From NCBI GenBank assembly GCA_020161615.1, contig JAIUPD010000004.1, positions 332,193 through 396,192 of the forward strand: a stretch of 64,000 nucleotides of DNA, read 5' to 3'. This stretch comes from Pseudomonadota bacterium. Its GTDB lineage: Bacteria; Pseudomonadota; Alphaproteobacteria; Rhodobacterales; Rhodobacteraceae. Of the stretch, positions 1-64,000 are shown in pieces. The notes under the pieces are model-generated. The model saw only the letters and a program-made list of their open reading frames with translations. It made no database searches and had not been told where the DNA came from. Position numbers and translations under genes: made by a program. Within the stretch, counting starts at the first letter, position 1. Every line of letters begins with the position of its first letter.

Positions 1-793
1 TCTTGTCGTCGAGGAACTGTTTCAGCCCGTGCTCGCGGCCCTTTTCCGGGTCCACGAAAGTCGTCTGGTCGGCCTTGGCGGTCAGGTATTCCGCCGCCTG
101 CTCCCAATCCATGTAGCGGGCGTATTTATAGGCCATGCGCGCCTGCCGCAGGACGGTCGGATTCTTGCCCAGTAGCACCTTGGCCAACTCGGTCGTGCGG
201 GCACGCAGCTGGTCGGCGGGCACGGCCTCGTTGATCAGGCCCATTTCCTCGGCCCTCCGGCCGTCGAATTTCTCGCCGGTCATGACGTAATACATCGCCT
301 TGCGGTCGCCCATCACGGTCGAGATGGCCTTCGACACCACGCCGCCCGGGATCACGCCCCAGTTGATTTCTGACAGGCCGAAGGTCGCGCCCTCATCGGC
401 AATCGCCAGATCGCAGCAGATCAGCGGCGTGAAGGCGCCGCCGAAGCACCAGCCGTTGACCATGGCGATCGTGGGCTTGGCGTAGTGGATCAGCCCCCGC
501 CATTGCCAGTAGCGGGTCGAGCGATAGGCGCGCATCCGCTCCACATCCGAGACGCCATCGGTCGCGCGGAAGAAATCCTTCAGGTCCATCCCGGCCGAAA
601 ACGCCTCGCCCACGCCGGTCAGCACGATGACGCCGCAGCGCTCATCTACCTCCAGCGCGTCGAGCGTGGCGCTCATTTCCTTGGCCAATCCCACCGACAT
701 GGCGTTGCGCTTTTCCGGGCGGTTCAGTTGCACCCAGGCGATGCCGTCTTCGAAGTCGACCAGAACGTCCTGGCCCCAGGGTTCGTTGGACAT
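1..793 (-). CDS. ech: Hydroxycinnamoyl-CoA hydratase/lyase (partial, C-terminus beyond window)
   Basis: Enoyl-CoA hydratase/isomerase superfamily (crotonase fold). It hydrates feruloyl- or p-coumaroyl-CoA and then cleaves it to the aromatic aldehyde plus acetyl-CoA in the cytoplasm. I translated the minus strand by hand from ATG at 793. The start is supported by a TAAGGAGA stop/ribosome-site overlap with the upstream aldehyde dehydrogenase. Visible motifs are LNRPEKRNAMS near residue 22, the oxyanion-hole segment SAGMDLKDFFR near residue 65, the family-typical VNGWCFGGAF near residue 110 and FGLSEINWGVIPGG. All of these also occur in known Ech/FerB proteins. About 264 codons are present and the frame is still open at base 1, so roughly the last 10-15 residues are missing. 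It is the third gene of a ferA-aldehyde dehydrogenase-ech operon and a paralogue of the gene at 8890-9738. Confidence 0.9.
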   Translation of the reverse strand, partial: MSNEPWGQDVLVDFEDGIAWVQLNRPEKRNAMSVGLAKEMSATLDALEVDERCGVIVLTGVGEAFSAGMDLKDFFRATDGVSDVERMRAYRSTRYWQWRGLIHYAKPTIAMVNGWCFGGAFTPLICCDLAIADEGATFGLSEINWGVIPGGVVSKAISTVMGDRKAMYYVMTGEKFDGRRAEEMGLINEAVPADQLRARTTELAKVLLGKNPTVLRQARMAYKYARYMDWEQAAEYLTAKADQTTFVDPEKGREHGLKQFLDDK

Positions 794-803
794 GGGGTTC
801 TCC

Positions 804-2252
804 TTAAGATTGACTGACGGTCTTGGTGACCAGATAGGCGTCCATCCCCTCGGTCCCGCCCTCGCTGCCGTAGCCGGATTGCTTGACGCCGCCGAAGGGG
901 GTTTCGGGCATGTTGATCATGACATTGTTGATGCCGAGCATCCCGGCCTCGACCCGGTCGGCCAGCGCCTGCGCGGTCGCCGTGTCGCGGGTGAAGGCAT
1001 AGGAGGCGAGGCCGAAGGGCAGGCGGTTGGCCTGATGGATCACCTCGTCCAGAGACTGGAACCGGGCGGTCACGGCGACGGGGCCGAAGGGCTCCTCGTT
1101 CATGATCCGGGCGGTGTCGGGGACATCGGTCAGGATGGTCGGCGCGAAGAAATTGCCCCGGTTGCCCAAGGCCTCGCCGCCCAGTCTGAGGCCTGCGCCG
1201 TGGTTCAGCGCATCCTCGACCAGCCCCTGCATGGCACTGATCCGGCGGGGATTGGCCAGCGGCCCCATGGTCGTGGCGGGGTCCATCCCGTCGCCAACTT
1301 TCAGCTTTTCGGCAGCGGCAGCGAAGCCCTCCACGAAACGGTCATGCACCGCCTCGTGAATATAGAAGCGGGTCGGCGCGATGCAGATCTGGCCGGCGTT
1401 GCGGAACTTCGCCCCGGCCAGCACCTGCACGGCGGCGTCCACATCGGCATCCTCGAAGATCATCACCGGCGCGTGGCCGCCCAATTCCATCGTCGCGCGC
1501 TTGACGCCCGCCTTGGCGGCCAGCACCGCCAGTTGCTGGCCGACGCCGGTCGAGCCGGTAAAGGTGATCTTGCGGATTTCCGGGGCGGCGATCAGGCGTT
1601 CGCTGACCTCGGCCGGGACGCCGCAGACGACGTTGAGCACGCCCTTCGGCAGGCCCGCATCGTCCAGCGCGCGGGCCAGTTCGATGACCGAGGCCGGGGT
1701 TTCCTCGGAGGGTTTGATGACCATGGTGCAGCCGGTCGCCAGCGCTGCCGAGATCTTGCGCGCCGGGATCACGGCGGGGAAGTTCCAGGGGGTGAAGGCG
1801 GCGACCGGGCCGACCGGCTCGCGCGTCACCATCCAGCGCATGCCGGCCACACGGGCGGGGACGATGCGGCCATAGGTCCGGCGGCCCTCGTCGGCGGTAT
1901 AGTCGAAGATATCGGCCGAGATCAGCGCCTCCAGCCGCGCCTCGGCGAAGGGCTTGCCCTGTTCCAGCGTCATCCGGCGGCCGATGTGGTCGGCGCGCTC
2001 GCGCAAGAGGGTCGCTGCCTTGCGCAGGATCATCGCCCGGTCATAGGCCGGCACCCGGCGCCAACTGGCGAAGGCCGCTTCCGCCGCCGCTGCCGCGCGG
2101 TCCAGATCCGCGGCGCTGGCATGGGGCAGCAGGCCCACCGGTTCGCCCGTCGCGGGGTTCAGCACCGGTTCGGTTACGCGGCCTTCGGTGCCCAGCCATT
2201 CACCGGCGATGAACAGCTGCAAGGGGCCGTAGCGGTCGTCGATCTTGGTCAT
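804..2252 (-). CDS. Aldehyde dehydrogenase, probable (hydroxy)benzaldehyde/vanillin dehydrogenase
   Basis: NAD(P)-dependent aldehyde dehydrogenase of 482 residues, closest in appearance to the succinate-semialdehyde dehydrogenase branch. The catalytic set is complete: PWNFP with Asn157, Lys180 in VIKPSEE, Glu256 in MELGGHAP and the nucleophile Cys290 in NAGQIC. Its position between the acyl-CoA synthetase and the hydratase/lyase (3 bp after one, 10 bp before the other) suggests it oxidises the aldehyde released by Ech, either 4-hydroxybenzaldehyde to 4-hydroxybenzoate or vanillin to vanillate. The substrate is inferred from context only; sequence alone would also fit succinate semialdehyde. 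Confidence 0.9.
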   Translation of the reverse strand: MTKIDDRYGPLQLFIAGEWLGTEGRVTEPVLNPATGEPVGLLPHASAADLDRAAAAAEAAFASWRRVPAYDRAMILRKAATLLRERADHIGRRMTLEQGKPFAEARLEALISADIFDYTADEGRRTYGRIVPARVAGMRWMVTREPVGPVAAFTPWNFPAVIPARKISAALATGCTMVIKPSEETPASVIELARALDDAGLPKGVLNVVCGVPAEVSERLIAAPEIRKITFTGSTGVGQQLAVLAAKAGVKRATMELGGHAPVMIFEDADVDAAVQVLAGAKFRNAGQICIAPTRFYIHEAVHDRFVEGFAAAAEKLKVGDGMDPATTMGPLANPRRISAMQGLVEDALNHGAGLRLGGEALGNRGNFFAPTILTDVPDTARIMNEEPFGPVAVTARFQSLDEVIHQANRLPFGLASYAFTRDTATAQALADRVEAGMLGINNVMINMPETPFGGVKQSGYGSEGGTEGMDAYLVTKTVSQS

Positions 2253-2255
2253 GGC

Positions 2256-4379
2256 TCACTCCGTCACGAAGAGGGCGTCGAGCGCGACCGCGCCCTCCGC
2301 ATGGACAACCAGCGGGTTGATATCGACCTCGAGGATCTGCGGATTGGCCCGCATCAGCGCGCCCAGCCGCACCGCCACCTCGGCCACCGCATCCACGTCG
2401 CGGGCGGGCTGACCGCGGAACGGGCCGAGCAGACGCGCGGATTTCAGCGACAGGATCTCGGCCTTGGCGCGGGCGAGGCTGACATCGGCCGGCATCAGGC
2501 GGGAATCGCGCAGCACCTCGATCCAGACGCCACCCAGACCGACCAGCACCATCGGCCCCCAGTTCGGGTCGCGCTTGGCGCCGATCACCAGTTCGAGGCC
2601 GGGCTGCACCATCTCCTCGACCAACACGCCGTCCAGCGTCAGGTCCGGCGCGGCGGCCTCAATATTGGCATGGAGCCGGTCCCATCCGGCGCGCAGCGCG
2701 GCCTCGTCCTTGAGGCCCACGATGACACCGCCCGCGTCGCTTTTGTGGCTCAGCTTGGCGGCTTGGGCCTTCAGGACCAGCGGGTAGCCGATGCGGTTGG
2801 CGATGGCGACGGCCTCGTCGGCGGTCCTCGCCATGCCGCCCTTCGGCACCGAGAGGCCCAGATCGGCGAGCACCTGCTTGCCGATATATTCCACCACCGC
2901 CCCGCCCTTGGGCAGGTCCAGTGCCGGTGCGGTCCTTGTGTCGCGATCCTCGGCGGCGACGCGGGCGGCGGCGTAATCGGCGACCAGCTTCATCGCCCGC
3001 ATGGCCCGTTCGGGCGAGCGGAAGAAGGGAATGCCGCAGGCCTTCACCTTCTCCACGAAGGCGGGCGCCAGCGGGTAATCGTCGCCGATCAGGCAGAAGA
3101 CGATGGGCTTGTCGGCCTGCTCATAGACCGGCAGCAGGTAGTCGATCTTCTTTTCCTGCATGGCGGGCGAGCCGCCGGCATGGACGCTGAGGATGATACC
3201 GACGCCCGGGTCCTTCAGCATCGCCGTGGCCGAGGTGCCGTAGATCCCGGGATTGGCAAAGCCCGTGGTGCCGATGTCGAAAGGGTTGTCGACATGGACA
3301 TAGGGCGGGACCTGTTCGGTCAGTTCGGCCGTAACCTCGGGCGTCAGCGTGGCGATGGGCAGGCCGATCGTCTCGCCGAAGTCGAAGGCGAGGCCGCGGA
3401 TCGCGCCCGAATTGGTGACGATGCCCGCGGCACCCGGGGCGGGGGCGGGGAAACGGGCGAGGATGGCGCAGGTGTCGAACATCTCGTCCAGCGTCGGCAC
3501 GCAGACCACGGCCTCGGCCCGGGCTGCGGCCAGCATCAGCGCGTGATCGCCCGCGAGCGCCCCGGTGTGGGATTCCGCCGCCTTCCGGCCCCGTTCGGAC
3601 GAGCCCGGGTGCAGCATGACGATGGGCTTGGCCAGCGCCCGCGCCCGGGCGGCGAGCGTCAGGAACCGCGCCGGGTCGCGCAGTTGTTCGACATAGACGG
3701 CGATGACGGCGATCTTGGCGTCATCGAGCGCGTGGTCGATGAAATCTTCGGCCCCCAGCAGCGCCTCGTTGCCGGTGGCCACGACATGCGAGATGGCGAC
3801 CGAGCGGGCCTGCAGCGCGAAGCGGATATTGGCCGCCGTGGCGCCCGACTGGGCGATGATCGCCACGCGTGAGCCCTGACCCACGTCATGCCTGGCGACC
3901 GGCTCGAAGGTCATTGGCACGCCGGCGACGAAATTGGTGTAGCCCATGCAGTTCGGACCCAGCAGCGCCACGCCCGCGTCAGCGCAAAGCTGCGCCAGTT
4001 CCTCCTGCGCGCGACGGCCGTCTTCGGAGGCCTCGGCAAAGCCCGAGGTGAAGATGACGATGGCGCCGACGCCCTGCGCGATACAGGCCACGACCGAGTC
4101 GCGGATCGCCTTGAAGGGCACGATCAGCACCGCGACATCGACGCCGTGCGGCAGGTCGGCCACCGATTTGACGCAGGGCCGGCCGTTGATCTCGTCGCGT
4201 GAGCGGCTGACGAGGTGGATGTCGCCGGTGAAGCCGAAAAGCTCCAGGTTCGACAGGACCCCGCCGCCCACCGAATCGCGTTCCGGCGTCGCGCCCAGGA
4301 TCGCCACCGAGCGCGGGTTGAGCAGGCGCTCGACGGCGCCCCGCGCGCTCCCCTCCGGTCTTGCAATTCCACCCATCAC
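2256..4379 (-). CDS. ferA: ADP-forming feruloyl/p-coumaroyl-CoA synthetase
   Basis: ADP-forming acyl-CoA synthetase of about 707 residues that would activate a hydroxycinnamate with CoA and ATP. Domain order: CoA-binding Rossmann domain (about 15-110, LNPRSVAILGATPERDSVGG), succinyl-CoA-ligase-like flavodoxin domains (about 150-450, with GPNCMGYTNF) and an ATP-grasp domain (about 490-705, IGYPLVLKAQAAKLSHKSDAGG). Size and layout match FerA of Sphingobium SYK-6 rather than the AMP-forming Fcs type; the assignment is supported by the downstream hydratase/lyase. The start is GTG 4379 or ATG 4376, preceded by GGGAGGGG. It is the first gene of its operon, and a TTGACA promoter carrying an operator lies 50-70 bp upstream. 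Homologues acting on other acids exist, so the substrate rests on context. Confidence 0.85.
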   Translation of the reverse strand: MMGGIARPEGSARGAVERLLNPRSVAILGATPERDSVGGGVLSNLELFGFTGDIHLVSRSRDEINGRPCVKSVADLPHGVDVAVLIVPFKAIRDSVVACIAQGVGAIVIFTSGFAEASEDGRRAQEELAQLCADAGVALLGPNCMGYTNFVAGVPMTFEPVARHDVGQGSRVAIIAQSGATAANIRFALQARSVAISHVVATGNEALLGAEDFIDHALDDAKIAVIAVYVEQLRDPARFLTLAARARALAKPIVMLHPGSSERGRKAAESHTGALAGDHALMLAAARAEAVVCVPTLDEMFDTCAILARFPAPAPGAAGIVTNSGAIRGLAFDFGETIGLPIATLTPEVTAELTEQVPPYVHVDNPFDIGTTGFANPGIYGTSATAMLKDPGVGIILSVHAGGSPAMQEKKIDYLLPVYEQADKPIVFCLIGDDYPLAPAFVEKVKACGIPFFRSPERAMRAMKLVADYAAARVAAEDRDTRTAPALDLPKGGAVVEYIGKQVLADLGLSVPKGGMARTADEAVAIANRIGYPLVLKAQAAKLSHKSDAGGVIVGLKDEAALRAGWDRLHANIEAAAPDLTLDGVLVEEMVQPGLELVIGAKRDPNWGPMVLVGLGGVWIEVLRDSRLMPADVSLARAKAEILSLKSARLLGPFRGQPARDVDAVAEVAVRLGALMRANPQILEVDINPLVVHAEGAVALDALFVTE

Positions 4380-4425
4380 GCCCCTCCCTCACGTCCCGGC
4401 TTTTCATCCTCCGGCGTGGAATGGG

Positions 4426-4450
4426 TATCAGGGAGCCGTATATCTGTCAA
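4426..4450 (-). promoter_or_regulatory. ferA promoter with embedded MarR-type operator
   Basis: Reading the minus strand, TTGACA (4450-4445) is followed after 17 bp by TACCCA (4427-4422). The spacer contains the interrupted dyad TATCAGG-GAG-CCGTATA (plus-strand 4426-4442). The same dyad type recurs at 5396-5416 and 9780-9796. A repressor bound here would block RNA polymerase. I infer that the regulator is the MarR protein encoded at 9803-10252. Confidence 0.65.
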
Positions 4451-4479
4451 CGCGCCCCCTGATGCCCCGTCGCCGGTAC

Positions 4480-5205
4480 TCAGCCGCGGCCGAGGAAGGG
4501 CATGGTCACTGGCAGGATCGTGCTTTCGTAAAGGTTAACGTCATCGGGCAGCGATGCCATCAGCACCACGACGCGCGCAACGTCCGAGGCCGCCATGGTG
4601 CCCGGCCGCGGCTGGTCGGTGATGCCCGGCACCAGCGAGCTGACGGTGGAGCCGGGGTGCACCATCGACACGGCGATGCCATGCGGGCGGCCGTCCAGCG
4701 CCAGCGAATGGGTCAGCCCCTCGAGCCCGAATTTGGTCGCGGCATAGGCGGCGGTATCCGGGCGCGGCACCTTGGCCGAGATCGAGCCCACGTTGATCAC
4801 CCGCCCGCCGCCTGCCGGGATCATGGCGCGAAAGGCGGCCCGCGCCCCCAGGAAGACCGAGGTGAGGTTGATCGCTACAACCTCGGACCAGCGGTCGAGC
4901 GTCAGGTCCACGGTGGGCGTGTGATCGGCGATGCCGGCATTGTTGACCACCAGCCGGGGCGTACCGAAGGCTGCTTCACAGGCGGCAAACAGCGCTTCGA
5001 CCTGCGCCTCGTCGGTCATGTCGGTCGGAACGGCCAGCGCCGTGCCGCCCGCGGCCTCGATCCGGGCGACCAGCGCCCCCAGCTTGTCGGCGCTGCGCGC
5101 GGCAACGACGACCCGCGCCCCCTCGGCCGCCAGCCCTTCGGCGATGGCCAGCCCGATGCCCGAGCTTGCGCCCGTCACGATGGCGATACGATCCTTCAGC
5201 AGCAT
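4480..5205 (-). CDS. SDR-family NAD(P)-dependent oxidoreductase
   Basis: Classical short-chain dehydrogenase/reductase of 241 residues. It has the N-terminal cofactor motif TGASSGIG, the NNAG motif (VVNNAGIAD), a catalytic Ser in NVGSIS and the YAATK active site (YxxxK). The start is ATG 5205, preceded by GGGAGGAACAC; a longer reading frame from 5226 lacks such a site. Overall similarity is to the YdfG/serine-dehydrogenase-like group. It lies between two copies of the hydroxycinnamate operator, so it may reduce or oxidise an aromatic side-chain intermediate, but the substrate cannot be read from the sequence. Confidence 0.85.
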   Translation of the reverse strand: MLLKDRIAIVTGASSGIGLAIAEGLAAEGARVVVAARSADKLGALVARIEAAGGTALAVPTDMTDEAQVEALFAACEAAFGTPRLVVNNAGIADHTPTVDLTLDRWSEVVAINLTSVFLGARAAFRAMIPAGGGRVINVGSISAKVPRPDTAAYAATKFGLEGLTHSLALDGRPHGIAVSMVHPGSTVSSLVPGITDQPRPGTMAASDVARVVVLMASLPDDVNLYESTILPVTMPFLGRG

Positions 5206-5670
5206 GTGTTCCTCCCTGCCTGCCATGTTTCGGCCCCGACCCCGCGACCAGAATCAGCCCGGGGGTCACGGCAATCCTCCTGCGGTTGAACGCCGGTCGC
5301 CGCGGTCCCCGCCCCCGGAGGCGATCTGCCCGCTGGATCGGCCGCAGAAGGCGCGTCATCCGATATCGTATAAATTCATGTGACAGAGTTGAAGTTATAT
5401 TCGGGAGCCGAATATACAAAAAATCTGTTGTAATACAGATATTTGCGAATGGTTTACGCGAACGTTAAGCGTGAACTCGGCACGAATCACCGCGAAAATA
5501 CCTGTTGACTGCGGGGACCTGTGCCGCATGAATGAGGGCAGGAAGCGGTCGATCGACCGGGTTCCCGTTCGGATCGTACCCCGGCAAAAGGCGGGTCCGT
5601 TCCGACGAAATCCGGGTGCGACCGCCGCCGACACCGAGCGTGCCTCAGGGAGATTGGGAGGATTGACCCT
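5206..5670. other. Intergenic region between the SDR and tctC
   Basis: 465 bp with no supported gene. It is the most AT-rich stretch of the left half around 5370-5470. It contains the operator at 5396-5416 and a perfect 14-bp palindrome CGGTCGATCGACCG at 5546-5559. A ribosome site GGGAGG precedes tctC. If transcription of tctC starts near 5425, its leader is about 245 nt. Confidence 0.6.
5396..5416. promoter_or_regulatory. MarR-type operator, best copy, with candidate tctC promoter
   Basis: Perfect inverted repeat TATATTCGG-GAG-CCGAATATA (9-bp arms, 3-bp centre). On the plus strand TTGAAG (5389-5394) lies 18 bp before TATACA (5413-5418), so the dyad again fills a promoter spacer and points towards tctCBA. 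A minus-strand TATAAC beside the dyad could equally serve the SDR gene. Two sister sites are at 4426 and 9780. Confidence 0.65.
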
Positions 5671-6663
5671 ATGAAGGACCTGCTTACCACCACCCGCCGA
5701 CAGCTGCTATCGCTGGTCGGTGCCGCAGCCATGACCGCGGCCGTTTCGGCCCCGGCGCTGGCCCAGACCGGCGATTATCCGAACCGGCCGATCACCTTCA
5801 TCTGCGCCTTCCCGGCCGGGAGCGGCGCCGACACGCTGGTTCGCTATTTCGCCAATGCGATCCAGGAAGCGACCGGCCACACCATCATCGTCGACAACAA
5901 GCCGGGCGCGGCGGGGACGATCTCGGCCGAGTATGTCGCGCGGTCGGATCCCGACGGCTATACCGTCTATGTCCATTCGGGCTTTTCCACCGCCGTGAAC
6001 TATTCGCTGTGGAACAACCCGGCCATCGACCCGCGCACCGATCTGCGCGGCGTTGCCGGGATCAACGAACAGCCCTTCTTCATCGTCGTGGGCGTCGATT
6101 CGACGATCCAGTCGATCGAGGAGCTGAACGCCTATCTGCTGGCCGAGGGCGAGAATGCGACCTATGGCACGTCGGCCACCTCGGGGCGTCTGCTGGCCGC
6201 GCAATACCTGTCCGAACTGGGCGCCACTCCGACCGAAGTGCCCTATCGCACCGGGATCGAGATGGTGCCCGATGTCGTGAACCTGGCCGTCGATTTCGCC
6301 GTCACGGACCCGGTTACCGCCATGGTGCAGGCCCGCGAAGGCCGCCTGCGCGTGCTGGCGACCGGCTCGGGCTCGCGGATGGACATTGCCCCTGACGTGC
6401 CCTCGCTGACCGAATATGGCATGACCGTGGATCAGGTCGGCGTCTGGGCCGCCTGGGTGCCCGCCGGGACGCCCGACGATGTCGTCGCCACCCTGGCGGA
6501 GATGTTCGGCACGGTGATGCAGGAGCAGGAGACGCAGGACTTCCTGCGCACGATGGGCGGCGTTCCGTGGATCGCCACGCCCGAGGAAGTCGATCAGCGG
6601 ATGCGCGAGAACGTCGAGCAGGGCGCCTTCCTCGTCGATCTGGCGCAGCTGCCGCGCAACTGA
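5671..6663 (+). CDS. tctC: TTT transporter periplasmic substrate-binding protein (TctC family)
   Basis: Extracytoplasmic solute receptor of a tripartite tricarboxylate transporter, 330 residues (usual family size). The N-terminus carries a twin-arginine-like signal (TTRRQLLSLVG, then AVSAPALAQ cleavage site). The mature protein starts with the family signature YPNRPITFICAFPAGSGADTL and continues with NKPGAAGTI. It is followed by the small and large membrane subunits in one transcription unit. Members of this Bug-type family bind many carboxylates and aromatic acids. The shared operator with the ferA operon suggests a hydroxycinnamate or another aromatic acid as ligand, which is inference. Confidence 0.92.
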   Translation: MKDLLTTTRRQLLSLVGAAAMTAAVSAPALAQTGDYPNRPITFICAFPAGSGADTLVRYFANAIQEATGHTIIVDNKPGAAGTISAEYVARSDPDGYTVYVHSGFSTAVNYSLWNNPAIDPRTDLRGVAGINEQPFFIVVGVDSTIQSIEELNAYLLAEGENATYGTSATSGRLLAAQYLSELGATPTEVPYRTGIEMVPDVVNLAVDFAVTDPVTAMVQAREGRLRVLATGSGSRMDIAPDVPSLTEYGMTVDQVGVWAAWVPAGTPDDVVATLAEMFGTVMQEQETQDFLRTMGGVPWIATPEEVDQRMRENVEQGAFLVDLAQLPRN

Positions 6664-6778
6664 CCCGGGGCGCGCGTGACCGCGCCACCTGCACGAACCG
6701 GGCGTCGGGGGGCAGGGCTCTCCGACGCTCTTGCATGAGGGGCCCGACGCCAGGGTCCAAGGCACACGGGAGGTGCTT

Positions 6779-7237
6779 TTGAGCAGAATAAAGGCAGTCG
6801 ACATCCTGGCAGGGGGATTCGTCGTACTCATCGGCGTCCTTGCCATCGTTGAATCGACCAGTTTCGACATGGGCACCTCGCGCCGCATCGGGCCGGGATA
6901 TTTCCCGTTCTACGTGGGCATGCTGATGGTCCTCCTCGGCATCGCCATCGCGGTCGAGAATCTCTGGGCCAGAACCAGCAGCGACTTCGGCTGGAGCTTG
7001 CCGCCGATGCGCTCTCCCCTCCTGATCCTTGCCGCCGTCGCCGCCTTCGCGGTGATGATCGAACGCTTCGGCATGTTTCCGTCGATCTTCGCGGCGGTGT
7101 TCCTGGGCTCGCTGGCCGATACCAACACCGCGATCTGGCAGAAGCTGGCGATCTCGGTCGCCGTGCCCGTCGTCTGCGTCGTCATCTTCAAATACGGCCT
7201 GTCGCTCAACGTCGATGTCATCCGGTGGCGGCCATGA
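6779..7237 (+). CDS. tctB: TTT transporter small membrane subunit (TctB family)
   Basis: Small integral membrane component, 152 residues, with four hydrophobic segments (about 10-28, 45-62, 85-105 and 125-145). A TTG start at 6779 is preferred because GGGAGG sits five bases ahead of it at 6768-6773; the upstream ATG at 6731 lacks such a site and would add charged residues before the first membrane segment. Its TGA stop overlaps the tctA ATG (ATGA at 7234-7237), indicating translational coupling. Confidence 0.85.
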   Translation: MSRIKAVDILAGGFVVLIGVLAIVESTSFDMGTSRRIGPGYFPFYVGMLMVLLGIAIAVENLWARTSSDFGWSLPPMRSPLLILAAVAAFAVMIERFGMFPSIFAAVFLGSLADTNTAIWQKLAISVAVPVVCVVIFKYGLSLNVDVIRWRP

Positions 7238-8757
7238 GCGATTTTGCCTCGAACCTCGCGCTGGGCTTTTCGGTCGCCTTCTCGTGGCAGGCGATGTGGT
7301 ATTGCTTCGTCGGCGTCTCGCTGGGGACCTTCATCGGCGTCCTGCCGGGGATTGGCGCGCTGGCGGCCATCGCGCTGTTGCTGCCGCTGACCTTCGGCAT
7401 GGAACCGGCGCATGCGCTGATCATGCTGGCAGGCATCTATTACGGGTCGAATTACGGCGGCTCGACTGCCTCGATCCTGCTGAACCTGCCGGGCACGCCC
7501 TCGTCCGCCGTCACCTGCATCGAGGGCTATCCAATGTCCCAGCAGGGCCGGGCGGGTGTCGCGCTGTTCATGACGGCCATTGCGTCCTTCATCGGCTCGA
7601 TCTGCGGCATGCTGATCATGGCGATCTTCTCGCCGCCCATCGCCGCACTGGCTTTCAGCTTTTCCGCGCCCGAGTTCTTTTCGCTGATGGTGCTGGGCAT
7701 GGTCGCGGCCTCGACGCTGGCCTCGGGCTCGCCCCTCAAGGGGCTGGCGATGATCGGGCTGGGGCTGATCCTGGGCATGGTCGGGCGTGACCTCTACTCG
7801 GGGCTGCTGCGCTTTTCCTATGGCGTTGATCAGCTTTACGAAGGCCTGCCGCTGGTGGCCGTCGCCCTCGGCATCTTCGGCCTGCCCGAGGTGATCAAGA
7901 ACGCGGGCCAGATCACCGGCCGCACGGTCGAGGCGCGCTCGATCTCGTTCGCGTCCATGTGGCCGACGCGGGACGACTGGCGCCGCAGCTGGGGCGCGAT
8001 GTTTCGCGGCACCGGGCTGGGATCCTTCTTCGGCGCGTTGCCCGGCACCGGCGGCTTGCTGGCCAGCTTCATGTCCTACGCCACCGAGCGCCGGGTCGCC
8101 AAGGATCCGTCGCGCTTCGGCAAGGGTGCCATCGAGGGCATCGCCGGGCCCGAGGCCGCCAACAACGCCGCCGTGCAGACCGCCTTCATCCCGACGCTGA
8201 CGCTGGGCATTCCGGGCGATATCGTCATGGCGATCATGCTGGGGGCGCTGACCATCCACGGCATCCAGCCGGGCGTCTCGGTGATCAACAACCACCCGGA
8301 CCTGTTCTGGGGGCTGCTGGTCAGCTTCCTGCTGGGCAACTTCCTGCTGCTGATCCTGAACATCCCGCTGATCGGGCTCTGGGTGCGGATCCTCGCGATC
8401 CCCTATTGGGTGCTCTATCCGTTCATCATCGCCTTCATCTGCATCGGTGTTTACAGCGTCTCCAACTCGGTCGTGGACCTCTATGTGCTGATGTTCTTCG
8501 GCGTCCTCGGCATCGTGATGAACATCCTGCGGTTCGAACCGGCGCCCCTGGTGCTGGGGCTGATCCTGGGGCCGATGCTGGAGGAAAACCTGCGCCGCTC
8601 GCTCACGCTCTATCGCGGCAGCTATACGGTGTTCCTGACGCGGCCGATCTCGGCCCTGTTCATCGGCATCGCCGTGCTGATCCTGGCCTGGACGATCTAT
8701 GGCATGTTCCGCGCCCGGGCCCGCCGCCGGGCCGCGCTGGCCGCGGGCGAGGAGTGA
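7234..8757 (+). CDS. tctA: TTT transporter large permease (TctA family)
   Basis: Large permease of 507 residues with about 12 membrane segments. It shows the TctA signatures GTFIGVLPGIGALAAIALLLP near the N-terminus (shown in part), YYGSNYGGSTASILLNLPGTP and FGALPGTGGLLASFMSYATE. The ATG at 7234 overlaps the tctB stop. A strong terminator follows 20 bp downstream. It forms the translocation path for whatever TctC delivers. Confidence 0.93.
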   Translation: MSDFASNLALGFSVAFSWQAMWYCFVGVSLGTFIGVLPGIGALAAIALLLPLTFGMEPAHALIMLAGIYYGSNYGGSTASILLNLPGTPSSAVTCIEGYPMSQQGRAGVALFMTAIASFIGSICGMLIMAIFSPPIAALAFSFSAPEFFSLMVLGMVAASTLASGSPLKGLAMIGLGLILGMVGRDLYSGLLRFSYGVDQLYEGLPLVAVALGIFGLPEVIKNAGQITGRTVEARSISFASMWPTRDDWRRSWGAMFRGTGLGSFFGALPGTGGLLASFMSYATERRVAKDPSRFGKGAIEGIAGPEAANNAAVQTAFIPTLTLGIPGDIVMAIMLGALTIHGIQPGVSVINNHPDLFWGLLVSFLLGNFLLLILNIPLIGLWVRILAIPYWVLYPFIIAFICIGVYSVSNSVVDLYVLMFFGVLGIVMNILRFEPAPLVLGLILGPMLEENLRRSLTLYRGSYTVFLTRPISALFIGIAVLILAWTIYGMFRARARRRAALAAGEE

Positions 8758-8776
8758 GCGGACCCCCATGACGGAC

Positions 8777-8809
8777 AAAAGGGCGGCAGGGTAAACCTGC
8801 CGCCCTTTT
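8777..8809 (+). terminator. Rho-independent terminator of tctCBA
   Basis: Perfect 14-bp stem AAAAGGGCGGCAGG / CCTGCCGCCCTTTT around the loop GTAAA, ending in a T run. The A/T flanks would allow function in both directions. Confidence 0.9.
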
Positions 8810-8835
8810 CAGTGGGCGCCCGGGAGAGCGATACG

Positions 8836-8866
8836 AAAAAAGGGCGGCCGGATCGCCCCGCCGCCC
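8836..8866 (-). terminator. Terminator of the second ech gene
   Basis: Read on the minus strand: GGGCGGC, an 11-nt loop, GCCGCCC, then TTTTTT. It lies 24 bp past the stop of the gene at 8890-9738. Confidence 0.8.
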
Positions 8867-8889
8867 CTGTTCGTGCCGATGGGCTGCGG

Positions 8890-9738
8890 TCAGTCGCCGC
8901 TGCGATCATAAGCGCCCAGACCCGGGCGATAGCGCTTCTCGTCGATGAACTGGCTCATGCCCTTGGCCGCGCCCTGCGTCCGGTCGCGGAAGGTCGTGGA
9001 ATCGGCCTTGGCCATCAGGTATTCCAGCGCCTGATCCCAGCCCATCTGCCGGACATGGTGATAGGCAGTCTTGGCGCCCCGCAGCACATGCTGGTTCTTG
9101 CCCCGCAGGGTCTGCGCCAGTTTCGTGACCTCGGCATGCAGCTGGTCGGCCGGGACCGCCTTGTTCACCAGCTTCATCTCGGCGGCCTGTTTGCCGTCGA
9201 AGGTCTCGCCGGTCATGATGTAATACATCGCGTCGCGCTGGCTCATCACCATGGACACCGATTTCGTCACGATGCCGGCGGGAATGATGCCCCAGTTGAT
9301 TTCCGACAGGCCGAAGGTCGCATCCTCGGCCGCGATCGCCAGATCGCAGCCAATCAGGATCTGGAAGGCGCCACCGAAGCACCAGCCGTTGACCGCGGCA
9401 ATGGTCGGCTTCCTGTAGAACATGGTCCGGCGCCATTGCCAGGCCGCGTTCATCGCGAAGAGCCGGTCGCGCTCATGCGGCGGCCAGGCCTCGGTCTCGC
9501 GGAAATATTCCTTCAGGTCCTGCCCGGCGGAGAAGGCATTCCCGGCGCCGGTGACGACGATCACCTCGGCCTCGTCCATGCCTTCCAGCGCATCCATCAC
9601 CGCCGTCATCTCATAGACGATGCCCGGGTTGATGGCGTTGCGCTTGTCGGGGCGGTTCAGGGTGACCCAGGCCACGCCGTCCTCGATGGCGAGGGTGACA
9701 TTCTCCCCCCAGCCCTTGCCTGCACCACCGTGACTCAT
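8890..9738 (-). CDS. ech: Hydroxycinnamoyl-CoA hydratase/lyase, second copy
   Basis: Crotonase-fold enzyme of 282 residues, full length for p-hydroxycinnamoyl-CoA hydratase/lyase. Key segments are LNRPDKRNAINPG, FSAGQDLKEYFRE, PTIAAVNGWCFGGAF and TFGLSEINWGIIPAG, with the YYIMTGETFDG stretch typical of Ech. It is clearly paralogous to the gene at 1-793 but diverged across the first 50 residues and around the oxyanion loop. It is transcribed alone, divergently from marR, with an operator between the two. CAGGGAG lies just ahead of ATG 9738. It may favour a different ring substitution (coumaroyl versus feruloyl) or may be redundant. Confidence 0.92.
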   Translation of the reverse strand: MSHGGAGKGWGENVTLAIEDGVAWVTLNRPDKRNAINPGIVYEMTAVMDALEGMDEAEVIVVTGAGNAFSAGQDLKEYFRETEAWPPHERDRLFAMNAAWQWRRTMFYRKPTIAAVNGWCFGGAFQILIGCDLAIAAEDATFGLSEINWGIIPAGIVTKSVSMVMSQRDAMYYIMTGETFDGKQAAEMKLVNKAVPADQLHAEVTKLAQTLRGKNQHVLRGAKTAYHHVRQMGWDQALEYLMAKADSTTFRDRTQGAAKGMSQFIDEKRYRPGLGAYDRSGD

Positions 9739-9779
9739 TGTCAGACTCCCTGAGTTCCACTACGCTTTGAGGGAGACCA

Positions 9780-9798
9780 TATCAGGGTGCCTTATACT
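9780..9798. promoter_or_regulatory. MarR-type operator between ech and marR
   Basis: Dyad TATCAGG-GTG-CCTTATA at 9780-9796. Its right arm overlaps TATACT (9793-9798), a good -10 hexamer for marR that ends only four bases before the marR ATG. This predicts autoregulation and a leaderless or nearly leaderless marR transcript. The nearest -35-like hexamer, TTGAGG at 9767, has a long 20-bp spacer. Confidence 0.65.
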
Positions 9799-9802
9799 GT
9801 CA

Positions 9803-10252
9803 ATGTCCGAAAACATCGCTTTGTCCGACCTTCGCCCCCGGCTGATCTATCTGGTCAACAACATCAACCTGCTGACCCGCAAATCGCTGGACGAGCGCCT
9901 GAAGGCGCATCAGCTGGGCGGGCTGCAATACACGATCCTGACGCTGGTGCGGGACCGGGAGGGGATCTCCTCGGCCGAATTGTCGCGCCGGTTCTTCGTC
10001 ACGCCACAGACGATGAACGAAAGCGTCACGGCGCTGGAACGCCGGGGCCTGATCACCCGTTCCGAGAGCGAGGCGAACAAGCGCATCCTCTGCGCCCGGA
10101 TCACCGACGAGGGCCGCGCTTTGCTGACGCAATGCGATGCCATCGCCAACGAGGTCGAGGCCGAGGTCTTTGGCAGCGTCAGCCCCGCCGACATGAAGGT
10201 GCTGCACCGCATCCTGCGCGACCAGCTGCACCGCCTGATGCAGCAGGTCTAG
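9803..10252 (+). CDS. MarR-family transcriptional regulator, probable hydroxycinnamoyl-CoA-responsive repressor
   Basis: Winged-helix MarR protein of 149 residues. The helices include RKSLDERLKAHQLGGLQYTIL, the recognition region SSAELSRRFFVTPQTMNESV and the wing GLITRSESEANKRILCARIT. I chose ATG 9803 over TTG 9767 because the latter would place the operator inside the coding region. MarR proteins such as FerC and CouR control hydroxycinnamate genes and respond to the CoA thioesters; this, the adjacent ech gene and the three operator copies support that role. Its TAG overlaps the stop of the convergent monooxygenase. Confidence 0.85.
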   Translation: MSENIALSDLRPRLIYLVNNINLLTRKSLDERLKAHQLGGLQYTILTLVRDREGISSAELSRRFFVTPQTMNESVTALERRGLITRSESEANKRILCARITDEGRALLTQCDAIANEVEAEVFGSVSPADMKVLHRILRDQLHRLMQQV

Positions 10253-11451
10253 GCCGGAATCGGCAGCCGCGTCGCGTCGTATTCGAAGAGCCAATCGTAG
10301 CGCATCCGCACCTTGTCGGGTTGCCATTCGCTTTCGACGTATTGCGGGGCCTTCACGGGATCGGCCAGCACCGGGTTGTGGAAGCGGTGCAGATTGGCCT
10401 CGGAGCCCTTGACGATGGCCGCCGTCCGCTCGCTGCGCAACCCTTCGTAGGTCATCAGCGCCGAGGCCGGATCGGCCTGGCTCTCGTCCAGACAGCGGGC
10501 CAGGATATAGCCGTCCTCGATCGCCATGATCGCGCCCTGCGCCAGGAAGGGCAGGGTCGGGTGGCAGGCGTCGCCCAGCAGCGTGACGCGCCCCTGGGTC
10601 CAGTGCGGCAGCGGGTCGCGCGCGGCCAGCGCCCAGCGGAAGGGCGTGCCCATCACGTCGATGACGCTGTGGATCAACGGGTTCCAGCCGGCGAAATCGG
10701 CCTTGCATTCCCCGGTACTGCCTGCCGCGGTCCAGCTTTCGCTGGTCCATTCGCGGTTTTCCACCAGCCCCACGAAATTCAGCAGCCGGTTGCCGCTGAT
10801 CGGATAGGTGATGACGTGGCCGCCCGGCCCGATCCAGTTGGTCCCCACCGGGCGTTGCAGCTCGGCCGGCAGGGCCTCCATCGGTGCCAGCCCGCGCCAG
10901 GCCATCAGCCCGGTGAACCGCGCCTTCGGCGACTGCCACATCTGCGAACGCATCCGCGAATGCACGCCATCCGCGCCGACCAGCACATCGCCCCGCACCC
11001 GCCGCCCATCGGCCATGAGCAGCGTGACGCCGCTGTCGTCCTGTTCGAACCCGGTGGCCTGAGCGCCGGTCACTACCGCGCCGGGCTTCGCGGCCAGCAC
11101 CGCCTCGGTCAGTACCCGGTGCAACTCGCCCCGATGCGCCATCCAATAGGGCGCCCCGAACCGGGCGATGCTGTCCGCGCCGAGGTCGAAGAGCTTCCAG
11201 CTCTGCCCGGTGTTCCACAGCCGCACCTCCTTGGCCGCGGCTTCGCAGATCACCGGCTTCAGGGCCTCCTCCAGCCCCATCTCGATCAGCACCCGGGTGC
11301 CGTTGGCCGCCAGTTGCAGCCCCGCGCCCAGTTCCTTCAACTCGGGCGCCTGTTCATAGACCGTGACGTCGAAGCCGCGTTGCAGCAGGGCCAGCGCCGC
11401 GGTCATGCCGCCGATCCCGCCGCCTGCGATCAGTACCGTCGCCTTGGCCAT
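10249..11451 (-). CDS. FAD-dependent aromatic monooxygenase (salicylate/3-hydroxybenzoate hydroxylase-like)
   Basis: Class A flavoprotein monooxygenase of 400 residues. It has the N-terminal dinucleotide motif GGGIGGMTAALAL, the DG motif VGADGVHSRMR and the GD motif LLGDACHPTLPFLAQGA. This group hydroxylates phenolic acids with NAD(P)H, for example salicylate to catechol or 3-hydroxybenzoate to gentisate. ATG 11451 lies one base after the stop of the hydrolase (TGAC then ATG), so the two are cotranscribed. No ring-cleavage partner for catechol or gentisate is visible nearby, so the substrate stays open. Confidence 0.88.
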   Translation of the reverse strand: MAKATVLIAGGGIGGMTAALALLQRGFDVTVYEQAPELKELGAGLQLAANGTRVLIEMGLEEALKPVICEAAAKEVRLWNTGQSWKLFDLGADSIARFGAPYWMAHRGELHRVLTEAVLAAKPGAVVTGAQATGFEQDDSGVTLLMADGRRVRGDVLVGADGVHSRMRSQMWQSPKARFTGLMAWRGLAPMEALPAELQRPVGTNWIGPGGHVITYPISGNRLLNFVGLVENREWTSESWTAAGSTGECKADFAGWNPLIHSVIDVMGTPFRWALAARDPLPHWTQGRVTLLGDACHPTLPFLAQGAIMAIEDGYILARCLDESQADPASALMTYEGLRSERTAAIVKGSEANLHRFHNPVLADPVKAPQYVESEWQPDKVRMRYDWLFEYDATRLPIPA

Positions 11452-11452
11452 G

Positions 11453-12628
11453 TCAGCCCTCCAGCTTGCGGGCGGCGCACCAGTCGGCCACCGCGTCGAT
11501 ACAGGCCGCCAGAAGCTCGGGCTGGCCCAGGTAGTAATGCGTCGCGCCTTCCAGTTCGACATAGGTCTTGTCCGGCGTCGCCAGTGCGTCGCGGATCGCC
11601 GGGTTATGCGTGGCGGGCACGGCATCGTCGGCGGTGTTGACGATCTGCAGGACCGGCGCGCGGGTGATCTTTGCCGCGTTCATCGGGCCCCTGGCGTTGG
11701 ACAGGTCATAGCTCCACTGGCTGAGCCAGGACCTGAGCGAGGTGTACCGCGCCAGCCCCACCGGCCCCACGTTCACCGTCAGCGGATGGCCCATATAGGT
11801 CCATTCCGGCCGCCGCCCGTTCGGGTCCAGCGTCGGGTCCAGCCAGCGCGGGTCGCACATCGTGCGGTGGACGACGAAGGCGCGCTCCACCTCGGACGCG
11901 CCGCGGGATTTCAGGTCGTTCAGAAGGGTCAGCGCCCAATCGGTGATCCGCCGGTTCCGGGCCCGCTGGGCCTCGCGGAAGCGGGCGACGAAGGCCGGAT
12001 CATAGGGCGGCTGATGCGGGCAATCGGGGCTGTAGATGTCGAGGTCGGGGTCGCGGCGGTCCGGGTTTGTCTCGTCCAGGACCGAGGGGTCCAGCCATTC
12101 GGTCAGCGTCTCGGCCCGGCTGAGATGGGCGGCGATGAAGATGACGCCATCCGCCGGGATCAGCCCCGCCGCGGTCAGGTCCACCGGATCGCCCGCGGGG
12201 GTATGCGTGATCGTCGGGTTTTCGGCCTGCGCCTGATAGAAGAGCGACAGCGACCCGCCCCCCGACCAGCCGACCAGCACGACCTTCTCATAGCCCAGGC
12301 TCTCGCGCGCATGGCGGACCCAGGCGCCGAGGTCCAGCGCGACCTTCTCCATGATCAGGGCGGAATCGTTGCGGGCATAGCGGCTGGCGGCGCAGAGGAC
12401 ATGGAAACCCCGGTCGGCCAGCGCCATCGGCATCGGCAGAAGCTGCAGGGTCGAGGTCGGATGCATGAAGACGAAGACCGTCTTCGAGGGCCGCTCACCC
12501 TTCAGCAATTGCCCCTCAAGATTCACCATCCCCGAGTTGCCGGCAAAGCCGTAAACCTCGGTCGCTTTGACCGCTTCGGCGAAGGAGACGATCTGCAAAT
12601 GCCGCTGCCACGGGGTTTTCTGCTGCAT
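11453..12628 (-). CDS. Alpha/beta hydrolase, large, function unknown
   Basis: 391-residue alpha/beta hydrolase with the nucleophile elbow GWSGGG (VVLVGWSGGGSLSLFYQA near residue 130), a likely oxyanion segment MHPTS near residue 55 and a late His in EGATHYYLG near residue 362. It is longer than ordinary esterases because of a helical cap between about 155 and 290. No signal peptide is visible. It is cotranscribed with the downstream FAD monooxygenase, so an ester or amide of a phenolic acid is a plausible substrate, inferred from that pairing only. Confidence 0.8.
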   Translation of the reverse strand: MQQKTPWQRHLQIVSFAEAVKATEVYGFAGNSGMVNLEGQLLKGERPSKTVFVFMHPTSTLQLLPMPMALADRGFHVLCAASRYARNDSALIMEKVALDLGAWVRHARESLGYEKVVLVGWSGGGSLSLFYQAQAENPTITHTPAGDPVDLTAAGLIPADGVIFIAAHLSRAETLTEWLDPSVLDETNPDRRDPDLDIYSPDCPHQPPYDPAFVARFREAQRARNRRITDWALTLLNDLKSRGASEVERAFVVHRTMCDPRWLDPTLDPNGRRPEWTYMGHPLTVNVGPVGLARYTSLRSWLSQWSYDLSNARGPMNAAKITRAPVLQIVNTADDAVPATHNPAIRDALATPDKTYVELEGATHYYLGQPELLAACIDAVADWCAARKLEG

Positions 12629-12702
12629 TTTCAGGGTCTTTCCGTTTCTCTTCCCAAGGGCGCCCGCGCACCGAAGAATTTGCTTTTGTCAAACGTAGTT
12701 CA

Positions 12703-12730
12703 ATTATTCCGAATATCTGCTCCGCGTCAA
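12703..12730 (-). promoter_or_regulatory. Candidate promoter of the hydrolase-monooxygenase operon
   Basis: Minus-strand TTGACG (12730-12725), 16-bp spacer, AATAAT (12708-12703). The spacer edge overlaps the short dyad TATTC-C-GAATA at 12705-12715, which could be an operator. It lacks the GnG centre of the MarR sites and is not counted with them. Confidence 0.45.
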
Positions 12731-12746
12731 CCACCTCGCAGGCATG

Positions 12747-12773
12747 AAAAAGGCCGCCCCCGCGGCGGCCTTT
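12747..12773 (-). terminator. Terminator of the VOC gene
   Basis: Minus-strand hairpin AAAGGCCGCC / GGCGGCCTTT with a 5-nt loop followed by further T residues, 19 bp past the VOC stop. Confidence 0.8.
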
Positions 12774-12791
12774 CCCGGCATCGGAAGGGGC

Positions 12792-13310
12792 TCAGGCCCT
12801 GGCCAGCAGCTTGGCCTTCTTGGCGCCCCAGGCCTTGAGGACGTCATGCGCTTCCTTCGCCTGCTGCTCCAGATAGCCGGGCTCGTCGACCCGGGCGGTG
12901 ACTTCCAGCCGCAGCCCGTTCGGGTCGAAGAAATAGATCGACTTGATGAAATGATGGTCCACCACCGGCGTGACGCTGACGCCCGCCGCCTTCAGCCGCG
13001 CGCCCATCGCCTCGACCTCGGCCACGCTCGCCACTTCGACGGCGAAATGCATGACCCAGCCGGGGGTGTTGGGCGAGGGTTCCGGCATCTGGTTCTCGCC
13101 CAGATCGAAGAAGGCGATGTAGGAGCCGTCGCCCATCTCGAAGAAGAAATGCGCATAGGGCTTTTCCTCGCCGGTCGAGGGCACCTTGTCCGACATCATG
13201 CAGGCCACCAGCGGCAGGCCCAGGATGTCCTCATAGAAGTGGCGCGTCTCCTCGCCGTCGCGGCAGGGGAACGAGTAATGGTAAAGACCCTTGATCTTGG
13301 GCGGTTGCAT
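12792..13310 (-). CDS. VOC-family (glyoxalase/extradiol dioxygenase-like) protein
   Basis: 172 residues with two vicinal-oxygen-chelate half-repeats: GLYHYSFPCRDGEETRHFYE at residue 8 onward and GWVMHFAVEVASVAEVEAM near residue 88, ending in IYFFDPNGLRLEVTA. The repeated His and the final Glu are the usual metal ligands of the fold. ATG 13310 follows GGAGGATTCC. It is a single-gene unit with its own terminator, divergent from a LuxR-type regulator 79 bp away, which may control it. Members include ring-cleaving dioxygenases, glyoxalases and epimerases; size and sequence do not decide between them. Confidence 0.8.
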   Translation of the reverse strand: MQPPKIKGLYHYSFPCRDGEETRHFYEDILGLPLVACMMSDKVPSTGEEKPYAHFFFEMGDGSYIAFFDLGENQMPEPSPNTPGWVMHFAVEVASVAEVEAMGARLKAAGVSVTPVVDHHFIKSIYFFDPNGLRLEVTARVDEPGYLEQQAKEAHDVLKAWGAKKAKLLARA

Positions 13311-13389
13311 GGAATCCTCCTCAGCTTGCCTTGACAGGATGGCATGGACGAGGGCAGTCTGGCGTCCCCATTCAAGGGGGACAGACGCC

Positions 13390-14202
13390 ATGCCGGACCC
13401 GCTCGCCGATCTGATCCTGACGCTGGGCGAACCCGGTTTCGGACCCGCGCTGATGCGATTTCTGCACCGGGAATGCGGCGCGGATCTCTGTTCCGTCTTC
13501 GCCATCGAGGGCGACAGCGCCCGGGTGCTGGTCGCCGAAAGCGCCGCACCCGAGGCCAGCGCCTTTGCCCGCATCGCCTCGCTCCGCTACGCGCAGCGCT
13601 ATTGGCGGCGCGACACCTCGGCGGTGACCGCGCTGGGGCGGGCGCACCGGGCGATGCAGGTGCTGAAGCGACCGGCGCAGGGGATCCGCGACATCGACTA
13701 TCGCCACGAATGCTATACCGAGGGCGCGGTGCTGGAGCGTTTGTCGCTTTATCGCGCGGGCGCGCCGGCCATCATCGCCAACGCCTATCGCGCGCGCGAC
13801 ACCGGCCCCTTTCCGCCCGCGGCGCTGCATGCTTTCGCCGAGCGCGCGCCGGTTCTGCACGCGGCCCTGTTGCGGCATGCCCAGCTGGTGCCGGCCGCCC
13901 CGCCTTCCGATCCGCTGGCGGGCCTCAGCCTGCGCGAAGCGCAGGTGGCACGCCTGACCGCGGCCGGCCAGGACCAGCCCCGCATCGCCGAGGCCCTCGG
14001 CCTCGCGCCCAGTTCCGTGATCACCTACCGCCGCCGCGCCTATGCCAAGCTGGGCATCAACGACCGTCATCAGTTGCGGCTGTTGCTTGAGACCGGGGGC
14101 AGACAGCCGGCAGAATGGGCGCCTGAGGAGCCGGTCAGGCCGATGGTGCCGGAAAGCCGCGAGGCCGAGGAGTCCGGCTGGGTCGCCGCGCCGGAACGCT
14201 GA
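13390..14202 (+). CDS. LuxR-family transcriptional regulator
   Basis: 270 residues. The last 65 form a LuxR/GerE HTH: LSLREAQVARLTAAGQDQPR, then IAEALGLAPSSVITYRRRAYAKLG (shown in part). The first 190 residues have no domain I recognise; the region holds FLHRECGADLCSVFAIEGD and resembles a sensory/GAF-like fold. ATG 13390 follows AAGGGGG. Frames starting earlier would run into the VOC promoter region. There is no autoinducer-binding signature, so quorum sensing is not implied. Confidence 0.82.
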   Translation: MPDPLADLILTLGEPGFGPALMRFLHRECGADLCSVFAIEGDSARVLVAESAAPEASAFARIASLRYAQRYWRRDTSAVTALGRAHRAMQVLKRPAQGIRDIDYRHECYTEGAVLERLSLYRAGAPAIIANAYRARDTGPFPPAALHAFAERAPVLHAALLRHAQLVPAAPPSDPLAGLSLREAQVARLTAAGQDQPRIAEALGLAPSSVITYRRRAYAKLGINDRHQLRLLLETGGRQPAEWAPEEPVRPMVPESREAEESGWVAAPER

Positions 14203-14591
14203 GACGAGCGGCCGGATCGGCAGTGGCGAAGCATCGGAGGCAACCGGGCAGAGCGCCGCCTTTTGCCCGTGCTGCGACTGAATCGTAAACCAGAGGTGCC
14301 GCCGCGATCTTCCCGGGACCACGGGGCAGTCTTTCCGGTGGGGCCGACCGGTGGCTTCCGGCCTGTCGGCCAGAAACCGGCGGGCTCCTTGCGCCGCGGG
14401 CACGGCGAAGGCAGCCCTCGCGAAGGCAGGGGGGAATTGCCGGGTCCAAGCGCCAGGCCGCCGCGCCGGACGAAGCACGCCCCGCCGGCGGGAAATCTCC
14501 ACCCGCCCTCGCCGCTACCGGGCAGGGTCCCGTCGCCGGGCATGCCGGATGATGCCGCGCCTTGTCCCGCCGCCTGGACCAGCCCTTTGGG
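14203..14591. other. Intergenic region between luxR-type gene and cheD
   Basis: 389 bp of GC-rich sequence separating two convergent units. I see no gene, tRNA or repeat. A small hairpin AGCCC-TTT-GGGCT overlaps the cheD stop near 14580-14592 but lacks a T run. Confidence 0.5.
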
Positions 14592-15158
14592 CTAGAACAG
14601 GGTGACCCCCCCCGCCAGCGGGGGCCTTGCCGAGAGCCGGGGCGGGGGTGGTGCGGCGATGGCGGGTTCGACGGTGCCCGTCACATGCACGACCCGCGCC
14701 TTGCCGGTCGCCGGATGGAAATTGACCCGCCGCGCCTCGGCCCCGCCCAGGTCGCGGGCGACCACCGGGAATTCCTCGGCCGCGAGGTAGCGCAGGGCGA
14801 ATTCCACGTTGCGGGGGCCGATATCGGCGAAACGCCCGCTCATCCGGCTTCCCCCGAACACTTTCGCCTGCAGCCGCGACCGCGCTGCACCGCGCCTGAG
14901 CAGGTTGTTGATCAGCAATTCCATGGCATTGGCGCCGTATTTCAGGCTCGTCGCCTCCCCCTCCGAGGGGTCGGCGAGCAGATAATGGTTCATCCCGCCC
15001 AAGCCGAAGGCCGGATCGAAGAGGCAGACCGACACACAGGAGCCGAGGACAGTCGACAGCACCACATCAGGATCGTCCGAGACCAGGAATTCGCCGCGGA
15101 TGACCGGCACGACATGCGTGCTGTAGCCCTCGGGCCAGGTGTGTTTCGAGGGGCTCAC
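14592..15158 (-). CDS. cheD: Chemoreceptor glutamine deamidase CheD
   Basis: 188 residues. CheD deamidates receptor glutamines and tunes adaptation. It has the core motif LSTVLGSCVSVCLFDP with the catalytic Cys, GGMNHYLLADP with the His, and the KVFGGSRM segment. The GTG start at 15158 overlaps the cheB stop (GTGA). The C-terminal 25 residues are proline-rich and beyond the usual fold. It is the last gene of the chemotaxis operon. Confidence 0.92.
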   Translation of the reverse strand: MSPSKHTWPEGYSTHVVPVIRGEFLVSDDPDVVLSTVLGSCVSVCLFDPAFGLGGMNHYLLADPSEGEATSLKYGANAMELLINNLLRRGAARSRLQAKVFGGSRMSGRFADIGPRNVEFALRYLAAEEFPVVARDLGGAEARRVNFHPATGKARVVHVTGTVEPAIAAPPPPRLSARPPLAGGVTLF

Positions 15159-16111
15159 GCGCGTATCCTCTGCGTGGCCTTCAGCAGGGCCGGGCCGATG
15201 GCCGACAGCGGCAACTCCTGGTCCACGGCGTCGAGGTCGCGCGCCGCGCCCGGCATGCCATAGACCACCGAGGTGGCCCGGTCCTGTCCGATGGTGCGCG
15301 CGCCCGCCCGGCGCAGGGCCAGCAGCCCCTCGGCCCCGTCGCGGCCCATCCCGGTCAGCAGCGCCGCCGTCACGCGCCGCGCGACCGGCTCGGCCGAGCG
15401 GAACAGCGCGTCGACCGAGGGGCGATGCCCGCTGATCCGGTCCGCGGTCTTCAATCGGCAGCGCAGGGTCGGTTGGTGCTCCAGCACCAGATGGGCCTCG
15501 GCCCCCGGGGCGATCAGGATGCGACCGAAGGCGGGCACCTCGCCCTCGGCCGCCTCGCGCACATCGGGGACCACGTTGCGGTCGAGGAGCCGCGCCAGCC
15601 CCGCGCTGTAGGCGGCGCCGGTGTGCTGAACCACCAGGGTCGGCGGGCAATCGGCCGGAAAGCTGCCGAGGACGCGCAACAGGGCATCGACGCCGCCGGT
15701 CGACGAACCGATCAGGATCAGCCGGTCGGACCCGGCCGGATCGACCGCACGCAAGAGGCCGGCGCCCGCCGACGGGGGTGGCAGGTCCCCGCCCCGCAGG
15801 CAACGGTGCAGACCTTCCGCCAGGGTGGCGTCATCGGCCTCGGGGTCGAGGCCGGTCCCGCCCGGCCGCACTGCCAGCACTGCCCAGCGGACCGACAGCG
15901 TGCGGAACAGGATCTCCATCATTTCGAATTCCGGACGCCGGGTCAGGTCCTCGGCCAGAAGCGCCAGGGTCGGTGGCCGATGCTCGACCGCGTTGAAGGT
16001 CTCGGTCAGGTCGCTGCACAGGTCGCTGAGCGTCACGTCGGCCTGCGTCGCCAGCCGTTCGGCAAGGCGCCGCCGCCGGTTCTTGTCAGGATCTGCCACC
16101 AGGATGCGCAT
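15155..16111 (-). CDS. cheB: Protein-glutamate methylesterase CheB with degenerate receiver domain
   Basis: 318 residues. The C-terminal methylesterase domain (about 128-318) is intact: Ser137 in IGSSTGG, His163 in VVQHTG and Asp in LLTGMGRDGAEG. The N-terminal 105 residues have the shape of a response-regulator receiver (MRILVADPDKNRRRRLAERL) but the expected phospho-acceptor Asp in the third strand is replaced (LALLAEDLTRRP, Ala53 at the aligned place) and the following MP motif is absent. Control by CheA phosphorylation is therefore doubtful. It lies between mcp and cheD. Confidence 0.9.
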   Translation of the reverse strand: MRILVADPDKNRRRRLAERLATQADVTLSDLCSDLTETFNAVEHRPPTLALLAEDLTRRPEFEMMEILFRTLSVRWAVLAVRPGGTGLDPEADDATLAEGLHRCLRGGDLPPPSAGAGLLRAVDPAGSDRLILIGSSTGGVDALLRVLGSFPADCPPTLVVQHTGAAYSAGLARLLDRNVVPDVREAAEGEVPAFGRILIAPGAEAHLVLEHQPTLRCRLKTADRISGHRPSVDALFRSAEPVARRVTAALLTGMGRDGAEGLLALRRAGARTIGQDRATSVVYGMPGAARDLDAVDQELPLSAIGPALLKATQRIRA

Positions 16112-16140
16112 CGTTTCCCCCCTTCATGGATCCGCCTGGA

Positions 16141-18516
16141 TCAGAAATCCTGCCAGCGCGCGGCGTTGGCCGCGATGGGCAGCACGGGGGGCAGCGGATC
16201 CTCCGCCCCATCGGCGAAAGCCTGCTCCAGGCCGAAATCGGCCGGCGGGGCCCGGCGGGGCACGAGGTCGCCGAGCGGGGTCGCGTCGCGGGTCACCGGC
16301 TCGGCCGGGTTGCTGACGCGGAAGCGCGCGACGACCTGGCTGAGGGACAGGGATTCGTTCTTCAGCGTCACCGAGGCGGCCGTCACCTCCTCGACCATGG
16401 CGGCGTTCTGCTGGGTCACCTGGTCCAGTTGCGACACGCCCACGTTGATCTCCTGCAGGCCCGAGCTTTGTTCGCGCGCCCCATTGGCGATGGCGCCGAT
16501 CAACTGGTCGATATTGCCGACCCGCTGGATGATCATGGTCAAGGTCTCGCCGGCGCGGCCGACCAGTCCGACCCCGGTTTCGACCTGTTCGGTCGAGCCG
16601 GTGATCAGGATCTTGATCTGCTTGGCGGCCTCGGACGAGCGCTGGGCGAGCGCCCGCACTTCCGACGCCACGACCGCGAAGCCGCGCCCGGCATCCCCCG
16701 CCCGCGCGGCCTCGACCCCCGCGTTCAGGGCCAGAAGGTTGGTCTGGAAGGCGATATCGTCGATCACGCCGATGATCTGCGAGATTTCGGTCGAGGATTT
16801 GCGGATCAGCGACATGGCGGCGACCGCTTCGGACACGACCTGACCGCTTTTTTCGGCCTCTTTCCGGGCGTCGGCGACCACGGTCTCGACCTCGGACGCC
16901 GACTCGGCCGCGGCCCGCACGCTGGCGGTCAACTCGTCCAGCGCGGCGGCCGTCTCCTCCAGCGTGGCCGCCTGGGTTTCGGTCCGGTGCGACAGGTCGT
17001 CGGAGGAGGCGCTGATTTCTTCGGCCCTCGCGCGGATCTCGCTGGCGTTGGCAGCGATGGTGCGCATCAGCGTTTCCATCGTGTCCACCGTCGCATTGAA
17101 ATCCGTGCGCAGCTTTTCGTAGCCCGCGGAATAGGGACTCTCCAACCGCATGTCGAGGTGCCCGCTGGCCAGGTCGCGCAGCCCGCGTCCCAGATCGGCC
17201 ACCACCCGAGTCTGTTCGGCGCGGCTTCTTTCCTGGGTCTGCGCGGCTTCCTCGGCCGCGGCCAGCGACAGGCGGAAGGTGTCCAGACCGCGGAACAAGC
17301 CGCCAAACTCGTCCCGTCGCGCGGTGCCGGGCAGGGGCTCATCATAGCGCTTGTCGACCAGCCCCTGCACCGACAGCGAGATTGCCCCCAACGGCCGGGT
17401 GATCGAGCGGGCGACGGCCCAGCCCACGGCCAGCGACAGCAGCACGCCGACCGCCACCACGATCAGGGCGCGTTGATTGAAATCGGCGAGGGCGCTGAAT
17501 GCCTCTGCCTGATCGAGCTCGACCACCGCGCTCCATTGATGGCCATGGGCCCTGAAGGCATGGACCGCGACGATGGCCGGCGCCCCGTGAACGCCGGTCG
17601 CATCGCTGAGTTCGGCGCCCTCGCCGGCCCGGGCGGCGGCGACCTGCGGCAGATCGGGCAGGGTGCCGAACATCGGGAAGGCGTCGCCCAGCCGGCTGGC
17701 GTTGCGCGTCCGGCCGTCCGGGGCCAAGATATAGATCTCGTCCCGGTCGTTCAGATCGGCGGCCTCGAGCGCGGCACCGATGCCTGCGTCGGAGACCTGG
17801 AGCGCGACGACGCCGATCACCGGATTGCCGGGCGCCTCATGATCGACGATCCGCCGGGCGACGAAGGCGGCGGGGGTGCCGTCGCTGGGCGCATAGGGGG
17901 CGAAATCGGTGAAGGCGGTGGTTCCGGCGGGCCCCTCCATCGCCGCGCGCCAGACCTGCGCCAGTTCGGTGTCGCGCATCGGTCCCGTGGTCAGATTGAC
18001 CGCGAAATCGCTTTCCTTGGAAAGGGTGTAGATGACATCCCCCTCTGCCGTGATCAGGAACAGATCGTAATAGCCGAACCTGTCGCGATGGGCCCGCATA
18101 TAGGGGTTGAACTCCTCATGCACCGCATCATAGGCCGGGCGGCTCTCGCCCCGGTCAAGCTCGGCGCGCCTTTCGGCGGGCAGCGGGTTGCGCTCGGCAT
18201 AGGCGGTGCGCACTTCCTCCAGCCAGCCCGGGGATTGCAGCGCCAGCGCCTCGTTGAAAAGGCGCATCGCGTCCGGGGCGAGATGACCTTCGCCCAGATC
18301 CTCGACCGTGCGGAACATCCGGTTCAACCAGTTCGTATAGGCGGTGCCGGCATGCTGGGCCAGAAGGCTCGCCCGCTCGCGGGTCTGCAATTCCAGTTCG
18401 GTCCGGAACAGCGAATGGTAAACCCAGGTCGAGGCGCCGAGGGTCAGGACCAGCGCCGCGGCGATCAGCAGGGGCAGCCGCAGGGCGATGGGGGATTGGG
18501 TGAGGCGTTGGAACAT
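16141..18516 (-). CDS. mcp: Methyl-accepting chemotaxis protein with C-terminal CheR/CheB tether
   Basis: 791 residues. There is an inner-membrane segment at about 12-30, a large periplasmic sensor (about 31-350, probably a double Cache domain), a second membrane segment at about 352-372, a HAMP domain and a cytoplasmic signalling domain. The hairpin tip is [20 protein letters not shown] followed by [20 protein letters not shown]. The chain ends in a flexible linker and RWQDF, which fits the xWxxF docking pentapeptide that recruits CheR and CheB. The ligand is unknown. It is encoded inside the chemotaxis operon. Confidence 0.93.
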
Positions 18517-18540
18517 GGCGAAACCTGTGAAAACAAAGGC

Positions 18541-18957
18541 CTAGGGCGTGTCGGGCTGCGGGGCCGGTCCAGCCGGGGGCGCCCCGTCATCATCGGCCGG
18601 AACAAGCGGGGCGAAGAGATCGATGCGGGGCGGCGGCTGCCGCTCTGCCGCCGCAGGCAAGGCGGCGGACAGGAACCGGGTGCGGCTTCGTTCCAGCCGC
18701 AGACCCGCCAGCGGCAGGGCGTTGTGCGCCATCATGTCGGGCGGCAGTTCCTGACCCAGAAGCCGGGCGATATGCTCCAGATCCTGCAGGAGCTGGACGG
18801 CAAGGTCGAAATCCTGCACCGCCTGCCGGCTGGCGGTTGCGCCGGGGGCTTCGACCATCGCCGCCTCGTAGCGCAGCAGCATCAGGCGGATCTCGCCCAT
18901 GGCCTCGGCCATGCCGGCGAGCAGCGGCGAGAGGGGGAAGGGCGCGGCGAGGGTCAT
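18541..18957 (-). CDS. Conserved small protein of the chemotaxis operon, function unknown
   Basis: 138 residues, not recognised. The first 95 are rich in Leu, Ala and Glu and look fully helical (MGEIRLMLLRYEAAM, then DFDLAVQLLQDLEHIARLLG). The tail is proline/acidic and unstructured. No signal peptide or membrane segment. Its ATG overlaps the stop of the cheY-type gene (ATGA at 18954-18957) and it sits directly before mcp, so it is made together with the signalling proteins. The helical character could fit a CheZ-like or scaffold role, but nothing in the sequence proves this. Confidence 0.7.
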   Translation of the reverse strand: MTLAAPFPLSPLLAGMAEAMGEIRLMLLRYEAAMVEAPGATASRQAVQDFDLAVQLLQDLEHIARLLGQELPPDMMAHNALPLAGLRLERSRTRFLSAALPAAAERQPPPRIDLFAPLVPADDDGAPPAGPAPQPDTP

Positions 18958-19340
18958 AGGCGACCCACCACCGCCTCGATCGACGCTTTCAGGCTGGCCG
19001 TGGTGAAGGGTTTCTTGATCAGGTTGTTCAGCCCCAGCTTCATGCCGCGGTCCAGCATCTCCTGGCTGGGCGAGCCTGTGATCAGGATGAAGCCGATCTT
19101 CGCCGTCATCTTGTTGGCGCGCAGGGTTTCCAGCAGGTCGAGCCCGCTCATCCCCGGCATGTTGTAATCGCTGATCACCAGATGCGCGGGATTGACCGCC
19201 AGCCGGTTCAGCGCCTCGGCGCCCGAGGTCTGGAAGTCGATGTTCTTGACGCCGATTTCCTCCAGGCTCTGGGTCATCAGGCCGCGGCTGACCGACATGT
19301 CGTCGACGATCATGATCTTGAGGACGTCCTTAAGGGCCAT
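18954..19340 (-). CDS. cheY: CheY-type response regulator (second copy)
   Basis: Stand-alone receiver of 128 residues with the acidic pair Asp13-Asp14, phospho-acceptor Asp58 (VISDYNMPGMSG), switch Thr in ILITGSPS and Lys in LIKKPFTT. It lies after cheR. The first operon copy at 22821-23198 is distinct in sequence. Two CheY proteins in one operon usually divide motor binding and phosphate-sink roles. Confidence 0.93.
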   Translation of the reverse strand: MALKDVLKIMIVDDMSVSRGLMTQSLEEIGVKNIDFQTSGAEALNRLAVNPAHLVISDYNMPGMSGLDLLETLRANKMTAKIGFILITGSPSQEMLDRGMKLGLNNLIKKPFTTASLKASIEAVVGRL

Positions 19341-19353
19341 GGCGGGTCTGCTT

Positions 19354-20235
19354 TCAGCTGGGGGCCGTGCCGTTGGGAGGGGCGGCGCGGCGGTAGGTGG
19401 TAATGCCCGCAGGATCGAGTCCGATCTCCTGAGGGTCGGCGATGCGCTCGGAATGGCCGATCAGCAGCCAGGCGCCGGGATGCAGGACCTCGGCGAAACG
19501 GGCCCAGAGCTGTCGCTGCGTCGGTTTGTCGAAATAGATGACCACGTTGCGGCAGAGGATCACGTCGAAGCGCCCGCTGATCGGCCAGGGTTTGACCAGG
19601 TTCAGGCGGCGGAAGGTGACCAGCGCCTTCAGCTCTGGCCGGACCGGCCGCAGGGCGGTGGTGACCGGGGCGCGGCCGAAGACTCGCTCTTCCAGCGCCG
19701 GGGTCGGGAAGAGACAGATCTTGGGGTCGTAGAGCCCCGCCTGCGCGATCTGCAGTACCGTCGGGTCGATGTCGGTGCCGAGGATGCGCAGATCGAGCCG
19801 CGCGGCTTCGGGGGCGAGCGCCAGGATGGAGCCGGCGAGCGAATAGGCCTCCTGCCCGCTGGAGCAGCCGGCCGACCACAGGCGCACCCGCTTGCCAGAC
19901 CGCGCCGCCTGCAGGATCGGTGGCAGGATCTGGTTTTCCAGCATCTCGAAATGATGCGCCTCGCGGTAGAAATGCGTGACATTGGTGGTCAGGGCGGTGA
20001 CGAAATGGTCGGATTCCTGCGCCTCACCCGCTTCGACGACATCGCAATAGGCGTCGAAACTGGCCAGACCCAGCGCCCTTACCCGGCGGCCCAGGCGCGA
20101 GCGGATCAGGGGCCGCTTGGCGCTTTCCAGACTGAGGCCCCAGCCCGCCTTGGCGATCCGCGCGATGCGCGCGAAATCGGCCTCGGTCAGCGGCAGGTCG
20201 CCGTCGCCGGCGGAGGGGCGCGCCATGGGGGTCAC
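19354..20235 (-). CDS. cheR: Chemotaxis protein methyltransferase CheR
   Basis: 293 residues. The N-terminal helical domain (about 15-80) precedes a SAM-dependent methyltransferase domain with LWSAGCSSGQEAYSLAG, GTDIDPTVL and DVILCRNVVIYFD. It methylates receptor glutamates using S-adenosylmethionine. GTG 20235 overlaps the cheW stop; ATG 20226 is an alternative start. The RWQDF tail of the operon receptor is a likely docking site for its beta-subdomain. Confidence 0.93.
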   Translation of the reverse strand: MTPMARPSAGDGDLPLTEADFARIARIAKAGWGLSLESAKRPLIRSRLGRRVRALGLASFDAYCDVVEAGEAQESDHFVTALTTNVTHFYREAHHFEMLENQILPPILQAARSGKRVRLWSAGCSSGQEAYSLAGSILALAPEAARLDLRILGTDIDPTVLQIAQAGLYDPKICLFPTPALEERVFGRAPVTTALRPVRPELKALVTFRRLNLVKPWPISGRFDVILCRNVVIYFDKPTQRQLWARFAEVLHPGAWLLIGHSERIADPQEIGLDPAGITTYRRAAPPNGTAPS

Positions 20236-20699
20236 GCGGCCTCCTCGCCGTCGCGGGCAAAGAGCGCGTCGAGGTCGAGGACCCGGAGCATGATGTCGTC
20301 CACCGGCAGAAGGCCGGTCACATGGCTGGCGCCGCCGTCGCGGCGGATCGTGGGGTTGGGGCGGATCGTCTCGCTGTCGACCGAGAGGATCTCGGACACC
20401 GAATCGACCAGCATGCCCATGATCCTTGTGCCGATGGCGACGACCACGACGATGTTGCGGGTGCCGATCTCGGTGGTGCCGAGGCCGAGCCGGGCGGCGA
20501 GGTCGACGATCGGGATCACGGCGCCCCTCAGGTTCATCACCCCCAGCACCGAATCCTCGGCGAAGGGCAGGGCGGTCACCTGGCTCCAGCGCCGGATCTC
20601 GCGGATCGAGGTGATGGGGACGCAGAACCCCTGGCCGCCCGCGGAAAGCGACACGAATTCAATGGTGTTGCCGCGGTCGTTGGTTTCCTCGTCGCTCAT
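20232..20699 (-). CDS. cheW: Chemotaxis coupling protein CheW
   Basis: 155 residues with the CheW SH3-like fold: VSLSAGGQGFCVPITSIREI, then MNLRGAVIPIVDLAARLGLG. It links receptors to CheA. ATG 20699 starts one base after the cheA stop. Confidence 0.94.
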   Translation of the reverse strand: MSDEETNDRGNTIEFVSLSAGGQGFCVPITSIREIRRWSQVTALPFAEDSVLGVMNLRGAVIPIVDLAARLGLGTTEIGTRNIVVVVAIGTRIMGMLVDSVSEILSVDSETIRPNPTIRRDGGASHVTGLLPVDDIMLRVLDLDALFARDGEEAA

Positions 20700-20700
20700 G

Positions 20701-22824
20701 TCAGGCCTCCAGTTCGATGAGGGGGCGGGCGTTGCGGCGCGGCGAGACCAGCTCGACCAGCGCCTCGGAATCGATGATCAGGGCGATCTTGCCGTCGCCC
20801 AGGATTGTGGCCGCGGCGATGCCGGGGACGGTGCCGTAATTGCCCTCGAGGCTTTTGATCACCACCTGGCGCTGGTCCTGGATCGCGTCGACGGCGACGG
20901 CGATGCTGGCGCCGCCCGCGTCCAGGAGGACATAGGACCGCTCGGCGCTCTGGCCCTTGGCGCTGCGCATCCCGAAAAGCAGCGCCAGATCGACGATCGG
21001 CACATAGGTGCCGCGGACCGAGAGCACCAGTTCGCCGGCGATCTCGTGGATGTCGCGGCGTTGCGGGCGCACGGTTTCGACCACGCTGGAGAGCGGCAGC
21101 ACCATGGTCTCGGCCCCGACCCCGATGATCATGCCGTCCAGCACCGCCAGCGTCAGCGGCAGCGAGATGGTGAAGGTCGAGCCCTCGCCGGCCAGGCTGC
21201 TGATGCCGACCTTGCCGCCAAGCGAGGTGATGGTCGTCTTGACCACATCCATGCCCACGCCCCGGCCCGAGAGATTGGTCACATTCTCGGCCGTCGAGAA
21301 GCCGGGCATGAAGAGGAGGTTGTCGATCTCGGGCTCGGTCAGCTTGGCGTCGGGCGGGACCAGGCCCTTTTCCATCGCCTTGGCGAGGATCCGCTCGCGG
21401 TTGAGGCCGGCGCCGTCGTCCGAGACCTCGATCACCACATGGCCCGAACGATGCGCCGCGCTGAGGCGGACGCTGCCCACCTCGCTCTTGCCGGCGGCGC
21501 GGCGTTTCTCGGCGGTTTCCAGCCCGTGATCGACCGAATTGCGCAGCATATGCGTCAGCGGATCGGCCAGGCGTTCGAGGATCGTCTTGTCGATCTCGGT
21601 CGCCTCACCCTCGCTGATGAACATGACCGGTTTGCCCGTCGCCTCACCGGCCTCGCGCACCACGCGGCCCATGCGCTGAAACAGCGCCTTGACCGGCTGG
21701 GCGCGGATCGACATCACCGCTTCCTGGATCTCACGGGCCAGATAGCGGTAATCGTCCAGCGCGGCCATGATCTCGGAATCGGTGCCGAGACCGCAGGAAT
21801 CCAGCTTCTGGCTGATGACCGCGTGGTTGATGATCAATTCGCCGACGCTGTTGATCAGCCGGTCCACCCGCTCGGGATCGACGCGGAGCGTGGTCTGCAC
21901 GGCGGGCGCGGGGGTGCGGGGGGCGGCGCGGGCCGGGGGGGCGGCCGGGGCGGCCGCCTGCGGCGTGGCTTCGGCGGGTTCGGGCGCGGACCCCTCGGCC
22001 GGTATGTCCGCCGGGGGCGGGGCGGGGGCGCGGGCGATGAAGAGGGGGGCGGGCTCGGTCGCGACTTCGGGCAGGGGCGAACCCTCGCCCAGGGGGGCGA
22101 TGTCGAGCGTGCAAAGCCCCTCGGCGAAGGCGAAGACCCGGCGGATCGCGTCTTCGTCGGTGGCCCCTTCGAGGCGCAGGTTCCAGACCAGATAGCCCGT
22201 GTCGACATCGAACCCATCGAGGGGCGGCACCGCGCTGGCATCGCAGGCAACGCTCAACGTGCCGAGCGCGTCGAGCGCCGAGAGGAAGCGCACCGGCTCG
22301 TGCCCGTTGGCGTAGAAGGCGCCGCCCGGGGCGAAGCGGATCGAGAAGCCGGTCGCGGCGGGCGCCGGTTCCTCGACCTCGATCGGCAGGAGCGCGAGCG
22401 GGGCCCAGGTGAACTCCGGCTCGGGCGGCGTGTCGGCCTTGGCATCCTTCGCCGTTGCCTCCAACTCGCCGATCAGGTCGCGCACCGGGTCCAGCGAGGC
22501 CGATCCCTGCTGGCGGGTGGTATCGACCAATTCGGCCAGCGCGTCAGAGGAACGGGTGATCAGCCGCAGCACCTCGGGCGCGATGTCGAGCTTGTCCGAG
22601 CGGATCAGGTCCAGCACCGTCTCATAGGCATGGGCGAAGGTCACCAGATCGGTGAAGCCGAAGGCGCCGGCCGCGCCCTTGATCGAATGCACCGCCCGGA
22701 AGATGGCGTTGATCGTCTCGCCGTCCCAGGCGCCGGAGGCCACGACCTCCAACCCTTCGGTCAGCGATTCGATCAATTCCTCGCATTCGGCGAAGAACGT
22801 GTCGCGCAGGGTTTCGTTGCTCAT
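20701..22824 (-). CDS. cheA: Chemotaxis histidine kinase CheA
   Basis: 707 residues. The N-terminal HPt domain carries the phosphorylated His46 in FRAVHSIKGAAGAFGF. A long Pro/Ala-rich linker follows, then the dimerisation domain, the kinase domain (HMLRNSVDHGLE, SDDGAGLNRE and GRGVGMDVV boxes) and a C-terminal CheW-like regulatory domain. ATG 22824 overlaps the upstream cheY stop (ATGA). Open frame continues upstream but belongs to other genes. All catalytic boxes are intact, so this is an active kinase feeding both CheY proteins. Confidence 0.94.
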   Translation of the reverse strand: MSNETLRDTFFAECEELIESLTEGLEVVASGAWDGETINAIFRAVHSIKGAAGAFGFTDLVTFAHAYETVLDLIRSDKLDIAPEVLRLITRSSDALAELVDTTRQQGSASLDPVRDLIGELEATAKDAKADTPPEPEFTWAPLALLPIEVEEPAPAATGFSIRFAPGGAFYANGHEPVRFLSALDALGTLSVACDASAVPPLDGFDVDTGYLVWNLRLEGATDEDAIRRVFAFAEGLCTLDIAPLGEGSPLPEVATEPAPLFIARAPAPPPADIPAEGSAPEPAEATPQAAAPAAPPARAAPRTPAPAVQTTLRVDPERVDRLINSVGELIINHAVISQKLDSCGLGTDSEIMAALDDYRYLAREIQEAVMSIRAQPVKALFQRMGRVVREAGEATGKPVMFISEGEATEIDKTILERLADPLTHMLRNSVDHGLETAEKRRAAGKSEVGSVRLSAAHRSGHVVIEVSDDGAGLNRERILAKAMEKGLVPPDAKLTEPEIDNLLFMPGFSTAENVTNLSGRGVGMDVVKTTITSLGGKVGISSLAGEGSTFTISLPLTLAVLDGMIIGVGAETMVLPLSSVVETVRPQRRDIHEIAGELVLSVRGTYVPIVDLALLFGMRSAKGQSAERSYVLLDAGGASIAVAVDAIQDQRQVVIKSLEGNYGTVPGIAAATILGDGKIALIIDSEALVELVSPRRNARPLIELEA

Positions 22825-23198
22825 CCCTCCGCCCCCGTGACCAGCTTGAGGATATCGACCAATTGCCGGTCCTCGAAGGGTTTGACGATCCAGCCGGTGG
22901 CGCCGAGGTTGCGGGCCTTGTCCTTGAATTCCGGCGAACTTTCGGTGGTCAGCACCAGGATCGGCACCTTGCGGTTGGCGCCGCCGCCGCGGATCGCCGC
23001 GATCACGCCGAACCCGTCCAGCCTGGGCATGTTGATATCGGTGATCACGGCGTCGAACCGGTTGCTCTGGAAGGTGCTGACCCCGTCGGCACCATCGACG
23101 GCGGTGGTGACGGAGAACCCGGCATCGCCCAGGGTCTGCGACACGAGCTGCCGGATGGTGCGGGAATCGTCGATGGCGAGGATGGTCTTGACGCTCAT
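22821..23198 (-). CDS. cheY: CheY-type response regulator (first copy)
   Basis: 125-residue receiver with Asp10-Asp11, phospho-acceptor Asp54 (AVITDINMPRLDG), Thr in LVLTTESS and Lys in WIVKPFED. It is immediately upstream of cheA and overlaps both neighbours by four bases. Confidence 0.93.
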   Translation of the reverse strand: MSVKTILAIDDSRTIRQLVSQTLGDAGFSVTTAVDGADGVSTFQSNRFDAVITDINMPRLDGFGVIAAIRGGGANRKVPILVLTTESSPEFKDKARNLGATGWIVKPFEDRQLVDILKLVTGAEG

Positions 23199-23476
23199 GG
23201 CGCGGGCTCCAGCAGCAGGCCGAGGCCGATGGCATCCAGGCTTTGACGGGCGGCCTCCGATGGATCCTCGATCCGGAAGGCGCGGCCCTGGGACAGGGCG
23301 GAGGCGCGGGCGGCCAGCAGGATCTGCGCCACTTGCGCGGGGATCGGCCCGGCACCGGCGGCGTCGATCACCAGATCGGTGCCGCCACGGCGGCGCAGCC
23401 GCTCAAGAATGACCTGGGGGGCATCGCTCCAGCCGTCGGGATCGAGCGACAATCGGTCGGAAGCGGGATCGGGCAC
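23195..23476 (-). CDS. Small STAS-like protein, first gene of the che operon
   Basis: 93 residues from GTG 23476 (AAAAGGTGATCCC upstream). The layout is that of STAS/anti-sigma-antagonist-like domains: a short strand, RGGTDLVIDAAGAGPIPAQVA in the position of the switch loop, and a final GLGLLLEPAP strand. The usual phosphorylatable Ser after Asp in the switch loop is replaced by Ala-Gly, so it is not a standard SpoIIAA protein. The stop overlaps the cheY start. Comparable small STAS genes head che operons in related bacteria (recollection); its role is unproven. Confidence 0.65.
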   Translation of the reverse strand: MPDPASDRLSLDPDGWSDAPQVILERLRRRGGTDLVIDAAGAGPIPAQVAQILLAARASALSQGRAFRIEDPSEAARQSLDAIGLGLLLEPAP

Positions 23477-23703
23477 GGGATCACCTTTTAACAACAAGCA
23501 ACGTCCTGGCCTCTGGTTCTGCCAGCCAACCCTTAAGAATGGGTTCGTGGCGCCGGGGCGGCCGCCGGCCCGCCGCCTCTTCACGCAGCCGGGACTTGCC
23601 TGACATGCCCCGACATGCGTAACCTGAGGGTCCCGCCCCCTGATTTTCGGGGCGGAACGATTTTCGACGACGACTTTTCAAGCCGCTGCCCATGGAGGAC
23701 ATA

Positions 23704-24717
23704 ATGCGGATCATTTACGGGGCCGCCCTGGCTCAGGCCCTCAGCCTTGGCGCTCTGCCCGCCCTTGCCCAAACGGGAACCGAGACGGTGACGCTGACCA
23801 TGGAGGTCAACCAGCCGTCGCTCTTCGACACCGGCCGCCGGGATACTTTCCGCACGGTGATCGACGACCGCAGCGGCACGACGACGCTGAACGTGGAATG
23901 CTCGGCGGGGACCTCGGCGCTCTTCGGCCTCAGCCGCACGGACGAGGCCTGCGCCGTCTCGGGCTCGGGCGTGATCAAGAACCCCAACAACCCGTCACAG
24001 ACCGTGCCGCGGGTCGATTTCGCGGGCGGATTCACCATCTCGGGGGCGCAGGACGGCTTCACCGACATGCGCACGCTGACCGTGGGATACCGCCGCGTCG
24101 GCTCGGCCCCGCAGGAGGCCACGACCTTCGGCGGCAGTCTGGTGATGATGCCGGAAAGCCCCTCGGCCTCGGCCATGGAGATCGGGCGCAACGCTCTGGC
24201 CTATCTGCAGCAGAACGCGGCAGGCAGCGCGCCGGTCGAATACGACACGCGCATCGATTCCATCAGTTTCAACAACTTCGCCATCCCGCATGTGGGGCAG
24301 GCCAATGCCACCGGCTGCACCTGGAACGGCGATTGGGTCTATTCCTACGCCGCCGAATCCTGGAACGGTGCCTTCGACGTGACCTGCGGCGACACCCGGT
24401 TCCGCATGGAAGGCAACATGTCCCTGGGCGAGGCCCCGGAAGGGTCGGACCATGACGAGGAATATGTCGTCAACCTGGTGATCCCGGGCGAGGGCGGATC
24501 GGGGGGCGATCCCTTCGCGGCGCCGGACCCCTTCGCCACCGTCGATGGCATCACCGGCACGCTGGCCATGTCGAATTCGGGCCGGGCGACCGATGACGGG
24601 GTTTATACCAATGTCTCGGTCACCGGGCAGTTGGTGGGCACGAACGTGCCGCTGGAGGCCGTGCGCGGCTGGGGGCAGATCGTGGCGATCCTCGGCCGGG
24701 CCTTCATGGGTGAATGA
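23704..24717 (+). CDS. Secreted protein of unknown function
   Basis: 337 residues with a clear Sec signal peptide (MRIIYGAALAQALSLGAL, cleavage after PALAQ). ATG 23704 follows GGAGGACATA. The mature part is beta-rich with many Thr, Gly and Ser residues. Only four cysteines are visible (VECSAG, DEACAV, ATGCTW, DVTCGD), which could form two disulfides. No catalytic motif or membrane anchor is seen. It is a monocistronic gene between the che operon and oxyR. I do not recognise the family. Confidence 0.8.
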   Translation: MRIIYGAALAQALSLGALPALAQTGTETVTLTMEVNQPSLFDTGRRDTFRTVIDDRSGTTTLNVECSAGTSALFGLSRTDEACAVSGSGVIKNPNNPSQTVPRVDFAGGFTISGAQDGFTDMRTLTVGYRRVGSAPQEATTFGGSLVMMPESPSASAMEIGRNALAYLQQNAAGSAPVEYDTRIDSISFNNFAIPHVGQANATGCTWNGDWVYSYAAESWNGAFDVTCGDTRFRMEGNMSLGEAPEGSDHDEEYVVNLVIPGEGGSGGDPFAAPDPFATVDGITGTLAMSNSGRATDDGVYTNVSVTGQLVGTNVPLEAVRGWGQIVAILGRAFMGE

Positions 24718-24773
24718 TCGGCGGCGAATGATCAGCGCAGCCCGGCGCGCAGGGGCGTGCCGGGCTGCATCCG

Positions 24774-25670
24774 TCAGGGCAGGGCCAGCGCCGTGTCCCG
24801 CACCACCGCGGCGATCTGCATCAGCTGTTTGGAAAGCGGGCTGGAATTGCGCCAGATCATGCCGATCGTGCGGCGCGGCTGCGGTTCGGGAAAATGCGAG
24901 ACCGCGACATCGGCCGAGCGGGTTTCGACCGCCACCGCCATTTCGGGAATCAGCGTCACGCCGATCCCCGCGCCGACCATCTGCACCAGTGTCGACAGAG
25001 ACGAGCCGTCCAGCAATTCGCGCGGCAGGGCGCTTTGCAGGTTGCAAAAGCTCAGCGCCTGATCGCGGAAGCAATGCCCTTCTTCCAGCAGAAGAAGCCG
25101 CATCTCGCGCAGCAGGTCCGGGGTCGGGACCGGCAGATTGGCCTCGGACCGGGGGCGGACCAGTACGAAATCCTCGGAACACAGCGCCACCTCGGTGAAG
25201 GCGGGTTCCGAGACGGGCAGGGCGACGATGGCCGTGTCGAGCCGCCCTTCATGCAATTCGGTCAAGAGCTTCGGCGTCACCGTCTCGCGCACATGGATGT
25301 CGAGGTCGGCGTTCAGCCGGGTCAGATTGCCGATCAGCGCCGGCAGCAGATAGGGCGCAATGGTCGGAATCACCCCCAGCCTGAGCCGCCCCACCAGCCG
25401 CGCCTGCGAGGCGCGGGCCAGATCCTCCAGCTCGTCCACCGCGCGCAGGATCTCGCGCACCCGGCCGGCGAATTCCTCGCCGAACGAGGTCAGCCGGACC
25501 TGCCGCGCCGCCCGCTCGAAGAGCGGGGTGCCCAGCGTTTCCTCCATCTCCTTGATCTGCATGGACAAGGCGGGCTGCGAGATGGCGCAGGCATCGGCGG
25601 CGCGGCCGAAATGGCCGAGCCGGGCGAGGGCCTCGAAATAGCGGAACTGACGGAGGGTCAGGTTGATCAT
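24774..25670 (-). CDS. oxyR: Hydrogen-peroxide-sensing LysR regulator OxyR
   Basis: 298 residues. An N-terminal LysR HTH (about 5-62, ISQPALSMQIKEMEETLG) precedes an effector domain with the redox pair Cys200 and Cys209 in EEGHCFRDQALSFC, matching Cys199/Cys208 of the E. coli protein. It senses peroxide by forming a disulfide and activates antioxidant genes. It is divergent from katG, its usual target, with 172 bp between the two starts. Confidence 0.93.
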   Translation of the reverse strand: MINLTLRQFRYFEALARLGHFGRAADACAISQPALSMQIKEMEETLGTPLFERAARQVRLTSFGEEFAGRVREILRAVDELEDLARASQARLVGRLRLGVIPTIAPYLLPALIGNLTRLNADLDIHVRETVTPKLLTELHEGRLDTAIVALPVSEPAFTEVALCSEDFVLVRPRSEANLPVPTPDLLREMRLLLLEEGHCFRDQALSFCNLQSALPRELLDGSSLSTLVQMVGAGIGVTLIPEMAVAVETRSADVAVSHFPEPQPRRTIGMIWRNSSPLSKQLMQIAAVVRDTALALP

Positions 25671-25705
25671 CAGTTATTCTTATCAAGCCAATCAGGAAAT
25701 CAAAC

Positions 25706-28005
<2,300 letters not shown>

Positions 28006-28026
28006 GCCTGACGGCAAGACATCGGG

Positions 28027-28055
28027 CGGGCGCTGTCTTCGGACGGCGCCCGTTT
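28027..28055 (+). terminator. Likely katG terminator
   Basis: Hairpin CGGGCGC / GCGCCCG with a 12-nt loop (28027-28052) followed by TTT, 21 bp after the katG stop. Confidence 0.6.
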
Positions 28056-28059
28056 CCGT

Positions 28060-29136
28060 TCAGGCCAGCAGGCCCAGACGGTCCAGCACGACCCCTTCCG
28101 CCTCGGCCCAGAGGCGGGCGTCCTGCATCCGCGCATGGGCGTCGTTGGCGCGTTCAATGATGGCGAGGCACAGCGCGGGATTGGCCTCGCAATAGGCGAT
28201 CTTGTCGCGCAGGTCGCTCAGGTCCCGGGCGATGGGCACGTAATGCACCCAGGGTGCCAGGAAATAATCCACGATCACCTCGAACTCGGTCTCGACCTTC
28301 AGTGCCAGGCTGTTCGAGCCGATCACCCAGTAAAGCTGGGTCGCCACGTCATTGCCGGGCAGGCAGAGCTGGTAGCGGTTGCGCAGCAGCCAGTCGAGGC
28401 CGCGCTTGCGGTCCTCCAGCGCGCCGAGCGGCGCCTCGCTGCCGCGCTTGCGGCGCACCTTGGCCCCGGCAACGAAGCGGCAATCCAGCAGCTCCGGCTC
28501 CTGCACCGACAGCAGCACCGCCTGCGCGCGGGGGTAATGGCGGGGCAGGGTGGCGATGTCCAGATGCGTGCCCAGGCGCTCGAAACCATGGGGCGAGGTC
28601 CAGGTGATCCCGGTCCAATTGCCGCGCCAGACCACCCGGGGGCGCTTGTCGAGGAAGGGCAGGTCATCGCGCAGAGGCTCCCCCTCGGGGAGGCTGCCCA
28701 AACGCGGCGAGGGCTCGTAATAGCCGTCGAGTCGCCAGAGCACGGCGCTGCGGTCGCCCCGACGGCGGGTGTACTGGAACAGGTTGGCCGGGGCGCCGAA
28801 ATAGAGTTCAGGGGCAAAAGGCGCGCTGTCGTGCATGTTGCTGACGAACCAGCGCGCCCCATGCCCGGCCATCTGCGTGACCATCTGGTGCTGGCGCCGT
28901 GCCTGCCGCATGGCGCCGAAGGGCTCGGGCCCGGCCAGCGCCGCTTCGGTGTCGGTTTCGGCCAGCGGCACGGGGCTGTCATCGGCGGGCGCGGGCTCCT
29001 GAAAGACGATGCGCCCGGCCTCCAGATCGCAGACCATGCCCATCAGGGCCGGAAACCGGGAAAGCAGCCGCGGATCGGCGCGCAGGCGCGCGGTCTCGGG
29101 ATGGACGCTCGGGCAGATGAAATGGTGAAAATCCAT
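28060..29136 (-). CDS. GT90-like (CAP10/LpsA-type) glycosyltransferase
   Basis: 358 residues. The C-terminal half has the pattern of glycosyltransferase family 90: KRGLDWLLRNRYQLCLPGND, then QLYWVIGSNSLALKVETEFE and a HYVPIARDLSDL stretch. The N-terminal 150 residues are variable. No membrane segment is seen, so it is a cytoplasmic or peripheral enzyme that would transfer a sugar to a surface polysaccharide or lipopolysaccharide. galE and galU lie directly upstream on the same strand, and supply UDP-sugars. ATG 29136 is chosen because earlier in-frame starts run into galE. Confidence 0.75.
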   Translation of the reverse strand: MDFHHFICPSVHPETARLRADPRLLSRFPALMGMVCDLEAGRIVFQEPAPADDSPVPLAETDTEAALAGPEPFGAMRQARRQHQMVTQMAGHGARWFVSNMHDSAPFAPELYFGAPANLFQYTRRRGDRSAVLWRLDGYYEPSPRLGSLPEGEPLRDDLPFLDKRPRVVWRGNWTGITWTSPHGFERLGTHLDIATLPRHYPRAQAVLLSVQEPELLDCRFVAGAKVRRKRGSEAPLGALEDRKRGLDWLLRNRYQLCLPGNDVATQLYWVIGSNSLALKVETEFEVIVDYFLAPWVHYVPIARDLSDLRDKIAYCEANPALCLAIIERANDAHARMQDARLWAEAEGVVLDRLGLLA

Positions 29137-29158
29137 GGCCCCGCCCCCCGATCCGCGC

Positions 29159-30148
29159 TCAGCCGCTGTAGCCGCCGGTCCGGTGCCAGGTCCAGGCATC
29201 CTTGATCATGGTCTTGAGCGAGGATCGCGTCGGATCCCAACCCAGCTCGCTCAGGGCCCGTTGGGAGCCCGACACCAGCGAGGCCGCATCGCCCTCGCGC
29301 CGCGGGCCGAAGCGGTGCGGGACCTTGTGGCCGGTCGCGGCGCGGGCGTGGCTGATCACCTCGCGCACCGTGAACCCGGCCCCGGTGCCCAGGTTGAAGA
29401 CCCGGCTCTCATTGCCTGCCTTGAGCCAGCCAAGGCCCAGCACATGCGCCTCGGCCAGGTCCATGACATGCACGTAATCGCGGACACAGGTGCCGTCCGG
29501 GGTCGGGTAATCGGTGCCATGCACCACCAGTTCCGGGCGCTGGCCGTCGATGGCCTCCAGCATGACCGGGATGAGATGGGTCTCGGGCCGGTGGCATTCA
29601 CCGACCTCGCCCTCGGGATCGGCGCCCGCCACGTTGAAATAGCGGAAGATGACGGTCCTCAGCCCATGCGCGGCGCGGAAATCGCGCAGGATTTCCTCGA
29701 TGGCGCGCTTGGACGAGCCATAGGCGTTGATCGGCTGCTGTGCCGAATCCTCGGTCAGCAGCACCCCGTCCTGTTCGCCATAGGTCGCGCAGGTCGAGGA
29801 GAAGACCAGATCGAGGCACCGGGCCTCAACCGCGGCCTCGACCAGGTTGAGCGAGCCCAGGACGTTGTTGCGCCAGTATTTTCCGGGCTCGACCATGGCC
29901 TCGCCGACCTGGCTGAAGGCCGCGAAATGCATGACCGCGACGGGCTGGTATTCGGCGAAAGCCGCCGCCAGCGCCGCCCGGTCCATCAGGTCGCCCTGCA
30001 CGAAGGGGCCGAATTTGACCGCCTGCGCCCAGCCGGTCGAGAGATTGTCGAAGGTCACCGGCTCGTAACCCTTCGCCGCAAGTACCTTGCAGGCATGCGA
30101 GCCGATATAGCCCGCGCCGCCCGTCACCAGCACTCTACCAAGCGTCAT
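29159..30148 (-). CDS. galE: UDP-glucose 4-epimerase
   Basis: Extended SDR of 329 residues that interconverts UDP-glucose and UDP-galactose with bound NAD. It shows GGAGYIGSHACKVL at the N-terminus, catalytic FSSTCATYGE and YGSSKRAIEEIL (YxxxK), and the family segments RYFNVAGADPEG and CVRDYVHVMDLA. It follows galU by 22 bp, forming a nucleotide-sugar operon. Confidence 0.95.
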   Translation of the reverse strand: MTLGRVLVTGGAGYIGSHACKVLAAKGYEPVTFDNLSTGWAQAVKFGPFVQGDLMDRAALAAAFAEYQPVAVMHFAAFSQVGEAMVEPGKYWRNNVLGSLNLVEAAVEARCLDLVFSSTCATYGEQDGVLLTEDSAQQPINAYGSSKRAIEEILRDFRAAHGLRTVIFRYFNVAGADPEGEVGECHRPETHLIPVMLEAIDGQRPELVVHGTDYPTPDGTCVRDYVHVMDLAEAHVLGLGWLKAGNESRVFNLGTGAGFTVREVISHARAATGHKVPHRFGPRREGDAASLVSGSQRALSELGWDPTRSSLKTMIKDAWTWHRTGGYSG

Positions 30149-30170
30149 GCGGCCTCCCGGGGCGTTGGGT

Positions 30171-31079
30171 TCACGCGGCGGGCCCTTTGCCCGCCTCGGA
30201 ATCGTGCTTGCTCAGGCGGTCGCGGATCAGCGCATAGAAACGGTCGCTGAATTCGTCATGCGCGATGGCATGGTCGACGATCGCCGTCAGATAGCCGAAT
30301 TTCGAGCCGCAATCGTAGCGCGTCGCCGACATCTCCATCGCCGCGACGCGGCCGCGGGCGGCCAGTTCGTCGATGGCATCCGCCAGCTGGATCTCGCCAC
30401 CCGTGCCGGGCTTGGTCCGACGCAGCACGTCGAAGATCTCGGGGTCGAAGACATAGCGGCCCATCGAGGCCAGATGCGAGGGCGCATCCTTCAGCGCGGG
30501 CTTCTCGACCACACCGGCGACGGTGACCCCGCCGTCCGGGCCCGCGGGACCGGGCTTGATGATGCCGTATTTGTGCACGTCCTCGTCCGCGACCTCGGTC
30601 ACGCAGAGGTAATTGGTCGGGTTGCGCTCATAGGCGGCGACCATCTCGGCGGTGGGCAGCGAGTCGCCTTTCATCAGGTCGTCGGCCAGGAGCACGACAA
30701 AGGGCGAATCGCCCACGGCCGGTGCGGCGCAGAGCACGGCGTCGCCCAGGCCCTTCGGCTCGGGCTGGCGGATGAAGATGCAATGCACCCCTTCCGGCAC
30801 GATGTTGCGCACCATGTCGCGCTCCTTGTGCTTGCCCTTCTGGGATAGCTGGAACTCGAGCTCGAGATTGGCGTCGAAATGGTCGCCGATGGCGCGCTTG
30901 GGACGGCCCGTCACGAAGACCAGTTCGGTGATCCCGGCGGCAATCGCCTCTTCGACGGCGTATTGGATGATCGGCTTGTCGATGATCGGCAGGAGTTCCT
31001 TGGGCATGGCCTTGGTCGCCGGCAGGAACCGCGTTCCCAGGCCTGCAACAGGAAAGACTGCCTTCTTGATTCTCTTCAT
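30171..31079 (-). CDS. galU: UTP-glucose-1-phosphate uridylyltransferase
   Basis: 302 residues; makes UDP-glucose from UTP and glucose 1-phosphate. It has the nucleotide-binding motif PVAGLGTRFLPATKAMPKEL, the VEKP motif (AGVVEKPALKDAPS) and the DD pair in VVLLADDLM. It heads the galU-galE-glycosyltransferase unit, with 230 bp of upstream non-coding sequence that must hold the promoter. Confidence 0.96.
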   Translation of the reverse strand: MKRIKKAVFPVAGLGTRFLPATKAMPKELLPIIDKPIIQYAVEEAIAAGITELVFVTGRPKRAIGDHFDANLELEFQLSQKGKHKERDMVRNIVPEGVHCIFIRQPEPKGLGDAVLCAAPAVGDSPFVVLLADDLMKGDSLPTAEMVAAYERNPTNYLCVTEVADEDVHKYGIIKPGPAGPDGGVTVAGVVEKPALKDAPSHLASMGRYVFDPEIFDVLRRTKPGTGGEIQLADAIDELAARGRVAAMEMSATRYDCGSKFGYLTAIVDHAIAHDEFSDRFYALIRDRLSKHDSEAGKGPAA

Positions 31080-31262
31080 GATCGAATAACTTCCGTCTGC
31101 GTCGTCGGGGCGGCACGGGGCCGGCCCTGCGTTGTGATTAGCGCGGTGGCGCGTGTTCCGCCAGTGACCCGCGATGCGTGCGGTCTATTCGTCCCATATA
31201 GCGCGGCAGGCCGCCACCCCGGGAATGTCACGAAATTTTAAGGATCGATCAGGGCAACAGAA

Positions 31263-31289
31263 AGGCGCCGGCCCAGCGGACCGGCGCCT
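31263..31289 (-). terminator. Terminator of ligABC
   Basis: Perfect 9-bp stem AGGCGCCGG / CCGGCGCCT with a 9-nt loop, followed on the minus strand by TTTCTGTT; 21 bp past the ligC stop. Confidence 0.75.
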
Positions 31290-31309
31290 ATTCCGGGTCG
31301 AAACTGCCC

Positions 31310-32254
31310 TTACTTGAAGCAGCGCTCGATCTTGTCCAGCGTGCGCATCGCGTCCAGCACCTGATGGACCGAGCCGTTCGGCTGGCGGCCTTCCTGGATC
31401 GCCGCAATGAACTCGCGGTCGATCAGCTCGATCCCGTTGTTCGACACCGCGACGCCCGACAGATCGACCGGCTTTTCATAGCCGTCGAACAGGTCGTCAT
31501 AGCGGGCGATATAGGTGCCGTTGTCGCAAATATAGCGGAAGAACGTGCCGAGCGGCCCGTTGTTGTTGAAGCTCAGCGACAGCGTGCAGATCGCGCCCGA
31601 GGGGGTCTTCATGCCGATGGACATATCCATGGCGATCCCCAGCTCCGGGTGATGCGGCCCCTCAAGCCCGAAGGCCTCGGACACCACTTCGCCGGTCTGG
31701 TACTGGAACAGGTCGACCGTGTGGCAGGCGTGGTGCCAGAGCAGATGGTCGGTCCAGCTGCGCGGCTCACCCTTGGCGTTCATGTTCGAGCGGCGGAAGA
31801 AATAGGTCTGGACGTCCATCTGCTGGACCTTCAGCTCGCCCGCGTCGATCTTGTTCTTGATCCACTGATGCGAGGGGTTGAAGCGGCGGACCTGACCCGC
31901 CATGGCCAGCACGCCCGTCTCTTCCTGAACGCGGCAGATTTCTTCGCTTTCCTCCAGGCTGTCGGCCATCGGGATCTCGATCAGCACCGGCTTGCCCGCC
32001 TTCATGCAGGCAATCGCCTGTTCGGCATGCAGCTGCGTCGGCGTCGCCAGGATCACCGCGTCCACATCGTCCCGCGCCAGGCATTCGGCCAGGTCGGTGG
32101 CGGCGTGGCCGATGCCGCGCTCGGCGGCCAGCGCGTCGATCTTGGCCCGGGTTGGGCCCATCACCGAGGTGACGGTCACGCCCTCGATGGCCTTCAGCGC
32201 GTCGAGATGCTTGATGCCGAAGGCGCCATAGGCGCCTGCTACACAGAGTCGCAT
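31310..32254 (-). CDS. ligC: 4-carboxy-2-hydroxymuconate-6-semialdehyde dehydrogenase
   Basis: Gfo/Idh/MocA-fold dehydrogenase of 314 residues. It oxidises the hemiacetal of the protocatechuate 4,5-cleavage product to 2-pyrone-4,6-dicarboxylate with NADP. The sequence follows SYK-6 LigC closely by memory: AGAYGAFGIKHLDALK cofactor site, TPTQLHAEQAI, VQTYFFRRSNMNAKG and SWTDHLLWHHACHTVDLFQY. It is 15 bp after ligB in a ligA-ligB-ligC operon and has its own terminator. Confidence 0.94.
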   Translation of the reverse strand: MRLCVAGAYGAFGIKHLDALKAIEGVTVTSVMGPTRAKIDALAAERGIGHAATDLAECLARDDVDAVILATPTQLHAEQAIACMKAGKPVLIEIPMADSLEESEEICRVQEETGVLAMAGQVRRFNPSHQWIKNKIDAGELKVQQMDVQTYFFRRSNMNAKGEPRSWTDHLLWHHACHTVDLFQYQTGEVVSEAFGLEGPHHPELGIAMDMSIGMKTPSGAICTLSLSFNNNGPLGTFFRYICDNGTYIARYDDLFDGYEKPVDLSGVAVSNNGIELIDREFIAAIQEGRQPNGSVHQVLDAMRTLDKIERCFK

Positions 32255-32269
32255 GAAATTCCCCTTCGC

Positions 32270-33543
<1,274 letters not shown>

Positions 33544-33624
33544 GGTATTCTCCCGTTTATCGCGGTGCTCCGAACCCGTTGCGCCAGGCCATGATGCCAG
33601 CGCGGGCCAAGACCCGATCGCGCA

Positions 33625-33634
33625 ATGTATACAT
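33625..33634. promoter_or_regulatory. Palindrome upstream of ligA
   Basis: ATGTATACAT, a perfect 10-bp palindrome 82 bp before the ligA start. It resembles GntR/FCD operators (TTGTATACAA type), like the site at 47487. The matching regulator is not identified. Confidence 0.35.
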
Positions 33635-33686
33635 CCGCAGGGCGGTTCCGTGCCAATAGAATCGCGCGGGCTAGCATTGAAAAAAG

Positions 33687-34937
33687 CTATGACGCAGGTA
33701 TCTTTCGGCCGGTTTCCGCCGGGCTGGACTGGCGCAGAAGCTCCAGGAAACGGGCCTGCGTCGCGGTCGGGCGCCAGCTGGTGCGATACGTCAGGCCGAT
33801 GCTGCGGGCGTTGCCGGTCAGCGCCACATTCAGCGGCACCAGATGCCCGTCCGCGATCTCGGTGCTGATCTGGTGCAGTGAAACGATGGTGACGTAATCG
33901 CCCTCGGCCATCAGCCCGCGCAGGAACACCAGCGACGAGGAAACCACCCGCACCGGCGTCCGCGGCCGGTCCTGAATGCGCAGGGTTTCATAGAGGTAAC
34001 TGCCCGCGGGCGTCGATTTCGGCGGCGCGACCCAGGGGTAGGCCAGCGTCTCCTCGACCGAGACCTGCGTCCGCCCGGCCAAGGGGTGCCTTGGATGGGT
34101 GACGATGGCCAGCAGGTCGTCGAAAAGCGGCTCCTGCGTCACGTCCTCGGCCGGGTCGGGGCTGCGCAGCGCGCCGATCAGGCAATCCAGCTCGCCCTCG
34201 CGCAGGCTGCGCAACAGTTCCGAATAGCGGCCGTCCACCACCCGGACCTGCACGCCCTGCGTCTCGGCGATCATCGCATGGGTAGCGCGGGGGACGATGG
34301 TGGTGCGGGCCAGCGGCAAGGAACCCAGCGTGAAGGTGCCGCGGTCGTCGCCCAATTCGCGGCCGATCTCCTCGAATCCCTGGCGGATCTCGGCTTGGGC
34401 CAGTTTCGCCCCCAGCGCGAAGGCCTGCGCCGCGGCGGTCAGCTCCACCCCGCTGACCGTGGTCTGGAAGAAGGGCACGCCCGCCACATCCTCCAGCGAG
34501 CGGGCGGCGCGGTGGATGGTCGGCTGCGACAGGCCCAGGGCCTGCGCGGCCAGGGTGAAACTGCCGCTGCCCGCCACCGCGATCAGCGCGCGAAGTTGCG
34601 CTGCCGTCACCAGATGATCGAAGGCCGCGCGTCCCGATCCCGCCCGCCAGGTCGCCCCCTCGCGCGCCGAACGCAGCGCAGAACGCGCGCCCTGGTGCAG
34701 ATGGTCGAGCGCCGCCTCGACCCGGCGCACGAAAAGCCCGCCTGCCGGGGTCGGGCTGAAGCGGCGGGTGCGGCGGACCAGAAGGGGCGTGCCCACCTCG
34801 GCCTCCAGCCGGGCGATGGCCTGGGTGGCGGCGGGCTGCGACAGAAGGCAGCGTTCGGCCGCGGCCGAGACCGATCCGGTCCGCGCCGTTTCCAGAAAAA
34901 CCCGCATGTGGCGGAGGTTGGGCAGGGCTTCGGTCAT
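33687..34937 (-). CDS. LysR-type regulator with two tandem N-terminal HTH domains
   Basis: 416 residues, about 100 more than a usual LysR protein. Two LysR-type HTH modules are visible: residues about 8-66 (MRVFLETARTGSVSAAAERC, LSQPAATQAIARLEAEVG) and about 110-168 (LRALIAVAGSGSFTLAAQAL, LSQPTIHRAARSLEDVAG). An ordinary LysR effector domain follows (about 195-400). It is divergent from ligI and close to ligABC and a second ligAB pair, so it probably controls protocatechuate or gallate ring-cleavage genes. The double HTH may allow binding of composite sites. Confidence 0.88.
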   Translation of the reverse strand: MTEALPNLRHMRVFLETARTGSVSAAAERCLLSQPAATQAIARLEAEVGTPLLVRRTRRFSPTPAGGLFVRRVEAALDHLHQGARSALRSAREGATWRAGSGRAAFDHLVTAAQLRALIAVAGSGSFTLAAQALGLSQPTIHRAARSLEDVAGVPFFQTTVSGVELTAAAQAFALGAKLAQAEIRQGFEEIGRELGDDRGTFTLGSLPLARTTIVPRATHAMIAETQGVQVRVVDGRYSELLRSLREGELDCLIGALRSPDPAEDVTQEPLFDDLLAIVTHPRHPLAGRTQVSVEETLAYPWVAPPKSTPAGSYLYETLRIQDRPRTPVRVVSSSLVFLRGLMAEGDYVTIVSLHQISTEIADGHLVPLNVALTGNARSIGLTYRTSWRPTATQARFLELLRQSSPAETGRKIPAS

Positions 34938-34945
34938 GTTGCACC

Positions 34946-34965
34946 CGAATAGCGAAAACTTATTC
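34946..34965. promoter_or_regulatory. Candidate LysR binding site between lysR and ligI
   Basis: CGAATAGCG directly joined to AAAACTTAT (34946-34963). It contains the dyad GAATA-N9-TATTC and a T-N11-A pair, both LysR-box features. The same two words occur, inverted and 7 bp further apart, at 36017-36041 before the second ligA. Confidence 0.5.
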
Positions 34966-35055
34966 TAGGGCCTCAGTTCGAAATAGGCAATTCGCCCCGG
35001 ATGCGGCAGGATGCGCTGCCAAGGCGGCGGCCGGCTGCCCAGGGAGAAGGCTGAC

Positions 35056-35949
35056 ATGAATACCCAACCGCAACCGATGGATGCCGACTGGCTGGTGGTC
35101 CACCCCAACCCGAAAAAGCCCGATTACGTCCTGCCCAAGGGCGCGGTGGATGCGCATTGCCACGTCTTCGGCCCCTCGGCCGAATTCCCCTATGCGCCCG
35201 AACGCAAATACACGCCCGGCGATCAGGGCAAGGACAAGCTGTTCGCGCTGCGCGACTACCTGGGGTTCGAGCGCAACGTGATCGTGCAGGCCACCTGTCA
35301 TGGCAAGGACAACCGCGCCATGGTCGACGCCTGCATCGCGGCGGGTGACAAGGCGCGCGGCGTGGCCTCGGTCGGCAAGGACATCACCCGCGAGGAGTTG
35401 AAAGCGCTGCACGAAGGCGGCGTGCGCGGCGTGCGCTTCAACTTCGTCAAGCGGCTGGTCGATGCCACGCCGCCCGAGGTCTTTCTGGGCATCGCCGACA
35501 AGATCCAGGAATTTGGCTGGTCCACGGTGGTCTATTTCGAGGCGCAGGATCTGGAAAGCCTTGAGCCCTTCCTCAACACTCTGCCGGGGATCATCGTCGT
35601 GGACCACATGGGCCGCCCGGATGTGACCAAGGGCGTCGATCACCCGGACTTCCAGCGCTTCATCAACCTGATGGCGCAGAACGAGCGGATCTGGACCAAG
35701 GTGACCTGCCCCGAGCGGCTGACCAAACAGGGTGAGCCCTATGACGACGTGGTGCCCTATTATCAGGCAATTGTTGACAGGTTCGAGGACCGGGTCCTCT
35801 GGGGCACCGACTGGCCGCATCCGAACATGAAATCCCACATGCCGGATGATGGCCTCCTGGTCGATTACATCCCCCGCATCGCCCGGACCGAGGCTCAGCG
35901 CCAGAAGCTGCTGGTGGACAATCCGATGCGGCTTTACTGGGCCGATTGA
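35056..35949 (+). CDS. ligI: 2-pyrone-4,6-dicarboxylate hydrolase
   Basis: Amidohydrolase-superfamily lactonase of 297 residues that opens 2-pyrone-4,6-dicarboxylate to 4-oxalomesaconate. It has the DAHCHVFGP metal-loop motif, ATCHGKDNRAMVDACI, VVDHMGRPD and the C-terminal LWGTDWPHPN containing the catalytic Asp. ATG 35056 follows GGGAGAAGG. Monocistronic, divergent from the LysR gene. Confidence 0.95.
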   Translation: MNTQPQPMDADWLVVHPNPKKPDYVLPKGAVDAHCHVFGPSAEFPYAPERKYTPGDQGKDKLFALRDYLGFERNVIVQATCHGKDNRAMVDACIAAGDKARGVASVGKDITREELKALHEGGVRGVRFNFVKRLVDATPPEVFLGIADKIQEFGWSTVVYFEAQDLESLEPFLNTLPGIIVVDHMGRPDVTKGVDHPDFQRFINLMAQNERIWTKVTCPERLTKQGEPYDDVVPYYQAIVDRFEDRVLWGTDWPHPNMKSHMPDDGLLVDYIPRIARTEAQRQKLLVDNPMRLYWAD

Positions 35950-35970
35950 CGGGCCTGTGACGACAAGACA

Positions 35971-35994
35971 GGGCGCCCCCGGGGCGCCCTTTTT
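35971..35994 (+). terminator. Terminator of ligI
   Basis: GGGCGCCCC-C-GGGGCGCCC (practical loop 3-5 nt) followed by TTTTT. Confidence 0.85.
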
Positions 35995-36016
35995 CATGCG
36001 CGCCGCCGTCCGGTCC

Positions 36017-36041
36017 ATAAGTTTTCCGTCGCCGCTATTCG
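36017..36041. promoter_or_regulatory. Candidate LysR binding site before the second ligAB pair
   Basis: ATAAGTTTT (36017-36025), 7 bp, CGCTATTCG (36033-36041). Read on the minus strand this is CGAATAGCG-N7-AAAACTTAT, the same two words as at 34946-34963. It ends 92 bp before the second ligA-like start. Confidence 0.5.
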
Positions 36042-36133
36042 TTTCGTGTCCCGGGCCGGGCGCACTTGATTCAGGTCAAATGGACCGCCCCCGGCGCATG
36101 CGACACTTCCTCATGAACGAAGGAGGAGATCCC

Positions 36134-36493
36134 ATGCACGACATGCCCGGATACGATTACCACATCGACATCCCCGGTACGGTGCTCTTCGACGGCAAGC
36201 AGGCCATGAAGGGCTATGCGCTCAACAAGATGTGCTACGACTTCAACAAGGCCGAGAACCGCGAGGGCTTCAAGGCCGATGAAGAGGGCTGGATGGCCAA
36301 ATACGGCCTGACCGAGCCGCAGAAGGAAGCGGTGCGCAAGCGCGACATCCTGGCGATGATCGATGCCGGCGGGAACATCTATTACCTCGCCAAGCTGGCC
36401 GGGATCTTCAAGCTCTCGGTTCAGGATGTGGGGGGGCTGCAAACCGGCCGCACCACCGAGGAATTCAAGGAATATCTCGCCAGCCAGGCGTAA
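36134..36493 (+). CDS. Class III extradiol dioxygenase alpha-type subunit (second LigA-like)
   Basis: 119 residues, LigA fold: GTVLFDGKQAMKGYALNKMC, KEAVRKRDILAMIDAGGNIYY and a C-terminal TTEEFKEYLAS tail. ATG 36134 is preferred because AGGAGGAGA stands just ahead; ATG 36113 is possible. It pairs with the beta-type gene 15 bp downstream. It is clearly different from the ligA at 33154. Confidence 0.88.
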   Translation: MHDMPGYDYHIDIPGTVLFDGKQAMKGYALNKMCYDFNKAENREGFKADEEGWMAKYGLTEPQKEAVRKRDILAMIDAGGNIYYLAKLAGIFKLSVQDVGGLQTGRTTEEFKEYLASQA

Positions 36494-36508
36494 GCGGAGG
36501 ACATCCAG

Positions 36509-37354
36509 ATGGCACGCATTCTCGGCGGGATCACCACCTCGCACATTCCGGCAGTGGGCAACGCGATCCAGAAGGGGCTCTACGACGATCCCTATTGGAA
36601 GCCCTTCTTCGACGGCTATCCGAAGGTTCATCAATGGATCCAGGACAACCGGCCCGATTACGTCATCAATATCTACAACGACCATGGGCTGGGGTTCTTC
36701 CTGGACCGGATGCCGACCTTCGCCATCGGCGCGGCGCATGAATACCGGAATGAGGACGAGGGCTGGGGCCTGCCCGCGCTCGACCCGTTCCCGGGCGCGC
36801 CGGAGCTGAGCTGGCACATCATCGAATCGCTGGTGGCGGATGAATTCGACATCACCTCGTGCCAGGAACTGGCGGTGGACCACGGTTTCGTGGTGCCGAT
36901 GCAGCTGTTCTGGCCCGGGGCGCCGCACCACCCGCATATGCCCAAGGCCGTGCCGATCAGCGCCAATACCGTGCAGCACCCGATCCCGACGCTGAACCGG
37001 GCGCTGAACTTCGGGAAAGCGCTGAGGAAGGCGCTGCTGTCGTTCCCCGAGGACGCGAAGATCGTGGTGCTGGGGACCGGCGGGCTCAGCCACCAGCTGG
37101 ACGGCCAGCGCGCGGGCTTCATCAACAAGGACTTCGACCAGTATTGCCTGGAGAACATCGTCCACAACCCCGAGGAACTGACCAAGATCACCCGGCAGGA
37201 ACTGGTGAAGCAGGCCGGCGCCCAGGGAACCGAATTCCTGATGTGGATGATGATGCGCGGCGCGCTGGGCGACGAGGTGACCGAGATCACCCGGAATTAT
37301 CACATCCCGATCTCGAACACCGCTGCCGGCACCCTGCTGTTGGAATGTGCCTGA
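36509..37354 (+). CDS. Class III extradiol dioxygenase beta-type subunit (second LigB-like)
   Basis: 281 residues with ligands His12 (TTSHIP) and His59 (IYNDH) and a conserved GTGGLSHQL with the catalytic His. The N-terminus MARILGGI and overall length resemble PmdB of Comamonas more than SYK-6 LigB. The loop FWPGAPHHPHMPKAV is an insertion not seen in the first copy. The likely substrate is protocatechuate or a ring-substituted relative such as gallate or 3-O-methylgallate; the sequence does not decide. Confidence 0.88.
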   Translation: MARILGGITTSHIPAVGNAIQKGLYDDPYWKPFFDGYPKVHQWIQDNRPDYVINIYNDHGLGFFLDRMPTFAIGAAHEYRNEDEGWGLPALDPFPGAPELSWHIIESLVADEFDITSCQELAVDHGFVVPMQLFWPGAPHHPHMPKAVPISANTVQHPIPTLNRALNFGKALRKALLSFPEDAKIVVLGTGGLSHQLDGQRAGFINKDFDQYCLENIVHNPEELTKITRQELVKQAGAQGTEFLMWMMMRGALGDEVTEITRNYHIPISNTAAGTLLLECA

Positions 37355-37358
37355 AAGG

Positions 37359-37414
37359 CCGGGGGGCTGCCGCCCCCCGGACCCCCCGCCTCAGGGGGCG
37401 CAGGCGCCCCCTGA
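37359..37414. repeat. GC-rich REP-like double hairpin
   Basis: Hairpin CCGGGGGG-CTGCCG-CCCCCCGG (37359-37380), then TCAGGGGGCG / CGCCCCCTGA around CAGG (37391-37414). It fills the gap between two convergent genes. The style matches the hairpins at 39726-39811 and G/C-run repeats I associate with Rhodobacteraceae intergenic DNA. Confidence 0.55.
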
Positions 37415-37444
37415 GAACCCCCCTGCGTATTTCCCGCAGAATGA

Positions 37445-39598
<2,154 letters not shown>

Positions 39599-39657
39599 TT
39601 CCGGGCTGTCCCAGGCTTGGGGCAGCCGCTCTTTCTTCGACATATCGAGGCCTTGCA

Positions 39658-39692
39658 AGGGCGCGTTCACCTTTCGGAAAGGAACGCGCCCT
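39658..39692 (+). terminator. Terminator of pobA
   Basis: Perfect 11-bp stem AGGGCGCGTTC / GAACGCGCCCT with a 13-nt loop, followed by CGCTTCTTT. Confidence 0.75.
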
Positions 39693-39725
39693 CGCTTCTT
39701 TGCGCTGAAAATATCCACGGGGTTT

Positions 39726-39811
39726 CCAAAGGGGGGGGTGCCCCCCTTTGGCGAGGGGGTGCGGGGGGCGAGGAGCCCCCCGCTTCGGTCGCCCGAGGGA
39801 ACCGAGGGCGA
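39726..39811. repeat. Cluster of three GC-rich hairpins
   Basis: CCAAAGGGGGG / CCCCCCTTTGG (39726-39751), GCGGGGGGC / GCCCCCCGC (39761-39783) and TCGCCC / GGGCGA (39789-39811) in tandem between pobA and the convergent TRAP permease. The last lies next to the permease stop. Probably a REP-like element with some transcript-end function. Confidence 0.55.
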
Positions 39812-39817
39812 AACCCC

Positions 39818-41728
39818 TCAGCCGCGCGACGCCTGCCGCCAGACCATCGCCCCCAGCAGCACCAGCCCCAGGCCGCGCGCCGCCAGCACCCCCGCCTCTA
39901 CCGACAGCACCGGCGCGGGCCAGAGGACCAGCGCCGCGCCGGCCAGGGCGGCCAGCCGCCAGCCCCCGGTAATCGGCGCCAGGAACCAGCCGCCGAAGGC
40001 CAGCGTCAGCCCGGCGATCCCGGCGGTGGCCAGCGCCGCCGAGACGACGATCTCAACCCCTGAGCCAACCATCAACAGCCCCGGCATGGTGGCAAAGAGG
40101 AAGGGCACCAGCAGCTTGACGAAACCCAGCCGCACCGCCTCGACCGCCGTCTTGTTGGCATCCGCCCCGGAAATCGAGGCCGCGGCATAGGCGGCCAGCG
40201 CCACCGGCGGCGTGATGGCCGAGACCAGCCCATAATAGAAGATGAACATATGCGCCACGACCGGCTCCATCCCCATGCGGGTCAGCGCGGGGGCCACCAG
40301 CACGGCGAGCAAGAGGTACGCGGCCGAGGTCGGCAGCCCCATGCCCAGGAAGAACGAGACCAGCGCCGTCAGGGCAAGGAGCGCCAGCATCGAATTGCCC
40401 GACAGATCGACGATCGCGCCCGAGAGCATCAGGGCCAGCCCGGTCAGGTTCAGGACGCCGATCACCACCCCCGCCGCCGCCACGGCCGTCACGATGGACA
40501 AGGTTGCCACCAGCGTGTCGCGGCAGACCTGGATCAGGGCGATCAGGCCCACGCGCGTCTCTGGCCGCCAGGGGGAAATGACCAGCGCCACCACCATGCA
40601 CAGCACCGCCGCGCGGGTCGGCGTGTAGCCCAGGGCGAGGAAGCCGACCAAGCCGATCAGCGGCAGCAGCAGGTAGCCGCGTTTCAGCAGGGTGTCCCTG
40701 AGCAAGGCAAATCCCGCCTGCGGGTCGCGGTCGAGGCCCAGCCGCCCGGCCTCGGCCCAGACGGCGATCATCAGCGCCAGCACGTACAGCAGCCCCGGGA
40801 TCAGCGCGGCCAAAGCGATGGTCGCGTAGGGGACGCGGATGATCTCGGCCATGAGGAAGGCCGCGGCGCCCATCACGGGCGGCAGGATCTGACCGGCGGA
40901 ACTGGCCGCGGCCTCGATGGCACCGGCGAGCGTCGCGGAATAGCCCGCGCGTTTCATCAGGGGGATGGTAAAGGTCCCGGTCGTCACCACATTCGCCACG
41001 GCCGAGCCGTTGATCGTGCCCAGCATGGTCGAGGACAGCGCCGCGGTCAGCCCCGGCCCGCCGCGCATCCGTCCGGTCAGCCCGCGGGCGATGTCGACGA
41101 AGACCTCCCCGGTGCCGATCTTCATCAGAAGGCCGCCCAGCAGCGCGAAGAGGAAGATGTATTGCACGGCCACGCCCATCGGCAGGCCGAAGATCCCCTC
41201 GGTCGAGAGCATCAGCATCGAGGCGAGGCGCGTCAGCGTATAGCCACGGTGGCCGTATTCGCCCGGGATCAGGTCGCCGAACATCGCATAGCCGATGGCG
41301 AGCGCCACCAGTACCAGCAGCGCCCAGCCGACCGAACGGATGATCAACAGCACCAGCGCCGCCATCAGCCCGGCGAAGATCCACATGTCGAGGTCCTGCG
41401 CCATGCCGCCGCGGCGCACGATCTGGGCGTAGCTGTCCCAGATATGCAGCCCCGGCAGCACCACCACCGGCGCCAGCGCGTAGCTCAGCGCCCGAAGCCA
41501 GAGCCAGGGCGCCTTCACTCCGACCAGCAAGAGCCCCCCCGCCGCGACCAGCGAGAAGAACATCGCCCGCAGGATCAGCGCGGTGATCAGGCCGAAATAG
41601 GCGCCATAGATCACCAGCGCCGTCGCCGCCACCGCAAGGGTGGCGACGAGGAGCGAGATGACGGCAGTTTCGCGCGGGCCGCGCCGGGGCGCTTCCAGCC
41701 GCAGCGCGTCGATCCAGCCGGTCAGCAC
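39818..41728 (-). CDS. TRAP transporter fused permease (DctQM, TAXI type)
   Basis: 636 residues with about 17-18 hydrophobic segments: a DctQ-like N-terminal part fused to a DctM-like part. Signatures include GTINGSAVANVVTTGTFTIP, SAGQILPPVMGAAAFLMAE and FFLGMGLPTSAAYLLLAVL. It imports a substrate with sodium or proton symport and works with the TAXI receptor encoded 4 bp upstream. The substrate is unknown. Confidence 0.93.
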   Translation of the reverse strand: MLTGWIDALRLEAPRRGPRETAVISLLVATLAVAATALVIYGAYFGLITALILRAMFFSLVAAGGLLLVGVKAPWLWLRALSYALAPVVVLPGLHIWDSYAQIVRRGGMAQDLDMWIFAGLMAALVLLIIRSVGWALLVLVALAIGYAMFGDLIPGEYGHRGYTLTRLASMLMLSTEGIFGLPMGVAVQYIFLFALLGGLLMKIGTGEVFVDIARGLTGRMRGGPGLTAALSSTMLGTINGSAVANVVTTGTFTIPLMKRAGYSATLAGAIEAAASSAGQILPPVMGAAAFLMAEIIRVPYATIALAALIPGLLYVLALMIAVWAEAGRLGLDRDPQAGFALLRDTLLKRGYLLLPLIGLVGFLALGYTPTRAAVLCMVVALVISPWRPETRVGLIALIQVCRDTLVATLSIVTAVAAAGVVIGVLNLTGLALMLSGAIVDLSGNSMLALLALTALVSFFLGMGLPTSAAYLLLAVLVAPALTRMGMEPVVAHMFIFYYGLVSAITPPVALAAYAAASISGADANKTAVEAVRLGFVKLLVPFLFATMPGLLMVGSGVEIVVSAALATAGIAGLTLAFGGWFLAPITGGWRLAALAGAALVLWPAPVLSVEAGVLAARGLGLVLLGAMVWRQASRG

Positions 41729-41732
41729 CGGC

Positions 41733-42656
41733 TTACTGCCCCGCGAAATAGGCGTCGGCGCCGGGGTGCAGCGGGATCGGCACGTTGACCGCCGTTTCGG
41801 GCGTGATCAGCCGGGCCACGCCATGCACCTGACCCAGTTGATCGAGATGGTCGAAGACCGCCGCCATCATCCCTTCGACCAGCGCAGGGTCCGCGTCTTG
41901 CCGGGTGAAGATCGTCGCCGGGTCGTTGATGACCAGCGTGTCCTGGGTCACGTCCGGATAGGTCCCGGCCGGGATCGTATAGAGCTGGTAGAACGGATAT
42001 TCCTGCACCATGGCCGCGACCGAGGCCTCGTCCACGCCCAGAAGCACCATGTCGGCCCGCGCATCGAGGTCGATCAGCGCCGCGACCGGGGCGCCGGCCA
42101 GCACCACCGCCGCATCCACCGTGCCATTGGTCAGCGCATCGACGCCTTCGGAATAGGAGAGGTATTGCGCGTTGCCCTCGTCATAGACGCCGTAGGCCTG
42201 CAGCAGCCGCTCGGCCAGGACCGCGGCGTTCGAGCCAGGCGGTCCCATCGAGATGCGCTGCCCGGCGAGGTCGGCCATCGAGGTGATGCCGGTGTCCGCG
42301 GTCGTGGCGATCTGCAGCACCGCCGGATAGAGATAGGCCATCGAGGCGACGGGCTGCGGATCGCCCTCGAAAGCACCGGTGCCGGTCGCGGCTTCGTAGA
42401 GCGTCGAGGAAGAGGAGAAACCCATCTCCAGCTCGCCCGCGGCGGTGCGGCGGATGTTCTCGACCGAGGCGCCGGTGACTTCGGCCCGGGCGGTGGTGCC
42501 CTCCATATGTTCGGTGATCAGGTCGGCCATGCCGGCGCCGATGACGTAGAAGAGCCCGCCGGTGCCGCCGGTGCCGATCGAGACGCGCTGCTGCGCGGTG
42601 GCGGGCAGGGCGACGGCAGCGGCAAGGGCCGCCGCCAGCAAAGTGGCGTGTTTCAT
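41733..42656 (-). CDS. TAXI-family TRAP solute receptor
   Basis: 307 residues from ATG 42656 (GGGAGGATTTCG upstream) with signal peptide MKHATLLAAALAAAVALPAT, cleaved after AQ. The mature start RVSIGTGGTGGLFYVIGAGM is the TAXI signature, and GPPGSNAAVLAERLL is a second family block. It binds the ligand in the periplasm and hands it to the fused permease. The frame open upstream to 42725 is not used because it would bury the signal peptide. Confidence 0.93.
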   Translation of the reverse strand: MKHATLLAAALAAAVALPATAQQRVSIGTGGTGGLFYVIGAGMADLITEHMEGTTARAEVTGASVENIRRTAAGELEMGFSSSSTLYEAATGTGAFEGDPQPVASMAYLYPAVLQIATTADTGITSMADLAGQRISMGPPGSNAAVLAERLLQAYGVYDEGNAQYLSYSEGVDALTNGTVDAAVVLAGAPVAALIDLDARADMVLLGVDEASVAAMVQEYPFYQLYTIPAGTYPDVTQDTLVINDPATIFTRQDADPALVEGMMAAVFDHLDQLGQVHGVARLITPETAVNVPIPLHPGADAYFAGQ

Positions 42657-42777
42657 CGAAATCCTCCCTAGGGTTCGCTTCGCGACACCGGCCAAGGCCG
42701 GAGGCGCGTCGTGCATGTCAGTCATCCAGATATTGCCGCGCTTGTAAAGTTGACACCCCCTCTCGATCCAGGTGCCA

Positions 42778-42812
42778 CGCCGGATGGTGGGATTTCATCC
42801 CACCATCCGGCG
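42778..42812 (-). terminator. Long perfect hairpin at the end of the tauE operon
   Basis: 16-bp perfect stem CGCCGGATGGTGGGAT / ATCCCACCATCCGGCG with loop TTC, touching the tauE stop. No T run follows, so it may protect the mRNA end rather than terminate. Confidence 0.5.
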
Positions 42813-42813
42813 C

Positions 42814-43572
42814 TCACATCAACGACGCAACGCCTTCCCACACCAGCCGCGCCGACAGCAGCAGCAGCACCCCGTTCAGCGCCTGCTTGAACCGCGCATC
42901 CGTCATGCGGTTCAGCACGCGCCTGCCGCTCCAGGTGCCGACCAGGCCGCAGAGGATCAATGCCGCGATCAGCCCGGCCCAGGGCGCATAGGCGAATCCC
43001 AGCGCACCGAAGGCCACGGACTTCAGCAGATGCTGACCGCTGAGCAGCATGGCGGCGGTGGCGACATGGGCGTGACGGCCGAGGTTCAGGGATTTGACAT
43101 AGGTGTTTACGAAGGGCCCGGAGGCGCCGAAGAACATGCTCAGGATCGAGGTCAGCGTGCCGGTGACGAGGGGCCAGTCCCGCATCCAGGCCGGGGGATG
43201 CGACAACACGGTCCAGATCAGGAACACGCCGACGCCGATCTGCACCGCCGCCGCCGGCAGGCTGACCGCGACCGAGGCGCCGATCACCACCCCCAGCACG
43301 ATCCCGGCGCCGAAGCGCACCACGCTGGGCCAGCGGATGTGCCGCGCCATCATCGCCGTCCGCCCGGCGTTCGAGCCGAATTGCACGACGCCATGAACGG
43401 GGACCAACGCCACGGGCGGCACGAGCGAGGCCATGACCGCCAGCATCAGCCCGCCGCCGCCGATCCCGAAAGAGACGGTGATGAAGCTCGCGGCGAAACT
43501 CGTCGCCATCAGCACAAGGACCACGGCGGCGGACAGGTCCGGCGGCAGCAGCAGGGCCAGAAGGTCAGACAT
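42814..43572 (-). CDS. TauE/SafE-family membrane exporter
   Basis: 252 residues, about eight membrane segments. It has the TauE/SafE repeats FITVSFGIGGGGLMLAVMAS and LTSILSMFFGASGPFVNTYV. These proteins export sulfite, sulfoacetate or other organic anions. ATG 43572 overlaps the stop of the dehydrogenase (ATGA). It is the last gene of the AbrB-GGT-dehydrogenase-tauE unit. Confidence 0.88.
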   Translation of the reverse strand: MSDLLALLLPPDLSAAVVLVLMATSFAASFITVSFGIGGGGLMLAVMASLVPPVALVPVHGVVQFGSNAGRTAMMARHIRWPSVVRFGAGIVLGVVIGASVAVSLPAAAVQIGVGVFLIWTVLSHPPAWMRDWPLVTGTLTSILSMFFGASGPFVNTYVKSLNLGRHAHVATAAMLLSGQHLLKSVAFGALGFAYAPWAGLIAALILCGLVGTWSGRRVLNRMTDARFKQALNGVLLLLSARLVWEGVASLM

Positions 43573-44546
43573 CAGCCCACCCAGACCTCGGGATTGATCA
43601 TGTGCAAGGGATTGCCGGAAGCAAAGGCGTTGATCTGGTCATAGATGTCGGAAAATTGCAGGTCCAGATTCTCCTCGGTGACGAAGCCGATATGCGGGGT
43701 GGCGATGACGTGCGGGTGGTTGACCAGCGGGTCCAGGGGATCGGTCACCGGCTCGCGGTCGAAGACATCGAGGGCGAGCCGACCGGGGCGGCCGCTCTCC
43801 AGCGCCGCCTGCAGCGCCCCCGGTGCGACCAGAGCGGCGCGCGAGGTATTGAGGAAACTGGCCGTGGGCTTCATCGCGGCGAGGTCGGCGCTGGTGACGA
43901 TCCCCCGCGTGTCGGGCGTGAGCCGGACATGGAGCGAGACGACATCCGAACTCGCGAAAAACGCCTCGCGGCTCTGCGGCACGCGCTCGCCCGCCGCGGC
44001 CGCCCGGGCCCGGCCGTCGTCCGAGCCCCAGTATTGCACCCGCATGCCGAAGGCGCTTGCGTAATGCGCGACCTGTCGGGCGATCCGCCCGTAGCCGTAG
44101 AGCCCCAGCATCCGCCCGGCCAATGTCTGACCCGGCGCCCGCTGCCAGAGCCCGGCCCGCAGGCTGGCGTTCTGGTTCAGAAGGTCGCGGGCGCAGGCGA
44201 TGATCAGGCCGAAGGTCAGTTCGGCGGTCGCGACGGAGGGGCCATCGGCGCCGAGGTTGGAGCAGAGCAGCACGCCGTTGCGGCTGCAGGCCGCGACATC
44301 GATATGCGGATAGAGCGAGCGCTGCGAGATCAGCCGCAGCCGGGGCAGCCGGTCCAGAAGCGCCGCGCCGATGGCGGTGCGCTCGCGGAAGAGGACCAGC
44401 GCCTCGGCGTCCTGCAAGCGCTGGGCGAGGGCATCCGGCTCCTCCAGATGATCGGTCCAGATCGTCACCTCATGCCCCGCGAGTTTCCGGAACGAGGGGA
44501 GGTGGCGCAGCGTGTCGTGCCAGTCGTCGAGGATATGGACTTTCAT
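43572..44546 (-). CDS. D-2-hydroxyacid dehydrogenase
   Basis: 324 residues, NAD(P)-dependent. The Rossmann motif is LGLYGYGRIARQVAHYASAF. Catalytic residues are Arg in FLNTSRAAL, Glu in DVFDREPV and His in TPHIGF. It belongs to the phosphoglycerate/glyoxylate-reductase group and reduces or oxidises a 2-hydroxy or 2-keto acid of unknown identity. ATG 44546 lies 62 bp after the hydrolase gene. Confidence 0.9.
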   Translation of the reverse strand: MKVHILDDWHDTLRHLPSFRKLAGHEVTIWTDHLEEPDALAQRLQDAEALVLFRERTAIGAALLDRLPRLRLISQRSLYPHIDVAACSRNGVLLCSNLGADGPSVATAELTFGLIIACARDLLNQNASLRAGLWQRAPGQTLAGRMLGLYGYGRIARQVAHYASAFGMRVQYWGSDDGRARAAAAGERVPQSREAFFASSDVVSLHVRLTPDTRGIVTSADLAAMKPTASFLNTSRAALVAPGALQAALESGRPGRLALDVFDREPVTDPLDPLVNHPHVIATPHIGFVTEENLDLQFSDIYDQINAFASGNPLHMINPEVWVG

Positions 44547-44608
44547 CGCGGACCTTGGGCTGGGGGCGTAGGATGGGCAATATTGCCCGTCCTGCAAGGG
44601 GTTACGGT

Positions 44609-46396
44609 TCAGCGCCCCGCGGCATAGGCCTGCATCAGCCGCGGCGTGGCGGCGGCCTTCATCATGCCGTCGGGGCGGTGGCTGACCGAGGTCAGGCGTC
44701 CGGCCGACCAGGGCGCGGCGACCTGCAGCCGGTGGCCGCGGCGGCGCAGCTCGGCCAGTGTCGCCTCGGGGAAGGCGGGTTCGGCCAGCAGATGCGCGGG
44801 CGCAAAGCCGCGCGGGTCGAAGCTGGCTTGCAGGTGGTCGGTATGAAAGAGCGGCGCGTCGATCGCCTCTTGCAGGTTCATTCCGTGGTGGATGACGCGA
44901 AGCAGGAAGATCACCTGCCATTGGTCCTGCTGGTCGCCGCCCGGCGTGCCATAGGCCAGCCGGGTCCCGTCCGGCGCCCGGGCGAAGCTGGGCGAGAGGG
45001 TCGTGCGCGGGCGGCGGCCTGGCTGCAGCGAGGTCGGCAGCCCCTCGTCCAGCCAGAACATCTGCGCCCGGGAATTGAGCGGCATGCCGAGCCCCGGGAT
45101 CACCGGCGAGGATTGCAGCCAACCGCCCGAGGGCGTGGCCGAGACCATGTTGCCCCATTGGTCCACCACGTCGAGATGCACGGTATCACCGGGGCGTTTG
45201 AGGTGGCCCATGGTCGGCTCGCCCACCCCCAGCCCCTGATGGCGGGCCCGCCCGGCCAGCCAGCGCTGGCGCGCCAGGGCGGCTTGGGCCAGGGCCTCGG
45301 CTCCCGGAATGGCGCCGGGGCGCAACGCGGCGCTGGCGTGATCGCCGATCTGGGCGCGGCGCCCTGCGGCATAGGCGGGCGACAGCAGCGCCTCGGCCGG
45401 GATGCCGGGGGCGTCACCGTAATAGGCCTCGCGGTCGGCGAAAGCGAGTTTCAGGGCCTCGATCGTCAGATGCACGAAGTCGGGGCCGAGCGGGTCGAGA
45501 TCCGCCAGCGGGTCCTGACCCAGAATGTCGAGAACCTGCAATTGCACCGGCCCCTGCGACCAGAATCCGCCCTTGAAAATCTGCCAGTTTGCATGATTCG
45601 TGCTGAGGGCGGGCTCGTAATGGGCCCGCCATCCGGCCATGTCCTGCCCGGTCAGCACGCCCTTGTGCCGCTGGCCGCTGGCATCCATGACGCAGGCGTG
45701 CGGCAGGTAGTCGTCAATCGCCCCGGCGATGAACCCTTCGGCAAACACCCCCCGGGCGGCGTCGATCTGGGCCTCGCGTCCGGTGACGCCCGCAACCTCG
45801 GCGCAGAGCCTTTGCCAGGTGGCGGCGAGATCGGGGTTGCGGAAAAGCGCGCCCGGTTCGGGCACATGCCCACCCGGCAGCCAGGTCGCGGCCGAGGTCG
45901 GCCATTCCGCGCGGAAGAAACCGGCGAGCGCGGCGATCTCGGCGCTGATCCGGGGCAGGAGGGGCACGCCCTGCGCGGCGTAGTGGATGGCGGGGGCCAG
46001 AACCTCGGCCAGAGGCCAGGTGCCATGATCGCGCAGCATCAGCATCCAGGCATCGAAAGCGCCCGGAATGACGGTTGCCAGCAGGCCCGAACCGGGGATC
46101 AGGTCCAGCCCTTCAGCCCGGTAATGGGCGATGGTGGCGTCCGCGGGCGCCGGAGCCTGACCGCAGATCATCGTGGGTTCGGCATCGGCCTGGGGCCAGA
46201 TCAGCGCCGGCATGTCGCCGAGCGGCCCGTTCAGATGCGGCTCGCAGACATGCAGGGCGAAGCCCATGGCGACGGCGGCGTCGAAGGCGTTGCCGCCGCG
46301 TTCCAGCACCGACATGCCCACGGCGGTGGCGATCCAATGGGTCGAGGCGGTCACCCCGAAGGTGCCGCAGAGCTCGGGCCGGGTGGTGAAGCGCAT
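44609..46396 (-). CDS. Gamma-glutamyltransferase-family Ntn hydrolase, cytoplasmic
   Basis: 595 residues, self-cleaving Ntn-hydrolase family. The predicted nucleophile Thr is in KRPGDTVHLDVVDQWGNMVS (canonical proteins have TTH at this place, here TVH). The N-terminal family block is VLERGGNAFDAAVAMGFALH. There is no signal peptide, unlike periplasmic glutathione-degrading enzymes, and the substrate-binding Arg region differs (EPHLNGPLGDMPAL). Relatives without signals include oxamate amidohydrolase and acylases, so an amide other than glutathione is likely. ATG 46396 overlaps the stop of the AbrB-type gene. Confidence 0.87.
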   Translation of the reverse strand: MRFTTRPELCGTFGVTASTHWIATAVGMSVLERGGNAFDAAVAMGFALHVCEPHLNGPLGDMPALIWPQADAEPTMICGQAPAPADATIAHYRAEGLDLIPGSGLLATVIPGAFDAWMLMLRDHGTWPLAEVLAPAIHYAAQGVPLLPRISAEIAALAGFFRAEWPTSAATWLPGGHVPEPGALFRNPDLAATWQRLCAEVAGVTGREAQIDAARGVFAEGFIAGAIDDYLPHACVMDASGQRHKGVLTGQDMAGWRAHYEPALSTNHANWQIFKGGFWSQGPVQLQVLDILGQDPLADLDPLGPDFVHLTIEALKLAFADREAYYGDAPGIPAEALLSPAYAAGRRAQIGDHASAALRPGAIPGAEALAQAALARQRWLAGRARHQGLGVGEPTMGHLKRPGDTVHLDVVDQWGNMVSATPSGGWLQSSPVIPGLGMPLNSRAQMFWLDEGLPTSLQPGRRPRTTLSPSFARAPDGTRLAYGTPGGDQQDQWQVIFLLRVIHHGMNLQEAIDAPLFHTDHLQASFDPRGFAPAHLLAEPAFPEATLAELRRRGHRLQVAAPWSAGRLTSVSHRPDGMMKAAATPRLMQAYAAGR

Positions 46397-47454
46397 CACT
46401 CCTCCTTGCGTTTGACCCCCATCACCCGGGCCGCGATCGGTGCGCCGGTGATGACCAGCAGGATGCGCAGCACGTGGTGGACCACGACATAGCCCAGATC
46501 GGCGCCGACGACGATGGACAGCACGGTCATTTCCGCCTGCCCGCCCGGGGCGAAGGCCAGGAACGCCTCGAGCGGCGGGGCGATGCCCATCAGATGCACC
46601 AGTTCCGACATCAGCGCGGCCAGCGCGGCGAGGATGACGACGAAGCCGACGCCCGCCAGCACGTCGCGGCGGATCTCGGTCAGGGTGATGCCGGTGTAGC
46701 CGACACCGATGGCCGAGCCGATGAAGAATTGCGCCACATAGATCGCCTCGGCCGGGGGGCGGTGGTGGATCAGGCCCATCAGCGACAGCGCGCCGGTGAC
46801 GATCAGCGGCCCCAGGATCGAGGCGCCGAACAGGCCGATCCGCTCGCCGCCTTTCCAACCGATCAGCGCGGCCGCGGCCATCAGCGCCATCTCGGACCAG
46901 GGCAGGTCGCGCGCGGGCTCGCCGACCGGATGGCTGAGCGAGGCGCCGAAGACATGGACGATGAAGAAGGGGGCGACGGTGACGATGATCAGGACGCGCG
47001 TGGCATGGATCAGGGACAGGGTGCGCGGATTGGCCCCGGCCTCGATCCCGAAGACGATCATGTCCTGAAGCCCGCCGGGCATGGCCGAATACCAGGCCGT
47101 CGCCGGGTCATAGCCCATGCGGCGGAAGAAGGGCACGCCGATCAGCCCGATCAGCCCGATATAGAGCGGGATCAGCGCCACCGAGGCCAGCATGGACGGC
47201 AGCGAGGCGATCAGCGCGGGCGTCAGCGTGGCGCCGACCGCAACCCCGAGGATGGTGCGCGCGCCGATGCCGATCTGCCCCGTCCCCCTGAGCGGCAGGC
47301 CGATCAGCGCGGCAAGCAGGCAGGCGAACATCGGCCCGAAGAGGAAAGGCAGCGGCAGGTGCAGCAGCCAGAAGACCAGCACGCCAAGAAGCGACAGGGC
47401 AAGGGTCAGGAGGCTGCGCTGCAGGGGCGGCAGCGAGGCGGCGAGGCGCGACAT
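46396..47454 (-). CDS. AbrB-type (ammonia-monooxygenase-like) membrane protein
   Basis: 352 residues with about ten membrane segments in two related halves (LPLPFLFGPMFACLLAALIG and IAPPLEAFLAFAPGGQAEMT). The family is often mislabelled as AbrB transcription regulator; it is an integral membrane protein presumed to be a permease. It is the first gene of the four-gene unit and divergent from the GntR gene. Confidence 0.85.
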   Translation of the reverse strand: MSRLAASLPPLQRSLLTLALSLLGVLVFWLLHLPLPFLFGPMFACLLAALIGLPLRGTGQIGIGARTILGVAVGATLTPALIASLPSMLASVALIPLYIGLIGLIGVPFFRRMGYDPATAWYSAMPGGLQDMIVFGIEAGANPRTLSLIHATRVLIIVTVAPFFIVHVFGASLSHPVGEPARDLPWSEMALMAAAALIGWKGGERIGLFGASILGPLIVTGALSLMGLIHHRPPAEAIYVAQFFIGSAIGVGYTGITLTEIRRDVLAGVGFVVILAALAALMSELVHLMGIAPPLEAFLAFAPGGQAEMTVLSIVVGADLGYVVVHHVLRILLVITGAPIAARVMGVKRKEE

Positions 47455-47486
47455 TTTGGGCCTATGAAGGAAAGCTGTTGTGGCCT

Positions 47487-47499
47487 ATTGTATACGAAT
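47487..47499. promoter_or_regulatory. Probable GntR operator
   Basis: ATTGTATACGAAT, an almost symmetric site centred on GTATAC (47490-47495), between the divergent AbrB-type and GntR genes. It matches the TTGTATACAA style of FCD-type GntR operators. Confidence 0.6.
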
Positions 47500-47521
47500 G
47501 GATGCAATCTGCAAGGGACCC

Positions 47522-48199
47522 ATGCGACCTTCCGACCCGAACCCCGATCTGCCGCAGGGACAGGACGCCTATCGCCGTCTGGTGCTGGAAATCCGTGCAG
47601 GCGCGTTGAAGCCCGGCGACCGGCTGCTGGAGGTCGAATTGGCGGGCCGTCTGGGGATCAGCCGCACCCCCGTGCGCGAGGCGATCCGCCAGCTCGAGGC
47701 CGACGGGCTGGTGGTGCATGTGCCGCGCGTCGGGGCGGCGGTGCGCAGCCTCGACCCGGGCGAGGTGACCGAGCTTTACGAGATGCGCGGCGTGCTGGAG
47801 GGGACGGCGGCGCGGCTGGCGGCGCGGGCGGCCTCGGATGTGGAGCGGCAGGAACTGGCGGCGATCAATGCCGAGATGGCGGCGGCGCTGGGCGATCCGG
47901 CGCGGATGTACGAGCTGAACCGGCAGTTCCACGCGGCGCTGCTGGACGCGGCGCGCAACCGCTATCTGGCGCGCTCGGTCGCGGGGTTGCAGAAGACGCT
48001 GCTGCTGCTGGGGCCGACGACGCTGGAGGGCGCCGAGCGCGCCCAGGGTGCCATCGCGGAACATGCCGAGGTGCTAGCGGCGCTCGAAGCCCGAGACGAA
48101 CAGGCGGCCGAACAGGCGATGCGGCGGCATGTGGCGGCCGCCCATGCCGTGCGGCTCCGGCAGTTCCGTACCCGTCCGGCCGGGGATCTGACGGATTAG
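47522..48199 (+). CDS. GntR-family regulator, FCD (FadR-like) subgroup
   Basis: 225 residues. The N-terminal winged helix (LEVELAGRLGISRTPVREAI, RQLEADGLVVHVPRVGAAVR) precedes an all-helical FCD domain with metal/ligand-type residues (ELYEMRGVLEGTAARLAA, LNRQFHAALLDAA, AEHAEVLAALEARD). ATG 47522 is preferred: earlier in-frame starts would overlap the operator, and AAGGGACCC precedes it. It probably represses the divergent four-gene unit. Confidence 0.88.
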   Translation: MRPSDPNPDLPQGQDAYRRLVLEIRAGALKPGDRLLEVELAGRLGISRTPVREAIRQLEADGLVVHVPRVGAAVRSLDPGEVTELYEMRGVLEGTAARLAARAASDVERQELAAINAEMAAALGDPARMYELNRQFHAALLDAARNRYLARSVAGLQKTLLLLGPTTLEGAERAQGAIAEHAEVLAALEARDEQAAEQAMRRHVAAAHAVRLRQFRTRPAGDLTD

Positions 48200-49047
48200 G
48201 CGCCGCGGATATGCGCGGCGATGCGTCCGGCGATGGCGGCGTGATGGCGGGCGGGCAGGCAATGGCCGGTCCCGGCCAGGACCATCAGCGCCGCATCGGG
48301 AATGCCCTCGGCCAGCGCCTCGCCATTCGGCAGGGGCAGGATCGGGTCGCCCTCGCCATGGACGACCAGCGTCGGGCACTCGATGCGGCGAAAGACGCCG
48401 GTCCAGTCCTCGGCCACGGACATCGTGGCATGGTTGAACATGCTGGCCGGGCTTTCAGTGCGGTCCAGGATGCGGTCGATGCGCGCAGCCTCGAAGCCTG
48501 CGTCGAAATCCGGCCCGGCGCAGAGGCGTTCGGTTTCCAGCAGGAAGGCGGCGACGGCCTGCCGGTCGGTCCAGTCGAGCGTGGCGAGCGCGCCGAAATG
48601 AGCCAGAAAATCCTCGGAGAGGCCGGGCAGATCCGGGCCGTCCCAGCCCAGGGGCTCCGAGGCGATCAGGGTCAGCGAGGCCACGCGCCCCGGCCAGCGC
48701 CGCGCCGCTATCTGCGCCAGATAGCCGCCCAGCGACATGCCGACCAAATGGGCGCCGGGCAGGTCGAACGCATCGAGCAGGGTGAGGATATCGCCCGCCA
48801 GATCCTCGGCCGTATAGCTGGCCTCGCCCGGCGGCAACGTGGTGGAGCGGCCGGTATCGCGGTGGTCGAAGCGGATCACGCGCAGGCCCCGATCCGCCAG
48901 CGCCGCGCAGAAAGCATCGGGCCAGCCGAGCATTGAGGCCGTGGCCCCCATGACCAGCAACACCGGCGGATCCCCGGCCCTGCCGAACGATTGGGCGGCG
49001 AGGGTCAGTGTGCCCTTGGTCACAAGATGCGCGGTCGGTTCCTGCAT
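48196..49047 (-). CDS. Alpha/beta-fold hydrolase
   Basis: 283 residues. Nucleophile elbow GMSLGG (HLVGMSLGGYLAQIAA), oxyanion segment VMGATASM, Asp in HGEGDPILP and His in GTGHCLPARH complete the triad. It resembles small esterases such as those of the TAP/pimeloyl-carrier family. Its stop overlaps that of the convergent GntR gene. The substrate is unknown. Confidence 0.88.
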   Translation of the reverse strand: MQEPTAHLVTKGTLTLAAQSFGRAGDPPVLLVMGATASMLGWPDAFCAALADRGLRVIRFDHRDTGRSTTLPPGEASYTAEDLAGDILTLLDAFDLPGAHLVGMSLGGYLAQIAARRWPGRVASLTLIASEPLGWDGPDLPGLSEDFLAHFGALATLDWTDRQAVAAFLLETERLCAGPDFDAGFEAARIDRILDRTESPASMFNHATMSVAEDWTGVFRRIECPTLVVHGEGDPILPLPNGEALAEGIPDAALMVLAGTGHCLPARHHAAIAGRIAAHIRGA

Positions 49048-49140
49048 GGCGGAAGGATAGCGCGGGGGCGGGGCAGGGCAAATCCCCTCGTCGGCCGTCC
49101 CTTGCGGTGTTAAGGAACGCCCATCAACCGGAGCGCCGCC

Positions 49141-50070
49141 ATGATCGCCGTGATCGTCACCACCCTGCCTATCTATCTGACGATCGTGGCGGGCTATGTC
49201 GCCTTTCGTTTCGGCTATCTGCAGCCGGTGCATGTTCCGGCGCTGAGCCAGTTCACGCTGAAGGTCTGCCTGCCCGCGCTGATCCTCTTCGCCATCGCCC
49301 TGCCGCATGGCGAGGTCGGGCTGAACCTGCCGTTCCTGATGGCCTATGCCGGGGGCTCGCTGCTGACACTGGTGGGCGGCTATGCGCTGCTCAGGATGAA
49401 GCTGGGGCTGGAGCGGCAGCAAAGCTGGGTGCTGGCGCTGGGCATGGCCACCTCCAACTCGGGCTTCTTGGGTTTTCCCATCGCCAGCCTGGTGTTCGGC
49501 GAACAGGGCGCCGTGGTCTTTGCCATGACCATGGTGGTGGAGAATGTGCTGATCATCCCGCTGGCCACGATCCTCGCCCTGCTGGCGGGCGGGGCCGAGA
49601 AGGGGCTGGGTGCGCTGGTCAGGGGCACGATGAAGCCGATGCTGAAGAACCCGCTGCTGATTGCCGTGGTGGTGGCGCTGGCGGTGCGGTTCACCGGCTT
49701 GCCGCTGGGCCAGCCGGGCGAGCGGGCGATCTCGGCCCTGGCGATGGCGGCGGCGCCGGTGGCGCTGTTCGTGATCGGCGGCACGGTGGCGGGCATGTCG
49801 GTCAGCGGGCATTGGCCGCGGGCGATCTCGGTCGCGGGGGTGAAACTGCTGCTGCATCCGGCGCTCGTGGCGGCGGCGCTGCTGCTGATTCCGGGCGTGC
49901 CGGTCGCGCTGGTGCCGGTCGGCATCCTCTTTGCCGCGCTGCCGATGGTCACCATCTTCCCGATCCTTGCCGCGCCCTTCGCGCTGCGCGAAGTGGCCTC
50001 GACGGCCTTGATCGTGACCACGCTGGCCTCGGTCGTGACGGTGACTTTGGTGCTGGCCAATCTGACCTGA
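49141..50070 (+). CDS. AEC-family transporter
   Basis: 309 residues and about ten membrane segments. The family blocks are LKVCLPALILFAIA in the N-terminal half and LGMATSNSGFLGFPIASLVFG before the middle. AEC (auxin efflux carrier) proteins in bacteria move malonate, malate and related acids. A single gene, 93 bp from the divergent hydrolase. Confidence 0.88.
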   Translation: MIAVIVTTLPIYLTIVAGYVAFRFGYLQPVHVPALSQFTLKVCLPALILFAIALPHGEVGLNLPFLMAYAGGSLLTLVGGYALLRMKLGLERQQSWVLALGMATSNSGFLGFPIASLVFGEQGAVVFAMTMVVENVLIIPLATILALLAGGAEKGLGALVRGTMKPMLKNPLLIAVVVALAVRFTGLPLGQPGERAISALAMAAAPVALFVIGGTVAGMSVSGHWPRAISVAGVKLLLHPALVAAALLLIPGVPVALVPVGILFAALPMVTIFPILAAPFALREVASTALIVTTLASVVTVTLVLANLT

Positions 50071-50125
50071 TCTGTTGCGCGGCGCCTGGCCAACTGGCAA
50101 TGTGGGCGCTAACGGGGAGGATCGG

Positions 50126-51469
50126 ATGAGGCGCATCGCGGGGCGGTCGGTCGGTTTGCTGGGATTGCTGGCGGTGGGGGCGCTGGCGGCAGGCGCCAGC
50201 GATGCGCCGCCCGCGCTGCCCCGGGCGCTGAGCGATGCCGATTTCCGCCCGGTGCGGATCGAGGAGGCGCGGCTGGGGCAACTCCTCTTCTACGATCCGC
50301 TCCTGTCGGGCAACCGCGAGGTCGCCTGCGCCACCTGTCACCATCCGGCCCTCGGCACCTCGGACGGGCTGTCGCTGGGGCTGGGCGACGGCGGGCGGGG
50401 ACTGGGGCCGGAGCGGGTGGCCGATCCCGACAACCTGCCGGAAGAGCGCGTGCCGAGGAACGCGCAGGCTTTGTGGAACCTCGGGGCGCTGGAATACCAG
50501 TCGATGTTCCATGACGGGCGGGTCGAGGTCGATCAGAGCCGCCCCAACGGGATGCGCACGCCCTTGGATGAGGACATGCCGGCGGGCTTTGCCTCGATGC
50601 TGGCGGCGCAGACCATGTTCCCGGTGATCTCGCCCGACGAGATGGCCGGGCATTATCAGGAGAACGAGATTTCCACGGCGGTGCGGCTGGGCATGATCTC
50701 GGGCCCGGAGGGCGCCTGGGCGCGGCTGACGGCGCGGGTGGCGGCGGTGCCAGACTACGCGCGGCTCTTCGCCGAGGTCTATCCCGAGATTGCAGCGGGG
50801 CGGCCCATCGCCTTCACCGATGTCTCGAACGCGATTGCCGCCTTCATGGAATTCGAATTCCGCTCGGATACCGCGCCCTTCGATGCGGTGCTGCGCGGCG
50901 AGGCGACGATGGCGCCCGAGGCGGCGGAAGGGATGCGGCTGTTCTACGGCGAGGCCGGATGCGTGTCCTGCCATTCGGGGCCGTTCCTGACCGACCACGG
51001 GTTCCACGCCATGGGCGAGCCGCAATTCGGCCCCGGCAAGGGCGCACGGTTCGAAACGCATCACCGCGACGAGGGGCGGTTCCGGGTCACGGGGCAGGCG
51101 GGCGATTGGTACGCCTTCCGCACGCCCGCGCTGCGCAACGTGGCGCTGACCGCGCCCTATGGCCATAGCGGGGCGCATCGGACGCTGGCCGGGTTCCTGG
51201 CGCATCACACCGATGGCGGGGCGGTCGCGGTTTATGACCGGGCCGAGGCGGTGTTGCCTGCGCTGCAGGTCGAGGATTGGGCGGTGCTGGACGATCCGGC
51301 ACAGGTCTCGGCGATTGCCGAGGCGGCGGTGCGGGGCTTCCGGCCGGACGCGGGCCAGATCGCGGCGCTGGTCGCGTTCCTGGAAACGCTGACCGATCCC
51401 GTGGCGGTGTCGGGGCGGCTGGGGGTGCCGGCGAGCGTGCCCTCGGGCCTGATCGTGCCCAATCCCTAG
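50126..51469 (+). CDS. Di-haem cytochrome c peroxidase/MauG-family protein
   Basis: 447 residues with an N-terminal signal peptide (MRRIAGRSVGLLGLLAVGAL, cleavage near AGAS) and two c-type haem sites, CATCHH near residue 70 and CVSCHS near residue 282. Layout and RTPALRNVALTAPYGHSG fit bacterial peroxidases that reduce hydrogen peroxide in the periplasm with cytochrome electrons. MauG-type enzymes that modify proteins share this fold. ATG 50126 follows GGGGAGGATCGG. Confidence 0.9.
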   Translation: MRRIAGRSVGLLGLLAVGALAAGASDAPPALPRALSDADFRPVRIEEARLGQLLFYDPLLSGNREVACATCHHPALGTSDGLSLGLGDGGRGLGPERVADPDNLPEERVPRNAQALWNLGALEYQSMFHDGRVEVDQSRPNGMRTPLDEDMPAGFASMLAAQTMFPVISPDEMAGHYQENEISTAVRLGMISGPEGAWARLTARVAAVPDYARLFAEVYPEIAAGRPIAFTDVSNAIAAFMEFEFRSDTAPFDAVLRGEATMAPEAAEGMRLFYGEAGCVSCHSGPFLTDHGFHAMGEPQFGPGKGARFETHHRDEGRFRVTGQAGDWYAFRTPALRNVALTAPYGHSGAHRTLAGFLAHHTDGGAVAVYDRAEAVLPALQVEDWAVLDDPAQVSAIAEAAVRGFRPDAGQIAALVAFLETLTDPVAVSGRLGVPASVPSGLIVPNP

Positions 51470-51528
51470 CCGGGCAGGGCGCCTGCGCCGTCGCTGCGCT
51501 CGGCGGCACCCGCCCGCCCGGCCACGCC

Positions 51529-52998
51529 TCAGCGTGTGACCGTCAGGACCCGGTCCACGCCGGTTTCGGTCTCGGTCCTGGTGCCATCGGGCCAGTCGAC
51601 GCGGACCCGGGCCGCGCCGGCCTCGCCCAGACCGAAATGCAGCGGCACCGACTGCCCGCCCGCATGGCCACCGCCCACCGTCACCTGCTGCGACTGGCTG
51701 CCCTGATCGGTCGTCACGGTAATCCGGGCGCCGATGGCGCGGCTGTTGCCACCCGGCTGGCGCAGGTCCACGGCCAGCCAATGACCGGTGTCGGGCGTGA
51801 TATTGCGGTAGAGTTCCATCGGCGCGCGACGATTGATCACCACCAGATCGAGCCGCCCGTCGCCGTCGAGATCGGCCAGCGCCGCGCCGCGCGAGCGTTC
51901 GCGCGTGGCGATCCCGGCCTCGGTCGCCACCTGGTGGAAGCTGCCGTCCTGCGCCTGCATCAGCAGGTCGTTGGGGTCGTGGATGGCGTTGGTCGGCATC
52001 TGGTCGACATTGCCCTTGGCGATGAAGAGATCGGGCAGGCCGTCATTGTCCACATCGCCGAATTGCGCGTGCCAGCCCGTCGAGGGGCGGCCGTCGCTGC
52101 CATCATGCGGCAAGGTTGCATAAGTGCCCATCGCATAGGGCGCGGCGGCGTAGGTCCCATCGGATTGTGCGATTTGTAGCAGCTGGTCGCCCATGGAGGT
52201 CAGCATCACCTCGTCCCGCCCGTCGCCGGTCAGGTCGCGCGAGGCAATCCCCATGCCCCAGAGCGAAACCTGTTGCCAGCCGTCCTCGGGCGTCAGGAAG
52301 CGATGCGCGCCGATGTCCCACATCTGCTCGTAGCCACCCCGGACATAATAATGCCGGTCGTTCGAGATGCGCAGCGTCGGCCGGTCGCGGGCGTCCCGGG
52401 CGGCGAGCATGGAGAGGGCACAGAAGCCGGGTTCCAGCGCCTCGACCTGCCAGCCGGTCGGCGCGGGGGTCATCAAGCTGTTCGAATCGCAGGCCTGGAA
52501 GGGGCCATCGGGGTTCGACCGGTCGACGTAATGGCCGATGGCCAGCGTCGGGCGCTCACCTTCCCACCAGGCGGTGAAGGCGGTGGTCCAGCGGTCTTCC
52601 TGCGGCAGGCCCCAGGCCTCGGTCACGTCCTCGAAGGCGCAATTGGCCCGGCCCCGCAGGATCACATCCGGCCCGGCGCGCAGGATGAAAAGGTCGAGCA
52701 TCCGGTCGCCGTCCATGTCCAGCGGATAGGCCCCGGTCGCGCCGGTAATTGCGGGGAAAGTGATAGCCGCGAAGCGCATCCCGCCCCCGTTCCCCAGCAG
52801 CAACATCGGATTTTCACCCCCCGCCGCCAGGATCTCGGGCCGCGCGTCGCCATTGCAATCGAAGACCGCCACCCCGCCGCCCACGAAATGCTCCCAGCCG
52901 CCGCCATAGACATGCACCGGGATCGTGCCCGACAGATCCTCGAACAGCGGGCTCGCCGCGGCAGGCTGGGCCAGAAGCAGGGGCAGCAGCCAGCGCAT
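51529..52998 (-). CDS. Secreted FG-GAP/VCBS repeat protein (CRTAC1 type)
   Basis: 489 residues with a short signal peptide (MRWLLPLLLAQPAAA). It has several calcium-binding-type FG-GAP/VCBS repeats forming a propeller (VFDCNGDARPEILAAGG, PLDMDGDRMLDLFIL, RDLTGDGRDEVMLTS, GDVDNDGLPDLFIAKGNVD, ADLDGDGRLDLVVINR) and a C-terminal ASPIC/UnbV-like domain (DWPDGTRTETETG). ATG 52998 overlaps the stop of the ROK regulator, so the two are coupled. Its role in a xylose locus is unknown. Confidence 0.85.
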   Translation of the reverse strand: MRWLLPLLLAQPAAASPLFEDLSGTIPVHVYGGGWEHFVGGGVAVFDCNGDARPEILAAGGENPMLLLGNGGGMRFAAITFPAITGATGAYPLDMDGDRMLDLFILRAGPDVILRGRANCAFEDVTEAWGLPQEDRWTTAFTAWWEGERPTLAIGHYVDRSNPDGPFQACDSNSLMTPAPTGWQVEALEPGFCALSMLAARDARDRPTLRISNDRHYYVRGGYEQMWDIGAHRFLTPEDGWQQVSLWGMGIASRDLTGDGRDEVMLTSMGDQLLQIAQSDGTYAAAPYAMGTYATLPHDGSDGRPSTGWHAQFGDVDNDGLPDLFIAKGNVDQMPTNAIHDPNDLLMQAQDGSFHQVATEAGIATRERSRGAALADLDGDGRLDLVVINRRAPMELYRNITPDTGHWLAVDLRQPGGNSRAIGARITVTTDQGSQSQQVTVGGGHAGGQSVPLHFGLGEAGAARVRVDWPDGTRTETETGVDRVLTVTR

Positions 52999-54278
52999 CA
53001 CGCGGCCCCCTGTCCCAGGGCGGTGTCGGTGACATAGCCCAGCGCCAGCGCCGCCGCCCCCCGCGCCCAGACCATATCGCCCCAATTATGCGTCTCGACC
53101 CGGCAGGGGCTGCGGCCGTGGTTGAGGGTCAGCTCCAGCGTCTCGGCCATGACCTCGTCGGCATAGAGGTAATCGTAGCGCATCCGCTCGCCCGAGAGGA
53201 TGATCAGTTCGGGGTCGAAAAGCTGGATCACGTTCGACAGGCCCACCGCCAGATAGCGCCCGGCGCGGCGGAAGATCGAGCGCGCGGCCATGTTGCCGGC
53301 CTTGGCCTCGGCGAAGAGCGTCTCCAGCATCGCCTGGGCCGAGGCCATCGCGCGCGGGTTCCGGCCGAGCGCCGTCGCCGCCTCGCGCGCCAGCGCGTAA
53401 TCGGCCAGATAGGCCTCCAGGCAGCCGCGCTGGCCGCAGCGGCAGAGTGCGCCGTCGAGATGCACCTTGGTGTGGCCCAGTTCCATGCCCATGCCGCGCG
53501 TGCCGCGATAGAGCCGGTTGCCGACCACCAGCCCCATGCCGACGCCGTGCTCGATGGTGACCACGGCGAAATCCGACATGGCACGCCCGGCGCCGAACCA
53601 GAGTTCGGCCAGCGTCAACATATTGGCGTCGTTGTCGATCAGCACCGGCAGCCCCAGCCGCCGGTTCAGTGCGGCACGGAGCGGCAGGTCCTTGCCGGCG
53701 ATGAGCGGCGACCAGGGGATTGTACCCTCGATCGGCTCGACCAGGCCTGAGATGCCGATACCGACGGCGGAAATGGCGCTGCGGGGCAGGCCCGCCTGTT
53801 CCAGCACGCGCTCGACCAGGGTGGCGGTTTCCTCGGCGATCTGGTCGAGGGATTTGCGCACGGCGGGGGTAGGCAGCATGGCTTCGGCCAGGATGGTGCC
53901 GGCGAAATCGGCCAGCACCGCGGTATGACGCTCGTCGGACAGCTTGATGCCGATGACGCGGTGCGATTCGGGCACCACGGTCAGCGCCACGGCAGGCCGC
54001 CCGCGTCCAGCATCGCGGCGGTCGCGGGGATTATCGTCGGTCTCGCGCAGGAAACCGCGCTCGATCAGGTCCGAGGTGAGCTGCGTGACCGAGCCCGCGC
54101 TGATGCCGAGCGCGCGCGAGACATCGGCCCGGGCTGCCGTCCCGGTGCCGCGCACATGCTCGAAAACCTTCTGGCGCAAGGGCTTGAGGTCCTGCGCCGG
54201 GCCCGGCAGCAGCGGGCCGCAGCCCAGGGGCAGGCTCGGGCTGGCGGCCAGCGCAGTTGCGTCCTCGGCGGGCATCAT
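52998..54278 (-). CDS. xylR: ROK-family repressor of the xylose operon (XylR type)
   Basis: About 426 residues. The N-terminal HTH (about 35-95, ADVSRALGISAGSVTQLTSD) precedes a sugar-kinase-like ROK domain with GIGISGLVEPIEG, DNDANMLTLAELWFG and the zinc-binding CRCGQRGCLEAYL. It is divergent from xylFHGBA. The start is uncertain: the ATGATG at 54278 is used, but ATG 54353 also stays in frame. Repression in the absence of xylose is the expected role, by family analogy. Confidence 0.85.
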   Translation of the reverse strand: MMPAEDATALAASPSLPLGCGPLLPGPAQDLKPLRQKVFEHVRGTGTAARADVSRALGISAGSVTQLTSDLIERGFLRETDDNPRDRRDAGRGRPAVALTVVPESHRVIGIKLSDERHTAVLADFAGTILAEAMLPTPAVRKSLDQIAEETATLVERVLEQAGLPRSAISAVGIGISGLVEPIEGTIPWSPLIAGKDLPLRAALNRRLGLPVLIDNDANMLTLAELWFGAGRAMSDFAVVTIEHGVGMGLVVGNRLYRGTRGMGMELGHTKVHLDGALCRCGQRGCLEAYLADYALAREAATALGRNPRAMASAQAMLETLFAEAKAGNMAARSIFRRAGRYLAVGLSNVIQLFDPELIILSGERMRYDYLYADEVMAETLELTLNHGRSPCRVETHNWGDMVWARGAAALALGYVTDTALGQGAA

Positions 54279-54408
54279 AACTTCACGGCTCAAAAAATAT
54301 TCCTTCGCTGCGTCGCGGCGATCCCGTGAAACGTTCCGAGTTCGCGCAAACATCTGCTCTCTGACCCTAGTGAAGCATGAAATTTCGATCAAAGCGAGAA
54401 TCTTTATT

Positions 54409-54436
54409 TTGACAGGTGAATAAAATCACCTATGCT
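54409..54436 (+). promoter_or_regulatory. xylFHGBA promoter with embedded inverted repeat
   Basis: TTGACA (54409-54414), 16-bp spacer, TATGCT (54431-54436). The inverted repeat AGGTGA-ATAAAA-TCACCT (54414-54431) fills the spacer exactly. It is the likely XylR operator, about 60-80 bp before the xylF ATG. Confidence 0.75.
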
Positions 54437-54496
54437 TCCGGCTGTCGGGATGGAGCCCGCAGCCCCGAGAGTCGGGGCACAATAGGGGAGGAATAC

Positions 54497-55519
54497 ATGC
54501 GCAAAGCATTGTTTGCCGCCGTCGTCGCGACGGCGGGACTTACCACATCGATGGCCGCCGCGCTGACCGTCGGCGTCAGCTGGTCGAACTTCCAGGAAGA
54601 GCGCTGGCGCACGGACGAGGCCGCCATCGTCGCCGCGCTGGAAGCCGCCGGCGCGACCTATGTTTCGGCCGATGCGCAATCGTCCTCGGCCAAGCAGCTG
54701 TCGGACATCGAGGCGCTGATCGCCCAGGGCGTCGACGCGCTGATCGTGCTGGCGCAGGACGCGCAGGCCATCGGCCCGGCGGTGCAGGCCGCCGCCGACG
54801 AAGGGATCCCGGTCGTGGCCTATGACCGCCTGATCGAGGACCCGCGCGCCTTCTACCTGACCTTCGACAACGTCGAGGTCGGCCGGATGCAGGCCCGCGC
54901 CGTGCTCGAAGCCGCGCCCGAGGGCCGCTATGTCATGATCAAGGGCTCGCCCACCGATCCGAACGCGGATTTCCTGCGCGGCGGACAGCAGGAAGTACTG
55001 CAGGCGGCGATTGACAGTGGCGCCATCACCATCGTCGGCGAGGCCTACACCGACGGCTGGCTGCCCGCCAACGCACAGCGCAACATGGAGCAGATCCTGA
55101 CCGCCACCGACAACGGTGTCGATGCGGTCGTGGCCTCGAACGACGGCACCGCCGGCGGTGTCGTCGCCGCGCTGACCGCGCAGGGCATGCAGGGCATCCC
55201 GGTGTCGGGCCAGGACGGCGACCATGCCGCGCTGAACCGCATCGCGCTGGGCACGCAGACCGTCTCGGTCTGGAAGGACGCCCGCGAACTGGGCCGCGCC
55301 GCGGCCGAGATCGCCGTCGCGCTGGCCGGTGGCACCGCCATGGCCGATGTCGAGGGTGCGCAGGAATGGACCTCGCCCGCGGGTACGGTCATGACCTCGA
55401 TGTTCCTGGCCCCGGTGCCGATCACCCGCGACAACCTGTCGGTGGTGGTCGATGCGGGCTGGATCACGCAAGAGGCGCTGTGCCAAGGCGTGACCAACGG
55501 TCCGGCCCCCTGCAACTGA
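54497..55519 (+). CDS. xylF: D-xylose ABC transporter substrate-binding protein
   Basis: 340 residues with a Sec signal (MRKALFAAVVATAGLTTSMA). It is a type I periplasmic sugar-binding protein: GVSWSNFQEERWRTDEAAI, VIVLAQDAQ-like LIVLAQDAQAIGPAV, VVAYDRLI and VSGQDGDHAALN are XylF family blocks. ATG 54497 follows GGGGAGGAATAC. First gene of the xylose operon. Confidence 0.94.
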   Translation: MRKALFAAVVATAGLTTSMAAALTVGVSWSNFQEERWRTDEAAIVAALEAAGATYVSADAQSSSAKQLSDIEALIAQGVDALIVLAQDAQAIGPAVQAAADEGIPVVAYDRLIEDPRAFYLTFDNVEVGRMQARAVLEAAPEGRYVMIKGSPTDPNADFLRGGQQEVLQAAIDSGAITIVGEAYTDGWLPANAQRNMEQILTATDNGVDAVVASNDGTAGGVVAALTAQGMQGIPVSGQDGDHAALNRIALGTQTVSVWKDARELGRAAAEIAVALAGGTAMADVEGAQEWTSPAGTVMTSMFLAPVPITRDNLSVVVDAGWITQEALCQGVTNGPAPCN

Positions 55520-55532
55520 CCCTGACCCGGAG

Positions 55533-55554
55533 CCCGGCGGCCTCCGCTGCCGGG
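55533..55554 (+). other. Intercistronic hairpin between xylF and xylH
   Basis: CCCGGC-N10-GCCGGG, 13 bp after the xylF stop, without a T run. A smaller GC-rich stem follows near 55563-55576. Such hairpins often stabilise the upstream message so the binding protein is made in excess over the membrane parts. Confidence 0.5.
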
Positions 55555-55618
55555 TTCCACAGCGCCCCCGGGCGCGCTTGATTTTCGCAACGCCCATCCC
55601 CCGCAACGAGAGTCCGCC

Positions 55619-57040
55619 ATGAGCGATATCGCGCGCCCCGCAGTCCAGCCCCGGCGCCGCTCGGTGATCGATTCGCTGGAAATCGACACGCGCCTGCTGG
55701 GCATGATTGCCGCCTTCGTGGTGATCTGCCTTGCCTTCAACGTGATGACCGAGGGCCGGTTTCTCAGTCCGCGCAACATCTTCAACCTGTCGATCCAGAC
55801 GGTCAGCGTGGCGATCATGGCGACCGGCATGGTCTTCGTCATCGTGACCCGGCACATCGACCTCTCGGTCGGCGCGTTGCTCGCCACCTGCTCGGCCTTC
55901 ATGGCGATGACGCAGAAGGTCTGGCTGCCGGATCTGGGCTTCGACCTGGGCTCGCCCCTGATCGCGCCGATTGCCATCCTGGTGGGGCTGGCGGTCGGCA
56001 CGCTGATCGGGGCGGTGCAGGGCTGGCTGGTGGGCTATCTGACGATCCCGGCCTTCATCGTCACGCTGGGGGGGCTGCTGATCTGGCGCAACGTCGCCTG
56101 GTATGTGACGGGCGGCCAGACCATCGGCCCGCTGGACGAGACGTTCCAGCTGTTCGGCGGCATCAACGGCACGCTGGGCGCGGCGATCAGCTGGGGGCTG
56201 GGCATCCTGGCCGCCGCCGCCGCGATCTGGGCGCTCTTTTCCAGCCGCCGGGCCAAGGTGGCGCATGAATTTCCGGTCAAGCCCCTTTGGGCCGAGGGCG
56301 TTCTGGCCGTGGTCTATGCCGCCTGCATCCTGGGCTTTGTGGCGATCGTCAACGCCTATGAAGTCCCCGCCGCGCGCCTGCGCCGGATGTTCGAGGCCCG
56401 GGGCGAGACCATGCCCGAGGGCTATACCGAGGGCTACGGCCTGCCGATCTCGGTCCTGCTGCTGATCCTGCTGGCCGTGGTCATGACGGTCATCGCCCGC
56501 AAGACCCGCCTTGGCCGCTATATCTTCGCCACCGGCGGCAACCCGGATTCGGCCGAGCTGAGCGGCATCAACACCCGCCTGCTGACCGTCAAGGTCTTCG
56601 CCATGATGGGCTTCCTCTGCGGGCTCTCGGCGGTGGTGGCCTCGGCGCGGCTGACCAACCACGCCAATGACATCGGCACGCTCGATGAGTTGCGGGTCAT
56701 CGCCGCGGCGGTGATCGGCGGCACGGCGCTGTCCGGTGGGATCGGCACGATCTTCGGCGCCATCCTGGGCGCGCTGATCATGCAATCCCTGCAATCGGGC
56801 ATGGCCATGGTCGGGGTCGACGCGCCCTTCCAGAACATCGTCGTGGGCCTGGTGCTGGTCGAGGCCGTGCTTCTGGACATCGCTTACCGCATGCCCGCCA
56901 TCCGGCCCAAGGTGGTGCTGGTTCACCTGATCCTGCTGCCGGTGCTGGTCTGGTTCTTTGCCGGCTGGACCTATGTTGCGGTGGCGGTCGTCATCTCGGC
57001 GGGGCTTGCGCTTCTGCTGCGTCGGAAAGGAATGCTCTGA
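55619..57040 (+). CDS. xylH: D-xylose ABC transporter permease
   Basis: 473 residues, about ten to twelve membrane segments, longer than E. coli XylH because of an extra hydrophilic section between about 205 and 275. Family blocks: [40 protein letters not shown] and [20 protein letters not shown]. The TGA stop shares its last base with the xylG ATG. Confidence 0.93.
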
Positions 57041-57804
57041 TGGTTGACCGTAGCGGAACCCCGATGGTCGAACTGCGCGATATCTCCATCGCCTTTGGCG
57101 GCATCAAGGCGGTGGATCATGTCAGCGTCGATCTTTACCCGGGCGAGGTCGTGGGCCTGCTGGGGCATAACGGCGCCGGGAAATCGACGCTGATCAAATG
57201 CCTGTCCGGCGCCTATCGCAAGGATTCGGGCCAGATCCTGATCGACGGCCAGGAGGTCGAGATCAACAACCCCCGCGACGCCCGCGCCTATAATATCGAG
57301 ACGATCTACCAGACGCTGGCGCTGGCCGACAATCTCGACGCCGCCGCGAACCTGTTTCTGGGGCGCGAGATCGTCACCGGGCTGGGCTTCGTCGATGACG
57401 CACGGATGGAGGCCGAGACGCGCAAGATCATGGGCCGCCTCAACCCCAATTTCCGCAAGTTCAAGGCGCCGGTCTCGGCCCTGTCGGGCGGGCAGCGGCA
57501 ATCGGTGGCCATCGCGCGCGCGGTCTATTTCAACGCCCGCGTGCTGATCATGGATGAACCGACCGCCGCGCTGGGTCCGCAGGAAACGCAGATGGTCGCC
57601 GACCTGATCAAGGAGCTGAAGAAGCAGGGGCTGGGGATATTCCTGATCGACCATGACGTGCATGCGGTGAAGCGGCTCTGCGACCGGGCGGCGGTGATGA
57701 AGAACGGCGAGCTGGTGGGCGTGGTCAAGGTGGATGAGGTCACCGAGGACGACATCCTGGCGATGATCATCCTGGGCAAGAAGCCCGAGCATCTGGCGGC
57801 CTGA
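57040..57804 (+). CDS. xylG: D-xylose ABC transporter ATP-binding protein, single-domain
   Basis: 254 residues with one nucleotide-binding domain: Walker [10 protein letters not shown], signature [15 protein letters not shown], Walker [13 protein letters not shown] and switch His in FLIDHDVH. E. coli XylG has two such domains in about 510 residues, so this form would work as a homodimer. It is directly followed by xylB. Confidence 0.92.
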
Positions 57805-57805
57805 G

Positions 57806-59239
57806 ATGTATATCGGACTGGATCTCGGCACCTCGTCGCTGAAGGCGATCCTGATTGATGACGCGCAGCAGGTGGTGGCCGAGCATACGGTGCCCCTGAC
57901 GGTCCAGCGCCCGCATGATGGCTGGTCCGAGCAGGATCCCGGCAGCTGGGTCTGGGCGGCCAAGGATGCGCTGATGGCAATCCGCGCCAGCCACGACTGC
58001 CGGACCCTGCGCGGGATCGGTCTTTCGGGGCATATGCATGGCGCGGTGTTGCTGGATGCGGAGGACAACGTGCTGCGGCCCTGCATGCTGTGGAACGACA
58101 CCCGCAGCCATGCCGAGGCGGCCGAGATGGATGCCGATCCCTGCTTTCGGGCCATCACCGGCAACATCGTCTTTCCGGGCTTCACCGCGCCCAAGGTGGA
58201 ATGGGTCCGTCGGCATGAGCCAGAGATTTTTGCCAAGACGGCGAAGATCCTGCTGCCCAAGGATTACCTGCGGCTGGCGCTGACCGGCAATTATGTCTCT
58301 GAAATGTCGGACGCCGCCGGTACTGCCTGGTTCGACACCGCCCGGCGCGACTGGTCGGATGAATTGCTGGCGCTTTGCGGCCTCACGCGCGACCACATGC
58401 CCCGGCTGGTCGAGGGCAGCGCCCCCTCGGGTGATCTGCGCGACAAGCTGGGCATCCAGCTGGACCTGCCTCCCCTGGTGGTGGCCGGGGGCGGGGGCGA
58501 CAACGCCGCCGCCGCCATTGGCGCGGGCGTGGTGCATGACGGCGCGGCCTTCCTCAGCCTCGGTACATCCGGCGTGCTCTTTGCCGCGAATGATGGCTAC
58601 CGGCCGGACCCCGCCACCGCCGTGCATACCTTCTGTCACGCGGTGCCGGGGACATGGCACCAGATGGGCGTGATCCTGGCCGCGACCGATGCGCTGAACT
58701 GGCTGAGCCGCCTGACCGGCCAGTCGGCGGCGCAGCTGACCCAGGGCCTTGGCCCCGTCAGCGCGCCCGGACGCACCCTGTTCCTGCCCTATCTGGGTGG
58801 TGAGCGGACGCCCCTGAACGATGCGCAGATCCGCGGCCAGTTCCTGCACCTCGACCACGCGACCGACGCGCAGGCGGCGGCGCGCGCGGTGATGGAGGGG
58901 GTGGCCTATGCCTTCGCCGATTGCCGCGATGCCCTGGCCGCGACGGGCACGACGATCAGCCGGGCGCTGGCCCTCGGCGGCGGCGCGCGCTCGGGCTATT
59001 GGCTGGATGTGCTGGCGTCGACCCTGGGCTTCCCGCTGGATGTGCCCGCACAGGGCGAATTCGGCGCGGCAATGGGCGCGGCGCGGCTGGGGATGATGGC
59101 GGCGACCGGCGCGGGCGCCGAGATCGCCACCCCCCCGCCGGTCGCGCGCAGCCATGACCCCGACCCAATTCTCGCCCCGGCCTTTGCCGAGGCCCACCAG
59201 CGTTACAAGGCGGCCTATGCCGCGATCCGGAATCTCTGA
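57806..59239 (+). CDS. xylB: Xylulokinase
   Basis: FGGY-family kinase of 477 residues that phosphorylates D-xylulose. N-terminal [17 protein letters not shown], the substrate motif [13 protein letters not shown] with a His-Gly pair typical of xylulokinases, and the ATP-site blocks [13 protein letters not shown] and [19 protein letters not shown] 57806 lies one base after the xylG stop. Confidence 0.95.
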
Positions 59240-59255
59240 CGACAGGAGCCCCCTC

Positions 59256-60557
59256 ATGACTGATTTCTTCAACGGCATCGCGCCCATCCGTTACGAGGGC
59301 CCGGACAGCGCCAGCGAATTTGCCTTCCGCCATTACAACCCGGACGAGATGCTGCTCGGCAAGCCGATGAAGGACCATCTGCGCTTCGCCGCCGCCTATT
59401 GGCACAGCTTCGCCTGGCCGGGCGGCGATCCGTTCGGCGGCCAGACCTTCGAGCGGCCCTGGTTCGGCGAGACGATGGATCATGCGAAGCTGAAAGCCGA
59501 TGTGGCTTTCGAGATGTTCAAGATCCTGGGCGTGCCCTATTTCTGCTTCCACGACGCCGATGTCCGGCCCGAAGGCGCCTCCTTCGCCGAGAACACGGCC
59601 CGCCTGCGCGAGATCACCGATTACTTCCAGCAGAAGATGGAGGAGACGGGGGTCAAGCTGCTCTGGGGCACCGCCAACCTCTTCAGCCACCGCCGCTATA
59701 TGGCAGGCGCGGCGACCAACCCCGACCCGGAGGTCTTTGCCTTCGCGGCCGCGACGATCAAGACCTGCATGGACGCAACGCATCAGCTTGGCGGAGAGAA
59801 TTACGTCCTCTGGGGCGGGCGCGAGGGCTATGAGACGCTGCTCAACACCGACCTCAAGCGCGAGCGTGCGCAGGCGGGGCGGATGCTGCAGATGGTCGTG
59901 GATTACAAGCACAAGACCGGCTTCAAGGGCACGATCGTGATCGAACCGAAGCCGCAGGAGCCCACAAAGCACCAATACGATTACGACGTGGCCACGGTTT
60001 ACGGCTTCCTCAAGGATTTCGGACTGGAGGGCGAGGTCAAGGTCAATATCGAGCAGGGCCACGCCATTCTGGCAGGTCATTCCTTCGAGCATGAGCTGGC
60101 GCTGGCCGCGTCGCTCGGCATCTTCGGCTCGATCGACATGAACCGGAACGATTATCAATCCGGCTGGGACACCGACCAATTCCCCAACAACGTGCCGGAA
60201 ATGGCGCTGGCCTATTACGAGATCCTCAAGGCGGGCGGCTTCACCACCGGCGGGACCAATTTCGACGCCAAGATCCGCCGACAGTCGCTGGACCCCGAGG
60301 ATCTGATCCTGGCCCATGTTGGCGGCATGGATGCCTGCGCGGCGGGGCTGAAGGCGGCGGCGGCGATGCTGAGCGACGGGCGGCTGGAAGACCAGCGCGC
60401 GGCCCGCTACGCCGGTTGGGATCAGCCCGAGGGGAAGGCGCTGTTGTCCAGCGATCTGGCCAGCATTGCCCGGATGGTCGAAGAGAAGAAGCTCGACCCG
60501 CGGCCGCGGTCGGGGCGTCAGGAACGGCTGGAAAATCTGGTCAACCGCTTCCTGTGA
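59256..60557 (+). CDS. xylA: Xylose isomerase
   Basis: 433 residues. It converts D-xylose to D-xylulose with two divalent metals. Conserved blocks are [12 protein letters not shown] with the catalytic His-Asp, [33 protein letters not shown] and NVEQ-type [18 protein letters not shown]. The protein length is that of class II enzymes. Last gene of the xyl operon. Confidence 0.96.
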
Positions 60558-60564
60558 GCAAAGC

Positions 60565-60597
60565 GCCTGCCCTCGGTCCCATGGGGCGAGGGCAGGC
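60565..60597. terminator. Hairpin between convergent xylA and fasciclin genes
   Basis: Perfect 11-bp stem GCCTGCCCTCG / CGAGGGCAGGC with an 11-nt loop, 7 bp after the xylA stop. No T run; a second small stem GCCC-GAAA-GGGC follows at 60602-60613. Confidence 0.55.
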
Positions 60598-60612
60598 AAG
60601 GCCCGAAAGGGC

Positions 60613-61089
60613 TTATTCGGGCATCAGCACCGCGTCGATCACATGGATCACGCCGTTCGAGGCCTCGATGTCGGTCATCACGATGTTGACGCCGTTGACC
60701 TGCGCGGCGCCGTCCAGCGTGAAGGTCAGTTCCTGGCCGTTGACCGTCGCGGCGGTCATGCCTTCGGTCAGGTCACCCGCCATCACCGCGCCCGGGACGA
60801 CGTGGTAGGTCAGGATCCCGGTCAGCGTGGGGATGTCCTGCAACAGCGCCTCGACCGTGCCCTCGGGCAGGGCGGCAAAGGCCTCGTCGGTCGGGGCGAA
60901 GACGGTGAAGGGACCTTCGCCCTTCAGCGTGTCCACCAGACCGGCGGCCTCGACCGCGGCGACGAGCGTGGTGAAACTTCCGTTGGCAACGGCCGTATCG
61001 ACGATATCCATCCCGCCATGGTTGTCGGCCAGGGCGTAGCTGCTGAAGGCGGTGGTCGCGGCGAAGGCGAGGGCGGTCGTGCGAAGCAT
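60613..61089 (-). CDS. Secreted fasciclin (FAS1) domain protein
   Basis: 158 residues with a signal peptide ([20 protein letters not shown], cleavage near ALA) and one FAS1 domain: [48 protein letters not shown] and the C-terminal [17 protein letters not shown]1 proteins act in adhesion or as periplasmic carriers. Monocistronic, divergent from msrP. Confidence 0.93.
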
Positions 61090-61348
61090 ACGAGTCTCCT
61101 TTCAAGTCAAGCTGGATGCTGTGTCGCGCATCGGCCTGAAGACGTGCCGCAAGCGCCTCTGGATCACTTCACAACCGGGCGACCGGCCCTTGACCCGTGG
61201 CCCCGTTGCGCCAAGCTGGCGCCACCGGCGGCGTCCAGTCACGTTTTCTTGATCCCCGTTCCCGCCAGCGCGGTGAAACAGGCGCCGTCCCGGCCCGTAT
61301 TGTCTTGCAAAGCCACCCGGCCCCCGGGTCGCAACAAGAGGAGTTCCC

Positions 61349-62251
61349 ATGGCACGCCGCTGGACCAACGATCTCACGCAGGATGACGTGACGCCCCGCC
61401 ACCTCTGGCTGAACCGCCGGCAGATCATGGCCGGGATGGGCGGCGCCGCGGCGCTGACGGCCACGGGCGCACCGGCGATGGCGCAGGGACTGGAGCCCAA
61501 TACGCTGGAGCAGATCTCGACCTACAACAATTACTACGAATTCGGTGTCGGCAAGGAGGACCCCGCAGCCTATGCCAGCGCGCTGGACATCGACCCCTGG
61601 ACGATCCGCGTCGAGGGCATGGTCGACCGGCCCGGCGATTACGCGTTGGCCGACCTGCTGAGCGGCCTGCAGAGCGAGGAACGCATCTATCGCTTCCGCT
61701 GTGTCGAGGCCTGGTCGATGGTCGTGCCCTGGAACGGCGTCGAACTGGCTGATGTGCTGGACAAGATCGGGGTGCAATCAGGCGCGCGCTACGTCGCCTT
61801 CGAGACCGTGGTGCAGCCTGAGAACATGCCCGGGGTGCGCAGCCGGGTCATTCCCTTCCCCTATGTCGAGGGGCTGAGGCTGGATGAGGCCCGCCATCCA
61901 CTGACCTTGCTGGCGACCGGCATCTACGGCCAGCCGATGCCGAAGCAGAACGGCGCGCCGATCCGGCTGGTGGTGCCGTGGAAGTATGGCTTCAAATCGA
62001 TCAAGTCGATCGTGCGCATTACCCTGACCGACCAGCAGCCGCCGACCACCTGGAACCGGCTGAACAGCCGCGAATACGGCTTCTATTCCAACGTGAATCC
62101 CGAGGTCGACCACCCCCGCTGGTCGCAGGCCAGCGAGCGGCGGATCGGCGGGGGCCTGTTTGCCCGGCGCCAGGACACGCTGATGTTCAACGGCTACGGC
62201 GATCAGGTTGCCTCGCTCTATGCCGGGATGGACCTGCGGGAGAATTACTGA
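61349..62251 (+). CDS. msrP: Protein-methionine-sulfoxide reductase catalytic subunit MsrP
   Basis: 300 residues with a Tat signal ([19 protein letters not shown]). It is a periplasmic molybdopterin enzyme: the Mo-binding Cys is in [18 protein letters not shown], and [13 protein letters not shown] is typical. It repairs oxidised methionines in exported proteins. The stop is one base before the msrQ start. Confidence 0.95.
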
Positions 62252-62252
62252 C

Positions 62253-62885
62253 ATGTCCCTCGCGCAGCGTATCAACCGCGCCCAGCGGGTCGTGCCCGCA
62301 TGGCCGATCTACCTGATCGGCTTCGGCTGGATGGGTTGGCTCTTCTGGCTGGGGCTCAATGGCGACCTGGGCCCTGAGCCGATCAACGCGCTGGAGCGGC
62401 GCTATGGCCTGCTGACCCTGCAGCTTCTGGTGGCGACGCTGGTGGTGACGCCGCTCAGGACCTGGACCAACATCAGCCTGATCAAATACCGCCGGGCGCT
62501 GGGGCTGATGGCCTTCGGTTTCCTGATGGCGCATTTCCTGGTCTGGGCGTTGCTCGACCTGCAATCGCTGTCGCGCATCGGGGTCGAGATCGTGCGGCGC
62601 CCCTATATCACCATCGGCTTTGCGGCCTTCCTGCTGCTGATCCCGCTGGCGGTGACCTCGAACAACGCCTCGATCCGCAGGCTGGGCGCGCAGGGCTGGC
62701 GGCGGCTGCACAAGCTGACCTATCCGGCGATCCTGCTGGGGGCGGTGCATTTCGTCTGGTTGGTGAAGGGCTATCCGCTGGAACCCTTCCTCTATCTCGG
62801 CGCCATCGTCGCCCTGCTGGCGATCCGGCTGGTGCCGAAGCGGCGCCCGGCGATGCGGGCACCGGCGGGGGCGGTCACCCGATAG
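62253..62885 (+). CDS. msrQ: Membrane haem subunit MsrQ
   Basis: 210 residues with about six membrane segments and histidines on helices (MAHFLVWALLD, RRLHKLTYPAILLGAVHFVW) that fit b-haem ligation. It passes electrons from the quinone pool to MsrP. ATG 62253 directly follows msrP. Confidence 0.93.
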   Translation: MSLAQRINRAQRVVPAWPIYLIGFGWMGWLFWLGLNGDLGPEPINALERRYGLLTLQLLVATLVVTPLRTWTNISLIKYRRALGLMAFGFLMAHFLVWALLDLQSLSRIGVEIVRRPYITIGFAAFLLLIPLAVTSNNASIRRLGAQGWRRLHKLTYPAILLGAVHFVWLVKGYPLEPFLYLGAIVALLAIRLVPKRRPAMRAPAGAVTR

Positions 62886-62903
62886 ACCGGGTGACCGGCG
62901 CGT

Positions 62904-63338
62904 TCATTCCGTCACTTCGGCGACGATCCCGGCGAGCAGCTCGTTGGCCGGGGTCATGCTCTCCGCATCCCGGTGCAGGTAGCCGACCATGACCTCCTCG
63001 CCCGGACGTTCGATCACCTGGATGCCATAGGGGCAGAAGGCGACGTTCTGCCAATCGGCCTCCATCACCTGCCGCGAGACGGCGGCCGAGCAGAACAAAT
63101 AGATATCGGCATTGGTGAAGAGAACGACCTCGCTGCCCATGTCGGCGCGGGTCCGCTCCAGCATCTCGCCCACATGGCTGGTGTAGTCGATCACCAGCCC
63201 GCGGCCGACGATCGCCGATTCCAGCGCGAAGGTCGTATCCTCGAAGGACATGCCGCTGGGGGTGAGCCGCATCTCGTCGGCAAGGACGGGGGCCGCGGTC
63301 AGCGCGGCCAGCGCGGCGGCGCAAAGCACTCTGGTCAT
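62904..63338 (-). CDS. Periplasmic DUF302-family protein
   Basis: 144 residues with a signal peptide (MTRVLCAAALAALTAAPVLA). The mature part follows the DUF302 pattern: SFEDTTFALESAIVGRGLVI near the start, and ANADIYLFCS-like TNADIYLFCSAAVSRQVM plus CPYGIQVIERPGE later. Two cysteines are present in the mature protein. ATG 63338 follows AAGGAGGATCTC. The function is unknown; many DUF302 proteins accompany redox or sulfur genes. Convergent with msrQ. Confidence 0.85.
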   Translation of the reverse strand: MTRVLCAAALAALTAAPVLADEMRLTPSGMSFEDTTFALESAIVGRGLVIDYTSHVGEMLERTRADMGSEVVLFTNADIYLFCSAAVSRQVMEADWQNVAFCPYGIQVIERPGEEVMVGYLHRDAESMTPANELLAGIVAEVTE

Positions 63339-63411
63339 GAGATCCTCCTTGGGGCAGGGCGCCCCGTCTCTACATTCGCAATCATGCATATCTCGGGGCG
63401 TTTTGCACTTC

Positions 63412-63539
63412 GAATCGCGCGGGAGGGCGCGAGTCGGCGGATTCGGCCCTGACGGAGGGGGATTCGCGGGAATCAGGGGGAAGATCCGGTGCGGTGAGTC
63501 GCGGATTCGGGGTGATTCAGAAAGATTTCAGGGCGATTC
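63412..63539. promoter_or_regulatory. Cluster of nine GANTC sites
   Basis: GANTC occurs at 63412, 63431, 63440, 63461, 63470, 63496, 63504, 63514 and 63535, with start-to-start steps of 19, 9, 21, 9, 26, 8, 10 and 21 bp, mostly near whole helical turns. GANTC is the target of the alphaproteobacterial methylase CcrM. The cluster lies 180-310 bp upstream of the rRNA promoter in otherwise gene-free DNA. Confidence 0.6.
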
Positions 63540-63722
63540 CTGTCCCGATGGTCAGGAAGTTGCGCGCCCATGGGGGTGGTGCGCAACTATCCTCGCGCGG
63601 GCCGCAGGGACCTGCGCGGGGCACCCACCAAGTCCCCACAGGAGGGGCGCCCAGAGGCCCAGCAAAACAAGGCAATGTGACAGGCAGATGGAAAAAAATC
63701 GCCGGCTCCTGCATTTTTTCTC

Positions 63723-63751
63723 TTGCGGGTTCCGGCCGCGGGGCCTAGATA
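63723..63751 (+). promoter_or_regulatory. Ribosomal RNA operon promoter
   Basis: TTGCGG (63723-63728), a 17-bp spacer and TAGATA (63746-63751), preceded by A/T tracts (GAAAAAAATC, CATTTTTTCTC) that could be an UP element. The TAGATACCGCCTCACC context agrees with Rhodobacteraceae rrn promoters from memory. Confidence 0.75.
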
Positions 63752-63757
63752 CCGCCT

Positions 63758-64000
63758 CACCGAAGCGGCGGGGACGCGGAAACGCGAACGAAGCAGCGAC
63801 GGCGGCGGAAACGCCGGAACGAAATTCTGGATGCGAGGCGAGCGAAGGCGCTAGGGAACTGGCGACGTCTTCGTGTTGTGTTCGGAGCGCTTTTTGACAT
63901 TTTGGTGAATGAAGGGATATGTGGGCGGTTTGGTTCATTTCGATGGATCGGACGTCTGGATATCGGCCTCTTAGCGGTAACGCGATGATAGGGGTGTCAG
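63758..64000 (+). other. 16S rRNA leader (rrn operon 5' region)
   Basis: Non-coding and conserved in style. The stretch GGGATATGTGGGCGGTTTGG, then GATCGGACGTCTGG and CTCTTAGCGGTAACGCG, is what I recall immediately ahead of 16S genes in Rhodobacteraceae. It would hold antitermination and RNase III processing signals. A TTGACA (63894) with ATATGT 17 bp on could be a second promoter. The mature 16S gene should begin within a few hundred bases to the right. Confidence 0.65.

Follow-up and report, generated by a model that had tools for sequence, protein, structure and literature searches.

CouR of Rhodococcus jostii RHA1, which serves a beta-oxidative pathway, recognizes the box cATTGA-N5-TCAATg. 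FerC of Sphingobium sp. SYK-6 is a MarR-type regulator of ferulate genes whose binding to the operator is inhibited by hydroxycinnamoyl-CoA, as described in the available part of PMC5487221. In Rhodopseudomonas palustris the MarR repressor CouR controls a regulon that joins catabolic genes with uptake systems, according to the excerpted text of PMC3610893. Here we describe a locus within a 64-kb window (the whole stretch of DNA that was analysed, 64,000 nucleotides) which is best read as an autoregulated MarR repressor with its hydroxycinnamate regulon, including a tripartite tricarboxylate transporter (TTT) and a mandelate-type branch. Three sites in the window very probably serve as operators for the MarR protein whose gene spans 9803-10252; its binding and repression, the inducer and the substrate of the transporter are inferred.

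Gene content and promoter layout

The genes, which are predicted to import and degrade plant phenolic acids, and the promoter elements of the locus are listed in Table 1. The genome contains two genes above the cut-off of NF006588, both located in this cluster, and ech1 is followed outside the window by a gene for a double acyl-CoA dehydrogenase. TctA, TctB and TctC exceed the cut-offs of PF01970, PF07331 and PF03401 and form a complete TTT. The marR gene adjoins the genes for the hydroxycinnamoyl-CoA ligase (assigned by Pfam, substrate predicted) and the hydratase/lyase.

Table 1. Coordinates of genes, operators and promoter elements in the window.
Feature	Coordinates	Strand	Remarks
ech1, p-hydroxycinnamoyl-CoA hydratase/lyase	1..793	-	NF006588 388 bits, cut-off 276; runs past window start
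vdh-like aldehyde dehydrogenase	804..2252	-	Pfam Aldedh 539 bits
ferA-like acyl-CoA ligase, NDP-forming (acetate-CoA-ligase) family	2256..4379	-	Pfam ATP-grasp_5, Succ_CoA_lig, CoA_binding_2; substrate predicted
operator 1	4426..4442	-	TATCAGGGAGCCGTATA; -35/-10 spacer of ferA-vdh-ech1 operon promoter; overlaps first two -10 bases; perfect motif
ferA -35 TTGACA	4445..4450	-	2 bp before operator 1; spacer 17; weak -10 TACCCA
sdr, SDR-family oxidoreductase	4480..5226	-	Pfam adh_short
operator 2	5398..5414	+	TATTCGGGAGCCGAATA; sdr-tctC intergenic region (divergent genes); within tctC-directed TTGAAG-N18-TATACA
tctC, TTT solute-binding protein	5671..6663	+	Pfam TctC
tctB, TTT small membrane protein	6731..7237	+	Pfam TctB
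tctA, TTT large membrane protein	7225..8757	+	Pfam TctA 515 bits
ech2, second p-hydroxycinnamoyl-CoA hydratase/lyase	8890..9738	-	NF006588 388 bits, cut-off 276
operator 3	9780..9796		TATCAGGGTGCCTTATA; ech2 promoter spacer and over marR -10; perfect motif
ech2 -35 TTGACA	9798..9803	-	1 bp from operator 3; overlaps first base of marR start codon
marR, 149-aa MarR-family regulator, probable repressor	9803..10252	+	Pfam MarR; sequence matches HcaR, Rv2887; modelled MarR fold

The original prediction had placed the operators at promoter elements, and each of them indeed separates a -10 box from a -35 element, TTGACA or TTGAAG, that stands 1-3 bp ahead of it. The TTGAAG of the tctC promoter is located at 5389-5394, with a spacer of 18 to the -10 box TATACA, and the ech2 promoter combines TTGACA and TATGGT with a spacer of 16. 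Site 3 also covers the -10 box of marR (TATACT, 9793-9798), for which no good -35 box was found by eye; translation of marR from 9803 may be leaderless. In the proposed mechanism MarR would bind as a dimer to TATmAGG and CCTkATA, the half-sites on either side of a 3-bp centre. Because the operators occupy the -35/-10 spacers, bound MarR would block RNA polymerase at ferA-vdh-ech1, at tctCBA (and probably sdr) and at ech2, and it would repress its own promoter.

Rarity of the operator in the genome

The three sites share the form TATnnGG-GnG-CCnnATA. Site 2 had been placed at 5396, two bases ahead of its core, which lies within an 8-3-8 palindrome of 19 bp that begins at 5397. The common form stood in its half-sites, which are kept in relatives; the GnG centre varies there and was therefore left out, giving the sharper consensus TATmAGG-n3-CCTkATA. 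A scan of the 4.87-Mb genome with the strict motif revealed three perfect matches, all within this locus, so that perfect copies are not common at unrelated genes. With up to one mismatch six forward and two reverse places were found, five of them carrying one mismatch, and this is no excess over the reversed-pattern control (7 and 4). Of the relaxed pattern TATnnGGnnnCCnnATA there are four exact copies, sites 1-3 and C10:85844; with up to one mismatch its count does not rise above background (32 places versus 36 in the control). Since the one-mismatch matches are at background, only the exact matches and their places are informative. The place C10:85844, between a LysR gene and a gene for a Cys/Met PLP-enzyme, was taken as a chance or LysR site. 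According to a simple ORF caller, 16 of the 20 inspected relaxed one-mismatch places (28 in total) are intragenic, a weak count because the caller picked antisense frames elsewhere; C4:323265, which it called intragenic, actually precedes an aldehyde dehydrogenase gene.

Using the consensus of the relatives with up to two mismatches, three places were found in the genome, all in the cluster (at ferA, ech2/marR and the upstream aldehyde dehydrogenase gene); site 2 was missed because it carries four mismatches to this consensus. A matrix was additionally built from 30 relatives' sites picked at up to one mismatch to the fixed letters of the original prediction, and the conservation of those letters is therefore partly circular. 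Site 1 scored 24.0 bits, site 2 15.7 and site 3 28.5; matches outside the cluster were window position 42716 (19.1 bits), C4:110840 (18.0) and C17:1366 (17.4).

Conservation in related bacteria

Site 1 is present at the same place in the loci L009-L013, and in relatives the operator was found ahead of ferA, ech/marR or tct genes. Together with the confinement of perfect copies to this locus, this supports the predicted local hydroxycinnamate regulon including the transporter. In 18 of 39 marR loci, across genera, a site with up to one mismatch in the 10 fixed bases lies no more than about 220 bp ahead of marR; in the other 21 it is missing just before the gene. Since these loci were found via six peptides, FFVTPQTM among them, the invariant recognition helix is partly a product of selection. 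The exact motif occurs 17 times in the 39 loci (703 kb), compared with an average of 0.34 and a maximum of 10 for 319 palindromes of the same composition; counted by loci, one of these controls ties with it. At up to one mismatch, 6 of the 319 equal or exceed it by sites and 12 by loci. Chance recurrence of the motif was rejected on the basis of its rarity in the genome, these control palindromes and the scan with the relatives' consensus.

Of 198 family genomes, 2 contain the combination TTGACA-N(1-3)-motif, exclusively at these promoters. A TTGACA-like box lies 0-4 bp from 26 of 63 distinct relatives' sites, compared with 2.6% of random positions, and is missing at 37; of the 35 sites outside the matrix set, 9 have it, and many of the counted sites are orthologous and thus not independent. 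Genome-wide searches with TATMAGGNNNCCTKATA at up to one mismatch placed all sites in the cluster in G198 and G200 (4/4 each) and in G205 and G206 (5/5 each), and three of four in G199, where the fourth precedes a tctC-like gene; G218, G220 and G221 contain no site at this threshold.

The MarR protein as candidate regulator

The marR product contains the MarR winged-helix domain, and its model shows a MarR fold (mean pLDDT 92.3) that matches many MarR proteins about equally (VIA-align). HcaR was the best match in the single-sequence comparison; in the profile comparison Rv2887 was ahead of HcaR, and CouR (5cyv) was found with E 3.3e-8. Against the named NCBIfam MarR equivalogs (Saro_0803, HpaR and others) the best score was 42.1 bits at a cut-off of 200. 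Inverted-repeat sites are present at the putative target promoters.

The genome has thirteen MarR-family matches at E <= 0.001 including this protein, the others being 19-32% identical to it, and the upstream part of the cluster holds a gene judged IclR-like by eye from its sequence. Some other regulator might thus occupy the operator, with MarR a mere neighbour. We regard this as very improbable, as the site stands just upstream of marR in 18 of 39 loci across genera, marR follows the operator-bearing tct genes in Mesorhizobium-type loci, and palindromes of 16-20 bp are the usual targets of MarR proteins, according to the excerpted text of PMC10458429.

The probable operator at the transporter genes

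Among the three copies site 2 diverges most. While sites 1 and 3 are MarR operators, site 2 could have arisen as a palindrome by chance or belong to another regulator, which would leave the transporter outside the regulon here. Its matrix score is the lowest of the three, it was not found at the same place in three other Rhodobacteraceae loci (L011-L013), and the 64-kb window contains seven exact 8-3-8 palindromes. Nevertheless, when the intergenic region of sdr and tctC was shuffled by mononucleotides, only 0.5% of the shuffles contained such an exact palindrome, GGGAGCC is common to sites 1 and 2, and the layout of -35 box and site is the same as at the other sites. Furthermore, site 2 is retained in L009 and, with changes, in L010. 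The operator also precedes tct genes in several Rhizobiales. It was found at this position in the loci L018, L019 and L024 and in 8 of the 11 genomes of Rhizobium/Neorhizobium type that were searched, and in Wenxinia ahead of a tctC-like gene. We therefore consider it unlikely that site 2 is unrelated, and retain it as an operator of the MarR regulon.

Upstream sites and the inducer

A regulon of three promoters had been proposed; the operator is present at all three, but this regulon is too small. A fourth site with the same layout of -35 box and site (C4:323265) is located about 9 kb upstream of the window, ahead of genes for an aldehyde dehydrogenase, a benzoylformate-decarboxylase-like (TPP) enzyme and two 2-hydroxyacid dehydrogenases (FMN- and FAD-), one resembling (S)-mandelate and the other D-lactate dehydrogenase. 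A fifth, weak site precedes a thioesterase gene. The regulon would thereby reach the upstream operon.

By analogy with FerC, CouR and HcaR, an aromatic intermediate, most likely hydroxycinnamoyl-CoA, would release MarR. Because the mandelate-type operon has this operator as well, a shared downstream compound (an aromatic aldehyde or acid) could be the inducer instead. HcaR seems to bind an unesterified ligand and was crystallised with protocatechuate, as stated in the available part of PMC5487221, and PDB titles name vanillin and ferulic acid. On the other hand, CoA thioesters act on FerC and CouR and were first reported for HcaR likewise (same part of PMC5487221), and the promoters that serve ferA and both hydratase/lyases carry the operator. 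A downstream inducer is thus a serious but somewhat doubtful possibility, and hydroxycinnamoyl-CoA is kept as the presumed ligand.

More speculatively, and in our view improbably, one MarR might run a TTT-fed side-chain funnel for hydroxycinnamates (CoA ligase and hydratase/lyase) and for aryl 2-hydroxy acids of both hands (mandelate- and D-lactate-dehydrogenase-like and benzoylformate-decarboxylase-like enzymes, aldehyde dehydrogenase). If this were true, a natural substrate yielding both parts would fit the joint regulation, which is conserved from Rhodobacteraceae to Rhizobiales; an example is a hydroxycinnamate/aryl-lactate ester (rosmarinate-like), which the alpha/beta hydrolase encoded close by would cleave.

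Comparison with known systems

Taken together, the control circuit belongs to a known kind, and its recurrence in related bacteria supports it. By title and abstract, the literature matches listed contain no description of this operator or of a hydroxycinnamate TTT transporter; we do not claim that such a description is absent from print. The analysis provides a candidate operator for a MarR clade outside all NCBIfam equivalogs and connects a mandelate-type branch with this switch, and the operator could be used in a biosensor for lignin-derived monomers.

Compared by eye, the consensus TATmAGG-n3-CCTkATA is unlike the RHA1 CouR box. With its TTT transporter and mandelate-type operon, the gene set of this locus differs from the system of HcaR in Acinetobacter baylyi ADP1. 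By description, FerC is similar as a MarR-type regulator of ferulate genes (PMC5487221, available part). R. palustris CouR is a weak single-sequence match (6c28, E 3.1e-4) to the marR product and controls a regulon of catabolic and uptake genes like the one proposed here; its transporters are of the ABC (CouPSTU) and TRAP types according to the excerpted text of PMC3610893, whereas here a TTT transporter is predicted to serve hydroxycinnamate catabolism.

Operator copies and consensus

The original prediction placed one operator at three promoters. A scan of the 4,866,760-base source genome with the strict pattern TATnnGGGnGCCnnATA bore this out, since perfect copies were found at the three promoters and nowhere else. 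Allowing one mismatch added five places (6 forward and 2 reverse in total), which is not higher than the reversed-pattern control (7 and 4) genome-wide. Without the fixed centre the pattern had four exact matches in the genome, of which the additional one is flanked by a LysR gene and a gene for a Cys/Met PLP enzyme; at one mismatch it was at the genome-wide background (32 places versus 36 in the control). The motif evidence rests on the exact copies and their locations.

Candidate operators and associated features (C4, position on contig JAIUPD010000004.1; other positions refer to the window)
Feature	Position (strand)	Matrix score
Site 1, ferA promoter	4426-4442	24.0
Site 2, between divergent sdr and tctC	5398-5414	15.7
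Site 3, ech2/marR	9780-9796	28.5
Second, imperfect inverted repeat TGTCAGACTCCCTGA, directly upstream of the ech2 start	9739-9755	11.4 bits
Lone operator-like site TGTCAGTCATCCAGATA, one letter of GG altered	42716-42732	19.1 bits
Site upstream of the window, 5' of the aldehyde dehydrogenase operon	C4:323264
Weaker site 5' of a thioesterase gene	C4:318710	17.0 bits
ech1	1-793
ech2	8890-9738
marR ATG within bases of its -10	9793-9805
FAD monooxygenase, alpha/beta hydrolase and VOC-family genes	10249-13340 (-)

The weight matrix was built from 30 sites of relatives; the window and the Pararhodobacter aggregans locus (L009) were left out, and L010 comes from a congener. These sites were selected at no more than one mismatch to the originally fixed letters, which by itself accounts for part of the constancy of TAT, GG, CC and ATA, while the positions between and outside these letters are unaffected by the selection. 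The matrix retained the predicted half-sites but not the fixed GnG centre: the 3-bp centre is free in the 30 sites, TAT is followed by A or C and then A, and the flanks are A/T. Site 2 is a weak copy, its TTCGG half-sites deviating from TMAGG. The imperfect repeat upstream of ech2 overlaps the probable ribosome-binding site of this gene; it is similar in L009-L011 and L013 and weaker in L012.

Conservation in relatives

Searching GTDB genomes with the MarR protein and six peptide patterns yielded 39 loci. In alignment A1 of 37 MarR proteins the conservation of the recognition helix is partly a search outcome, because the patterns included FFVTPQTM. All three sites are present in L009 (proteins 93-98% identical), and sites 1 and 3 recur at equivalent positions in L010-L013; nothing comparable to site 2 was found in the sdr-tctC interval of L011-L013. 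In sequence, site 2 is the weakest member of the proposed three-promoter regulon.

At no more than one mismatch over 10 fixed positions, a site lay directly 5' of marR in 18 of the 39 loci and was missing there in 21. The exact motif occurred 17 times in 10 loci; 319 palindromic control motifs of the same composition averaged 0.34 exact sites over the 39 loci, with a maximum of at most 10 sites, and one control tied the locus count. With one mismatch, 54 sites in 25 loci compared with a control average of 11.8 sites, and the real motif was matched or beaten by 6 of the 319 controls in sites and by 12 in loci. Halomonas (L044-L046) also has operator-like sites, close to a MarR homologue that is divergent in sequence (35-38% identity). 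The L044 locus includes genes for a ferA-like ligase, acyl-CoA dehydrogenases, a LigXa-type Rieske oxygenase and an amidohydrolase.

A scan of 28 genomes, those of 29 chosen loci less L010, gave 81 occurrences of TATMAGGNNNCCTKATA at no more than one mismatch versus 21 for the reversed control; 25 genomes had at least one site, and G218, G220 and G221 had none. Among the matches listed, all sites were confined to one 22-26 kb marR-locus stretch in G198 and G200 (4/4 each) and in G205 and G206 (5/5 each). In G199 this held for three of four listed sites. The fourth lies 5' of a tctC-like gene (40% identical), about 35 bp from where that gene presumably starts, and the next gene looks by eye like one for an AMP-forming CoA ligase. 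Several genomes had additional sites elsewhere. An operator between flavin monooxygenase and tct genes was found in 8 of 11 Rhizobium/Neorhizobium-type genomes (including one Xaviernesmea and one other Rhizobiales), the eight having been inspected because the scan gave sites there.

Promoter geometry and proposed mechanism

Reading along each gene, TTGACA ends 2 bp (ferA) and 1 bp (ech2) before the operator, and TTGAAG ends 3 bp before it at tctC. With the -35 boxes this close, the operator occupies the spacer and reaches the -10. In relatives, 26 of 63 distinct sites (at least 20 bits) had at least five of the six TTGACA letters 0-4 bp away on one strand, compared with 2.6% of random positions; the other 37 had no such box, including 7 of 8 Halomonas sites and the Rhizobium/Neorhizobium-type tct sites. 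TTGACA-N(1-3)-motif occurred in 2 of 198 family genomes, the source genome (ferA, ech2) and one with a hit identical to the L012 ech2 site.

The ech2 -35 and the start codon of marR overlap, and TATACT, the -10 of marR, sits in the right half of the operator, an arrangement which suggests leaderless or near-leaderless translation of marR. In several Rhizobiales, marR apparently starts at a TTG immediately 3' of the operator.

MarR regulators are described as usually targeting 16-20-bp palindromes (PMC10458429) and, where characterised, as mostly repressors (PMC4737184). Judged from the sequence, MarR bound in the spacer would most likely occlude RNA polymerase, and most likely represses its own gene too.

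Extent of the proposed regulon

The relatives' consensus matched 14 genomic places at up to three mismatches, versus 5 in the control, and three at up to two mismatches (C4:323264, 336617 and 341971), all within the cluster. The first has the layout TTGACA-N1-operator and precedes an operon for an aldehyde dehydrogenase, a TPP enzyme, an FMN dehydrogenase and an FAD dehydrogenase; a divergent gene on its other side encodes molybdopterin-binding domains. The TPP enzyme has benzoylformate decarboxylase as its best solved match (E 6e-25). For the FMN dehydrogenase, L-lactate oxidase ranks first (E 1.3e-80) and (S)-mandelate dehydrogenase also matches (E 9.1e-70), and the FAD dehydrogenase matches D-lactate dehydrogenase (E 3.7e-141). 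In G198 and G200 both the aldehyde dehydrogenase gene and the thioesterase gene have a counterpart site 5' of them; in G199 the thioesterase gene has one, and the stretch inspected there contained no matching aldehyde dehydrogenase gene. The predicted map was too small; C4:323264 and the weaker C4:318710 would extend it. The ferA operon probably continues beyond ech1 into a gene for a 749-aa double acyl-CoA dehydrogenase.

The paralogues ech1 and ech2 (hydroxycinnamoyl-CoA hydratase/lyase) lie in separate operons of one regulon, ech1 being about 57-61% identical to the ech2-type genes of relatives. The monooxygenase, hydrolase and VOC-family genes next to marR are 53-80% identical to genes found among operators in Mesorhizobium, Aminobacter and Rhizobium-type loci; no operator was seen upstream of them in the window.

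Comparison with known systems

Gene names such as ferA, vdh and sdr were taken from the original prediction or the protein family, and the functions are putative. The MarR protein reached none of the NCBIfam equivalogs. The regulon would work like those of FerC, HcaR and CouR, and by this likeness the inducer would be as for these regulators (PMC5487221); the mandelate-type operon leaves room for a ligand that may differ from theirs. The operator differs from the box of RHA1 CouR. R. palustris CouR, as described in PMC3610893, also controls transporters, of the ABC and TRAP type, whereas the transporter here is of the TTT type. Judged against the literature matches listed, what is new is the TTT transporter together with the mandelate-type branch.
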